This document shows, piece by piece, positions 1-64,000 of a stretch of 64,000 nt of DNA (positions are counted from its first letter, which is position 1; the number at the start of each line of letters is the position of its first letter). A program made the position numbers and the translations under genes. Origin of the DNA: Bimastos eiseni (taxonomy: Eukaryota > Annelida > Clitellata > Crassiclitellata > Lumbricidae). Location of the stretch: the NCBI GenBank assembly GCA_959347315.1, contig OY365822.1, forward strand, positions 14,770,519-14,834,518. The letters run 5' to 3'. Below the pieces are notes generated by a model. The model was given only the letters and a program-made list of their open reading frames with translations, had not been told where the DNA came from and made no database searches.

Positions 1-1
1 A

Positions 2-892
2 AACGGACTACGTCCGCAAACGCGCCAGGCTGTTCTAATCAAAGGCGCATCAGATATTGATGAGCTTTTAGAAGTCGCCAACTTGGTAGAAATTTCTACT
101 GAATCAGAAGTTGCGGGAAGTAGTGAGATTCTTCAAGCGCTCGCTGATATGAAGTTAGAATTGATCAAAATACAAAAGAGCCCAGTAGTGCCTGTTAGGG
201 ATTCGGTTGGGCCACGTAAAGTAACATTCGCGTTAGCCTCGGACACCGAGCAAGATTCACAGGAGGCTCATTATCCGGAATGGAATGATGATTTGCAAGG
301 CGACATTTGGTATGATACTAATCCCATTTTGCCTTGTGACCCTAATCAGGCATCCTCTCGTCCCGAAGCCCCATTTGGCACGAACATAGGATATAGAGGA
401 CAAATGCATAATTACCGTCACGCATCATCTTCCCAAGGGTCGAGTTTATCTCCAGCTATCCCTGGCGTCTCTAGGCATAACAACTACCAATCATCTTACA
501 CCCAGCAAGACCATGTTCCTTCGTCCGCGTATCCAGCTCGTGGGTACAACGACAATAATTCCTCGCGGAATCCATCCCAGCGAACAAATGGCAATTCGTC
601 GGGTCCGATGTTGCGAAAACCTTTTCCTAAAGGTCAATTCTCTCAGAGTCCGCAACAGAACAATACCAGGATGCCATTAGCCCAGAAGTCTAGCTCTTTC
701 GCACCTCGTTTTAACCGGCCTCAAGGACAAGTCTCACCTCAGTCCTCTTTTATGAACGGACCGCCTTGTAACAACTGTGCCAGCTGGCATCCGCCACGTC
801 GTTGTCCTGTATACGGGACACAATGTCGAAATTGCTTTCAGCTTCATCATATTTCTCGATGTTGTATGTCAACAGGGAGAGGGTCACAATGA
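2..892 (+). CDS. gag: Gag polyprotein (5'-partial)
   Basis: The frame is already open at base 2, so the true start lies upstream of the window. The first part is acidic and predicted helical. The middle (about residues 90-220) is low-complexity, rich in Ser, Asn, Gln and Pro. The C-terminus carries a cysteine/histidine cluster (CNNC, then CRNC ... CC) that fits the RNA-binding knuckle of gypsy-type nucleocapsids, though with non-standard spacing. Gag would assemble the cytoplasmic particle and package element RNA. The frame ends in TGA at 890-892, and the protease frame follows in the same phase. Confidence 0.8.
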   Translation, partial: NGLRPQTRQAVLIKGASDIDELLEVANLVEISTESEVAGSSEILQALADMKLELIKIQKSPVVPVRDSVGPRKVTFALASDTEQDSQEAHYPEWNDDLQGDIWYDTNPILPCDPNQASSRPEAPFGTNIGYRGQMHNYRHASSSQGSSLSPAIPGVSRHNNYQSSYTQQDHVPSSAYPARGYNDNNSSRNPSQRTNGNSSGPMLRKPFPKGQFSQSPQQNNTRMPLAQKSSSFAPRFNRPQGQVSPQSSFMNGPPCNNCASWHPPRRCPVYGTQCRNCFQLHHISRCCMSTGRGSQ

Positions 893-1648
893 GGGGACGA
901 GTCTACTATGTCTCAACGAGACCATAGTAGACCAAAGCGATTGTATAAAGTTCGCAAAACTAAGGGTTTTCAGGGTATTTCCACAGTCGCACAAAGTGGT
1001 ATATCACAGGACGTTCGTACAATACCAACAAATTTGCATGATAGCACAGTACATAGCGGGGCCTCATCTGGTCGATTTCAGCAACCACGCCAGACGGCGC
1101 CACCCCAATTTCGAAAACCAAGAGGGCCATCGTCAGTGGTAACTCCTAGAGCGCCTTATGCAAGACACAATTTCAATGGCGCAGGCGAAATTTCTGCTTA
1201 TATTTACGGTACGCATCATCGATGTCTTATAGACACCGGTGCGCAGAGAAGCGTTATTTCTCAACTCGCATTTCAGGCGTTACCAAAGCATCGTCAAATT
1301 CTAGAACCAGCAGAGACTGTGCAATTATGTGGTGCCAATAAAGAGCCCTTAAACATACTAGGCCAAGTCTTGTTAGACATAACTCTTAACGGATTGACAG
1401 TACAATTTCCTTTTGTGGTAATCAAAGAGTTAGTTCACATGTACATTATTGGACAAGATATGCTAATGCAAACACAAGCAACAATCGATTACCAAACACG
1501 TACGGTGTGCTTTTACGATGGTTTAATCTCAGTGGGACTCCGAATAAGAGGCAAAGGACAAGAAAACATTTTGCGTTTACAGTCCAATGTTTGTGTTCCA
1601 CCAAAATCCGCCATTTTGGTGCCCATTCGTGTTCCTAACGTTACGTAG
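893..1648 (+). CDS. pro: Retropepsin-like aspartic protease region
   Basis: This frame is in phase with gag and separated from it only by the TGA at 890-892; the first ATG is at 908. The catalytic signature is LIDTGAQRSVIS near base 1230, followed by the hydrophobic strands of a one-lobed retropepsin, including a GQDML stretch. The enzyme would mature Gag-Pol. The frame closes with TAG at 1646-1648 just as the pol frame opens one phase back at 1639. Stop-codon read-through for pro is possible. Internal initiation at 908 or simple mutational decay is equally compatible. Confidence 0.75.
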   Translation, partial: GDESTMSQRDHSRPKRLYKVRKTKGFQGISTVAQSGISQDVRTIPTNLHDSTVHSGASSGRFQQPRQTAPPQFRKPRGPSSVVTPRAPYARHNFNGAGEISAYIYGTHHRCLIDTGAQRSVISQLAFQALPKHRQILEPAETVQLCGANKEPLNILGQVLLDITLNGLTVQFPFVVIKELVHMYIIGQDMLMQTQATIDYQTRTVCFYDGLISVGLRIRGKGQENILRLQSNVCVPPKSAILVPIRVPNVT

Positions 1649-4600
1649 ATGAGTTTTCTATTGTACAGCCACTTCAGTTTGCGCCTAATCAAGAGTTTTT
1701 AGTTTGTAATTGCCTTGTAAAACCGAAACAGAATTCTTCATTTGTTAATATTTTGAACCCATTCAACCAAGACCTCCATTTGCTCAAAAACCGTCCCATT
1801 GCCTTGATTCAATTCGCTAATGGGAACTCTGTCGTTTCCGCCGATATCGCTGCTCAAGAACCTGCCCCCACTCCTACACGTTCACCAGATGTCGCAACCC
1901 GAACCTCGGTACTCACAGAACTTGGCCTCGATCTCTCAAAAGGTGAATTGTCAGAAGACAATTTGGATCAGCTTACTGAACTGTTGTACCGTAATCGAGA
2001 TGTATTTGCTGCCAAGTTATCTGATCTACCGGGGACATCCTTGATATCACATGATATCGTCACTACTGGACCTCCTTGTCGCCAACGTGCCTACAGACAT
2101 AGCCCAGAGGCAAGAAAAGAGATTGATCGACAAGTTAAAGAGATGTTGGACAATGATATCATCAAAGAGTCGTTTTCTTTATGGCAATCACCCGTCATTC
2201 TAGTCTCCAAGAAAGATGACGCTTCGCCCAGATTTTGTGTGGACCTCCGGGCGTTGAACAGGCAAACTGAACCCCTTGTCTTTCCCTTACCAACTCTGCC
2301 AAGTGTTCTAGATGTCCTAGCTGCTGAACAACCACAATTTTATAGCGCCTTGGACATGAAGGCCGGTTACTGGCAGATTCCGCTGACAGAACGTGGAAGC
2401 CAATGCACAGGATTCGTCACGCATTCTGGCTCCTATTGTTTCAAACGCTTGGCGTTCGGGTTAATGAACGCTCCTAGTTCTTTTCAGCGTCTGATGCAAG
2501 CAGTATTTCGTGAACAATTAAATCAATACGTACTCTGTTATCTAGATGACATCTTAGTCTTCTCCCGATCGTTCAAAGACCATTTGTCACATTTACAGAT
2601 AGTCTTTAACAAACTTAGAGACGCTCGGCTGCGATTACATCCGAAGAAATGTCAGTTGGCATTACGCCGTGTTAGGTTCTTGGGAAATATCCTGTCAGAT
2701 AAAGGCATTTCTGTAGACATGGAGAAGGTGTCGAAGGTAAAGGCTTTTCCACGTCCTGAGTCTGTTCATCAGTTACGTCAGTTTCTAGGACTCTGTAATT
2801 TCTATAGGAGGTTCGTTAAAAACTATGCTCACATAGCTGCGCCTCTAAATGAGTTATTACGTAAGGACGTAAAATTTCTGTGGACTGACGCTTGTGAGTT
2901 GGCTTTCCAATCACTTCGTGGCGAGTTGTCCAGAACGCCAACCCTAGCTTTTGCGAGAATGGATAAGGAGTTCATCCTTCACGTAGATGCTTCGTCACAG
3001 GCAATAGGATACATTCTTAGTCAACTGGATGACCTGGGCCGCGAGGTCCCTCTCGAATTCGGTGGGAGAAATCTCCGAGCCTCTGAACGATCGTATATGG
3101 TCACAGAACTGGAGGCGTTGGCTCTGGTGGAGGCTGTCAGAAGCTTTCATCCGTATCTCGTTGGGCGCAAATTCTCCTTGTTTACAGACCATTTGTCGTT
3201 GCGTTGGTTACAAACTATCCGAGCGTCAACTCAAGGTCGTCTTGCCCGTTGGAGTTTATTATTACAAGGGTATGATTTTTCAATCAGCTATAAGCCAGGC
3301 AAAACAAATCTCGCCGCTGATGCTCTGTCTAGAATGGACCATGAAACACCGCCTGAATTAGAGTCGGATGATGTATTTCTCCAAGACGACATTTATCTCA
3401 GACCTATGGCTGCGCCGCCCCAACCACTGACTACAGACATGCCGTTTGACAACAGTGTACCGTTAAACGTGGTAACGCCACTTCAACAGGCCCGTGCCGA
3501 GGAGGGCGTCTCAACTACTGCTGATACCGAAACTGATCTTATCGACTTTGACTTATTTGATGAATCGGTCATAATTGACGCTCAACAACGGTGCCCAGAA
3601 TTGCTTCCGTTACTGCAGTATCTGGAGTCAGACATCTTACCGCCTGACGACGTGTCTGCAAGACGCATCCTACTTCTGGCTGACCAATTTTCAGTGACCA
3701 ACGGAGTGTTGTATCATCTATTTCAGCCTAGAGCCAAAGACATAGGGATAGCCAAGCCTTTAATTCGTCAGCTGGTAGTTCCTGTTTCTCTCCGAAGCAA
3801 AGTCCTAGAGGCTGCTCACGATCAGATGGCTCATGGGGGTCAAGACAGAACTTACCTAACGTTGAGGACTAGGTTTTATTGGAAGCATATGTACGCAGAT
3901 TCAGTTCGTTATGTGACGTCATGTGTTACTTGTCAGCAAAGTAAACGACCACACACAGCAACCAAAGCTCCACTTCATCCATTGCCAGTCACTGATATCT
4001 TCGCCCGATGGCACATAGACTTTGCAGGACCGTTACCAGTGGGTCCTACTGGCAACAAATACATTCTGATGTGTGTGGATTCTCTTTCCAAGTGGCCGGA
4101 ATTGATCCCTGTCAAGGATCAAAGTGCAGTTACAGTTGCAAATGCGCTGTATGACCATATTTTCACTAGATTCGGACCGCCACACTCATTACTTAGTGAC
4201 CGTGGTACTTCGTTTTTGTCAAAGATTGTCGAAGACTTGTGTAAGCGTTTCAAGGTCAAACGAATTTTTACCTCTAGTTATCACCCTCAGACGAACTCCA
4301 CAGTCGAAAGGGTTTGGTCAGTTTTGTGGGCAGCGTTACGTTCTTACTGCGTTGATCAAACTGATTGGGAGAACCACCTAACGAGCATCGCCTTCGCTTT
4401 ACGAAGTACGCCCTCAGCCAGCACGAAGTTTAGTCCTGCCATGATTCTCTATGGCAAAGACATGGAGTTGCCAATACAGGCGTCGTTGTTGCCTACTTCT
4501 ACAGGTCGTGTGGGCGTTGATGCCTACATTCGTCAGTTGTTGCCAAGGTTACGGGTAACTAGGCAAGTTGCTCTAGACAATATACAGGCTGCCCAACAGA

Positions 4601-5424
4601 CATATAAGAAATTCTATGACCAAAATCAAAGACCAGTGGTTTATCAGACGGGTGATGTTGTATGGCTGCATTCAAGTTACAATCCGAAAGGTGTTTGTCC
4701 AAAGCTTCGGCGTAAATTTGAAGGCCCATTTTATATAGTGAGTCGAGCTTCAAATGATACCTATAGAATTCGCAATGCAGCGACGAATCAGTTGGTATCA
4801 TCAGCAGTTCATGTCAACAGACTTCGGTTGCATGTTAATGATCAAGAATTGCTTTGGGAAAAGTACCATGATCTCATGGGTCCAGCTGCTCAGCAAAATA
4901 GTGACATTGTCGACGAATCTACAGACCTAGTTTCACCATCAGCCGCCGAGGCTTCGTCGGACGCGCAACCTGCCACGTCCGCCTTAGACGTTGCAGATCT
5001 TCAAGAGGGCGAGCCGGTATTGTCCAATGACGTATCTGCACCGTCGCCGTCTCAATCGGCGTCTACTTCCAACGACGCTCCTCGTGAATCACCTCTTCCA
5101 GACCAGCCAGATTCGTCGCGGTCTCCTTCACCTCCCATTGCGACGGATGGCTTGGATGGGGCCCCTAATGCTGCTAGTAGTAGTCAGCCGTGGTTTCCCG
5201 CGGATAAGTTGTTGAAATGTAAAATTACAGATGGCCGTCGAATGTATTTAGTTAAATGGTCAGATACAAAATGGCCGCCATCATGGGAGTCTGAAAAAGA
5301 TGTGACCCCAGCTTTAAAAGATACATTTCATTCGGCGTATACTTGTTCTGGTACAAAACGCAAAACGGGTTCGCGTCCGAACAAATTTATTAGTATTCTT
5401 ATATCCATCGGAGATTTTTATTAA
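1639..5424 (+). CDS. pol: Pol: reverse transcriptase, RNase H, integrase, chromodomain
   Basis: The frame is open from 1639; the first TTG-led long frame begins at 1753 and gives 1223 residues (numbering used here). The RT has ALDMKAGYW with its Asp at 201 and the active-site YLDD at 263-266. RNase H shows HVDASS (Asp 412) and FTDH. Integrase has an HHCC zinc-binding segment ending in CVTCQQSK and a D-D-E triad at 756, 816 and 852 with 35 residues between the last two, as is canonical. A Ser/Pro/Asp-rich linker leads to a C-terminal chromodomain (about 1153-1205, with YLVKW and SWE), which in related elements directs insertion to modified chromatin. No stop interrupts the frame. Confidence 0.92.
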   Translation, partial: RYVDEFSIVQPLQFAPNQEFLVCNCLVKPKQNSSFVNILNPFNQDLHLLKNRPIALIQFANGNSVVSADIAAQEPAPTPTRSPDVATRTSVLTELGLDLSKGELSEDNLDQLTELLYRNRDVFAAKLSDLPGTSLISHDIVTTGPPCRQRAYRHSPEARKEIDRQVKEMLDNDIIKESFSLWQSPVILVSKKDDASPRFCVDLRALNRQTEPLVFPLPTLPSVLDVLAAEQPQFYSALDMKAGYWQIPLTERGSQCTGFVTHSGSYCFKRLAFGLMNAPSSFQRLMQAVFREQLNQYVLCYLDDILVFSRSFKDHLSHLQIVFNKLRDARLRLHPKKCQLALRRVRFLGNILSDKGISVDMEKVSKVKAFPRPESVHQLRQFLGLCNFYRRFVKNYAHIAAPLNELLRKDVKFLWTDACELAFQSLRGELSRTPTLAFARMDKEFILHVDASSQAIGYILSQLDDLGREVPLEFGGRNLRASERSYMVTELEALALVEAVRSFHPYLVGRKFSLFTDHLSLRWLQTIRASTQGRLARWSLLLQGYDFSISYKPGKTNLAADALSRMDHETPPELESDDVFLQDDIYLRPMAAPPQPLTTDMPFDNSVPLNVVTPLQQARAEEGVSTTADTETDLIDFDLFDESVIIDAQQRCPELLPLLQYLESDILPPDDVSARRILLLADQFSVTNGVLYHLFQPRAKDIGIAKPLIRQLVVPVSLRSKVLEAAHDQMAHGGQDRTYLTLRTRFYWKHMYADSVRYVTSCVTCQQSKRPHTATKAPLHPLPVTDIFARWHIDFAGPLPVGPTGNKYILMCVDSLSKWPELIPVKDQSAVTVANALYDHIFTRFGPPHSLLSDRGTSFLSKIVEDLCKRFKVKRIFTSSYHPQTNSTVERVWSVLWAALRSYCVDQTDWENHLTSIAFALRSTPSASTKFSPAMILYGKDMELPIQASLLPTSTGRVGVDAYIRQLLPRLRVTRQVALDNIQAAQQTYKKFYDQNQRPVVYQTGDVVWLHSSYNPKGVCPKLRRKFEGPFYIVSRASNDTYRIRNAATNQLVSSAVHVNRLRLHVNDQELLWEKYHDLMGPAAQQNSDIVDESTDLVSPSAAEASSDAQPATSALDVADLQEGEPVLSNDVSAPSPSQSASTSNDAPRESPLPDQPDSSRSPSPPIATDGLDGAPNAASSSQPWFPADKLLKCKITDGRRMYLVKWSDTKWPPSWESEKDVTPALKDTFHSAYTCSGTKRKTGSRPNKFISILISIGDFY

Positions 5425-7010
5425 TGAGGCGATTTCCACCAAAATAATCTTTTCTTTCTTATTATTATTTCATCGTAGAGTGCCGCGGCTTTAACATTTT
5501 GTTTTCCAGATCAATCTTTCGGTTATAGACTTATTTTGGAAAACGGGTACCCTTTTTCTTTCCAGAATAGTTTCATCTAGTTTATACCGAGGGCTTTTTC
5601 GACGCAATGTATCTACAACGGGTTTTTATATTTACAAGCGTTTTTATATTTACAGGGGTTTTTATATCTACAAAACGGTTTTTATATCTACAAGAGTTTT
5701 TCTATCTATAAGAGTTTTTATATTTATAAGGGGTTAGTGCAATTTAAAACTTACATTGACAATTTGTCAAAATCTTTATGACCGTAGTTTGATCTCTAAT
5801 TCGTTACTTATTTGGAGTCTACTGAAACAGATGTTTAACTTTTATCTTATTGCTCGTATCTTCAACCTAGTGTTGTGCTTGACCTTGTGTTACGGGTATT
5901 TTCTTGACTTCTAGTCATGCTGCACAGTTATTATCTTTATAGGGTCCGATATATCGATTATCCTCTGGTGTTATGATGTTTGATGCTTCGTGTATTTACG
6001 CGTGTTTTTTGCTTTGCGCTTCAGGTTTGGCGCGTGTTTCTCGTGTGTTTTGGGTTTTTTTTTCTTCTCTATTGAGCTGCCTTTTCGTATAGGCGTCCTC
6101 ATAGACGTTTGACTTAGTATTCGTTTTAATTTTCGTCCTACTTTTCGTTTTCGTCTTAGTTTTCGTCTTAATTCTCGTAGTTTTAGAATTAACTTCCTTA
6201 CTTTCGTTTTAGTTTTCGCTGGAATTTTCCTTCAATTTCGTCTTCAATTCTTCCTTTCGTGTTTACTTTCGACTGCTCGTGCGATTTAACGCTTATTAGT
6301 GTGTTTTTTGTTATTGATCTTATATTAGGATTGGTATATAGAATTAGGATTGGTTTATTGGGTTGACAATAGTTTATGCCAACCACTGTTTCGATTCACT
6401 CATTGTTCCTATCGCATTACTTTTCTCTTATGTGTTCTAGCATTCTTCTGTTGATCGTTTTAAGCTTATGTCGGCTTTTGCTAATGATTATGCTTGTTTT
6501 CTGTTTTTTGCTCACGCGGGACGAGGCAGCTACGTGGCGCTGAACAATGATCAATCGGGACGCGAATACGGTTCATCTACTCAACCGTAACTCGGGCGTT
6601 CTGCCGCCTTCGGTCTCTGGATCATTGCTATTGCGACGGACACACTACGTTCACTTTCGTGCCGTCACTGCGTTGTTTTCTCGCCACGTTTGCCGAATCC
6701 TCAGTTGTCGCGTGCTCCCATATTATTTCTTAGCCTACTATTTTCCCACTTCGTTATTTGTGTGTTTTTATCTTTGCTATCGTTTTCCTAGGATTTCGTC
6801 TCAGTGTTCATTTTCCATTAGGGTCATGTCGTACTCTCATGACCAGTTACGTTTTGTTTTAACGGTTTTCTATCATTTCTTTTTATTTTTAGTGGATTTT
6901 TCACCAATGCCGTCTATATTTGGGGGTCCCTCTAGTTCTTTTCCTTTGTTTTGGCAAAGCCCGGAGGCTTTGTTCTTCGGGGCGTGGGGGATTATCATAG
7001 GGTCAATATA
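5425..7010. other. Post-pol non-coding segment of the retrotransposon
   Basis: About 1.6 kb follows the pol stop. It is T-rich with many TTTTCGT runs near 6100-6250, and I recognise no protein in either direction. Frames at 6547-7011 and 7101-7370 lack any family resemblance and lie next to or within the probable LTR. Either this is an untranslated tail before a short LTR or the LTR itself is longer than annotated. Confidence 0.5.
5618..5736. repeat. Short T-rich tandem repeat, about six units of about 20 bp
   Basis: Degenerate head-to-tail copies of a unit close to GGTTTTTATATTTACAAG run through this stretch just after pol. Confidence 0.75.
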
Positions 7011-7840
7011 ATGCTACGTTATAGTTAGACAGACCACTCCAGGGAGGCATTGCTTAAGACTAGATCTGGGTCATTATAGGTAGTCATTGCTTGTGCACTA
7101 GTGATGATATTAGTTGGTCTGACGGCCTGTATTTTTAGTAAAGGTATTCGGCCGGCTTCAGAGGTCAAAACTAGTGGCTCGTTGGATACATTGTCGGTGG
7201 TGTTCTTATATCTGGTTGGTCAGAACTGGGTGACCTGGCAGTCTGTTTCACAGATCAGGCTTACTAGTGGAACAGTATTCTTGGATCAGGTCCCTCAGAT
7301 TCGGCTGACCCCGCTGCTCGGTCTGACCGCACTGCCGCTCTGTCTGACTGCGAGATTCGGTATAAAATAGCCGCGCACCAAAGACAAAGGGCCTGTCTGG
7401 TTGGAATCGCTCGTTGTCCGTGGCTTCGTTAAGGTACAGTCAAGTAGATTAAGATCTTGGGGAAACTGCCGCTAGAGATGCATTGGTGAACTCCGCTATT
7501 GAACGTAGACGGTAACTGTGTCATTATCTAGATAAAATTATTCATATATTTATTATTATTATTCTGAAATCTCAAACTGAGTAATTGATTATCAACTTTA
7601 TATATACGAACTCATTATCAGCGTGATAGTGTGTAAGTGAGAGAACTCTTAAAGCTTGTATGCTAGGTCGTCTAAACACGCTGTGCAGATTAAGTTTAAT
7701 GTTCATTTCTAAAGTCTTCTGATTATTATTAGAGTTATCGTTTACGTGTTAATAAAACAATTTATATCATTACATTTTATACCTCTCGTGCGAGTTGCTA
7801 AGTTCACCCATAATTTCCAGTAGGTAGATACTTCGTCTGG
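7011..7840 (+). repeat. Probable 3' LTR of the Ty3/gypsy element (edges approximate)
   Basis: The segment carries a TATA box (TATAAAATAG, 7361-7370) and, about 380 bp later, a polyadenylation signal (AATAAA, 7751-7756), the order expected of U3-R-U5. It is preceded by a G-rich run near 6985 that could be the polypurine tract. Without the 5' LTR the boundaries cannot be fixed. Confidence 0.55.
7361..7370 (+). promoter_or_regulatory. TATA box in the probable LTR promoter
   Basis: TATAAAATAG follows a GC-richer U3-like stretch and lies upstream of a GCGCACCAAAG segment where transcription could begin. Confidence 0.6.
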
Positions 7841-7855
7841 TTAATATATGGCGGA

Positions 7856-10100
7856 GATACTACCTGCTAGATGATAGTAAGAACAAAAGACATAGACCTT
7901 TGCCATTTTGGAATGAAAATTGTGATACAGCCATATATGAGAGAAATAGAATCCGAAAAAAATGAATAATCAAGAGATTTAGATGATTATACAGAATCCA
8001 AGAAACAAAATGCGATTGCAAAACGAGTAGTAACAAATGAGGCAAGAACTAGCTAGGAAAACTTTTGTGGTGAATTGACTAATCAGTCAAAATTATCATC
8101 GATTTGGAATATGGCACGAAGAATGGAAGGGGTAGCTTCTGCAACATTAATTCCTACCCTGCAATGCAAGGGTACTATAGCCAAATCAAATTTACAGAAA
8201 GCAAACTATTGGGATTGACTTATTCCCAAACTAGTAGTAGTACAAATTATAGGGATAAATTCAAAAAGTTTTTAAAAAAAACTAAAATAATGGAAAAGTA
8301 ACATTATCAATTGGCTATAGTAATGATGCATCAGATCTGAATGTAAATTTTACTATTCGAGAGCTCCAGGATGCCATAGATTCTTCAATAAACAGTAAAT
8401 CTCCAGAGGAAGATCGAATATCGTATGATTTAATTAAATATCTACACTAAAGTGTTAAAAATGTGTGGACAACAGGTATACTTCCAAACGAATGAAATCA
8501 TGCTTTAATTATACTTATTCTTAAACCCAATAAAGATCCTACAGCTCCTGAATCTTACCGACTAATATCACTTACACCACCATCTCTATGCAAAATAATG
8601 GAAAAGATGATAACAAACAGATTGCAGTGGTTTCTAGAAGCTAATAAAATTTTATCTCCATATCAGACAGCATTTCGGAAACATGTGAGTGCTATCCATA
8701 GGCTTCAAGATTATATTCATAAAAAAACTTAGCAACAAACAAAATATCTTAGCAATCTCTATAGATTTTGAAAGAGCTTATGATATGCTTCACGTTCCCT
8801 GACTGTTTGAGAAATTGAAAAACATTGGAATTACAGGATTTCACATTTCTTAGCCAACCGAACATTTCAAGTAAAAGTAGGGTTAGAATTATCATAAAAA
8901 TTCTCACATAAGAATGGTACTCCACAGGGTTTCATTATATCTCCACTGTTAGTTTTAATAATGATAAATAATCTGGACCCGGGTGTGGACAATGTTGAGC
9001 TGTCATTATTTGCTGATGATAGTGCAATTTTTGATGCTAGCCGGAACATAAAATAGGTTCAAGATAAAATTCAAAAAGCCATTTTTAACATTAGTAACTG
9101 GTGTGATGAAAATGGATTTAGAATTTCTTTAACTAAAACAACTGGAGTATATTATTCACGAAAAAACAAAATTACCAATATTAAGGATCATCTTAAGTGA
9201 AAAAGAATTTAAAATAGGAAAAACTGCCAAATTCTTGGGGGTTATCTTTGATTCTAAGTTAGATTGGAATCCACATGTTGATTATAAGGTTACCAAATGT
9301 AAAAACGAATGAATATAATGAGAGCGGTGTCTGGATATAAGTGGGGTGCATCAAAAAAGGCCCTCCTGTCCATTCTCCTCCTTAGGTCAATTCTAGATTA
9401 TGGAGATGTGGTTTATGCCACAGCTAGTGCTACCCAGCTTCAAAAATTGAGAAATATTCAATCTGTGGGTCAGCAAAAGGAACCCCCATAGTAGCCCTTC
9501 AAAATGTATATGGTGAAATTCCACTTCATTTGCGTCGCTTGAACAACTCGCTGAAGGTTGGATCAAAGATCATCAGTTCAAAGGATCACCCAGCGGCAGA
9601 GGTTATGAGAGACCATTGGTCAAATTATTATTGTGCATCTTCTATTAAGCAATATTCCATTTTTAAAAGAACTCAACATTTTTTCTCCGTAATTTCTCAA
9701 TCATTTGAATCACCTATTTGTCAGTCAACAGCTCCGTGGCTTAATAAAGTCATTAAAGAAGATCTTTCCCTGAAACGACGCATTAACACCAAAACAGACT
9801 CACTTTATATTATGTCATCTTTGTCCGAAAGACACCATTCAAAACTTTCTGAATTTTAAACTGTCATTCGTGTGCATTGTTTTACAACATAAATAATAAT
9901 GGTATTAATAACATCAATAATACAGAACTATTTGTTTTCATAAAATGTATGTTTAAAACATTCGTTTATCATATTTTATACAAAGCTGTAATTCAGTGAA
10001 TTACAGCTTTGCATAAATCTCAAATTACTCACTTTGACTTTCTAATACAACTCCATTAACATTTGTCATACATGCATGAAATGACTCAAATGAGGCCAAT
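7856..10100 (+). mobile_element. I/Jockey-like LINE, ORF2 fragment with 3' tail, heavily decayed
   Basis: Conceptual reading across many stops and shifts shows the linker between endonuclease and RT (PFWNENC, about 7900), RT fingers (around 8340-8720), the catalytic FADDSAIF motif near 9010-9035, the thumb and connection region (9310-9490) and a downstream segment ending with TAA after KLSEF at about 9859. No RNase H follows, unlike the relative on the opposite strand at 10.7-11 kb. The endonuclease is missing at the 5' side, where the gypsy element ends. The 3' non-coding part (9860-10100) includes a perfect palindrome and reappears inverted at 41.7-42.1 and 51.7-52.2 kb. Confidence 0.85.
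9981..10011. repeat. Perfect 15-bp palindrome with 1-nt loop in LINE 3' region
   Basis: CAAAGCTGTAATTCA is followed after a single G by its exact complement. A related copy with a damaged right arm is at about 41720-41752. Confidence 0.9.
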
Positions 10101-10680
10101 ATTAATTATCACATGTTTGTAGAAGCACCTAATTAACACGATCAATGCAAAGCAATTGAAATATAAAAAGCTGTGAAAGTCAAAGCATTAGCCAATCTAC
10201 ATCAACTATAACCAATTCCAAAGACATCTTATCATCATAGCTGCAACATGACAATAGAAACTTAAAGCAAGAAGACAAAACATTTTTGGCACACCAATAA
10301 CTGAGTACATGTTGAATTACATTTAACATACTTCACTCAGAATAAAGAATTCTTAGTCTAGTGCAAACTGCTTTCCAGAGGTTTACAGATTATAGATATT
10401 AATAATATTTACACCAAGATCATCTTATTCTATTCTTTCATTTGACAAATATAATTGCCAATAAAATCAATCTACAAGAAATAATATTTGACTTTCTTAA
10501 CTATCACACATTGTTATGACTAATTTTACCAACACTAAAAAACCAACTCAATTTATGTAATACAACAGTTACACAACTTTTTCATTATAAATTAGGTTTA
10601 TAAGCATATAAACTTTACTTTGCATACAACCATCACAAAGTAAATTTATTAAATTAAAATCCATTTCTATAGAACACATG
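10101..10680. other. AT-rich stretch without recognisable gene
   Basis: No coding or structural signal is seen. It lies between the 3' tails of two convergent LINE copies and is probably their untranslated sequence or old flank. Confidence 0.4.
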
Positions 10681-10779
10681 CATCTTTTAATACGTTAGAG
10701 ATATTCTCTTTTCTATAATTTAATAATAAATCTTTAATATTTTCTGGGATTTTATAATGGAAAAAATTCCTTATAATTT

Positions 10780-10975
10780 CAAATAAATTGCTGAATTTAT
10801 AATTGGCAAATTAAGAGATTGCTTTGCTGAAGCATCTGCTGCTTCATTACCTAATACATTAACGTGACTAGGAATCCAAATTAAACATACGTTACTCATC
10901 TTAATTTGATTCACTGCTACCATTGTTTCCTGTAAAAGGAGTGGTCTAGAGCCTGAACAGTTACGATGTCTTGAG
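10780..10975 (-). pseudogene. RNase H C-terminal fragment of the LINE
   Basis: The frame carries IWIPSHVNVLGNEAADASAK, the C-terminal helix signature of the RNase H found in I-clade LINEs, with the conserved His and Asp in place. It is preceded directly by RT finger sequence, which shows a deletion of most of the RT and of the RNase H start. Confidence 0.7.
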
Positions 10976-11233
10976 GGCATTTTTATGAAAATGCTGAAGA
11001 AATTCATATAGAACTTTGTCATCACCTGGTGATTTACCACATTTAGAATTACTAATGGCGTCTTTCAATTCTAACAACGAAAAACTTTCATTAAGAGCCT
11101 CAATATCTTCCATGACAGGTAAAGTATTCGAGGGAGTGAGACTGTATTCATTTTCAGTATTCTTTATGTACTCTAAAAATTTTGAATTAAAATTTGTGTA
11201 GCTACTAGTTTTTGCATACATTTGTGTTAACAA
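10965..11233 (-). pseudogene. N-terminal RT segment of the LINE
   Basis: About 90 codons include the ELKDAISNSKCGKSPGDD motif that begins the RT domain of Jockey/I-type LINEs. The frame then jumps to RNase H sequence. Confidence 0.7.
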
Positions 11234-11255
11234 TTTTGATTTTTCTGTATTATTC

Positions 11256-11783
11256 TCAGCAATAATTCCTTAAATTCAAATTTGGGATGGAATTGTGTGA
11301 TTTTGTGGAATTCATACGTTTGGCCATATCCCAAACAACTCTTAATTTTGTCTGATTTGTCAATTCAGAGCAGTAGGCTTCCCAGCAATCCTTTGCTTTT
11401 AACTTTAATGTCACTCTCACTACTGCCTCCTGGTGTTTATATTCTACATAATCCTTTAAATCCTTTGATTTTAGGGCCTTATTCCTTGCTTTATTTCTCT
11501 TATAGATGGCATCAGTGCAATTGTTACTCCAGAATGAAATATGTCTACGTTTCCTACCTGACCGGGTACTATTGTTATTAGCATCCCTACAAGGTAATGT
11601 TTCATTCGCTAATGATGTTAGTGATTCTGCAGTGTTTATTAAAGTATCATTATTATTTTCATCAATAAGACCGTCAGTTATGAAAAACTGACTATCTTTC
11701 TTAAATTCTTTCCAATCAGCTTTCTTCAACTTCCACCGGTGCATCCTAATACTAGGTTCTATTTTAAATATCTTCATTATCAA
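11256..11783 (-). pseudogene. Endonuclease-RT linker of the LINE
   Basis: A 175-codon frame contains the basic, Trp-containing linker (HISFWSNNCTDAIYKRNKAR) that follows the endonuclease in this LINE class. It aligns with the decayed plus-strand copy at about 7900-8150. Upstream the reading is cut by the L2/CR1-like insertion. Confidence 0.8.
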
Positions 11784-12410
11784 TCAATCAATCAATAAAT
11801 CAATGCAATTTATATAGCGCCTCTTCAAGATAACTATTCAGAGGCGCTCCCGACCCAGGCTCGGTCAAAAAGGAAAGTCTTGAGAAGTTTATAGAAAGAG
11901 CCAGACAGGTCGCGCGGGAGGGAGCGCAGGTCAGATGGGAGGTTGTTCCACACACGAGGACCCACAATTACAAAAGCTCTATTTTGCCTGGTTGAGGTAT
12001 GAGCATGTGGAACCACAAAGTCGCCTCTAGAGGCCGAGCGAAGAGATCGGCGACCGGAAGAAGCCGAAGTTAAGGTGAACCGATCCCTAAGATAGACAGG
12101 CGCATTGCCCACAACACAGTGCCAGACAATAGAGGAGATTCTATATTGAATGCTCTGCCTAACCGGAAGCCAGAGAAGGACGTCCCGCATGTACGTAGAG
12201 ATGTAGCCAAATTTAGGAACACAACCAATCAAAGGAGCTGCAGCCCTTTGAACCCCCTCCAAGGGTCGCAATCGGACCTGAGCGAGTCCACAGAAGAGAG
12301 AGGAACAGTAATCTAATCGATTAACGATAAAGGCATGAACCAAAGTGGCAGCAGAAGATGAGGAGAGAGATCGGGAAACAACCCGCAACTGGCGCAAGAA
12401 ATAATAACAG
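11784..12410 (-). mobile_element. L2/CR1-like LINE 3' end inserted in the older LINE
   Basis: A 187-codon frame (12397-11834) is the C-terminal part of a CR1/L2-type RT, with recognisable blocks LDYCSSLF, RDVLLWLPV and GPRVWNNLP. Its TAA is followed by a 3' segment ending in ATTG-type microsatellite repeats at 11780-11803, the usual 3' terminus of this clade. It is 5'-truncated, in the same orientation as its host element, and the frame of the host resumes on both sides. An almost clean frame indicates a fairly recent insertion. Confidence 0.85.
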
Positions 12411-12880
12411 TAATATTACACAGGTAGTTTTCTGATCCCATACCATTATTAGTAACATAATGTTGACTAATTAAGGCCAATTCTTTTGTCACAATCGACA
12501 AGTCTATGACTGAACGATTTTTATAATTTATAGGAGGTGCATGTGTGGGCTGACCAGCATTTAATACTGTCAATTTTTTTATCATTTAAAATGTCTTCTA
12601 AAAAAAGACATCTTTCATTATTATTTGTGCACCCCCAACTTTTGCTATGTGCATTTAGATCTCCTAAAATAATGACTCTTTTATGTGGGAATAAATTTTC
12701 AAACTCTGTGTTAGTTATTTTATTTTCTGGAGCAATGTATGTATTTATAAATGCCATGTGTTCATCTTCAGTTTTTATTTTAATGCCCAAAATTTCACAA
12801 TTATTACTATGATCTGTATCTAATACCGTAAAACTAATGCCAATTTTTACAAGTATGGCATGTCCAACGTAGCTGCATTA
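12411..12880 (-). pseudogene. Endonuclease (EEP type) C-terminal half of the LINE
   Basis: The frame includes VIILGDLNAHSKSWGC, the catalytic Asp/Asn block of apurinic-like LINE endonucleases, followed by a stretch ending in the GMGSENYL segment. The N-terminal third is missing, replaced by the 12.9-13.9 kb intrusion. One frameshift lies near 12560. Confidence 0.75.
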
Positions 12881-13235
12881 AATTCAGCGTTCAGAAGAGC
12901 TCGTCAAACGTTACTGCGTACCCCACTTCTGGTACCAGTTTTGTAACGGAACGGGGCCTATTCGACAGTGACCAGGATGACGACTTGCAGCCCCGTCCGA
13001 TATGGGGGTAATTCGAGTTGCAGTCCGCTGAGTAAGGCTTCAGTGGTTTGCTGAAAACTAACCATTTAAGGTTTAAATAGCTCCTTTCTGGATGACGCTT
13101 GGAATAACACACGCTTGTTCGATAATCTTCTTTTAATGTACAACGGAAAACAATACTTCTGTAGCGCCGATTCGGAAACGGTCCGTTTCTCACTCCCTCA
13201 ATACGCCCTACGTCGATAACTAACGAGTAATTGCA

Positions 13236-13545
13236 ACGCTACGTCAATGACTGACGGCGACTACTATGCTACGTCAACGGCTGACGACGACTATCGCAAA
13301 TCTACGACGACTATATCCACGACAACTATCGCAAGCCACGACGACTATTCGTGCTTCCTAGGAGCCGAGACTGCAAGGCCGAAGCCGAATCTACATCGCT
13401 CCCCGATGACAATCTCCAGACGACGACGACGACGACGATCCCCAGGCGACGACCACGATCCTACGACGACTCTCCGATGACGACTCTCTCTGATGACACG
13501 ACGACTCGAAGACGACTCTCTCGCCTTTTATACTAATATGCCGTA
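13236..13545. repeat. ACG/GACGACTAT-rich low-complexity tract
   Basis: Degenerate ACGACG and ACGACTAT words repeat across about 300 bp. Open frames here are by-products of the repeat. Confidence 0.7.
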
Positions 13546-13905
13546 GATAGTAGATGATACACAGTAGATAGGAGACAGTAGACAGTAGAGACTACACAGT
13601 AGATAGGAGACAGTAGACAGTAGAGACTACACAGTAGATAGTAGATAATACACAGTAGATAGGATACAGTAGATAGTAGATATCTACAGTAGATAGTAGA
13701 TAGACTACAGTAGATAGTAGATAGACTACAGTAGATAGTAGATATCTAAAGTAGATAGTAGATAGGCTACAGTAGATAGGATACAGTAGACAGTAGATAT
13801 CTAGAGTAGATGGTAGATAGACTACAGTAGATAGTAGATAAGCGTATACAGCAGGTAGATACCACAGAAGAAAGAACACAGTAGACAGGCGTACACAACA
13901 GGCAG
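13546..13905. repeat. Minisatellite of CAGTAGATAGTAGATA-type units
   Basis: Head-to-tail degenerate units of 15-26 bp built from ACAGTAGATAGTAGAT run for about 360 bp. A Tyr/Leu-rich open frame on the minus strand is an artefact of the array. Confidence 0.85.
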
Positions 13906-13949
13906 ACACTACAGCAGGCCGACACCAGGTAAGCGTACCCCTGAACCGT

Positions 13950-15926
13950 TACAATATTTATTGCTTTATAATTATTAAAATCGAAATTAAGGAATTCCTT
14001 TGTATATTGTCCATGTGACAGGATTGGTTCAATGTTGTTTATTAAATGTTCTGCAGAATTATCCTCCACATTTTCATTTGCATATTTGTTATCAATTAAC
14101 ACAAGGAGTTGCAGGACTATCTTCCCTACTGTTTTCATTTTCATTCAATTTGTGTTTTGCTGGAATATGATGTCTGTCTACTGTTTGTGTGATTGTCTCA
14201 CTTTGTACTCGATGCATCTTGGCTGCTTCTGCATAAGACATCCTCTCCACAGCCGTAATTATTTATATTTCCTGAGTCCTTATATACACAGGGCATCCTC
14301 GATGAGCAGCGCTATGCTCTTCGCCACAATTAACACATCTTTTAATTTCTCGATTAGGACAATCCTTGTATGATTGATTTACACTGCATCCTCTACAAAT
14401 AGTTGGCCTAGGACATTTAAAGCTAGTTTGTCCAAAATTTTGGCATTGATCACAACTCCTTGGCTTTGGAATATATTCATGAGCTTCAAATTATCTGCCA
14501 TAGGCGTGAATAAAAGGTGGCAAGTTAGTTTCCTGTGTGAATGTGACTAGCAGTGTTTTGCTAGTTTCTGGTTGGCCAATCCTTTTAATCTGAACAGCTC
14601 CTATGGCCGTTGCCGGTTCTGACAAATTTTCTTCTGTTTCATCAATTCCGTGTATCACACCCTTTGCCAAAAATACAATCTCCCCTCTGGAGTTTCCTAA
14701 ATCCTGAGTTGGAAAAAAAGAATTGTTTTTGACAAAGAATAGGGTAGACTAACTGTGACACTATATCCACATAGGTTATTTAGCTTCAAAAGTCTGGTTT
14801 TTTAGCCTCGTTTTGTGTTAGAATTTTTAGTCCTTTGTCAATACGGACTGTTTGAACAACATCTCTATCTGCCTGTGCTGTAATTTCTTTAAATAACTGA
14901 ACAGGCTTAGTGTTGAAAAGCTTATGCAAAACATTTGCTTCACTAGATCCAAAAACTGTCTTAGACAGACTGCTTTGATATCTCACTATTTGTTCCTCTG
15001 CTAACTGAGAACGGATTTGACTGTTCGGTAATTTCTTAGTTTTACAAGTATTCACCTGATCTCTTAGTTTACTATCCACTGTGTTTGAATAATTCTTTAT
15101 GAGTACATGTGTTATTTGTTTAGTTTCAATATCCTTGATTATAATAATATTATTCACAACATGTTCAACATCATCAGCATCTAATTGGACATCAATTAAA
15201 CCTAGATTTTGAACATTCTCATTTTGAACAATTTCATTTTGAACATTTTGAACAATCTCATTTTGAACAATTTCATTTTGAACAATCTTATTTGGAACAA
15301 TCTCATTTTCACAATCATTCATAATATTACGATTTACTTCATCAACATCACACTTGTTATCACTTTCTAGGTCAAGACCATAAACATTCATTTGAGTATC
15401 TTCTATCTGCAATTCAATTTTATTATTTACATCAGTTTCATCATTTTTATGATCATTCCTAGAACAACCATCATTTCCTAATTTCATTTTGTTTTTGTAA
15501 TGTTGGTAGATTTTCTTACCATCCTTTCCTTTGGTCTTCTGAGTAAGACTTTTCTGTTCTATTTGCTGATTTCGCTGTTGGGGGTTTTGCCTTTAAGGAT
15601 GAGACCTCCTGCGATGCTTTTGACTGATTTCTAACAAAGGAATGCAATTGCTGGACCGCCACGAATTTTGGGTGTGAATCTTGTTCAAAATCGATTTCCT
15701 GATTCGTCTTGTAAAGTTTTTCATCTGTCATTTTAGATGCTGATTTGTCAGCGGCCGACGAGACATCGTCCTCGGTTATTGGTTCCCCTTCCAAAAGAAG
15801 TCCGCACGTTGACTGGTTTAAGGAAGGGTTAACTGAATTTGCTGAATTTGACGAACTGGACGAAGTATCCAGAGGTCGTTTGTAGCTACCTCCTTGCATT
15901 ATTTGATATTTCTCTTTATTTTCCAC
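13950..15926 (-). pseudogene. ORF1 (nucleic-acid-binding, CCHC) of the LINE
   Basis: The region opens with a Ser/Asn-rich N-terminus (15926-15516), continues after a frame change with an acidic stretch containing tandem IVQNE repeats (about 15300-15210), and leads to a conserved block shared almost word for word with 41.33-41.67 kb. Beyond it, CCHC-type zinc knuckles are legible on the minus strand (CDQCQNFGQTSFKCP and CVNCGEEHSAAHRGCP, about 14450-14290). The family role is binding of element RNA. At least four frame breaks make this copy non-functional. Confidence 0.8.
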
Positions 15927-18583
15927 ATTCCAATCGTCTCACGAATATAATCCGAAACTTCAAACCGTATTGATCAGAAAGTTATGCCACTGGCAACTCG
16001 TACCGATTCAATAATATCTCATATTTACGACAGAATTCTTATTTTGTGATAAAGTTTCTACATAAGTAAACGCTGCAAACGTTAAGACGACGACGACTAC
16101 AAACCCAAATATCTCAAAGAAAAACTTTTCTCAAACTTTCAGCTTAAATGTATTCCATCGCAGTATGTCTGAATCTGACACGCCGTATTCAAATTAACCG
16201 CAAACATCTGACATTAACTGAGAAGTTTGAGATAATATGTCCGAAACATAAAACCAAAATGGCGAAACCAAAATGGCCCACCGCGTTCTATTCGATCCTA
16301 CAGAATAAACGCAACTAAAGAAGTATATGTAGGTGATATTAGCAGTGTATTAAAGGTGTCTAACTGCAACAGCGGATTTCAAATTACAACGATAGCAGGA
16401 CTTAGGAACATATCTACTGATTGAACGTAACTAAAAAATATGTAGCTGAGATCAGCATCGTATTAAAGGTGTAGAACAGCAACAGCGGGTTTTAGTCTAG
16501 CTGCATTTAGTGTTTTGCGACATCTAACAACTTATTTGGTTTGTAACGATTATTAACGCAAAGGTGAAAGCGTCTTAGAGGTGTCTAAGTGGAGCAATAA
16601 TTATAATTATTTTTAGTATATAGTGCTTAAGCGATAGAGACGTCCAGATGCTGTTGCCTTTTTGTTCACCAAAGCTTTTCTTACTAGGATGACGATCAAA
16701 ATGTTATTGTGGTGGCTTTAGTAGAGCATAACATACTTGAGATCTTTCGAATTCATTGCAAAGGGGATCAATAGTTCAACGACAGCTTTTGACAACATAG
16801 GCCGTTATCCTCGACTGAAATTTGTTTGGCATATTTATTTATGATTCAACAGTTTAACGACATCTTATAGCAATACACGCTGCTGACGTCTTTAGAATTT
16901 GTTACATTTCAGTTCAATTTCGTATGTAGTTTTAATCCTTTATCTTTATGTTGTCTTTCCTACTTTAGTCTTTCTGTTTTCTTATTCAATAATCCAAATC
17001 AACATAATAACCAAAGAAATAATAATAAATCCAGACATTCAGGATTACAAAATAAACGAATTAATGTCAACTTAACGACTAAAGTATCAATAATAAAGGC
17101 ATACATTCATCATTACAAAGCAATCCAATTAATATGTTGTGTTCAAATATTGTTCTTTTTAATATTCTATGAAATGGCTTTTCCAATTTCCAGTATGCAA
17201 CTGCCGTAACCATATTTTGTTCCCTTAACAATGTTACAAGTTTGGACATTGAACCTACATAATGTATCATTGAATATTATTTGGCTATTTACTTGTGCTC
17301 ATTAATTTTAAATAATCTTTCCATTATTTATTCTTATTACTATGTTATATACCTCAATATAGATTTCTGGAATAGATAACTGTTTTATAGCAGTGTAATC
17401 CATTTTTTCTGCACACAGTTTAATTAGTAAATTCGATATGTTAGTTTTCTTGCAGGTACCTGCTTGGCATATTGGAATGCATTACTTTTTATTTTCCAAT
17501 AGCTAGGGTTTTAAAGGTGTCTAAATAACGCAGATATGTACGAACCGTCATCCAGTGGCTGCGATCAAAATGTAAGAAAGAGGTAATATACAGCATTAGT
17601 AGTATCAAGTGCTTAACGACATCTTGCTCTAATAGCAAAACTAACATCGAACTTCCTTTTACAAATTGAAGGAACATGTAATGCAGGAAGACGTCATTAT
17701 TTAAGGACGCTATGTCATATTGTCGACCTTCTCCAACATCAGGGCTTATGACTGACACCACCGAAATTTAACACATTTGGCCTCTGTTGAGTGGATCCAA
17801 AAAGCTAACGTTTACGTGGAATTGAGCAGGAACACGAAATGAGGCGCACATTGTTGACTTTTGCTATCACAAGTTATATATAAGCGTTGTCGTAAATGTT
17901 GTCCTTCGCGTCTCATCAACAGGTTCCTGGAGGAAGCAGTGGAAAACTACCATAATTCGGCCACTATCAAAAATATTCTCAGTGAACGGAAATACTTAAA
18001 TACATACGAAGACATGTTCTCGTTGGACACCCTTAAAAGATGTCATTCAAACTCTATAAATAATGATCTAAGCATACATTTAAGTACGCAACAAATTGCA
18101 GCGGTCATCGATGTCATACGACATCGTTAAACTCTCGGCTTAATTTTAAATTCTAACACTGCTTTGTAGATTTTGGTGGTGCCAGTCCGAAGCCTAGACA
18201 AGCTAGGAGGGCGTCGCCATTCCTCTTCCTCATCACACAGCGTCGTAAATTATGAACTACCTTGTTCCTATCATTATAACCGATACAACCATATCCCACT
18301 GTCAGAGAGTGCGAAACAATACCACACAATACAAGTTTTTAGGAAGTTAATCGGGTGTAAGTTTGTCGGTAGGAAATTGTCCTTTGGTCGTTCCTTCAAT
18401 ATTAGATTTATAGCATCCGAAGTGACGAGAACGCTTCCAAAGCTTTATTTTAAATACTACGGCTATATCTATGAAGCATAGTTTATGAGTGTTAAAAAAT
18501 CAAAGCTTAAGAATGTTTAAAAATCGAAAACATGGATTCTATACGATTCACTAATGTTATAATTTAACTAATTTGATTTTCAG
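15927..18583. other. Region without a recognisable gene; recurring motif pair
   Basis: Open frames at 17861-18130 and 18173-18481 (plus) have ordinary composition but match nothing I know. The stretch holds several copies of a degenerate pair AAAGGTGTCTAA / GTTTAACGACATCTTG (for example 16461/16512, 17513/17611, and single halves at 16352, 16577 and 16851). An undetected upstream exon of the gene at 18.58 kb could be here. Confidence 0.4.
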
Positions 18584-18770
18584 TTGATCAATGTTCCACT
18601 TGAGTTGTTAGACACCATCTTAGAAAAGTCATATCTGTATTGGATCCTGAATTCGTCATTACACCAGAATGACGAACTTGTCATTAAGACTTTGGCATCA
18701 GTCGACGTCTGTTGGTTTAAACGAATAACGAAACAACGATTTAAGAGAAGAATTTGGCGCCGGTGGAAAG
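18584..18770 (+). CDS. Exon A: F-box-like segment
   Basis: The exon follows a clear acceptor (TTGATTTTCAG, ending 18583) and ends before GTAGGA at 18771. It encodes about 62 residues with VPLELLDTILEKS at the start and LASVDVCWFKRI later, the hydrophobic spacing of an F-box helix bundle, and ends in a very basic stretch (KRRIWRRWK). F-boxes recruit substrates to SCF ubiquitin ligases through Skp1. The match is to pattern only, so another helical adaptor motif is possible. Confidence 0.45.
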
Positions 18771-19210
18771 GTAGGATGACTTTCAAATAATTACCAGGAA
18801 ATACAGTCAGCTTAACTTGAATCATCACATAATTTTACCAAAGGAAAAGAACTGCTTGTCCGATTATTCCATTTGTTTTTTTAGTCTTAGCGTTCGCTAA
18901 GGCATTTCTAGCACAGGTGACATTCTATGTGTTTGAAGCAAATGCGATTCTGATTTTAACGCAACGTCCTGTGAACTGCCAGACACCTTTTAAAGCCCAC
19001 GTTTTGGGGTCATGGTTAGCTGCTAGATGGTACATTTGCTCTTGACATCTGATTGGACATAGGTCTTCACTGTGTATTACAGCGCTCTGGTTGACCAGAT
19101 CAGAGAAACAAATCGCCTCTGAACAAGACTGTGTTTGGACCTCAGCCCATGGCATCTGTGTTGTGCGCGTGTATACAATATAATGTATATAAATATATAT
19201 ATATATATAT
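18771..19210. other. Intron sequence, nothing recognised
   Basis: About 440 bp after the exon A donor show no repeat or coding signal apart from a closing AT run at 19170-19210. Confidence 0.4.
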
Positions 19211-19782
19211 GGTATCAGGGGCTTTCACCTCCGGACGTTTCACCACCGGACGATTCACCTCTAGGGGCTTTCACCTCAATTATCAAATTAAAGACTGACG
19301 CGCAAACAGTGCGATTACCATGACACTAATAAGCAAAATGTTACAGAGTGTCTCAGTTATTGCAATACGGAATTTCGAAGCAAGATAGGCAAACATTCAA
19401 ATAGGCTATCACTCACTTTTCTCATGCTTAATTACCTTTTACTAGATGACATTTGTTAATTATAATGGCTTCTGATGGACAGTAAATCGAGGTCAATGCG
19501 ATTACGGAAGGGGGATAACATTTAATTATTTCCTTATTGTGTCTATTGGCAGTTCATTGCTTATGCTAAATAAATTTGCTTTGCATGTTATATATCATTT
19601 ATGTACAATTCAATGACAATCTCCATCGAAATTTCACTTTACATGTCTATAAATTAAGCAATCCCCAGGAGGTGAAAGCCCCTAGAGGTGAAAGCCCCTA
19701 AAGGTCAATCGTCCGGTGGTGAAACGTCCGGAGGTGAAAGCCAAAAGAGGTGAAACGTCCGGAGGTGAAAGCCCCTGATACC
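19211..19782. mobile_element. 572-bp MITE with GGTATC termini and 8-bp TSD
   Basis: The left end (GGTATCAGGGGCTTTCACC) is the exact reverse complement of the right end. Inside each end sit inverted arrays of a short word, TTTCACCTCCGGACG and variants, on the left at 19225-19280 and on the right at 19664-19775. The flanks are ATATATAT on both sides (19203-19210 and 19783-19790), compatible with an 8-bp target duplication, though the flank is simple sequence. No transposase is encoded, so it would move in trans. Confidence 0.85.
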
Positions 19783-19814
19783 ATATATATGCAATCAACT
19801 ATGAGGAATATAAT

Positions 19815-20178
19815 GGTTCATGCACGGGCATTTTAATTGCTTTTCTCGCCCTCTCATTGGCTAGGGCAAGAGGCGACGGCATCCTCCCATTGGCAGGACT
19901 CCAGGCACACGCATATCCAAGCATACGCACACAGACACGCACACATACACACACATGCGAGGACACGTGCACATGCAACGACACGGACACCTGCACATAC
20001 ATGCGCGCATGCGCACACACATCCACATACACACGCCCATCCATCAATCAAAGGTCTTGCGGCTCAGCCATTGGCGGCGGTGGCTGGCCCCTCCCCTCTC
20101 CCCTGGGACGGCACACTCATCAAAGGCTCGTCCAAACGTATTTATGACTCTCGTGGGAATATTAATCCCCGACCGTAG
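19815..20178 (+). repeat. Left inverted repeat of the Polinton relic
   Basis: The arm begins near GGTTCATGCACGGGC and includes a CA-rich tract (19910-20040) and the block CCATTGGCGGCGG. It is matched in reverse by 21735-22245. Its outer edge lies close to the 19.2-kb MITE and may be trimmed. Confidence 0.75.
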
Positions 20179-20302
20179 GTCGTAAAATTGGCATTATACA
20201 AAAAGTAACGTATACGTAAAAGAACGGCAAAAATCGACCGCGAGTAGTGACGATTCCGAACCGGAAAACATCAATCTCGAAGATATAGTAAAGTGACCAA
20301 CT

Positions 20303-20624
20303 ATGAGCGAAACGGGAATTGTTGAAGTGTCATCGAAAGAGGAAGTGCCCGATTTAATTGCATCGAGCGGAGGCAGTTGCAATGGCAGCGATGAAGAGAA
20401 ATTCGTCTCCGCTGCGGACATTTTAAACGAATATATAATTGAAATGCGCTAGGAAGGAAAATGAAACCCTGAAAACGATGTTGATATGCAGACATTGTCT
20501 ATCGTCCGGAGTTGAATCAATGTCTCTGCCTTGCGCTCACATCGTGTGCTTCGAAAATTGCGTGGATATTCTGGACTCGTGTCCTCCGTGTTCGTTGCGT
20601 ATGTTGGGAACGATCAGAATTTAG
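20303..20624 (+). pseudogene. RING-finger protein, IAP-like RING, of the Polinton relic
   Basis: An ATG at 20303 opens an acidic Ser-rich N-terminus that meets TAG near 20450. In the next frame a C3HC4 RING is readable (LICRHC, LPCAHIVC, CPPC, ending GTIRI at 20624). The layout and the GTIR ending resemble the C-terminal RING of inhibitor-of-apoptosis proteins, which act as E3 ubiquitin ligases. RING/IAP-like genes are known cargo of large DNA viruses and Polinton-like elements. One frame change breaks this copy. Confidence 0.65.
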
Positions 20625-20639
20625 ATGGTCTAATAGTAT

Positions 20640-21152
20640 ATAAATTTATTTCGGATAGCGAAACATTCACTCTCGAGCATGGATTCAACTTTGCAACACC
20701 CATCTTCATCGGATGCGTGGACAATGACGTGTTTAACGGAAACTTACAAGAAGAATCCATTCAACTTTCAGCACATGAATCTGACTCAGCTTGAAGTGTA
20801 CCTGGATGGACAGCGACAATTCGTGAATCCTCTCGAAGTCAACTTTGCCCATAATCAGTTTATTATCGCTTACGTTACGCTGCTCATGGGAACCGGAAAG
20901 TAGATGCGTGACGAAGGAAACGAAATTAGCAGAGAAGACTTTTCTGGCGGATACGCTCTCTACGCCTTCGATCTGACTCCGGACCTCTGCGATGGCGATC
21001 ATTTCAATTTGATTAAACACGGAAACGTTCGACTGAATATGAAATTTTCTCAAGCTTTGGCCAACACGATAAACGTCATAGCCTTCGCCGAGTTTGAAAG
21101 TATCTTGGAGATTGACAGATCCAGGAACGTAGTTTTCGATAACGAAAACTGA
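20640..21152 (+). pseudogene. Capsid-like protein, C-terminal part (annotated elsewhere as F54H12.2-like)
   Basis: The readable part has the blocks NPFNFQHMNL, LLMGTGK, GNEISREDF and DGDHFNLIKHGN, which I recognise as the C-terminal portion of a protein family often labelled F54H12.2-like and associated with Polinton/adintovirus capsids. The N-terminal majority is missing. A frame change lies near 20745 and a TAG at 20901-20903; the frame then runs to TGA at 21150. The capsid assignment is from memory of the family and was not checked by structure. Confidence 0.65.
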
Positions 21153-21602
21153 AAATGGACGGATCCAGAATTAAAACGTTTCTTCAACGCGTTGCGAAAT
21201 TGTTTTCCGGAGTATTCGCGCGATCGTCTACCGAAAGCCATACCAGGACCGGCTCTACTCGTTTGCAATACCTAGCCTCACTACGAAGCCGGACAACATT
21301 GGATCGTTTTGTACGTGGAGAATTCTTCGTACGGAGAATATTTCGACTCATTCGGCAGACCGCCAGAAGATTCCTTTAGAGATTTTTTGAACAGAGATTG
21401 CAAACAGTGGATTTTTAACTAGAAAAATTTACAAAGTTCTGTTGGTCGATTCTGCGAACACTATTCCATTTTATACTGCTTGCATAGATGCAGAAATAAA
21501 AATCTTACGGCAATTACTAATGGGCTTACTTCGGATATAGGACTTCACGATTATTTTGTTCATAATTACGTGCGTAAGACGTTCGCCAATAAAATTTATT
21601 GA
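21153..21602 (+). pseudogene. Adenain-like cysteine protease of the Polinton relic
   Basis: In the same frame that follows the capsid TGA, the catalytic layout of adenovirus-type (C5) proteases is visible: His in QHW at 21297-21299, an EYFDSFG block at 21338-21358, and a Cys in the GRFC helix at 21453-21455, with a W-N segment between. Two TAG codons interrupt it. The enzyme matures capsid proteins in relatives. Direct adjacency to the capsid gene fits the Polinton gene order. Confidence 0.7.
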
Positions 21603-21734
21603 AACGTTTTCGTTATCCTTTTAATGCAAAGGAGTTAGAAATTGCCCGAGCGCATCGCGATATTATATATACGCCTGGGATGAGAATTGGGTTTCCAGTT
21701 GTAACAGATTTTGGCTTTATTGCCTTTCGCCACG

Positions 21735-22245
21735 TTCGGAGAAATATTCACACCAGAGTCATAAAGACGTTTGGCCCCATGGAGGGGGAAAGAGCCAGCC
21801 GAAGCCAATGGCTGAACAGCAAACCTACGGTTGACGGTGTGCGTGTGTCTTCGTATGTGTGTGTATGTGTACGCACGTGTGCGTGTATGCGTGCGCGTTT
21901 GTGTCCGTGTCATCGTATGTGTGTGCGTGTAAACGTATGTTTGTATGTATGTATGGTGTATGCATATGTGCGTGTCTGTGTCTTTGTATGTGTGCGTGTA
22001 TGTGTGCGTGTATGTGTGCGTGTATGTGTGCGTATGTGTCTTGTATGTGTCCGTATCAGTGTACGTGTGTATATACGTGTGCGTGTCTGTGCATGTGTCC
22101 TTGTATGTGTGCGTATGCTTAGATTTACGTTGTGCGTGGAGTCCAGCCAATGGGAGAACGCGGTTGCCTCTTGCCCTAGCCAATGAGAGGGCGAGAAATC
22201 CATTAAAATGATTGACACCCGATGGCGCCCGGCTCATGAATATTA
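21735..22245 (-). repeat. Right inverted repeat of the Polinton relic
   Basis: Reverse complement of the left arm, with a TG-rich tract (21840-22110) about twice as long as its CA-rich partner and the shared CCAATGAGAGGGCGAG block at about 22180. Long open frames here are simple-repeat artefacts. Confidence 0.75.
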
Positions 22246-22459
22246 ATTTGGTCCCTCAGCGACCAATCGGTGAGCGAGAATATAAATTAGGGGCTGGAGG
22301 ACGTCGAAAGGGTTGTAGCACTCCCCTCTCATGGTAAACGGCTCTATTAACCAAGACTTATCTCACAGCTCTTGAGTAATTAATTTTGTTTCAAATGGTC
22401 ACTACAGGGCTCAAATACCCGATGATCTAAGTTTTGCGAGATTTTGGCTCCATTTGAAC

Positions 22460-22790
22460 GTTACGATTGCCCTTACCTACACGAGGAGAGGAGGTTTGCT
22501 CTCTTCCTCTGCATCCTTCCGGAGGTATCTGAAGGTCTTTCTGTTCTCCCTTTGGATGTGTCCTGAGTAAGACGCGCCTCTGATCTTGAGTGGCGCTATA
22601 CGAGTGCTCCGTTACAATCATAATTACAATGTCACAGGCTAAGAAAACGAAAGTGGCTAAAGCTTCATAACCAAGGCCGGATAATGCGATGCAATATCAT
22701 CGACTTTGAGAGACCTTATCTGCAAATTATACCGCAGAAACTAGTTGTCTCGAAGAGGTGGTATATAAATTGCATTGATTGATTGAATGA
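22460..22790 (+). mobile_element. L2/CR1-like LINE 3' end fragment
   Basis: A short RT-tail-like reading (RRYLKVFLFSL, about 22510-22545) is followed by untranslated sequence whose end (GTATATAAATTGCATTGATTGATTG) matches the 3' terminus of the copy at 11.8 kb. Strongly decayed. Confidence 0.6.
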
Positions 22791-22982
22791 AAATATTTTC
22801 ATTGTCCTCAGATCCATTGTTTCCATAGTAATGTTAAAATGTGTTCATTTATATTGTGTATATCCAGCGTATTCCTCGTCCATCTTTGCTTTCTTTCCTT
22901 CCATTATTGCATTTATTTTGGTGTATTTGTATGAAATTCAGAGACAAAACTGACATTTAAATATATTCATTTCGATTTTTAG

Positions 22983-23333
22983 TCGTAATAAAAGTTCAAT
23001 ATCGTGATGAAAAGTGTACAACTCAACAATTTCACGACAAATTTGAAAATCTTCTAAATAGATCGATGCCAAGGTCACATAAAACTGAAAAACTCATCAG
23101 TCAACTGAAATCTGAAGGAGTAGAAATCCTCAATTCTCAACTTCACAGACAGACTGTGGTCGTTTGGATCTGGTGTCATTCACAAGCAGCAATTGAATAT
23201 ATTCAGAAGTTGTACGAATCGAATAAACTGACAGATATATTACATGATCTTACAGATATTCGACGATCAGCCTCTGAAATAATCCAATCGACAGTGATCA
23301 ACATTGATCGGAAGGAGCTCAGCAAAACCGTTG
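22983..23333 (+). CDS. Exon B: TRADD-N-like domain
   Basis: The exon starts after TTTCGATTTTTAG and ends at a strong donor (G|GTAAGTT, 23334). It is 351 nt, a multiple of three with phase 1 at both ends, and fully open. The predicted fold alternates helices and strands around IKVQYRDEK, VEILNSQLHRQTVVVWIWC and AAIEYIQKLYESNKLTDIL, which resembles the TRADD-N-type domain seen in invertebrate adaptor and NLR-like proteins. TRADD-N binds TRAF proteins in vertebrate TNF signalling. The match is by pattern, so a lineage-specific alpha/beta domain remains possible. Confidence 0.6.
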
Positions 23334-23739
23334 GTAAGTTCTCATCAACATATCGGCTACTCAGAACAAAATATGGATTATTCAAAACAAAATATGGACA
23401 ACACTTAAATCTTAGATGAAGGAATTCATCAGAATGGTGGTAATTAAAATTACGAGAATTTTGAGCCTAAAAACATATCGATCTGTTGAAAATAGAAAAT
23501 GAATGCAGCAAACAGGAATATAATATTATTTGGAATCTGTCGCTAGTGATGATTGAGTTCGTCTCCTGTAGCCATCAAATTTATATGACGGTCAATTAGA
23601 ATTCTCCGACAGTATGCAACTTTCCAACCTCATTGCTTCCTGCATTCCATTACACAATACTGTAAAGTCAACAGAGTAACTTCTATGACACTTCACATCT
23701 TCTGCCTAATTCCTGTTTCATCTTCACGTCTTTTACCCA
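23334..23739. other. Intron sequence, nothing recognised
   Basis: About 400 bp follow the exon B donor without a repeat or coding signal. Confidence 0.4.
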
Positions 23740-24703
23740 ATCCCTATCCTCCTTCCATTTATCCTCTTCTGTCCTCTTTCTTTGATTCACACTTCCTTTA
23801 CATATATAATGTAGTATAATATGAGTCTGAGTGGACCCTTGGCGACAACCGCAACGACAACAGCAGCGTGTTCCAGAGCTACGTGTAAGGGCCAACCACT
23901 GAGAATGTACCATTCTGTTTAGTTGTACATGCAAAAGATACAATGAGCAGGTCTCGCTCAGTAGAGCGGAGAGAGCGGAGACCAGGTATACTCAAAGTAG
24001 AGTAACAGAGATCGCGAAGATAGGCAGAGGCGAGACCTAGCAAGGACCGTCATACCAAAGAGATGATACGGTAAGAGATTAGCTGGTGGAGGGGAGCCAG
24101 TGGAGCACATCCAGCATACATGGTAGGTGTAGGTGGCGCTTCGGCGAGTGTACACTAGCTCAACTCGGTCGTAACATTATCGTTGACTGTTCGGTTCGGT
24201 TCGGCCGAGGTTGAGCTGGGAGCGCTTCTGAAGAGGTGCTTATATAAAATTACTGTAGTAATAATAACAACATAGCCGGAGACATAGTCAAATTTGGGAA
24301 TGCGTCAGACAAGACGTGCAGCAGAACGCAGGACCCTCTTCAGGCACCGCAACCGCCCAGCTGGAAGGCCTGCATAGAGTGAGCAACAGTAATCCAGTCT
24401 GGCAGTAATGAAGGCGTGAATAGGGGTATCGGTGGCGTCTGGAGTTGGCGAGAGGGAAACAGATCGAAGCTGACGTAACTGGTAGTATGAATCACGGAAA
24501 AGACGGTGAATATAAGAAGCAAAGTATATGTGGTCGGCTAAGACGGGCGCGGGGCGGAAAACAGAAGGCACGAGCGGCCCCTGGAGGTATCGAGCGGGCG
24601 GATGCAGGGGCAAGGCCGGCCAATGACGGAACGCAGTTGCCTCTAGTCCTAGCGAATCACCGATCAAAAAGCGAATAAGGCATGCCTTCCTGCTGATTGA
24701 CAA
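23740..24703 (-). mobile_element. L2/CR1-like LINE RT C-terminal fragment, with an embedded tail
   Basis: Reading leftward, 24703-24285 gives the RT block ITARLDYCCSLYAGLP and PKFDYVSGY; 24150-23740 continues with MLDVLHWLP, SLVWRSLL-like and GPYT-LWNTL-like blocks across several stops. Between them, about 24175-24275 is a plus-oriented 3' terminus of a related L2-like element (GAAGAGGTGCTTATATAAA). It lies in the second intron of the F-box/NHL gene. Confidence 0.75.
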
Positions 24704-25352
24704 GTCAGTCCTGGGCTAAGGGAGGGATAGGAGGAGGAGGTTTATGCCAGTACACAACTTCTCGACGCCCTCTGATACAAGATACAGCTACTCGCGAGGA
24801 GAGCAAGTATAAAGATATTATTTTAATAAACAGAATGACATGACGCTTAGCCGTCCTTAGCGTATATTTTATGATAAGAGCAAAAATGAAATAGAAAGTA
24901 ATAGATCGATGAACTACATTTATAAGTTGTCAAAATGCCAAATGCGCTTCTGATTATGGAAACTAACGTAAATGAGAGCATAATAATAATCCAGTCTTAA
25001 TTGGTTTAAGTAAATTTATCTTCTGAATGAACAAACAGTTGCCAATGTTTGCCTGCATTCTATTAATTGCCTAATTAAAATAATAAAAAAATCAACAAAG
25101 AAGTAAATATTACTGTTTTGTTCAAAACATCTTCTCACGATACAATAATATAACTATCATCTACAGCGCGCCTGAGTTTGAGTTTATAAGTTCTCAGGCC
25201 TAGTTGTTGGTTTAAAACCTATATTATATCTTTAAACAATGCGATTTTGTCAGTAAAGTTAGTAGTTAATTGTAATAAAATATTTTAAATATATTAACTA
25301 GCAAAGATAACTCTAACTGCAATGAATAAACAGCAATTGATTTCTATTTTAG
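24704..25352. other. Intron sequence up to the NHL exon acceptor
   Basis: AT-rich with no recognised element. It ends in a pyrimidine-rich acceptor (TTGATTTCTATTTTAG, 25337-25352). Confidence 0.5.
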
Positions 25353-26362
25353 TCCTGTGTTCGATTTCCGTCAACTTAATTGAGAGATTAGAGGGTTTGA
25401 AAGTCAAAGATGATCCGTTGTATATACTTGGAGTGACTAAACTGCGAAATGAAATCTACGTTTTGTGTCTGCAATATACTTTGGAACCTTATGTAATTCG
25501 TGTGTTTGAGGATCGAAATCCATTTCGTCTTCAGAGAGAATTCTATGTAAAAGAGATCACTTTTCCACGTGACATCGCATCCAGTGAGAAAGAAAATTGT
25601 CTCTACGTCATACAATACATAGACTGCGTTTGGAAATTTACAAAAGAAATGGATGACCAACACAAAATCATCAAATGGCTGACCACTGATTATGAGCTAA
25701 ACGGTTTTATGTCAGTGTCCAGTGGTGATCAGTTATTGCTGTTGAACTATTCATCGCCTAATCTGATGATCTACGGATCAGATGCAAAACTTCTTCGATC
25801 GATTTCGTTACCAACAGACATTGATAACCCAATTCATGCCGTGGAAACATCCATCGGGAATTTCATCATCATTCACAGGTCAAATAAGAGAAAGTCGATC
25901 GATGTGGAACAAGAAGAGGAGGAGATGGAGAAGGAGGACGAGAAGGAGGAAGAGAAGGAGGAGGCAGAGGAAATAGCAAAACAGGAGAAGATGGGAGAGA
26001 GTGTGTCACGAGGAAGCAAGAGGGATAATGAATGGTGTGTAAGTGAGTTGAGCAGCGATGGACAGATGGTTGTCCGTCGTTTTATTCCTTCAAATGAAAC
26101 ACAACAACTGCATTTCCCTAAATACCTCTCTCTCGATTCAGACGATCGAGTGTTTGTGGCTGAAACATATAATAGTAATTGAGTGATTCTCTTGGATTCC
26201 GATCTCGAATGGAATCGAATTCTTCATTCAATGGAGAACGAAGAAGACGAACCTGCGATCGAACGTCCATCGAGATTGTGCTACGACGAAGAACAGAAGC
26301 AACTGATCGTTGCAGGATTATTCTCGGGAGTAATTAATGTTTACACGTTCAGTCAAACATAA
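25353..26362 (+). pseudogene. Exon C: NHL-type beta-propeller, one premature TGA
   Basis: The exon opens after the acceptor at 25352 and reads through to TAA at 26360-26362 except for TGA at 26180-26182. Repeated blade-like units are visible (ILGVTKLRNEIYVLC, PRDIASSEKENCLYV, HAVETSIGNFIIIH, KYLSLDSDDRVFVAETYN, SRLCYDEEQKQLIVAG), giving about five to six NHL/six-bladed-propeller blades that typically bind protein or RNA. A long Glu/Lys-rich insertion (about 25890-25990) separates two blades. An ATG at 25322 sits in the intron side and could only be used if the exon were a separate gene. An AATAAA-type signal is present at 26376-26381. Confidence 0.65.
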
Positions 26363-26964
26363 TCACTTCTTATGCAATAAATCATAAACTAATAACATAT
26401 TTTAAATATTTGTATAATTAAATGCAACGCTCAGAAAGGAAAGTATTTTAGCTCTACTTATTTCTATTAATTTATAAAACACTATTTTTGATAAATCGCA
26501 TACATTTTGACCTACATGTTGTCCGATGTTTTAGAGCAGAACGTCGATAAGTAAAAAGATTGTAAATCTAAGGTGGATTCAATCCTTAAATCGGGCATCA
26601 AATTTTTTATTATGTGAGCAGTTTTTCAAGCGCTTGACAAAGTATTTTATTTATATATTCTGAAATTTGATAACGCCCTTCTTTCAACATTTTTTTAGCA
26701 GGAGTGCACAAGCAAAGAAGACCAGTTTTCCGCAGAGTCCGAATTAGTTATATAACGGGGTTTCACGCGATTTTCCCGCCAAAACGTGACGTCACCTAAT
26801 GAGCGTACGCACGCTAGCGGGCAGACATACGCACTCGGCCATCCAACCGTTTATGCGCATCAAAGCTTCGGTGCAAATTTACTCGTATAATTAAGTTCAT
26901 CCTTCAATAGGATTTAATTATATACATTTAAATACATTATATACATTTATAAAAATAACTTTGG
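26363..26964. other. Intergenic, nothing recognised
   Basis: AT-rich sequence with no coding or repeat signal; it contains a CRE-like TGACGTCA at about 26789. Confidence 0.4.
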
Positions 26965-26965
26965 T

Positions 26966-27205
26966 GAATCTCATGTCTCATCTCGTGTCTCACCTCGTGT
27001 CTCACCTCGTGTCTCATCTCGTGTCTCATCTCGTGTCTCATCTCGTTCTCATCTCGTGTCTCATCTCGTGTCTCATCTCGTGTCTCATCTCGTGTCTCAT
27101 CTCGTGTCTCATCTCGTGTCTCATCTCGTGTCTCATCTCGTGTCTCATCTCGTGTCTCATCTCGTGTCTCATCTCGTGTCTCATCTCGTGTCTCATCTCA
27201 TGTCT
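26966..27205. repeat. 12-bp minisatellite, about 20 units
   Basis: GTCTCATCTCGT repeats head to tail with few changes (CACCTCGT variants at the left). Open Ser/His/Leu frames over it are artefacts. Confidence 0.95.
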
Positions 27206-27973
27206 GCTGTTCAAGAGATTCGTAAAGATGCTGTTGGTAAGTACTTTCAAGCATTTTATAATATTTGCCATCTTTCGGGCGTTTGCGAACTGAAGTATAT
27301 ATTAATTCATTTTAAATTTATTATAAATACAGGCATAGATATCACGCGATCGAACCTGATATCTTTCGAGAAAGATGCATCGATTTTTATCCTACGAACA
27401 ATTTTAATTTCAATTTATAATTATATTCCTCTTATAAATATTAATATTCGCTCCCTTTTAAAAGTATAGTCTTATAAATATTCTAAAAGTGACTTTTATA
27501 ATTATTAAGAATAATCGTAGGCCTATGCATGCATATAAAACGTATATATTTTCCTAGATATTCGGGGCAACTCAATTGGCTCATTGCTTAAAGGCGAAGG
27601 TTTCTTAATGAATTTATGTACAAGTATTTAAATAATTTATTTAAATCATGCTTTGAAAACTTTTTCTCTACGGTTCTTCAACTTAATTCTTATCCTTCGT
27701 AACGCTGATAACGTCAGACCATGTCACTTTCGAACTAATGTCCGCAGGTTTTCTTTAAAGCCAAAGGTTTGTGGGCGGGCAGTTGTGCGACAAACTGCTC
27801 TGTACCCCGCCCACCTGCGACAAACTGCTTGTCAATCAAACCTGAACTCATTGAGTGGGGCTACAGTCAAGAAGTGCCATATTCAAGTCCATCGCCGGTC
27901 AATTCCTTTCAATTGAAATGCCTGCATGCCTCTGGGCCGTTCTCTGTCTGTCTGTCTTTCTACATACATCTAC

Positions 27974-28011
<38 letters not shown>

Positions 28012-28012
28012 C
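27206..28012. other. Intergenic, nothing recognised; short direct repeat and TA run
   Basis: A 14-bp word TGCGACAAACTGCT occurs twice at 27786 and 27816. A (TA)n run occupies about 27979-28008. Confidence 0.5.
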
Positions 28013-28340
28013 ATGAGCCAAAGCGCAATAGAACGCATACAGGATGTCAGCCCATGGACCATTCACAATGATCTTGGGATTATCTCAGCAGGATGGTGCA
28101 CGCTGTCAATACATCAACTGTGAAAACGAATTTGCAAGCCTAGATGACAACCTCCCGTAGCACATAAAGCCCAAAGATTGACCACCAAACTCTCCGCACC
28201 TGTCTCCTATTGAGAACTCGTAGAGTATTTTGTTTGTCGGCGTTTATAGAGATCCTGAGCCAAAGATTGTTGATCAGCTCATACGTCGCCTCCAAAGTAA
28301 GTGGAGATCGATAGAAGTTTTGGACACTTAAGTCGCTGAT
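28013..28340 (+). pseudogene. Tc1/mariner-like transposase relic
   Basis: An ATG at 28013 begins a helix-turn-helix-like reading (MSQSAIERIQDVSPWTIHND), and about 180 bp later a block NSPHLSPIEN resembles the SPDLNPIEN segment containing the last catalytic acid of DDE transposases, followed by a basic helix. Several stops and shifts separate the pieces. It could belong to another DDE superfamily. Confidence 0.45.
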
Positions 28341-28355
28341 AGAGTTTTTAATAGT

Positions 28356-28482
28356 ACTACTACTACTACTAATAATAATAATAATAATAATGATAATAAT
28401 AATAATAAAAACAAATAATAATAACAATAATAATAATCATAGTAATAATCAAACTAAAAACAAATAATAATAATAATAAGTA
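28356..28482. repeat. AAT/ATA-rich microsatellite
   Basis: Interrupted trinucleotide runs of AAT abut the 3' end of the minus-strand LINE fragment at 28.49 kb and may be its tail. Confidence 0.8.
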
Positions 28483-28485
28483 TAA

Positions 28486-30370
28486 TAATAACAGCGCCGA
28501 TTTATAAGGTGCCTATTTATAAGGCGCCGTAAACGCGGCCCTAACCACTACAAGGGCGCCGTACAACCGAAAACGAAAGTCAGCAGACAGGATACGCCTT
28601 AGAATAGCGAAACACTCTCATTTTAGTTTTAAATGAGTCTACTAAGTCGGCAATTCTAACAGTAGGTGGGAGACCGTTCTAACACTGCGGACCAGCGGCC
28701 GAGAAAGCACCGTCTCCGAAACGCGACCTCATCCTCCGCACTCGGAGATCAGTCTTCACAGAGGATCTGAGTCGCAGACCGGACGCTGAGGAGTGAGTCC
28801 CGAAGCAGAAACCGCGCTAATACCCGGATACTAATCCATGCATCGATCTGTAGACGAGCAAGCGCAGCTTGAAGCCAATGCGGTACGGACCAGGAAGCCA
28901 GCGCAGAACGTCACGAAGGAGCGGCGTAACGTGGTCATGTCTCCGCTTGTTACAGATGAGTCCAGCGGAAGCGTTTAGCACCGACTGAAGACAAACCAGG
29001 AGGCACGCAAGCGTGCAGGTGTAGCGATTTCAAATTACCCCCATTCACCTTACCCCCGGTTACTTTAAATCGGTTTCAAGTTACCGGAGGGTAACTTTCA
29101 AGTTGCTGGGGGTAACTTAAAGGCGATTTCAAGTTACCCCCTACGATTTCAGATTACCCTCAGGGGTAATAAGAAATCAGCATCAGGCTATCTCCGGTAG
29201 TGAAATTGATTTCAAGTTACCCTCCCCAGGTAACTAACTACTCCGCTGCCTTGCAGTTCATCAGTACCAGTCCCAAGCCGGAAAAAGGAACAGCAGGCTT
29301 GTGGGCCTCCCAGGTAGAACGACATCTTGCAATAGAAACGACACATGAAAAGCTCAAACTCATTGTCGTGGCAGGTCGGTTGGGAGATGAGAGGGTCATG
29401 GACCCATCTATGAAAGGTTGTGACGAAAGCCGAAAGGAAGCCAAGACTCAGAAGTCTCAATTCTTAACGACCAAAGCCAGGGCAAAAATTGGAGGCTAGA
29501 TTGTAAGAACTTTATGATACAGGGAAGTTGGCGCATGTGGTGAGACAGATGTAAGAATACAAACTTTAAACATTGGGGCAAAGTAAGATGCGATGGACCT
29601 ACAGTGTCAATATTGTGTCTCAAGGAATAAGCATCTACTACTCATATGGAGCCAAGTATAAAAGAGAAGTGGGCATAATGGCTGTTCAAAAATTATATCA
29701 GCTAATTGAATGGGGAATTGGAACGTGAAAGAATAATTACCATCAGACCACAAAAAGGGCATACCACCACCTTGAATCTGCAGCATTTGCTAAGTCTTCT
29801 TGTTACTTTTGATGAGTTTAGTAGAGGATTGAAATATCAAGTCAAAAGTTACATCCCTAGTTGTTGCAATTGTTGTAATTATACTAATTTCTTCACCATT
29901 TAGACCAAATCTTTGTTATCGTATGTGTGTATGTTACAATGTGATGCACTTCGATCTCGTGAAGTCTATTACTGATTTCACACATTTTACATTTCTTTGA
30001 CTATTAAATATTATTTTTCACACGGTAAAACTAGCCTTCCATATTTATGTTTTACGTATTTTATTAAACAGACTGGTTATCATTAGTTGAACGCATAACA
30101 ATTTAACATTTTGACTCATTCAGAGAGGGGGTAATGTGAACACAGAGGGGTAATCTGAAATCGATTTCAGATTACGGGGGTAACCTGAAATGGGGGTAAC
30201 TTAAAGTCTTTACACCGGCAAGAAGACTATTGCAGCGATCCACATGCGGGACGACAAAGGCAGCAACGGCTGCTCTCGCGGCCTAGAAAGGCAAGGACCT
30301 TATGCAGCTCCTGATGAGACGGAGCTGACGAAAGCAGTAGCCAATCCTAGAAGCGACAGTAGTTATATTC
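28486..30370 (-). mobile_element. L2/CR1-like LINE C-terminal fragment, split by a MITE
   Basis: Leftward reading gives CNSLLAGLP-like sequence near 30240, continues after the 29.02-30.21 kb MITE with HDHVTPLLRDVLRWLPGPYR (about 28940-28880) and ends with FGDGAFSAAGPQC and NGLPPTVRIADLV (about 28710-28640). The 3' end meets a TTAT-type microsatellite. This is a different subfamily from the copies at 11.8 and 24 kb. Several stops are present. Confidence 0.75.
29020..30214. mobile_element. 1.2-kb MITE with TTACCCC subterminal repeats
   Basis: The ends TGTAGCGATTTCAAATTACC and TGTAAAGACTTTAAGTTACC (right end, reversed) are imperfect inverted repeats. Behind each are several copies of a word like TTTCAAGTTACCCCC in alternating orientations. 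The interior has a frame (29200-29499) with no family resemblance. It cleanly interrupts an L2-like RT frame. Confidence 0.8.
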
Positions 30371-30645
30371 ATTGCTACCTGGTGCATTTAATCTATATAC
30401 ACCTATAATCACATCAAATCAACCAATAATTTGGTTATAATCACCTCGTACTTAGGTTATAATATTAACCTAACTTATAAACAGGCAAAAAAAACCTAGT
30501 CACATGTGGATTTGTTGCCTCCAAGCAAGCTGGTATCAAATAAACTAACGATCTAGCGTTGCAAAAGCCAGACAATCGACACATTTATCCATGCAACGAA
30601 GACGCAATATTTGCCCCAAGCAAAACAATATGATCAGTTCATCTG

Positions 30646-30735
30646 TCTATGTCTGTCTTTGTCTGTCTATGTCTGTCTATGTCTGTCTATGTCTGTCTAT
30701 GTCTGTCTATGTCTGTCTATGTCTGTCTATGTCTA
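30646..30735. repeat. 10-bp minisatellite (GTCTGTCTAT)n
   Basis: About nine nearly perfect head-to-tail units. Confidence 0.95.
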
Positions 30736-31276
30736 TTTCATATTTCTCTGCAAGTATTCGTTGATGCTGTCATCCATTTAACGGCGATGGGTACGAACAA
30801 GCGATTTCCACTGTGTTGGGTCATTATTCTGCTTTTAGTGTTAGTCCAAGTGACATAGTGAGTAGGTTCTTTATAATAAGAGCACTTATGTCATAATCAG
30901 CTTATTCGTTACCTCTTCGAGCGTCTCTAACCCACGTGAACTCTAATTCTAATCGATAGGCGTTATATGAATGTCGTCAGCGACGGAACGCCAGAGAACC
31001 GATCAATTTCAATTTGGTTATACTTCTTCTTCTCCAGATTCGGTTCGATCGATCGCGGATCCCTTAATGGCTACGGCGCCTACCTACCTATGTTCCCGTC
31101 TGTCCATCTGTCGTCGTCGTTGTCATAGCAGCCGCGCATATGTTATTTTAGTAAAAAAGAGTGAGCATATTTTAAATAAATGTACTATAAGCGGTCTTTG
31201 CGGATAGGTGCTGTCACCAGGAGAACATCGACAAGGGTTCGAATCTTCCTAACGTACTCGTAGACATTCGTTCTGT
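30736..31276. other. Intergenic, nothing recognised
   Basis: A B-box-like GGTTCGAATCT occurs at about 31234 but no tRNA fold surrounds it. Confidence 0.4.
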
Positions 31277-32627
31277 GGCGTTCTGCCGCCCGAGCGCCTG
31301 CCTAGCGCTAACGAACGGTGTCGACCCCAGCTCACTGACACGCCTGGAGTCGCCCGAGTCACTTTCTTACCAAATCTCAATGCCAAACGGTTACTCTCTA
31401 TATCTACCAGGATGTTCACTATCACCAGGCAAGATTAGGGACGGGTTTCTTCTCCAAGAAAGGTAACACGGCTCGAATTAGTAACGAGGTCTGACTCTGC
31501 CTATTCCGCGGTCGCCGGATGGGCAGCGTTCTGAGGATGGCCGTACTCAAAACAGGGTTCATAATCATACCGGCAGGAGTCTTCCTCGCCTTGCATACCT
31601 TCCAAGCTACTAGCCTCGTCTTCCTCTACCTTTACCTGATGTCGTACCGTTCAGCATCTTGTGACTCTGAAACTATCGCCATTTAGGGACACCAAACGTT
31701 CTCTTAAGTTACGAGGTTCAGACATATTTGAAACAAGTCCATAAGCCATTTCGGCCTATACAATTATCGGTAGCTAAATCCAACGTCTTATACTCTTAGA
31801 CATTACTGTCCCCAACTCTCTAACCTCTGTCGTCCTAGACACACCAGTCTCACAGCACTTCGTCATATCATGCTAGACACTTAGCTATCACGTCTTCTGC
31901 TCAACACGTATCTCTCGATCTATTTCCGTGTATGGCATAAACGGCCGCACACGTATATTTTGTCATGCACATTTGACTGACTACGTTCCCGTCCTCTGTG
32001 TTAGCAGTTACCCACCAACACTGATATATTCTGCTTCGATAAAAATGACACTGGCATGGTATTCACGGACACTGATAGTGAAGGTCTTCTGTCTATAACC
32101 TTCGCTATCTGCACACAGATCTTCGATCCGACCTACGCACGAGGGGGCCCGACCTCGCACTTTAGTCAGCTCTCAGAACTGTGTGTGACGACAAACAACC
32201 ATGTATTCACCTGGGTACCCGATTACCCAAACGTACTCGTATCGATCACTTCGATCAGACACGCAAATAGATACACTTCGGGAAAACTGGAGGAGTATCT
32301 ATGACCAACGTAGGTAGCCAACAGTAATATTTACGCATCAATCAATTCTTGGTCTGCTTACTATCTTTACCCTGGGTTTCCGACTGCCCAGACTTTCACG
32401 TCGGCCTCTTGGCCCATTTCCGTGTGTGGCATACTGGCCTCACACGCATAAGTTATCAGGCACACGATTGACCGTCCTCTGCGTTGGCAATTGTCCGCCA
32501 ACACCGTAATATATTCTGATACTCTGGAAACCGAGAGGAGTAACTATGACCAACGTAGGTAACAAACAAGAGTATCTATCGAACGACTATAAAGCCATCA
32601 AGAAGAGTTACTTGACTAGTAACCTGA
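31277..32627. repeat. Dispersed 1.35-kb repeat, copy 1
   Basis: The segment from GTGGCGTTCTGCCGCC to GACTAGTAACCTGAA matches 61823-63152 along its whole length in the same orientation with moderate divergence. Internally it holds degenerate duplications, for example a ACCGTAATATATTCTGATACT-type block, and two copies of the word TATGACCAACGTAGGTA (about 32301 and 32546). No protein is recognised. It may be an LTR, a long satellite monomer or a non-autonomous transposon. Confidence 0.85.
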
Positions 32628-34122
32628 ACCTTGAATGGTCGCCAATTTCATTCGTTCATGGTGTATGCCTGTATGATCATACTGCGTTGTTGTCAGTTTG
32701 AAAAATAAACGAAAATTATTATTATTATAATTTTCATCCGATTTTGTATAAGCAAAGGACGCGATAGACGTTAGATTAAAAACCTGAGGGGCAATACTTG
32801 TCATTTACTCATTTACTATAGCTCCTCTTAGAGTGAGCCTAAACAGAAGCGCTCTCAGGGCCAAGAGCCCCATGGGAAAGAAAAGTCTTAAGGAGAAGAA
32901 CAGAAACAGAAGAGCCCCTATACATGTAGTTATAACCGAAGAGACGGATGTGAAGATAGTTTCAATGCAAAGGCCCAAACGACGCATCATGTCATTAAAT
33001 GTGAAGAATGTATGACATTGTAAAACAATTGCAACACAACTGACTAAATTTCAAATATTTTCCAACCACATCCGATATGTCTAACTCGAAAGGCAGCTCT
33101 CTCAGAATTCAGTGTTTGACGACATCTTGTGACATGGTCATTATTATCGAGATCTCCAGATTTCTACAACACCCAGCAAGCAAAATAGGAAAACTGTAGA
33201 ATCTAGCTCGTTCACGGCGCTCAGTCAAAACAAAACAGATGGACATGCATCTTTCAGATCGTCTTAAGGTCAAGATCTAAGCAGCCAGGCAGAAAGTCCG
33301 ACGGCATAATTGGTTGGTTATAATTGTACATTAGTGAAATGCTTGAATAAGCAGTGCTGTTCTATCAGAAAAGTGAATAAAGACTTTAGCAACACTTGGC
33401 CTAAAGTTCGAATCTAGCTCAAGCCACTTGATAGGGCTTCATAAGATCGAAACAGATCGAATAAAGATAGCACTAGATATTTAATCAGTTTAATTCATTA
33501 AGTAAAATTCCAAAACCGTTACTGTAAAAACAAATCAATCAATGAATGGAAATTTGTGCTTCAATGTGCTTTCTTCTTCAAAGTTTTTGAAAATTTATTC
33601 GCCTGCCCTCTTTTGAAGTTCTATACTTTCCAAGTGCGCTCTATCCCGATCACGCTATTATATTACATGCCAAACCTGATAAAAACGGGTGTTTAGATCT
33701 CCGTCCAATGGTTCATGTATTTATTCAATTCCTCGTACATCATACTTCCTGACTCCAGCAAAAATAACACAATGGCCTTTGCACCTCGAGAAATATTTTG
33801 TTTTGTTTCGACTAAATCGTTTAAGCTTTCGTTTTTGCATATTTTCGTTGCGCTGTCGCTTTTATTGCCACAAATTTCGTCTAACTTTTAGATCGTGTAT
33901 TTTTATTTTAGTTTTAGCTTTGGTTAAAGAAAGCAACATTCCGTTCAGATGTCAGTCATGGATTGTATGGGACGGCAGTCAGTCACTGACTGATGTAAAT
34001 TTATTTTTCGACGCATCCATAACAAGGATGATATGCGTCAGGCTCCGTTATATGCTTACAGAATATAATATGGTTAACATGAATAAGATTCATAGTCTTT
34101 AGGGAAATTTTTGCATAATTGT
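32628..34122. other. Intergenic, nothing recognised
   Basis: One copy of the recurring GTTTGACGACATCTTG motif is at 33114-33130. A 137-codon frame (33689-34102) is Phe/Arg-rich with no family resemblance and is probably chance. Confidence 0.4.
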
Positions 34123-34370
34123 TCAGTGTTTGTTTTCTGGCTTCCTTTCTTTGTTTCTTCGGTCGTTATGTCTTGTACTGGCGTTGTCTCTCGTCGTCCG
34201 GGTCTTGAATGAATCTGAAAACAACAACAACATGACAGTTGTTAGCAACTGTATGCGAAGGACTTGATCAAGGTCCCTACACAGTGACTCCTCGGACGAG
34301 GGTCGAACCCGCAACTCAGCGCGCACTGAGTGTTGCTGGCCGACCACTCCAACCAATCGGCCAATTTGCT
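34123..34370 (-). mobile_element. tRNA-derived SINE
   Basis: On the minus strand a head near 34365 carries a box-A-like TGGTTGGAGTGG and, about 45 bp on, a box-B-like GGGTTCGACCC (about 34308-34318), the internal promoter of RNA polymerase III. A body of about 170 bp follows. The cloverleaf is not intact, so this is not a functional tRNA. Confidence 0.6.
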
Positions 34371-34800
34371 ACTGTGGCCGAATCTGGCCGTAATGATTCT
34401 GGTATAAACTAATCTCTAACCGGACATTGAAAAACTTGCTAACAATATTCAGCAGCCAATATTGCATTAACAATTACTAAAGTATCAAGTGAGTTAACCT
34501 TAAATAAATATTACTAATCTAAAGTGAATCTGATTCTATTATCAATTAAATGTGTGTTAAGATTTAAAAAAATAATTTTTTAACCTTGTAGCCCATCATG
34601 TCCTTCAACTAAATAAAAGTGGCCCTAAGTCGAATGAGTTAATGGGTGCGAATGCGTGGGTGAGTGAGAATGACCATGATCGGACTTTCACTGCTGAACC
34701 ACAAGCAGTTCAGAGTTGTCAGGCTATTGAAGTCATACATGTGCGTTACAGTCAAACCATCGAACAATAGCGGAGGCGAATTGTGCAGCAATTTTATTTT

Positions 34801-34915
34801 GTCTTGTTTAAACATCAGTTTATTGGCATCTCATGACAACGTCAACCGCTGACGTCATATAACACAATGTACATTTGCTATTTTACAAAATAGCCCAACA
34901 CTTTCACTTTAAATT
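34801..34915. repeat. CRE-bearing direct repeat, copy 1
   Basis: Shares GTTTAAACATCAG, CATCTCATGACAAC and CGCTGACGTCATATAA in order with 35514-35625. TGACGTCA is the palindromic CRE/ATF site. Confidence 0.75.
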
Positions 34916-34920
34916 CTGTA

Positions 34921-35200
34921 TATATTGTGGAATTTATGTACAAATATAATCATAATCAGTTGCCTCCTGTATTCAACAGATATTTCTTATCTATATCTGA
35001 GGTCAATCTATACTCGCTGCGCTCTTTCTTTGATCTTAATTACAGATCTATTTATGCTAGAACAAATATTAGAATGTTTTCAATTAAATATGCTGGTCCT
35101 AAGGCTTGGAATGATATTCCAGATAACATAAAATGAATACCTAATATTGTTGAATTTAAGAAATTCTACCGAGAGCACATACTTATGGTGTCGCCTGGCT
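34921..35200 (+). mobile_element. Non-LTR RT C-terminal fragment
   Basis: The frame reads FMYKYNHNQLPPVF and later SIKYAGPKAWNDIPDNIK, the C-terminal signature of CR1/L2-like or related LINE ORF2 proteins. One stop after NIK is followed by continued similarity (EFKKFYREHIL). Only the last 90 codons are present. Confidence 0.65.
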
Positions 35201-35212
35201 AACGTGTGCATC

Positions 35213-35295
35213 AACTATATATATATATATTATATATATATATTATATATATAAATATATATATATATATTATACTATATATATTATACAACTGC
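35213..35295. repeat. (TA)n microsatellite
   Basis: TA runs with short interruptions follow the LINE fragment. Confidence 0.9.
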
Positions 35296-35513
35296 CTATT
35301 GTGGCCCTGCTAACGGGACTTAGGTCCCATTTGGGTTTTATCCTCCCTGTTGTTCCCGACTAAAGCTGTTTGCTGTTTACTGTTTCTATTCCTTGTTATT
35401 CTCATTGGGTACAATAAAAAGTACGCTGTTGTTGTAGTTGTTATTGATATATATATATAAAATATACATAATATATATATGCGTATATCAATCAGCATTT
35501 GAATTGGCTTTTT

Positions 35514-35625
35514 GCTTAAACATCAGTATATCGACATCTCATGACAACAATGGCCGCTGACGTCATATAAAACATCGTACATTTGCAATTTTACAGAGCA
35601 GCACAATACATTCACATCAAAACTA
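35514..35625. repeat. CRE-bearing direct repeat, copy 2
   Basis: Second copy of 34801-34915, including CGCTGACGTCATATAA at about 35555. Confidence 0.75.
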
Positions 35626-35914
35626 TACATAATTTTGTTATATTTATCATCATACGCATTTGCATTGATCATTTGGCAAACATATTTCGAGTGTCAGTTT
35701 CATTTAACAGCTATTCGCGTTGTATAACATTCAGGAATCATAGTAAGCTAACATCACTTGAATAAAAAAATAAGGTTGAATGTAAGAGGGTCTTGTTGAG
35801 ACCTGGAAGCATTGTTTAGGAGCAATAGAAACATAAGCTTGACATTATTTCATATAAACACGTAATATACTATAATCATAATACATTGTATCTAGATGGC
35901 ATAATAATTATTAT

Positions 35915-36567
35915 GGTTCTACGTCTTTTGATGCCCCGTCAGTTGATCCCCGTCCGTTATTTCCCGTCATTTGATCCCCGTCCGTTATTTCCCGTCATTT
36001 GATCCCCGTCCGTTATTTCCCGTCATTTGATCCCCGTCCGTTATTTCCCGTCATTTGATCCCCTCGTCAATTGATCCTCTGCATATTGAACCCAGCCCAA
36101 TTGATTCAACATTCGTGTTCCACTTGCGACCTTCTCCATTTATTAAGAGAACGACGACCTAACAGAGCACGAAACTTTAAAATGATAAAAATTTACAAAA
36201 GCGTAATTGAGTGTAAAAATATGGTTAATTTATGAACATAAAGTCCTAAGCATAAGTGAATCTCCGACCGGCCGTAAGCGTTTACAGCGCGGTTGCACGA
36301 GCCTTAAGCAAGCGATGTCGTTTCGTTGCCGGATGTTCCATACCGACAACTCAGTAAAGAAATGTATATAGTACGTCCTGGACAAGTGACACGAAACATG
36401 ACGAGTGACATGAACCATGGGCATTGCTTTGTTATTTTCCAGATCTCTAAAATCAATCTTTTGCTTACTAACGGTCTTAGCTACAAGTCTGTGACGCGCA
36501 GCCTAGAGATTCATTTAGGATGAATAGGCAGGGGATCAACTAACGGGGGATCAATTGACGCGATACC
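35915..36567. mobile_element. 653-bp MITE with 8-bp target-site duplication
   Basis: ATTATTAT occurs immediately outside both ends (35907-35914 and 36568-36575). The right end, reversed, starts GGTATCGCGTCAATTGATCC and the left GGTTCTACGTCTTTTGATGC. Behind the left end are about 4.5 copies of a 27-bp unit containing TTGATCCCCGTCCG (35941-36070). No transposase is encoded. The GGTATC terminus and the inverted arrays of short C-rich words resemble the 19.2-kb MITE. Confidence 0.9.
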
Positions 36568-36575
36568 ATTATTAT

Positions 36576-38215
36576 GCACTTAGAGTAATGGCGAGACATG
36601 AAAGGAACATTAGTTTATCTATGACTTACACATCAGTTTGTACAATCAACAGCGATTTAGTTTTCATCCAGACGGCGTCACTCTCCTTAATGATGAGCCC
36701 ATCTCTCTAATCAAATTTTCCCACTTCCCCAAAGAAACGCGTGACACCGCCTCTGCACATCTTAAACCCGGTATTCAATTGTAGTTAAGCAGTCCATTCA
36801 ACATAGGTTATAATTATATCAGACGATTATACATGTATAATTGTATAAAAGTCCACGGTTGTTCACATATTATGTTCACTGCGATCATCAGACGTGAACA
36901 ATCGTCTGGTTTGTTATTGCTTATTATGATTGTTTTGAGATTGTTTCATATTTGATGTTTCCGCAATGCATTTGCAAGCCGTACAAAAAAGAACAATCAA
37001 TATCACCCACCTCCGCCGTCAGGCTAACTATCTGACACTAAGGTTTTCACCCTAAGCCGACCTTAACCATGCATGTCTGTAGATTTTCATTTTTTGACTG
37101 AGCGCACGCGAATGAGCTTGTTCCTATGACACTGCTTCTTGCAGGAGATTACAATATAAGGTTCCTTTTAATGTACAGTCTTGTCAGTAACAAGATGTCG
37201 TCAAAAACTGCACTTTATTAAAGTTGCAAAATTCAACTTAAACATCTCTAAATTGTGTAGTTCCAACACTATATTAGTAATATGTCACAGTCAGCGCTAA
37301 TTGTGTTCATTTTTGCTCATACTGTAAACCTACTCCTTATAAAATGAAACCACTCCTTAAAAAACCTGCCAATCCCTAAGTTACCTTCTCACTTTTAAAT
37401 AAGTGCATATAGTGTCTGCAAACATACCAAAATAATGGGTAAGCAACAGGACTCTAACAAATCAGTCTTTTAGTCTCACGTGCAAAGGAATCATAATAAA
37501 ACTGTTCAATGTGTGGTTAGAAATTACTAATTTCATGTATGTAGTGTAATTGAAGCAAGTAAGTAAGAATATTCTTTTTTAGGTCTTAAATCGACTTGTG
37601 ACAACTAACTGCAGGTCCACTGTGGCCCATGCTGGAGAGGGGCACCGGTAGCTCGAGACGACTTGATTTTATAGAATTGAATAATTATTATTTGACACCT
37701 TTATTTCGCATTCAGAATAGATAGTTAGTCATGGAACGCCTTAATTATTTTGCTAATCGTTTAACACCCTAATGTGTCAAGTTAAACTGGTTAAATATGA
37801 GGCCTTTATTTGCGTAACCATGCGTAGCCATGCATCTCCTATTACGGCAAGCCACACGTCTTGAACATTTTGACAGTGAACGTTGATTGAACGCAATAAC
37901 AACGTCACGGATATTTTGGGCTTAAAGTCATGAATGAAAGATTCTCAAAGCACTTTTTTGTCTTTCCAGTTATCGTTAAACGGCCTTTGTCAATAATAAT
38001 CATGACATATTAGCATGACAAGTGTTGTCATTGCGTAGAACTGGCGTCGAACGCTGTTTTCCTGGTCTCGTCGTAGTTTTTCTCTCGGGTTATCAAGTTA
38101 TGAGAGTGTATACGTGATCACTTGAAACCCTTATTTCAGTTAGAAAAAGGACAGTCACTAACACGGTCATTTGTGTGGATTGCTTTGGTATATAGAACAT
38201 TGAGTGACAGATAGA
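36576..38215. other. Intergenic, nothing recognised
   Basis: One inverted copy of the recurring motif (CAAGATGTCGTCAAAAACTG, 37191-37210) is followed by AAACATCTCTAA at 37247. Confidence 0.4.
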
Positions 38216-38217
38216 TG

Positions 38218-39384
<1,167 letters not shown>

Positions 39385-39611
39385 TTTAGGTCTTCCTTGA
39401 GCTCTTGATACAGGAACTGAATGCTTTGGATAATCATCTCCTTCTCCATACAATCTCTGCTCTTCCTCAGCGCATGACAGAACTATAACATCATTTTCAC
39501 TTGATTAATCAAGTTAATTAATTCGAGTAAAGTCCTCTCTACTTTTTATTTTTTGACCCTTAATTAATTATTAGGTTAGTAATTATGTTGAAATAACATC
39601 GATTTCAAAGC

Positions 39612-39938
39612 TATATAAAAGGCATCGACCGACAGCTGAGGCGTAGGAGGACTACGGATGAAGACGTCTACCTGAAACCTCGAATGGGAGACCTCAATGG
39701 GTTTCGCCGGAGGCAGACAGCCTCAATACAGACGGCGAGGAATATGCAAATATCAACGAAGTGTCAAGCAACGAAACACGACACCTCGAGGCAGACGCCT
39801 GTCCCTTACGTTGCTGAAGACGCTGTTGGTCAAATAGTCCAGTTTAAATTTCAACCTGAGCCAGATCAGATTCTGCAATTGATGAAGTGTGACAAGAGCT
39901 GGAAAAACCAAGGTTTATTCAAGACCGTTTGCAAGTGA
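39612..39938 (+). CDS. Small unassigned ORF with upstream TATA-like element
   Basis: A TATATAAAAGG element lies at about 39611-39621 and an open frame runs from about 39628 to TGA at 39936-39938, with the first ATG at 39684 (84 residues). The peptide is basic at the start, has YLKPR and PYVAED segments and no recognised domain. It could be the last exon of a gene or chance. Confidence 0.25.
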   Translation, partial: YIKGIDRQLRRRRTTDEDVYLKPRMGDLNGFRRRQTASIQTARNMQISTKCQATKHDTSRQTPVPYVAEDAVGQIVQFKFQPEPDQILQLMKCDKSWKNQGLFKTVCK

Positions 39939-41214
39939 CTACTATTTCTAGGACTTCAGGTTTTTAGGTACGCAAAGCGGACACAAAATTGCGATCGAGA
40001 ACATCTTATTCGCTCTTTTCAAGTATCCCCACGACATAGCTTATATTCGTGTATATTGCAATAAGAATTATTCTGATTAGCTTCAAGCACAATAACAATT
40101 AATAAAATTGAAAAGGCTAAAACTAGAAACCTGCAAGTTTTAAATGAAAGGTGTTCAGTCTTGTTTAAACTTGAAAACCGAGGTTTTAAAATCAAATTCT
40201 ACAGCCCTGGGTATTTCTAAGGAGCTTCTTGTTTCAGTAATAGGATACGTATCGCCTCCAACTAACATTTATTATATTCAGCATTGTCTATTTTCTAACG
40301 AATTTAACTCTGTAATAGCCGCCTCTGTAATTGTGAACTGAATAGGTGTGAGCATGCACTTGTAATTAAAGTGTCAAATCCATTAATTAGAAACTACTGA
40401 AGAGGCTGAAGTATACCGTTAGTTTTTGCAAAGCAAATATCAGTGTTATTTACGTGACCACATTAAGTATATGCTGCTGTCAGCCACTGTTGCTCAGCTA
40501 TTGGATAATTTTTCAACCAATTGCCGATAAGTAGCTCTCTCAAACGTACATATATAAGAAGCGGGAAGTGTGTCCATCGTTCGATTTCAATAGGATCTTA
40601 ACTCTTAACTGAGATGGGATTCAGATAAAACTTATACATACATTTCAACCAATATTGTTCGGTTGCTGGTTTCATTTACACAGGCCTTGTTACATCTATT
40701 TGCTGTGGCAATCGTCTAATTATAGCCGTGAACGCCCATACACATGTAATAAGGGATGGGAGGCACAGTTTCGATGCCATTTAAGACGAGATCTACTTGG
40801 TTTTACGAGAAAATTGAGGCTTGAAGGGCGGAATTAGGCTTTCAAAAAATTAACACCCATGTCTTTTTATGTGTTATGCGGTGGGTGCAAACGACTATAA
40901 TCGTAATTTGAATTTAGTCGCCCAATGGTATTGCATTGTGCTGTATTTTCGTATGTTCGGCCAGTAAGGGCAGACCGAACCCTGCTCGGTGCATAATTAG
41001 GTTTCGTTACTTAATTTGCATCTTTTCTTTACGCTTAACTCAAGATGGAAATTGCTCAATTTATTCAGCATTTTCCATCGACCTTGTAACACACAATTCA
41101 TATCCAAATCCTGTCTTAACGAAGGAAGAGCAATCCATTAGAATCACAAACATATAAGAAGAAGAAGACTAATAATAATAATTATAATAATAATTATAAT
41201 AATAATAATAATAA
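39939..41214. other. Intergenic, nothing recognised
   Basis: No gene or repeat is recognised in this 1.3-kb stretch apart from AAT-rich runs at 41172-41215. Confidence 0.4.
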
Positions 41215-41690
41215 ATATGAAATTGTTAAACATGAGATTGCTAAAAATGAGATTGTTCAAAATGAGATTGTTCAAAATGAGAATGTTCAAAATCTAGATT
41301 TCATTTATGTCCAATTAGATGCTGATGATGTGGAACATGTTGTGAATAATATTATTATAATCAAGGATATTGAAACTAAACAAATAACACATGTACTCAT
41401 AAAGAATTATTCAAACACAGTGGATAGTAAACTAAGAGATCAGGTGAATACTTGTAAAAATAAGATATTACCGAACAGTCAAATCCGTTCTCAGTTAGCA
41501 GAGGAACAAATAGTGAGATATCAAAGCAGTCTGTCTAAGACAGTTTTTGGATCTAGTGAAGCAAATGTTTTGCATAAGCTTTTCAACACTAAGCCTGTTA
41601 AGTTATTTAAAGAAATTACAGCAAATGCAGATGGAGAGGTTATTCAACAGTCCGTATTGACAAGGGACTAAGAATTCTAACAAAAGTCTT
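41215..41690 (+). pseudogene. ORF1 fragment of the I/Jockey-like LINE
   Basis: A 113-codon frame (41330-41671) is nearly identical to the conserved ORF1 block at about 15180-14840 on the other strand, and the preceding bases hold the same IVQNE-type repeats. It is cut off before the zinc knuckles and meets, head to tail, the inverted 3' end described next. Confidence 0.85.
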
Positions 41691-41699
41691 ATTAGAAAG

Positions 41700-42115
41700 T
41701 CAAAGTGAGCAATTTCAAACCTATACAAAGCTGTAATTCACTGAATTACACCTTGGTATAATATGATAAACGAATGTTATAAACATACATTATATGAAAA
41801 TATTTCTGTAGTAATGTTTGATAGAATAAGAACATTATGAAACATTTCATGTTAAAAGATTCTTTAAAAGTTTGATGATTACATAATGTACATAGAGTCT
41901 GGTCATACACAATTTGTTTTATGTTGAACATTTCTTGATGCAAATATTAATGCAAATATTATTACATTTGCATGAAATATTATATTACATGTATTATTGA
42001 TGTTATTAATACCATTATTATTTATGTTGTAAAACAATGAACACTATAATTAATGACAGTTTAAAATTCAGGCAGTTTTGAATGGTGTCTTTGAGACGCT
42101 ATGAATTTCTTCGCA
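41700..42115 (-). mobile_element. Inverted 3' end of the I/Jockey-like LINE
   Basis: Reverse complement of about 9820-10035, including the damaged palindrome and the ATTATTTATGTTGTAAAAC stretch. It lacks coding sequence beyond the last few codons. Confidence 0.8.
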
Positions 42116-42188
42116 ATGTACTGTAAATGTTTTAAATTGTCGTCAACGGCCATAGATGTCATATCACGACGTTAAACAGTCAATTAAT

Positions 42189-42392
42189 TAAATTATGTAT
42201 CCTTCTATTCTCGGCGAGTCATGCTTTTCCTTTAGGAATGTTTCCCCAATGCATATTATATCTGGGGAAATAGTTGCACAGGACAGAAAGTGTTTCAGCT
42301 GTAAGCAGTGGGCCTTGAGGCCACATGCATTCCATTGCAAAATTACTACTCCTATGTTCGGAGGGTTATTTATTGATGTTAAAATAAAATAA
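42189..42392 (-). pseudogene. Endonuclease N-terminal fragment of the LINE
   Basis: On the minus strand the frame reads LQWNACGLKAHCLQLKHF then ISPDIICIGETFLKE, the opening strands of LINE endonucleases with the conserved Asn and Glu. It is the part missing from the 12.9-kb copy. Between it and the 3' end at 42.1 kb the rest of the element is deleted. Confidence 0.75.
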
Positions 42393-42480
42393 AAATTTAG
42401 TTGTGGATATCCCTCTAACAGAGGTTTATATGTCCAGTGAATTGAAAGTCTAAAGCGACTTTACAAATTATTTCTTAGTG

Positions 42481-43748
42481 TTATAGATAACGAGTCACAA
42501 TAGCCAATCAGCCGTGAAATTAGTGAAATTAGGTCTTAGTGTCTTCTTTGTCTATTGTACTTATACACCCAAAAATAAATGTAACAATATTCGCCATCTT
42601 AGTAAAATTATGGCTGTCTTCAGACATGTCCTGTGGGGAGTGGTAGTGTTAACCGCTTTGTACTTCATTGTATTTATGCTGATAAATTCATTAGTTGTGT
42701 TGCATGACATTTGAGGGTTGAATATTTGATGTCGTTGCCCATGGTGTTGGTATATTTGGTTTTGGTAAAGGAATACCCTGAAGAACCATAAGCAAATAGT
42801 CCCTTCGATTGTGACATCATTTTTGATTAGCTCTGTATCAATGGATTGGTACGTTAAGGTCAATGATAATAACAGTCATAATAATAATACCTGATATGAT
42901 GTCCACTTTCATCCTCATATAATTTTACTTACATGATCCTTCGGATATAATTAATTATAATAATAATAAAGAGACGATCTAAAATGTTTGGAGATATCGC
43001 GGGAGGAGGCTGAGAAACACTGGCTTTGGATAGAGACGAATGGAGGAAGTGCGTTGCCCGATGTGTAGACTTACACAGGAAGGACTAAGTACTTAGTAAG
43101 ATTTTATATCGAGGCCTTACACATTAGAATAGTGTGGGTGCGTCATCAATGCCCCAGGGTTTGCGCAGGTGAAAACTCGGAAACAAGGTCTTCCTAAAAC
43201 GGGCGTGTGCTTTTATTGAACCATATGACTTATGATTTGTACATGTACAAGACTCCCTGGGTTCGTGATCTTGCCCGCGGGAACAGGTCCGAGGTAATTT
43301 CGTCCAGGTACGGCGCATAGTGCAAGCGCGCGACTCTCGTTGTACACCTTTTTAGACTTTTAGCTAGCTACTTCTACTGCTAAATAATGATCAGCGGCTA
43401 AAATTGTGACAAATTATTTTCTTTAGGGCCTCATTAGAAAGCTTATGAACTATAGGGTGCTTCTGTTTCTGCCCGTATTCTTAAGACATAATGGTTATGT
43501 TTTTCTACGAGGCATTTTGCCTTTCGCAACGCACATGGACTCAATTTCTAGCGCCTATCTACTGCTACTTACAGGGCAAACAAAAGACTTAATTAAGGTG
43601 TCTAAGTATCACAGTGGACAAGTGCATGTCTGCCTTCCTCTCTGTTTCCTTCTCTCTGTTCTACTTTCCGCTTGTCCATCCAGCGAGTTTGAGATAACGA
43701 GTTGAAACAGCGAACGGCTGATTGGCTATTGTGACTCGTTATCTATAA
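42481..43748. mobile_element. 1.27-kb element bounded by identical 34-bp inverted repeats
   Basis: 42481-42514 and 43715-43748 are perfect inverted copies of a 34-bp sequence starting TTATAGATAACGAGTCACAA. The interior is AT-rich with no transposase. Small frames inside (42514-42714 plus, 42863-42561 minus) have no family match. No clear target duplication was found, so the true ends may lie slightly outside. Confidence 0.65.
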
Positions 43749-45000
43749 CTCGGTGATTAAATAGCGCCAAAATTTTTAAAAGATCTACATTACATGGCGT
43801 AGAGTTTATGTTCGATGTTCATGTTCGTCGGAGTGTAAACGGCATCTGATGAGATGTGAATGAAGCCGTGTAGAACACATATATACAGGGTTAGGTACGT
43901 CTTGCGTTCAACAACAAAACAGGGTGAGACTACCCTGACAGATCAGCCTCTCACTCGGAATCGCACTTATTAGATTTGTCCCTATAGCTCACCGAAACAA
44001 ATCGATGTGGAAACACTCAACGATCTCTGGGGCGGTACGAGCTACCACTCTACGTGTGAAGCATTACCAACCACTGATCCACGTATATTGCGACGCACCG
44101 CGGTCAGCCTATAGTCAAGCCACACAAAGTCTTTTGTGTGCTGAATTTTAACGACACCATTCCATATCGAAGATGATTTGGTAATTTCTCCAGGCTTGGG
44201 ACTGGCAATGTGAAAATCCAAACTGGCATTTTACAACGGCGACTGCTTATATGATACTCCATCCAATCAACACTTCTCAAATACGGGTGACTAAGAGACA
44301 CAAGGGTTCTTTCTTTAATTACAATTTAGCGACGCCCTATCTTTTGTCATCAATTAAAAGACTCAAAATAATGTTGTTTTATTTAATTTATCAAATAAAA
44401 CCTAAAAATTACACAAATAACTATCTTAATCATTTTTTATCATTAGTTTGAATATTAATCGAACTTGTCAACGAAACGCAAGGCCTTAGCTCTAACGCCC
44501 TTGCAAGGCGCTACTCTGTGAACGGAATGCATTAAATACAGTGCTATGGAGGGTCGATTAATTATAAATTCAAGCCTTGTGGTCTGTCCGCCATAAAACG
44601 CTTAAAAGAGGTGTTTGATGGAGGGAAAGTTTAACGACGTCTTGCGGCAACAAAAGACGATAACAGAATTTATTGTCAACAGTTCTCTCCATTCCAGAGG
44701 TATATTAAGAGGAATTGTGAGCTTAATCTAAATATTTGGTCGGATTTCGTCTTATTTATATTGTTAATAATTCGCTTAAAAGAGTGTTTAATGGATTGGC
44801 GCGATAAATTTTGCAAGAATGATGGCGGTTGACGTCGATAAAAATCATTATTCCTGCCGTTCCTTTGATACTAAAAACTCTCTCTGGCAGTGCTAGAACC
44901 CGCGCATGGATAGAGGAGGTGCGACTCTAATTGTCTTTGATATAAACATTGTCGTTGAATAGCAGCTAATCGTGCTATGTCAATGACCTGCGATATGGAA
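43749..45000. other. Intergenic; recurring motif, short shared word with 53.35 kb
   Basis: AGAGGTGTTTGATGG at 44608 and GTTTAACGACGTCTTGCGGC at 44630 form one motif pair. CAGCTAATCGTGCTATGTCA at about 44962 recurs at about 53350 inside another element. No gene is recognised. Confidence 0.45.
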
Positions 45001-45415
45001 AAATACAATAGAATAGAATACAATTAGGCTTTATACCGCGCTTTGACAAGACAAGTCTTGCACAGACGCACGCTGGGCTGCATTATTAGTCATAGATGAG
45101 GGAGAATAGGCAGGTCTTCAGTTTTGTCTTGAAAAGAGCAACGGTTGTGGCTTGACGGACAGTAGTTGGGAGACTATTCCATTCTGTGAGTCCTCCGACA
45201 GAGAATGCACAATTCCCAAACTTCTTGTTAGTGCGAGGTATGGTAAAGTCTCCACGCGTAGATGATCGGAGTCCTCTTGAGGCAGAGACAGCGCATGACG
45301 CAACCATGGACGTCATATACGAGGTGAAGGTTCCGTTAGGAATGTGGTACATGAGAAGGGAAATCATGAAGGCTGTACAGGCAGGGAAGGGGCGCCAGTT
45401 GTTGAAATGACTCAA
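45001..45415 (-). mobile_element. L2/CR1-like LINE C-terminal fragment
   Basis: A 109-codon minus frame has the C-terminal blocks SASRGLRSSTRGDFTIPR and LTEWNSLPTTVRQ of this clade. The stop at 45086 is followed by a 3' tail ending in AATAGAATAGAATAC at about 45005. It is the third subfamily of this clade seen in the window. Confidence 0.75.
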
Positions 45416-47339
45416 AACCGTTTAAACTCAGCCCACTCTCAGCGGTTCTATTTCTAGTTTGTAATCTTACGCAAGCACAAGGCCACGAATAATTGCGGTT
45501 GAGAATTTGGCGATATTAGCATTAAATACTATTGCATGAAATAATTAATGACTATATATTTGGAAGATAAAATACTGTAACAAATTTAGCCGCTTAACTT
45601 TATGTAACATACGTACGGATCGTTAAAATGGTGTCTAATGAGTATCGCGCGTTACACACTTCCTGTGCCGAAGTGTGCAGCCTGCGGCGGCCCTCATCTT
45701 GCAATGACCAACAGCTGTTCAAAGTACACGCTGGCCAAGGCCGCTACCACCATCAGCGTCCAGGAAGGGAGACTGTACAGCGATGCCCTTCGGGCTGCTC
45801 GCTTACGGAAGAACACTACGGATGCTTCCGAGACAAAGATGACGACGAAGACGACTGGAGCAACGATTGGTGCGGTCAACGCGACGACGATGACAGCTGG
45901 TGCTCCGAGCACCGGGGGGGAGTGCTAAGGCGGAGTCCGAAGGCTCGCGTCCTTCTGGTCGCCCAGTCCCTAAACGGTCGCAGGTGGACCCACCGACCGC
46001 GCCAACTTCTGTCGTGCCCGATGGACAATAGGAGGAGGTGGCGACGACCGAGACCGGTAAGGTACAGAGGTGCTTGACGCTCTGAACCGTGCCTGCACCC
46101 TGTTCGTCGGAGCTATGGAGACCAACGGTGGCGGCTTGATCTCTGCCTCTAGGCTGATCGAGATCTCAGCTACCACCATCCAGGCCGTCTTCAGGATTCC
46201 GCTTGAGCAGGTGTGCGGCGCGGTGACGACCTCCTACGCGCTTTCCTCCGGTGCCACGAGCGCCACGTCAACCACTGCAACCGACATCCACCGTCACGAA
46301 TCTCCAAATACTCCAGTGGAGCGCATGCGGACACCGCCGACGATCATCTGCATCCAGGAAACATGGCTGAAGACTAACATCAACTTCGAGCTACCCGGCT
46401 ACACCTGTGTGCGGCATGATCGAACCACTGGAGAGGCTGGAGGAGGAGTTGCAACGTTCGTGAAGACGGGGCATCGCCTTCTCAACGATCAACACCACTG
46501 ACGTCCCGGAGTCGATCACCATCATGCTCGACAGACTGCCAGGAAAGATCAAGATTGTCAACATCTACCATCGACCACATCAATCTGGAAATCCTCTGCC
46601 ACCGGACATCTACTCTCGATTCTTCCAAGACAGGTCAGCAGTTATTCTGGGAGACTTCAACGCGCACAGCACGCTATTGGGTTCAGAACCACCGATGCAC
46701 AAAGACGCTGGCTAGAGGACGACATGGAGGCCAACGCCTACGTCGCCCTCAACACCGGCGCCCCGACTACCGCCAGCCAGGCCACCGGAGCTTCCGGTCA
46801 CCTTGAATTTGCAATGGCCTCGGTCCTCGACGACTCCATGGGAAGCGACCACTCGCCCATCCTCATCAGCATCGAGGAAGCAGTCCTTGCCGAGAAAGCC
46901 TTCATCCCTAGGTGGCTTCACCGAAAGGTTGATTGGACGGCTTTCAAAAATGACTGCAGGGCAAAACTCACCGTTGCACACATCACCGACGACATCGAAG
47001 CGAACCACACCAACTTCCTCGGCTCGCTGCTGGAGATCGCCACGCGGCACATTCCACGTTCGACTCCTCCCAAGGAGAAGGTCAGGAGTGTGCCGTACTG
47101 GACCGACGAGTGCACACGACACGTCGAGGAGCGCACAGAGGCCCGCAAGAAGATGCAGAAGACCAGGCACCCGGCGGATGGTGAAGAATACTGACGCATC
47201 AAAGGAATCACCCAGAGAGTCATCAAGAACGCGCAGAAGGCCTCCTGGAAAGACTACTGCACCACGCTGAGCGACAAGACCAAGCTCGGAAAAGTCTGGG
47301 GAACGATGAGAAAGATATCCGGTGCGAGATCACGACCGG

Positions 47340-47466
47340 TCACTGGAATCTTCGTATATCTAGAGAAGGCCTTCGATCTAATGTGGACAGATGGGCTGCT
47401 GTTGAAGCCACAGCAGCACAATATCTCCGGTCAAATGTCCAACTGGATCCGGGACTTCCTGTCCGA
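47340..47466 (+). repeat. Duplicated RT catalytic-motif-A segment, copy 1
   Basis: Nearly identical to 47736-47858. It lies before the RT fingers, where it does not belong, and is followed by a second, local 24-bp duplication (ACTGGATCCGGGACTTCCTG repeated at 47437 and 47464). Confidence 0.9.
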
Positions 47467-47735
47467 CTGGATCCGGGACTTCCTGACCTCTGAAGAAGGA
47501 CGGACGCTCCTACACGACAAACCCGGAGAAGGCATTCACGGTATTCGGTATTCACTGACATCCGTCCCGTGCAAACTGATGGAGCGGTTAGTGACTGACA
47601 GGCTGACCCGGCATATGGAAACCAATCACCGCTTCAACAAGCACCAGTCGGGCTTCCGCAGACTGCTAAGCTACCAGGGTCACATCGTCCGCCTTCAAGA
47701 CTACATCCAACGCGCCATTCACTCGAAGTACATCC

Positions 47736-47858
47736 TCACTGGAATCTTCGTATATCTAGAGAAGGCCTTCGATCTAATGTGGACAGATGAGCTGCTGTTG
47801 AAGCACAGCAGCACAATATCTTCGGTCAAATGTCCAACTGGATCCGGGACTTCCTGAC
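47736..47858 (+). repeat. Duplicated RT motif-A segment, copy 2 (original place)
   Basis: This copy is in the position expected for RT motif A (YLEKAFDLMW). It differs from copy 1 by a few substitutions and a one-base deletion that shifts the frame. Confidence 0.9.
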
Positions 47859-49325
47859 CGACAGACAAATCCGTGTCCGCGTCGGCTCAGAGCTGTCCGA
47901 TCTCTTCTTCGTGTAGAACGGAACCCCAGAGGGCAGTGTCATCAGCCCTTTGGTTTTCATCATCATGTTGAACGACATCCCGGAGCCACAGAACGACGTA
48001 AGGCTCTCTCTCTACGCGGACGACAGCGCCATCTGGAGGGCTGGTCCAAACCCGGAAGTGAATCGGCGTCATCTCCAAACCTACCTCGACCAACTCAAAA
48101 CCTATTTCGACAATTGGGGCTTCAAGGTGTCGTCAACCAAAACCAACGCCGTAGAATTCCATCACAACGGCACACCTGCAGCCCACCGACCGCTGAAGCT
48201 TGGGACCACTCCCTTGACCTACAACAAAAACGTCAAGTTCCTGGGGGTGATCTTCGACCAACATCTCACCTAGTGCGACCACATCAGCTACATCGCTGGT
48301 CGCTGCAATAAGCGCCTCAACCTGATACGCGCTATTGCGGTCTCGCACTGGGGAGCATCGAAAGACACCCTCCTGATGATATACCGTGCTCTCATCCGCT
48401 CCGTCATCGACTACGGCTGCGTCGCCTACGACAGCGCTTCCAGAAATCAGAAAAAGGTGTTTAGTACAATCCAGTACAAGGCACTGAGTTGTCGCTTCTG
48501 GAGCGCTCCGAGGAACGAGTCTGGCTGCACTGCAGGTAGAATGCAGAGAAGTGCCACTCGACCTACGGCGCAAACGGTTGATGATGGAGCTCATCACGAA
48601 GGTCAACGTGATCCCAAACCACCCGACGCAATCCATCATCAGCGGTCGGAAGCTGAAAAGCGCCAACGACGACACAGACCCCATCCGCAGGCCACCACGA
48701 AAGCTGCCGAATGAGCGACGGCTCATCGGTCCTGGCAGCTGAATTGGAGGCCATAAAGAGGGTTGTGGAATGGGCCACCAGCGCAGACGCACACCATCTC
48801 GTCATCTTTTCCGACTCCCTCGCCGCGATCCAGAGCGTTGAGCGACAGCAGTCCTCTGCCAGATCACAGCAGCTCACGGAGCTGCTTCACGTGCTGGACG
48901 CCTACGTTTAACGCACCCAGTCAGCCCCAACCCTGGTCTGGATCCCCGGACATATCGGCATCGAGGGGAACGAGACCGCTGACACCATCTGTAAGCGAGC
49001 GCTAAATAACGATGCCATCGCCATCCCGACGACGCTCGAGTTCCAGGAAGCTCGAGCGATGTATAAAGGCTGTGGGGCCGCCATCCGACCGCGAACTGTG
49101 ACGAGTGCGGTGACGTCCAGGAAACCGTGCGCCACTTCCTGCTGGAGTGCCCGACCCAGGTGGGCCTCCAGGACGAACTCATCCGGGTGTGCGCACGGAA
49201 TAACTGGCCATGCCAACTGAGCACCGCACTCAGTCAAGCCAGCTGCTTGGACACCATCTACAAGTGGCTGGCAGTTTCTGGTCGGATGATGTAGGACTCC
49301 TGACCTGTAAATAGACAATAAACAA

Positions 49326-50059
<734 letters not shown>

Positions 50060-50111
50060 GCAGTTGGCTGACGGTCGGTCGTTCGTCCGCTGTGACGACG
50101 ACGACGAAAAC

Positions 50112-50127
50112 GGCCCTTTTCAGGACC
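50112..50127 (+). promoter_or_regulatory. Degenerate histone 3' stem-loop
   Basis: GGCCCTTTTCAGGACC sits 52 nt after the H4 stop; one stem base is mutated (GGACC for GGGCC). An AAAGAAATC purine-rich element follows at about 50141, like the histone downstream element bound by U7 snRNP. Confidence 0.8.
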
Positions 50128-51122
50128 AAAAAATACATACAAAGAAATCGTCTTACGACGACTAGCTAAGTCTGTTAAAACTAAACAGAAAAGGAAACCA
50201 CCTTTAATCCACACACCGCTCTGAGACCCCCCCCCCCCCGAAATCACAAAATAAAATGAGATATGTCCCATCTATATAGACCTGCCTCCCGTCATGTCTC
50301 TCTCTGCCATGTCCGTCGTTCTTGTGAATAACCATTCATTCATTCATTCATTCATTCATTCATTCATCCGTCCGTCACAATAGGGAAGTTACATTGATGC
50401 AAAGATTAATCCCTAAATAGAAGCTGGAATGAATGGACGTGGTTAATTGCACGATTCCTCTCATCGATACACCTTCCATATAAGTGTGATTCTTTTCATA
50501 TCAGTCAAGCAAGCACCGCTTCTAACGGAATTCTTTTCACCTGTCGACCTCTTAGTTTAACAACATATATTTCATCTTCTAATTAAAGAAGGATTCTTTT
50601 AATTTTTACACCTTCCATTTCAGCTAGAATAATGTCCGGTAGTCCATCTTCCACTTCAAATTGTCTGGACGCTATTTTCTCGGGGGCGGGTGCCATCGAG
50701 CTAAGTTAAACAGCACGAATTTCGTTTCAGGTTCGTCTTCTGTATGCTCGTCGTCAAATCGTAACCTCGATCAATGTAAAGCACCCATCCATGTGTTTAC
50801 CTGCTTACTAGCTTACCTAGGCCACATTTTTTACTAAGCCTACGACAGGCACCAAAACAAGCACGGCGACTACAGACAGACAGGGAAGGCGTGCAGGCAG
50901 ACAGTAGAGAGGAGACGAGACGACGACGACGATGGTGGTGGTGGTTGCAGTTTAACGACGCTCTGTCATAACATAGATCGTTAGCGTCGCCCTCATCCTT
51001 TTCCGAGGCCTTGGACTGGCACTGTCACGGTCCAAACAGTGGCGGCGGCGGAGTTTAGACGAGACAAGGCGAGGCGGTCGGCCTATACGCACAACCCTCA
51101 ACTACGTCCGCGCCCGATCTGA
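50128..51122. other. Intergenic; C-run, (CATT)n and a recurring motif
   Basis: A run of C at 50227-50239, (CATT)n at about 50335-50367, and GTTTAACGACGCTCTG at about 50950. No gene is recognised. Confidence 0.5.
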
Positions 51123-51450
51123 GTGTATAACCACAGTTTCCGAACTTTTTTCCGGGAGGTTCAGATAACCAGACTACGCCTGGGGTGCGTAATGTTAAAC
51201 GAACCGCTTCATAAGATGAGGATGCACCCTGACGGGAAATGTGAGAACTGCAAAGTACCTGATACCATAGATCACCTTCTCTTGGGCTGCTCAAGACGCA
51301 ACATCAGCAGTATAATACGACAACGGTGCGCCGCACTAAAAGTGGAGTGCAGCATAAAAAACATCCTGCAAAACCAGGAACTGCAGAAACTGGTATATAA
51401 TAAAATTCGGGAAATATGGGAGGGTAAAATTAAATAAATAAATAAAAGGA
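51123..51450 (+). mobile_element. C-terminal fragment of an RNase H-bearing LINE
   Basis: A 104-codon frame has TRLRLGCVMLNEPLH then CENCKVPDTIDHLLLGC, the zinc-binding C-terminus that follows RNase H in I-clade LINEs. A TAA and an (AAAT)n tail at about 51434-51449 mark the 3' end. Confidence 0.75.
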
Positions 51451-51729
51451 AACTATAACATAACCAAGATTAGAAGATTCTTTATCTTGTTTAATTGCAA
51501 TTTCTGTTAGTGCCATTATACATGTAGCTAGCGTTGGCATATTTGTCATGAGTACTTTCAATACCCGGATGTTCTTTGACCTTGTTTGATTTTGATACTA
51601 TTGTTTATACATTATGTAAGCTACTGTGCGTTTAGCTGGTAGTCTCTATAAAGAATATTCTTACTTACCTATTAAATTACTTTGCATTGATTGTGCTAAT
51701 TAAATGCTTATACAATGACGTGATAATTA

Positions 51730-52170
51730 ATATTGACCTCATATGAATCATTTCATACATATACATGCATATATGACAAAATTAATGTTAATGGAGTTGT
51801 ATAAGCAAGTTAAAGTGAGCAATTTGAGACTTTATACCTTGGTATAATATGATAAACGAATGTTATAAACATACATTTTATGAAAATATTTCTGTAGTAA
51901 TGTTTGATAGAATAAGAACACTATAGAAAAAACTCATGCTAAAAAGATTCTTTAAAAGTTTGATGATTACATAATGTACATAGATATTGGTCATGAACAT
52001 TTCTTGATGCAAATATTAATGCAAATATTGTTACAAATTAATGATATGCCATATCACATGTGCTATTGATGTTGTTAACTACATTATTATTTATGTTGTA
52101 AAATAATGAACACTAATGACAGTGTAAATTTCAGACACTTTCGAATAGTGTCTGTCGGGAGCTATGAATT
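51730..52170 (-). mobile_element. Second inverted 3' end of the I/Jockey-like LINE
   Basis: Reverse complement of about 9820-10080 and closely similar to 41700-42115, but without the palindrome. The shared homology with the 42-kb copy continues through AATTGTCGTCAACGGCCATA (about 52197) beyond the LINE part, so the two loci descend from one composite. Confidence 0.75.
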
Positions 52171-52240
52171 TATTTTAACTGTGTTGTAAATGTTTCAAAT
52201 TGTCGTCAACGGCCATAGATGTAATATGACGACGTTAAAC

Positions 52241-52984
52241 TATGGATTAATAATAACAAAGATCACTGCGAACTTCAGGTACATACCTTCAAGCCTTCAC
52301 AAGATTTTGTCAATAAAGCTCTTAATTCGTCCATTAGAACGTGGGTACATTACTCTGCTTGATAATTATTACGAATGGCATGAAGTTACGAACTGCTTGA
52401 TATGCCTCCTAAGCTAACTCAAACGCTTTTAAGATGTCGTGAACATTTCTTTATTACTCACAAGACACTTTAGACACCTTTATAAGACTGGATCTGTTCC
52501 TTTTTACACCGAACTCTGCTCAGGGTATCGTAAGAAACAATTGTTCATGAATTTATGAAAAACGAAATTTCAGCGGATTTATTACAAGGGTGTGAGTTAG
52601 GTGTGAACGCAATGTTTGGACATGCGGACCGGACTCTCCCGTACTCAATAATATCTTGAGATTTTTTTGCATATATTTAGGGAGAAAGCAAATTTAGGCC
52701 TAAAGCGTTTGGAATGGTTGACAATATAACGACGCGGTCTAGTTTTCGCCTAAAACTAGAATTGCTAGAATTGTGACCCATCTTCTATTTTTTATACTTA
52801 GCAAGATTTAACAAATATAAAGGCGAATGACAATGACTCAAATGCAGAAACCCAAAAGGGCCTGACTTAGCCCCCGCTTTCAATTAAAATTTCAAATTAC
52901 CTACTAAATAATGTTAAATAGCATATCAGAAGTCAAACAAAGAAACTAGTCTTAATAAATTATAGGCGCAGAAATTATAGGATT
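52241..52984. other. Intergenic; one motif pair, otherwise unrecognised
   Basis: AAGATGTCGTGAACA at 52431 and TTAGACACCTTTATAA at 52470 form an inverted copy of the recurring motif pair. Confidence 0.4.
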
Positions 52985-53636
52985 GGTGGAGAGTGTTTAA
53001 AAGGTGTCCAACGAGAGCCGCGCATAATGAAAATTTTATTCATTCATTTGGAAATGGAGGCTATAGCGAGGGCGGTAGAATGGCGTTCACAACTATCATA
53101 ATTGATATCGTTATCGTTCAGATAGCCTTGGAGTGAAACAGAGCCTGGAGCGCCAATAGTCTGGGGCTCGTCTACGCAGCACGCAGACCTCATGATGACA
53201 AACGGACCGACATGGCTGTGGTAATTATGCTATACCATCTTAATTAATAAATCAATACCATATTGATTTTAATATTATGATACCTAGATATATCTTCATA
53301 ACAGATGAGAGGTAGTCGCAATTCAACAACTGCATGTGTGGCACGGTGAATTGCAGCTAATCGTGCTATGTCAATGGCCTGCAAAATGGAAAAAATCATT
53401 TAAGGAGATTATAAATTGTTATATACAAATCTGGTATTGTCCCATTTCAAATCCTTTTATGGAAAACTGGAAAACTATGACAATTGTAAACGATGCATTC
53501 TACGCCACTGGATTTCGCTAAAGCACTTAATATCACAAAAGGCTCCCTTTAAACAGCAACCAACCGAAGGAATCCTGTTCTTTTAACATATTGTAACGCG
53601 CGAATCGTATTAAACACCTTTTTAACGCTCTCCACC
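52985..53636. mobile_element. 652-bp element with about 42-bp imperfect inverted ends
   Basis: GGTGGAGAGTGTTTAAAAGG at the left and, reversed, GGTGGAGAGCGTTAAAAAGG at the right begin inverted repeats that continue through a GCGCG-containing part. The ends include the AAAGGTGT word of the recurring motif. Interior frames have no match; no target duplication is obvious. Confidence 0.7.
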
Positions 53637-53670
53637 TGGGCTATTTTACGGTCTTAGCCAGTCTTCAACT

Positions 53671-54190
53671 GTTTTACAGGACGTGATACAGTATCAAGTT
53701 TTGCAAATAAAGGTAGAAAAACAGCCTGGCAAGCCTGGATTTCCTATCCTGTTGTCACCGAAGCATTTCTAAACCTTTGCGAAGTAAGAGATGACGTTGA
53801 TGAAATAACTATGTCGGTACTAGAACGGTTTGTAATAATCACGCTAACAACTCTTTACTATGAAATCACGGACACTAGAATTATTACCGCCTACGTCAGA
53901 TGCATTCATTCAACATGTCAAAAGAACAGTTCTTCAAGGAGTCCACTGTTGGGGTCATTGCTTCGATGAACAACCTCAACTGTGCAACTCTAACCAATGG
54001 GGATGGACTAAGGATAGTAACAGCTGGACTCCTTTGTGGAGAATGCTTCCAGAGGCATGAAAGATTTGCAGAGAATTGATACATTGTGCATTTAAAAAAG
54101 GATGCACAACCAGGAGATGTAACTGTTTGAAAGCAAATCTTTTATGCACAGCTTTGTGTGAATGTGATGGCTAGTGTAATCGACTGTGAT
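53671..54190 (+). pseudogene. Transposon-associated CXC-domain protein relic
   Basis: The plus frame reads FTGRDTVSSFANKGRKTAW, then WISYPVVTEAFLNL and MSVLERFVI, jumps a frame, and continues LELLPPTSDAFIQHVKR and WGWTKDSNSWTPLW. After a TGA a Cys-rich tesmin/TSO1-like CXC tail follows (CAFKKGCTTRRCNC). This order is familiar from many uncharacterised, apparently transposon-borne invertebrate proteins. The segment between LERFVI and the LPPT block is shortened. It starts just outside the 52.99-53.64 kb element. Confidence 0.65.
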
Positions 54191-55519
54191 CAACTGAATT
54201 TATTGCTTTAATTTTATATTAGCTTAATGGTAACTATTTATTGGGCTGGTTGTAAAAGCATTTTACAACTATATTTTATATTTCAAATACAGAATGCTTT
54301 GAAGGTATTTGAAATATAAGTAAAATACTGGGACTAATATTGTATTCAAACTACAGAAGTTTTAATGTATTTGAAATAAGTTACCTGTGATTACTTTTCA
54401 AGACTTATTTAATAACGTTTATTTTTGGTCTGAACACTGGTTGCAGATTGTCAATTAATGCATAGCTATTGGTATTAATAATTAGCTTAATTTAATTTCA
54501 TGCTCACAACATGCTTACAAGTGCATTATGAACTGATTATAACACATTATTTCAGGAGTAGAATTTCATTGTTGGCAATGGCTGTCATGCAAGGAGCCCA
54601 TCACGTTATAATCTTTTATGCATGTAACTTCAATGATTATTTGCCTACAGATATGTACTAAAACAACTATTGGTATACTTGGTCAGTTGTAATGAAATTC
54701 TTTGCTTGGGATGGTACTTGCCATTGTGACCTATCACTGTTAATCACAGATTAATATTATCAGTACTAATAGTATTAATAGTCATTATTATTATGACTAA
54801 TACAATATCATAATCACCATGTTATTACTGTTACAACTATCATTTCATTATCTCTACTTGCACTAGTCAATATATTATTTTAAATAATATTTGGGCTACC
54901 AAGCATTATGAAAACTTGCCTTGTATGTGACATGTAATGTACTGCTGTTAATACTTGTACTTAATGATAGCTTATATCTATGCTCCGTGTTGATGTTAAA
55001 GTTTCTCACTGCTAGCCTTCTAGTGTTTTTACTCAGGTTAATGGAGTTTGCACTTTTCCACCACCTATACATATTTCTCAGTTGAGACATTGCACTAGTT
55101 TGATTAGATAATAACATGGACTCAAAAGCTAGGCCTATTTGAGATTACTGTAGGCCTACAGAGTATATTAATTTATACATAGTATAATCATTATAAACGT
55201 ATAATTTGTACAGAATATAATTATAAGTGTATAATGTGTAGCTTTAAGGAAAATTTTGAAAAAATTAAAAAACTTCTCAGAATTGAAAAACATTAAAATA
55301 ATTTTTTCATTTCTCAAGATGTTAGTATATCAGGTTATCATCAGCTTTGTTCTCTGATTCTAAATATGTCATTCTTTTGCTTCTACTCCCAATTTTAACA
55401 ATTCTACACTAAGAAAACCAACTACAAGGTATAATTAAGCTTTGCATGAGTTTGAGAATTCTATTAACGTTGGCCTGTAGATTACACTTATATAGCGTTG
55501 GTCGTATGCATTTCAAGGT
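54191..55519. other. AT-rich intergenic, nothing recognised
   Basis: A minus frame at 55117-54896 (73 codons) has ordinary composition but no family resemblance. Confidence 0.4.
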
Positions 55520-55536
55520 GTCGAAGGAGCTCAATG

Positions 55537-55990
55537 TCATGTTTCGTCATCTATTATACTCATCGTATTCTTATAATTTCCTGCTCCTTTGTTTCTCCCT
55601 TTTCCCAGCGTCTTGATCCTCTCATATACCAGATCGTGTCTTCCCTTCACTTGTAGAGCTTCTAGTTCCTCGCACTGTTTCTCCCAATACTCTTCTTTAG
55701 CTTTATCGGTTGTCCTTCTCAGTTGGTTATTCAGCCTCTTATATTCCTTCTTTGCTTTCTCTGTGCTCTGATGTTTCCATTTTCTTCTCTTTTCCATGTT
55801 ATTCATCATCTCCTCCGTGATCCATGTTTTTTTCGGTCTCGGGCCTTCTTGTAGTCAGTACTAGTCACACAGTCTTTCTTGTTTCTTCTATCATCACCTT
55901 CTTTAGTCTAAGCCATCTTTCGTCCGTTGAAGCCTCTTTTTCTAGTTTTGTCATCTTTTCTTCGCATCAAAGATCGTTTTCAGAAATTAT
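55537..55990 (-). mobile_element. LINE linker region between endonuclease and RT (RTE-like)
   Basis: On the minus strand MTKLEKEASTDERW leads, after a short shift, to a charged coiled-coil-like frame (55809-55537) with NNQLRRTTDKAKEEYWEKQC and GRHDLVYERIKTL. This charged linker is typical of endonuclease-RT proteins often labelled craniofacial development protein 2-like. Neither the endonuclease nor the RT itself is present. Confidence 0.6.
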
Positions 55991-56476
55991 CACGAAGAGA
56001 CTGCCAGAAATGATAGAGGTAGAGAAAAGATTAGGGAAAGATCAATAGGGATAGGAACAAGAGACACAATGGCTTTGTAAAAATACTAACGGAAAAAAGC
56101 ATACAAAATGGACAGGAAGTATTCATATGCTTTGCAGTTTAAAAAAATTATTGGAACTATGCTTTTGTAACTTCGTTTCGTCAAGCAGTCGGTCGCAGTT
56201 CCCTCAGTTCGTCAATTCAGTCAACAATTCCACCTCCAACTATTGCTACAGTTAAGCAACCTTTCTTCTGAACTTATATGATGTTGCGAGAATGGAGGGG
56301 TATTGGGTAGCGCTTTGTCTGTAGTGTACTTATTATTCCTAGTGCTAGCCTAAAATATTTAGTTTGCTATGAAGTAGGCCTATGAACTAGACCTACTTCA
56401 ACCTAAAAATAATAAAAATATGCAAAACAGAAGTCAAATGCTTTGTTAGACCTATATATAATATATGTAGTAGATC
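55991..56476. other. Intergenic, nothing recognised
   Basis: Short AT-rich stretch between a LINE fragment and the polyadenylation signal of the minus-strand ankyrin gene. Confidence 0.4.
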
Positions 56477-56482
56477 TTTATT
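56477..56482 (-). promoter_or_regulatory. Polyadenylation signal of the ankyrin-NTase gene
   Basis: AATAAA on the minus strand lies 24 nt beyond the distal TAA (56506-56508). Confidence 0.55.
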
Positions 56483-56733
56483 GCAGTACATAAGACTTGG
56501 ATTAATTAGCTGGAGCTACGAGAAGACAGCTTTCTAATGAATTCTTTTCTATCAAATTGCTCCCAGTTTGAATCAGGATTCGCATTAAGCAGTTCTTCCG
56601 GAATTTTGTTAGGAATTATAGGAATATCAATTGCAGTATCATCTGAGCACAGGTCAGGGTAGATTCCAAAAGACACAGAGTATGTTAAAGAGACATTGAT
56701 CTAATCGTTTTCATTGATTTTTGTCAAAACCTT

Positions 56734-57978
56734 CTATTTACTGACTGTTGGGACTGTCTGTTTGAAAGATGGCACGAAGTAACAAGGATAAACGCAGCGA
56801 CGAGAAAACTCTGTGAAGCAAAACATAATCCTCTCGACCCAGAAGGCGAGTTGCTTCGGAGTGATTTCGTCTTCATGCCTTGTTTGACTTATATTTCGGG
56901 CATTTAGAGCCTCCATGCAAAAGAGAAGACAATTCTTCAATTGATATGTAATTTTCCGATAAGAATAAAGTATAATCTTGCAAACTAAGTATGCTGCCTT
57001 TGTTAAAGGCGGACTTTCTTTTATGATTCGACTTTCTAATGGAGCAAATGAAATTCTGGCAACTGTTTCGGGAATGGGAAGTTTAATGCAGTTTGTCTTG
57101 AACGAATCAAAACGTGGCCCATCAAAGACCATCGTAGAACCATTTGCCTGCACATTAGGGTTAATGCCGACTGGTATTGGATCTTCCGATAACCAGCCAA
57201 TCACGAGAACACAAGCAACAACGTCAATTGAAATGTCAACAAACAATAAGTCGCCCTCTCCATCCTCTATGGGACGAATCATTCTTAGCTTCAAGGTCTT
57301 ACACATAGCACCTGGCGTTTCAGATTCCTCTTCATCTTTATAGTCATATTCGAAATAATGTTCGTTTTGCCAAAATTTAGGGTCCTTTAAAACTTCTTCT
57401 ACAAGAATCTTGAATATGGAATTAACTTCATTACACAGTAAATACTGATCTTCGTTGAAGAAACAGCCAAACCTCTCATCACTTGGTCGCTTTGGATCAT
57501 CAGTTGGCTTCCGTTTCAGTTGAAAGTATCCCTTCGGACACAATGGATGAGGAAAAGCTTCGCAAAGTTGGCTGAGTTTAATCAGTCTGAAGTTAAAATC
57601 AAAGTCTGCTGAAATGACAACTCTTGTTTCCTCTTCAGCACTTCCAACTAAAGTCGGTTGGGACTCAAATCGATCGTCCTTTTCGTTTATGCCATTCGCC
57701 AATCGCTCAATGAAGTTTTTTAGTGATGGCTTGAGTTGGTTTAGGCGTCCGTTGAGGCGAAATAATTCATTTTGGTTCCAAATCTTCCAAATTGCTTCTT
57801 CTGACGATTCTTTATGGCGAGGTGATTGGGAGATAATTCTAATCGTTTCGACCAGTCTTTGCCTAGTTAATTCTGTCACCCGGTTTGGGTTGAGTTCTTG
57901 AGCAATATCTATTGGCAAGTAAAGCGCCTTATCTCCGATTGGCAAATTCCTTACGTTGTTTTCGTTGACTTTTAACAA
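56734..57978 (-). CDS. Mab-21/cGAS-like nucleotidyltransferase domain (longest intact part)
   Basis: The frame has no ATG at its start; it continues ankyrin coding from upstream. A helical spine (KPSLKNFIERLAN, about residue 83-95) precedes the NTase signature: GSAEEETR at 112-119, DFDF with acidic residues 125 and 127, and the third acid in VDISIDVVAC at 252. A C-terminal helical region (LTKAAYLVCKIILYS ... LKNCLLFCMEAL) matches the Mab-21 C-lobe. In cGAS and cGLRs this triad binds two metals and makes a cyclic dinucleotide after ligand sensing; some Mab-21 proteins are inactive. All three acids present suggests the ancestor was active. No zinc-ribbon like that of vertebrate cGAS is seen. 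Confidence 0.75.
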   Translation of the reverse strand: MLKVNENNVRNLPIGDKALYLPIDIAQELNPNRVTELTRQRLVETIRIISQSPRHKESSEEAIWKIWNQNELFRLNGRLNQLKPSLKNFIERLANGINEKDDRFESQPTLVGSAEEETRVVISADFDFNFRLIKLSQLCEAFPHPLCPKGYFQLKRKPTDDPKRPSDERFGCFFNEDQYLLCNEVNSIFKILVEEVLKDPKFWQNEHYFEYDYKDEEESETPGAMCKTLKLRMIRPIEDGEGDLLFVDISIDVVACVLVIGWLSEDPIPVGINPNVQANGSTMVFDGPRFDSFKTNCIKLPIPETVARISFAPLESRIIKESPPLTKAAYLVCKIILYSYRKITYQLKNCLLFCMEALNARNISQTRHEDEITPKQLAFWVERIMFCFTEFSRRCVYPCYFVPSFKQTVPTVSK

Positions 57979-58230
57979 TTCTCGTAGCTGCTTAAGATCT
58001 TTAGGTGTATGTCCCTGTTTGTCTTTAGTATTTTCATCAGCTCCTTACTGGATGAGAAGCTCGTACAGATCCTTCCTTTCTGCGTAATGTAACGGGGTTT
58101 TTCCATACATGTCACATGCGTCTACGTTTGACCCTATTTCTGATAACACCCTGATGACGTTTAGGTTGCGCTGCTGCATGTTGTGGACGATGTTGGCACG
58201 GCAGCATAGTGAAGTGGAGTTCTTCCTTTG

Positions 58231-59757
58231 TCATCTACTGCATTGGCCAAATGTTTGAAATTCTCTAGCCCTAGAAGAATTCCGTGCACGATTAAGTCGA
58301 ATCTTGGAAGGTATTGTGATTGTGGGAGTTCCTTCACATCTTTTTTCTGCTTCATACGAAATGTGACAGATAATTAATCGATGAAGTGGGTTTCGACCTC
58401 TCTTGTCCACTTCGATTGGCGCTCCATCTTCTGGTTCTAGTGACTTTCGAATGGCACTACGATTCTTAAGTGCTTCGAGAATCGCTTTTGTAATTCGTTT
58501 CGAAATCATCACTGCTAAATCAAGTGGCGTATTTCCTCTTAAGTCTACGGCATTCACATTAGTTCTGTCATTTTTCAGCAACAACATAACCACTTCTTCT
58601 GTAAACCGAATTATTTCTTTGTAACATTCAATAGTAATCTGTAGCTTTCCAATAACTGTATTTGGATCGACAGTTTCCTTTCCCCAGTTAGGCTTATCCT
58701 TGCTACCAATCTCAAGAGAATTTACCAAGTTAAATGTTAGTTTACAAAGCTCCTTGTAAAAGTAATGCAAATGAAACCAGTTCCTATTTGGCTCATAGAT
58801 GGCTGCGTGTAAGGCTGTACACCTACAATAGTCGTACAAATTAACGGAAGCTTTATGGCTTAGCAGCAGTCGCACTACGGAGTCATAATGTCCTTCGGCT
58901 GCTTTTATCAAAGCCGTCGCTCCATATTCGTCTCTTGCGTCAATATCGAGTTTTATTTCTGATATTTCTTCAAAGTCAAACAACGTTTGAATGACATCAA
59001 GACAACCCCTCTTAGAAGCAATAAGCAAAGGTGTTTCGCCAAAAGAATTTTTCAGGTTGAGATCTGCTCCTTTCTCTAATAACAATTGTATCACGTCCTT
59101 TATGATACTATTCTGCAAACTTTGCCAGTTTGCGTCATCACTAAGACTACCAGAAAAGAAATTCACATCATTCTGCCAAATGATATCGTGAAGGAACGTA
59201 TTTAAAAACATATCTTGGTGGTTGACATTTAAGTTGTTCGAGTTAATTAGAGATTGTGCGATTTCTTTAAAACCCATCCTGCCTTTTATAGCGTCACTTT
59301 GAGTAGCGTATGTGAAATACCCAGGTCGTATTTCCTTTATTATGGAACGAAAGCTCTTTGCACAATCTGCTTCTGTGTACATACATTGATCTACACTAGG
59401 TACTAACTTAACCATTTTCGAGTCATTCGAAATCATCCATAGTGGCATATTTATTTCTGTGTAAACTATTTCAGCAGAAACACGTCGTCCATCAGTTTTT
59501 AGAAATTCAACTCTCTTGGAATTCTCTTGAAGTTTCTCCCCTTCTATTGCTAATTTCTCATAAATACTGCGGCTGTGTTTCAAAATGACCTTAACAACTT
59601 CAGTGTGACCTACTTTGATGGCAGCGTGCAATGGTGTAGCATATTTTCCAGGGATATCTACGAAATCGCAAACGCCACGGCGCATTAATAAATCAGAGAC
59701 AGCTGCATGACCAGTTTTGGCTGCAAGGTAAAACGATGTTTCGGGAGTTTGCTTCAT
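58231..59757 (-). CDS. Ankyrin-repeat region (longest intact part)
   Basis: 508 codons with clear TPLH-type repeats near both ends: YLAAKTGHAAVSDLL and ATPLHAAIKVGHTEVV first, then GETPLLIASKRG, GATALIKAAEG, CTALHAAIYE, GNTPLDLAV and RNPLHRLI. A non-repeat insert of about 120 residues (YTEINMPLWM to FSGSLSDDANW) separates the first pair from the rest. Ankyrin stacks are protein-binding scaffolds. The ATG at 59755-59757 is internal, because similarity to ankyrin repeats continues upstream in other frames. Confidence 0.8.
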   Translation of the reverse strand: MKQTPETSFYLAAKTGHAAVSDLLMRRGVCDFVDIPGKYATPLHAAIKVGHTEVVKVILKHSRSIYEKLAIEGEKLQENSKRVEFLKTDGRRVSAEIVYTEINMPLWMISNDSKMVKLVPSVDQCMYTEADCAKSFRSIIKEIRPGYFTYATQSDAIKGRMGFKEIAQSLINSNNLNVNHQDMFLNTFLHDIIWQNDVNFFSGSLSDDANWQSLQNSIIKDVIQLLLEKGADLNLKNSFGETPLLIASKRGCLDVIQTLFDFEEISEIKLDIDARDEYGATALIKAAEGHYDSVVRLLLSHKASVNLYDYCRCTALHAAIYEPNRNWFHLHYFYKELCKLTFNLVNSLEIGSKDKPNWGKETVDPNTVIGKLQITIECYKEIIRFTEEVVMLLLKNDRTNVNAVDLRGNTPLDLAVMISKRITKAILEALKNRSAIRKSLEPEDGAPIEVDKRGRNPLHRLIICHISYEAEKRCEGTPTITIPSKIRLNRARNSSRAREFQTFGQCSR

Positions 59758-60568
59758 TACATCCAGGTAGCATGGTCGTCCAGTAAAATCTCAACAATCG
59801 AAGTGTGACCCTTTTCACAAGCTAAATGATGCAGAGTCATTTTGGCGTTGTTAGAAGCATGAACATTCGCACCATTTAATATAGTATTCTGTACAATGTC
59901 TGCATGTGGTGTCGCTTGACCTTTGCACACTGCTTTGATGGAAGTATCAATACTTATTTGAAAATTGACGTTTACACAGTTGCCACCTTGTGCTGAGTTT
60001 GGTTAAATGTCTGATGATAATCGACTGTTTTTCTGATGGGATGTTGCGAAGGTTTAAGTTCAGCTACAAGAGCTTGGTCTATCGTCAGTTGCGAACGAGT
60101 TGGCACATCCGTTTTCGTTGTTTGATTGAATAAACATTTACAATATCGGTGTAGCCATTTCTTGCTGCAAGCTGAAGAGCAGTGTTGCCATTTCTATCAA
60201 CCGCATTTATATCACTCTGAAGATCTATCAATGCTTTGACAATTTCCACGTGACCAATTTCAGCAGCCAGATGAAGAGGCGTTTTACGTTAAACATTGCA
60301 ACTATTAACAGTTGCATTGTTTCACAACAAATCCTCTGCAACATCCAAATGACCATATTGGATGCAAGATTGAGCGGAGTATCACCAAGAAAGTCATCTT
60401 TAGCTGCTGAACGTATTCAACGCGATCATTTTCTGACGTATTAAATGCATGAGTGTTGTTTCTCGTGTATAGTATACGAGCACCCAACGTATCATCACCA
60501 CGTCCTGCTTCTGCGTTTATTGATTCCTCACTCATTTCAGAATGAGTCAGCATCCTATTCAGCAACAT

Positions 60569-61822
60569 TTAAGATACTCGTTTATAATGTAACTGTGACG
60601 AAAAGTAATGTTTGTGCACTTAAGGTTAATCTTTATTAGATTATTAAGTGATTGTTTTATTTAGATTAGCTATTCAATATAACTAAGGAGAGGGTCTGTT
60701 GCGCTATATAATTGTAGTGTGATGTAGGCTTTTCGTATAGTACATCTTTCCTCTTGTTGTTGTCGTCGCTTCCGTTGAAGAAGTTGGGTTTCTTGTGGTT
60801 TGCAATTTACGACTTTTTTATCCAGTAAAATTCCGCCATAGGCCCAAGTATCCATGGAAGGGAGCATGAGGATAGGACCTGGACACGGGCGAGGAAGGTT
60901 TTGAACCCTATCTGGCAGTGACTTCGGCTAATCGAGAAGTTAGAGAAACTCCGGCTTGATCATTGCGCTTTCGGCCGCCATTTGCATTATGGAGGTTGTG
61001 ACTGAGTTATAGTTGATCGGTCACGGTCCCAAGAGTTTAGCGATAGTTAATAAGTTTTAGATGTCTTTATAGCGGCCAGTAAATAGCTACGAAGATTAAT
61101 ATGGCGCCGAAGCATTGCGAAGATTAATTGACTTTTGTGTAGTTCAATGTGTACATGTCATAGTGAGCCGACTTGAACTATTGTATGGCATTAGTTAATT
61201 TGTTGTGACGCCTTTTCTTAAGTTAAGAGATAAAAGTGTATCTCTCCATATTTTATTTCGTTCTGACAGGAAGTTTATGATAATTGTAATAAAGCAGCCT
61301 TTGATTTAATTGGCTATCTGAAGGCGTCGTCATTATTAATAGTATACGCCTCACTAAGTCTTGCAATTTGACCTATGTAAAGTAGCGCGTTTGTGTAGCA
61401 CTGTCGTCATCTTTATCTCGTCCAATTATCGCCTTGTTTAGCCAAGAGTCTGTCGAATGGAAAATTAGAACCCTGACGGTGTAGACGGACCCATCGTCGC
61501 CCTTTGCCCGAGGCCCGCGGATGGAGGCTTAGAAGAAGATTATATGGATCTTGAAGTCACTTTCAAGATGGCGTCGAGCGAAGGCGCCAGAAGGGGTGGA
61601 AGAGGCAGCCGCCTCCTTGGACTTCTCCTTTCCTGGTGGGGAACCTCGTAAAGAGGACGGGATGCCCAGGTATACCGAACTGCGTGACTAGTCCGCTTAT
61701 TCATTGACTTCTATAGCACCTCGATTAAATCCATTACGACAGCATGGTCGTCGCCGCAAGGAGTCCGCCACATAACAAAGTATTAAAGTTGTTTGATATT
61801 TGTGAAACTTAATATAGGATTG
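60569..61822. other. Intergenic, no supported gene
   Basis: A minus frame at 60867-60670 contains DTWAYGGILLDKK, vaguely like a kinase segment, but is too short to assign. The rest shows nothing. Confidence 0.4.
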
Positions 61823-63152
61823 TGGCGTTCTGCCGCCTGCCTAACGCTAACGGACGGTGTCGACTCCAGCATGCGAACACGTCTGAAATCGCCCGAGTCA
61901 CTTCCTTATCAAATCTCAATGCCAAATGATTGCTCTCTATGTGTACCAAGATGATCGCTTTCACCAGTATAGATTAAGGATGGGCCTCTTTTCCAAGAAA
62001 GGTAACTGCGTTCGAATTAGACTCTACCTATTCCGTGGTCGCCGGATGGGCAACGTTCTGAGGATGGCCGTACTCAAAACAGAGTTCGTCATCATTCCGG
62101 CAGGAGTCTTTCTCGCCTTCTCTACCATTCAAGCTACTAACCTCTTCTTCTCTACCTGATGTCGTATCATTCAGCATCTTGGGACTCTGAAGTTATCGCC
62201 AATAAGGGACACCAAACGTTCTCTTAAGTTACGAGGTTCAGACATATTTGAAACAAGTCCATAAGCCATTTCGGCCTATACAATTATCGGTAGCTAAATT
62301 CAACGTCTTGTACTCCTAGACATTACTGTTCTCAACTCTCTAAACTCTGTCGTCCTAGACACTACAAGTCGCACAGCTCTTAGTCATGTCATCTCCATCA
62401 CTTATCTATCACGCCTTCTGCTCAACACGTATCTCTCGGTCTATTTACGTATAATATGGTATAAACGGCCGGACACGTATATTTTGTCATGCACCACAAT
62501 TGACGGAGTAAGTTCCCGTCATCTGTGTTAGCAGTTACCCACCAACACTGATAGATTCTGCTTCGATAAAAAATGACACTGGCATGGTATTCACGGACTC
62601 TGTTAGTGAAGGTCTTCTGTCTATAACCTTTGCTATCTGCACACAGATCTTCGCTCCGACCTACGAGGGGCCCAACCTCGCACTTCAGTCAGTTCTCCGA
62701 ACTCTGTGTGACGACAAGCAACCATGTATTCACCTGGGTACCCGATTACCCAAACGTACTCGTATCGATCACTTCGATCAGACACGCAAGTAGATACACT
62801 TCGGGAAAATGGGAGGAGTATGACCAACGTAGGTAGCCAACAGTAATATTTACGCATCGATCAATTCTTCGTCTACTGGTCTACTTGTTATCTCTAACCT
62901 GGGTTTCCGACTACCCAGACTTTCACGTGCCTCTTGATCAATTTCCGTGTGCGGCATACCGGCCTCACACGCATAAGTTATCATGCACACGATTGACCGT
63001 CCTCTGCGTTGGCAATCGTCCGCCAACACCGTAATATATTCTGATACTCGGGAAACCGGGAGGAGTAACTATGACCAACGTAGGTAACAAACAAGAGTAC
63101 TTATCAAAAGACCATAAAACCATCAAGAAGAGTTATTTGACTTGTAACCTGA
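61823..63152. repeat. Dispersed 1.35-kb repeat, copy 2
   Basis: Same orientation and full-length partner of 31277-32627, from GTGGCGTTCTGCCGCC to GACTTGTAACCTGAA. The common word TATGACCAACGTAGGTA occurs at about 62820 and 63070. Confidence 0.85.
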
Positions 63153-64000
63153 AGGTATTAATCGGCACCAGTGTTTTCTCTTGTTTGTAACGTGCTCTTC
63201 TAACGTGTTCACCCTCCACGTGTAATTCCAGCGGGTTCCTCGGGAATTTCCCGGTATGTCTATCGAACGGCTACCCGAACTCTGTCACTGTCTGTACCAC
63301 TCTCGGCCCCCGGACCTCTATGACTATATGCGGTCGCTAATCCTGGGACTTACCTAGTCTGTATCTATCACGGCCACCCGAATGTTAACGATCTCGGCTA
63401 CCCGAACTTCCACGGTCTCCGACAACCCAAGTGCTGCCAGAAAACCCCGGGAGTAACTATGACCACGTTAGGTAGTCATGTATATATATTAACGAAACGG
63501 TACAGGGAAAAGAATATGCGGAAACACCCGCAATTATTGAGGTCTTCGGCACCAGTCACGACCGTTTCTTGTAATCGTCGAACGCTTCAATGGGATCACA
63601 TTCCCCGTGTTTTATCGAACGTATCCACTGGGGAACTTTCCCCGTATGTGCCAACGCTCCACCGGCAGCTCTCTCAGTCTGTACGGCTGCTACTCCGGGA
63701 ATTTCCCCCGGCTTGTATCTCTTGCGGCCACCCAAATTTTCACGTATACGATAACCTGCGGAAACTGGCAGGAGTAGCTATGACCGAACTAGGTAGCCAA
63801 CAGGTATATTTCTCGTCCTGCTTCCATCTGTTATATACTTGAGTATCCGATCACTCAGACTCTCACATGTCTGTAACTTCCTTGGATTGCACTTATTCCT
63901 CTCATCGGAGGATCATTTAAATACTCGTCACCTAGAGCTCTGACCAACGGTAATGCACCAACTCTCGTTTCTCAGACTCGATTCTCTCACAGGTACCTGA
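63153..64000. repeat. Further degenerate tandem units related to the 1.35-kb repeat
   Basis: Variants of the word GGAGTAACTATGACC followed by a GTAGGTAG-like end occur at 63449 and 63769, with a weaker one at 63938. Between them are related blocks such as GGCTACCCGAACT. The array runs off the right edge of the window. Confidence 0.65.

Follow-up and report, generated by a model that had tools for sequence, protein, structure and literature searches.

A decayed gene of Bimastos eiseni joining an ankyrin array to a cGAS-like nucleotidyltransferase, and its unbroken relatives

Ankyrin-fused cGAS-like receptors (cGLRs) have already been reported (Li et al. 2023, PMC9980059). In the accessible text of that paper 87% of cGLRs stand alone and some carry ankyrin or TPR modules, the coral Stylophora pistillata having 42 cGLRs, some of them fused to ankyrins. 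A literature search for ankyrin-fused cGLRs found this description in PMC9980059, together with other papers that contain the words; in the available part of PMC10732462 the word 'ankyrin' was not found. Since the fusion is published, the kind of protein described here is already known, and the novelty implied by an earlier sequence-only reading of the locus is not supported. Like the S. pistillata proteins, the family studied here has a cGAS-like nucleotidyltransferase (NTase) and ankyrins within a single polypeptide and belongs to an animal that possesses STING as well as numerous cGLR-type genes; it differs from them, in a comparison made by description only, in the large arrays formed by the fused genes of its own genome and in a departed active-site motif. 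In ANK-containing NLR-like and CARD-ANK proteins, too, an ankyrin array serves for recognition or as an adaptor, but no NACHT, CARD or death domain was found among the matches listed for 13 ankyrin-type ORFs of the family. MAB21L1/2-type proteins have the Pfam domain PF03281 in common with it, although the four such rows of the same genome (L001-L004) fall on the opposite side of the tree branch described below, and a search for a family-like GS..DxD match found none in three of them and only a spurious one in the fourth.

The window, a stretch of 64,000 nucleotides, lies on contig C17 of a 660-Mb assembly with 118 contigs. The locus is read on the minus strand from a candidate ATG at 60568, the true start of the gene being weakly supported, to a final TAA at 56508-56506, with AATAAA, a possible polyadenylation signal read from the sequence, at 56482-56477; coordinates and strand are as first proposed. 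The whole pseudogene (56506-60568) comprises an ankyrin array, a linker, the NTase and a C-terminal tail. The upstream ankyrin pieces (60133-60407; Ank 8.3e-16 in 60288-60085) lie in two frames with two stops. They are followed by a piece in a separate frame (59764-59984; Ank 2.5e-6 in 60002-59757), by the main ankyrin block, whose frame is open (58350-59763; Ank_2 5.2e-30 in 59790-58231), by an out-of-frame ankyrin stretch flanked by two frame changes (58200-58346) and by the final repeats (58045-58197; Ank 2.9e-4), which regain the NTase frame and end at an internal TAA. A 436-aa frame (56737-58044) then holds the end of the last repeat, the linker, the Mab-21/cGAS-type NTase and the C-terminal lobe, assigned from a sub-cut-off PF03281 match together with the identity of relatives, the family profile and the fold. 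The tail (56506-56736) carries two further internal stops before the final TAA, and the tails of P0002 and P0004, two proteins from outside the genome, are similar. The longest minus-strand frames of 60568-56506 measure 519 and 436 aa and are not due to chance, since first-order Markov resampling of this stretch, repeated 1000 times, gave longest frames of 97 aa on average and 211 aa at most. The rest of the window contains a Gypsy-type element, further retroelement-like frames and satellites; neither a tRNA nor an Rfam match at gathering score was found in the window.

In a Pfam scan of seven window pieces, four matched ankyrin models over or near the cut-off and one matched Mab-21; pieces 60568-60305 and 56700-56506 gave no match. 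A home-made ankyrin profile (31 units) found ten repeats at E<0.01 and 14 matches in total, which bears out the 'about ten' repeats counted earlier. The PF03281 match of the window NTase frame (E 0.0025) reached 18.4 bits against a curated cut-off of 24.1 bits. In the HMM check suggested by the sequence-only reading, ankyrin models were matched and the Mab-21 match fell below threshold in the window itself, although relatives 57-71% identical to it lead to members over the cut-off.

Five internal stops (60324-60322, 60291-60289, 58047-58045, 56736-56734 and 56703-56701) and seven frame changes along the chosen path, the two most upstream of these changes weakly supported, disrupt the window copy; its ankyrin repeats are present, but the frame is interrupted between array and NTase. 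The frame of the outside relative P0001 stays open where the window copy has the TAA at 58047-58045, and a tblastn alignment of P0004 that includes the main ankyrin block runs in a single frame over 59733-56527 with 48% identity. The locus is a decayed copy, a dead pseudogene, of an animal gene that is open in unbroken relatives. Assembly errors in a gene intact in the animal would agree with the two long frames still open (519 and 436 aa), but are extremely unlikely to have produced five stops and seven frame changes within 4 kb when the same assembly contains 20 relatives with uninterrupted frames of 960 aa or more. Between the window NTase and its paralogs (19 rows) omega is 0.31-0.64, which lies among the values of unbroken pairs. 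Such values would be expected of a decay that is young relative to the divergence, pairwise values being unable to isolate the window branch.

At least 148 matches to PF03281 are present in the genome (150 of 179 candidates scored), and the window NTase frame has 61 matches there, the first being the window itself. When same-frame pieces were merged and loci with an uninterrupted frame of at least 960 aa were counted as unbroken, 20 related loci qualified (960-2072 aa), the other rows being broken, partial or short. Eleven of these are near the window copy (56-65% identity): one on C6, one on C7 and nine on C17, in arrays at 5.27-5.33, 5.84-5.88 and 14.19-14.23 Mb. Four on C13 show 38-42% identity, and five are distant, three on C17 at 4.93-4.96 Mb, one on C4 and one on C15. 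The bulk of the genome matches lies in arrays, at 5.27-5.33, 5.83-5.87 and 14.05-14.30 Mb on C17 and at 17.75-17.85 Mb on C13. If the genes had spread as retrocopies or by a mobile element, the window copy being one dead insertion, intronless open 4-kb frames on several contigs (C17, C6, C7) and broken pieces on C10 and C12 would be accommodated; we hold this to be very unlikely, as the majority of matches sits in arrays, as expected from local duplication, and a poly-A tract was not seen at the 3' end of the window copy. The unbroken kin lie largely in tandem arrays and keep their catalytic residues. Over-cut-off ankyrins share the NTase frame in all 13 long own-genome frames scanned by Pfam (13 of the 20 unbroken loci), whereas the sequence-only reading had named separate genes for the two domains as evidence against a fusion. 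Mab-21 exceeded the cut-off in five of the 13 and was listed at E<0.01 in nine.

Outside this genome, the window NTase frame retrieved three proteins, P0001, P0002 and P0003, with 71%, 58% and 62% identity. With the pieces of the broken protein as query (region 260-1240), 143 proteins were found among 7970 scored candidates; of the 120 listed, most are ankyrin proteins for which no Mab-21 domain was recorded. The best listed match is P0004, whose unbroken frame of 1349 aa lies on a contig of 6384 bases and shows 50% identity over 99% of the query region, and P0005 (1816 aa) has ankyrins and Mab-21 at 37.7 bits. The NTase region of P0004 in turn found one weak match with ankyrins only and P0123 (31% identity, E 8.5e-43), a protein of 1111 aa that carries ankyrins and scores 43.0 bits for Mab-21. 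Mab-21 is over the cut-off in three of the six outside relatives (P0001, P0005 and P0123); in the Pfam scans P0002 and P0004 had none over it, P0004 having no Mab-21 match at all. Multiple over-cut-off ankyrins occupy the NTase frame in P0004, P0005 and P0123, and also in P0001, whose start is truncated. The last ~250 residues of P0001 look bacterial, which raised the question of a phage or symbiont gene; we take P0001 for a probable assembly chimera instead. Phage records contained nothing similar to it, and PHROGs matched its ankyrin end only. No relative was confirmed in scans of viral_contigs and genome_contigs.

A tree was computed from 37 NTases, and one of its branches (99/90) separates the 26 ankyrin-type rows, the outside P0005 and P0123 among them, from 11 other Mab-21 proteins of the same genome. 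This split is limited by one very long branch (C16) and by a small choice of other proteins, which contains none of the published ankyrin-cGLRs. The ankyrin-fused label was Pfam-checked in one frame for 17 of the 26 rows, nine (the window, L011, L026, L028, L032, L036, L038, P0002 and P0003) being labelled by NTase similarity. Left out were L030, which nearly duplicates L028, the frameshifted L043, the broken copy L006/L013 on C13 and, as fragments or second pieces, L039, L041, L042, L044 and L045; the other Mab-21 loci L007, L014, L019, L022, L023, L024 and a second L015 frame also stand outside the tree. L017 is located on C17. L040, the copy on C7, clusters with P0002 and P0004 (100/100), which suggests that subtypes of the family predate the split of the source species.

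Among ten unbroken loci (45 pairs, taken without L030, L047-L049 and broken loci) omega was higher in the ankyrin part than in the NTase in 44 of the 45 pairs, which are not independent, with medians of 0.60 and 0.47. Constraint acts on both parts, more tightly on the NTase, which is under purifying selection, than on the ankyrin part. Since ankyrin omega stays below 1 in the 45 pairs, faster evolution here does not imply positive selection; a single recent pair, L029/L032, has an omega of 1.73, and one of its members has an internal stop.

The GS motif (G134-S135, 57640-57645) and the three acidic metal ligands, D147 and D149 (57606-57604 and 57600-57598, within 57598-57606) and D274 (57223-57225), are present on the window frame as the sequence-only reading had described them. 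In 25 aligned rows the glycine is kept in 25, the serine in 23, the first acid (D or E) and the second (D) in 25 and the third (D) in 24, the exception being the frameshifted L043; in two near-identical copies, L028 and L030, GG replaces GS. This conservation of the acids spans rows of 24-70% identity. The published cGLR motif, h[QT]GS[X8-20][DE]h[DE]h[X50-90]h[DE]h in the accessible text of PMC9980059, is departed from in its literal form in 26 of 26 rows: the residue before GS/GG is V or I, not Q or T, and acids 2 and 3 are separated by 121-167 residues in every row, versus 50-90 in the motif. The parts that fit are GS (GG in one of the 26 rows), a first spacer of 11 and the three acids. Such a departure, the GG of L028/L030 and the weakness of Mab-21 models in the near subfamily would be understandable if the NTase were a pseudoenzyme and the family an ankyrin scaffold or adaptor without nucleotide synthesis. 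We judge this quite improbable, given that the first, second and third acids persist in 25, 25 and 24 of 25 rows despite such divergence and that the NTase is under purifying selection.

When a profile of seven family rows was searched against the PDB, the nearest solved relatives were cGAS and cGAS-like receptors; it aligned to 8gjw at 81-212 and, weakly (8.3 bits), at 261-420, and matched mab-21-like 1 with an E of 0.044. The NTase of P0123 alone matched cGAS-like receptor 1 at 1.3e-5. The family assignment needed this profile and P0123, single-sequence PDB searches being insufficient: that with the window frame returned designed ankyrins only. The I-MsoI endonuclease, matched by P0002 in a single-sequence search (E 0.0029 at best, cGAS standing there at E 0.9-1.1), was rejected. 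The fold evidence is a predicted structure of P0002, a four-row model of the window frame being uninformative. The P0002 model is two-lobed and cGAS-like, the sequence-only reading having named a predicted fold without a two-lobed core as evidence against itself, and residues 56-463 of the model align to 8gjw, Cv-cGLR1 of the eastern oyster, with 17% identity over 297 aligned residues. The window gene is of the cGAS/cGLR kind, with an N-terminal ankyrin array fused to a two-lobed NTase; family profile, tree, model fold and unbroken relatives inside and outside the genome uphold the fusion, the NTase identity and the metal ligands first proposed, and we are highly confident of this anatomy and family assignment. 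Among the criteria for cGLRs in the available text of PMC9980059, homology and predicted structural homology to a known cGLR/CD-NTase are both seen in the family. Because these hold while the literal motif fails on two points, we call the family cGAS-like by predicted fold and descent, an ankyrin-fused clade close to or within the cGLRs, and not a proven cGLR.

In the proposed mechanism the ankyrin array of the unbroken genes would bind a protein that is foreign or that belongs to the host and has been changed by infection; this contact would free or orient the NTase, which would make a cyclic nucleotide from NTPs, and STING would read the product. The genome contains STING_LBD-like exons in seven partial matches over the cut-off, six at 3.71-3.76 Mb on C3 (one with an internal stop) and one at 9.96 Mb on C17, each covering 70-86 of 182 model positions.

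An alternative is that nucleic acid is sensed directly by the NTase, in the manner of cGAS, the array serving only to position or cluster the enzyme or to bind its regulators. cGAS is strongly basic, whereas the NTases of the 26 ankyrin-type rows have net charges of -19 to +5, near zero or negative, against +7 to +16 in the four MAB21L-type rows. Moreover, the family lacks, at the aligned position, the cysteine cluster of 7lz3, which we take to be the zinc-thumb motif of cGAS, and it is the ankyrin array, a part by which the family also differs from cGAS, that evolves faster, not the NTase. Charge, however, speaks only mildly against cGAS-like DNA binding, because the seven other non-ankyrin rows, of cGLR type, are similarly charged (-8 to +4) and do not set the ankyrin type apart. 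Furthermore, the nearest solved relatives by sequence and fold, cGAS and cGLRs, are nucleic-acid sensors where characterised (accessible text of PMC9980059). Direct sensing of nucleic acid by the NTase is a serious contender, if an unlikely one.

Sensing by the ankyrin array with a cyclic-nucleotide output is offered tentatively, as a plausible reading that may well prove wrong; innate sensing and cyclic-dinucleotide synthesis would be the presumed roles of the family. The explanation as a whole, a decayed ankyrin-cGAS-like gene whose unbroken kin are proposed sensors feeding STING, seems to us reasonably probable. The expansion, the gain and loss of copies and the faster evolution of the ankyrin part are consistent with a recognition repertoire in the course of diversifying; the window copy counts among the losses. 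A bolder reading, which we consider rather unlikely, would see in the family an old and separate class of cGLRs that senses proteins instead of nucleic acids, arose by a single ankyrin fusion, diversified in tandem arrays like NLR and plant R-gene clusters, and has an altered active-site motif and possibly a new nucleotide read by STING.

Judging from the motif departure, counts of cGLRs that rely on a motif may miss some members of this sort. A large ankyrin-NTase family also seems a worthwhile set of candidate infection sensors to test. Should its unbroken members be ankyrin-switched enzymes, a single genome would provide a panel of about 20 receptors in which to study protein-triggered cGAS-like enzymes, and the same panel would allow one to ask whether repertoires of cGLRs diversify as those of other immune receptors do.

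Two unbroken, nearly identical neighbours of the ankyrin type, L028 and L030, lie on the window's own contig in the B. eiseni assembly (C17, at 5.87 and 5.86 Mb respectively). In the aligned rows both carry GG in place of the GS motif of the nucleotidyltransferase (NTase) while retaining the catalytic acids, and the two genes could possibly, to judge by these residues, encode altered or dead enzymes. In P0001, the relative from outside this genome whose NTase is 71% identical to the window frame, residues about 468-716, past the NTase, are of low complexity and bacterial-looking; its source is probably a chimeric metagenome contig.

Other Mab-21 genes of the assembly stand in large clusters on C7 (about 6.2-10.9 Mb) and C5, with frames of ~700 or ~960 aa. 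Loci of this kind include L005, L008 and L018 on C7/C5 and, on other contigs, L017 on C17 and L020 on C9. Pfam places Mab-21 and Mab-21_C in the N-terminal part of the five scanned, and the C-terminal half had no Pfam match at E<0.01 in any of these five.

Elsewhere in the window, a Gypsy-type retroelement (2-5421, plus strand) with a pol-like frame of 1261 aa was identified by eye. Frames at 14789-15592 (minus) and 41120-41668 (plus) have a block of ~90 residues in common and are taken as a repeated gene or element within the window. A satellite at 38229-39383, comprising 144 copies of TGAGTGAG with 99% matches, shows strong GC skew.

As to STING, the putative reader of the predicted cyclic nucleotide, seven partial STING_LBD matches were found in the genome, at C3:3713319-3762939 and C17:9959528-9959752, and these probably represent several clustered genes on C3 and one on C17.
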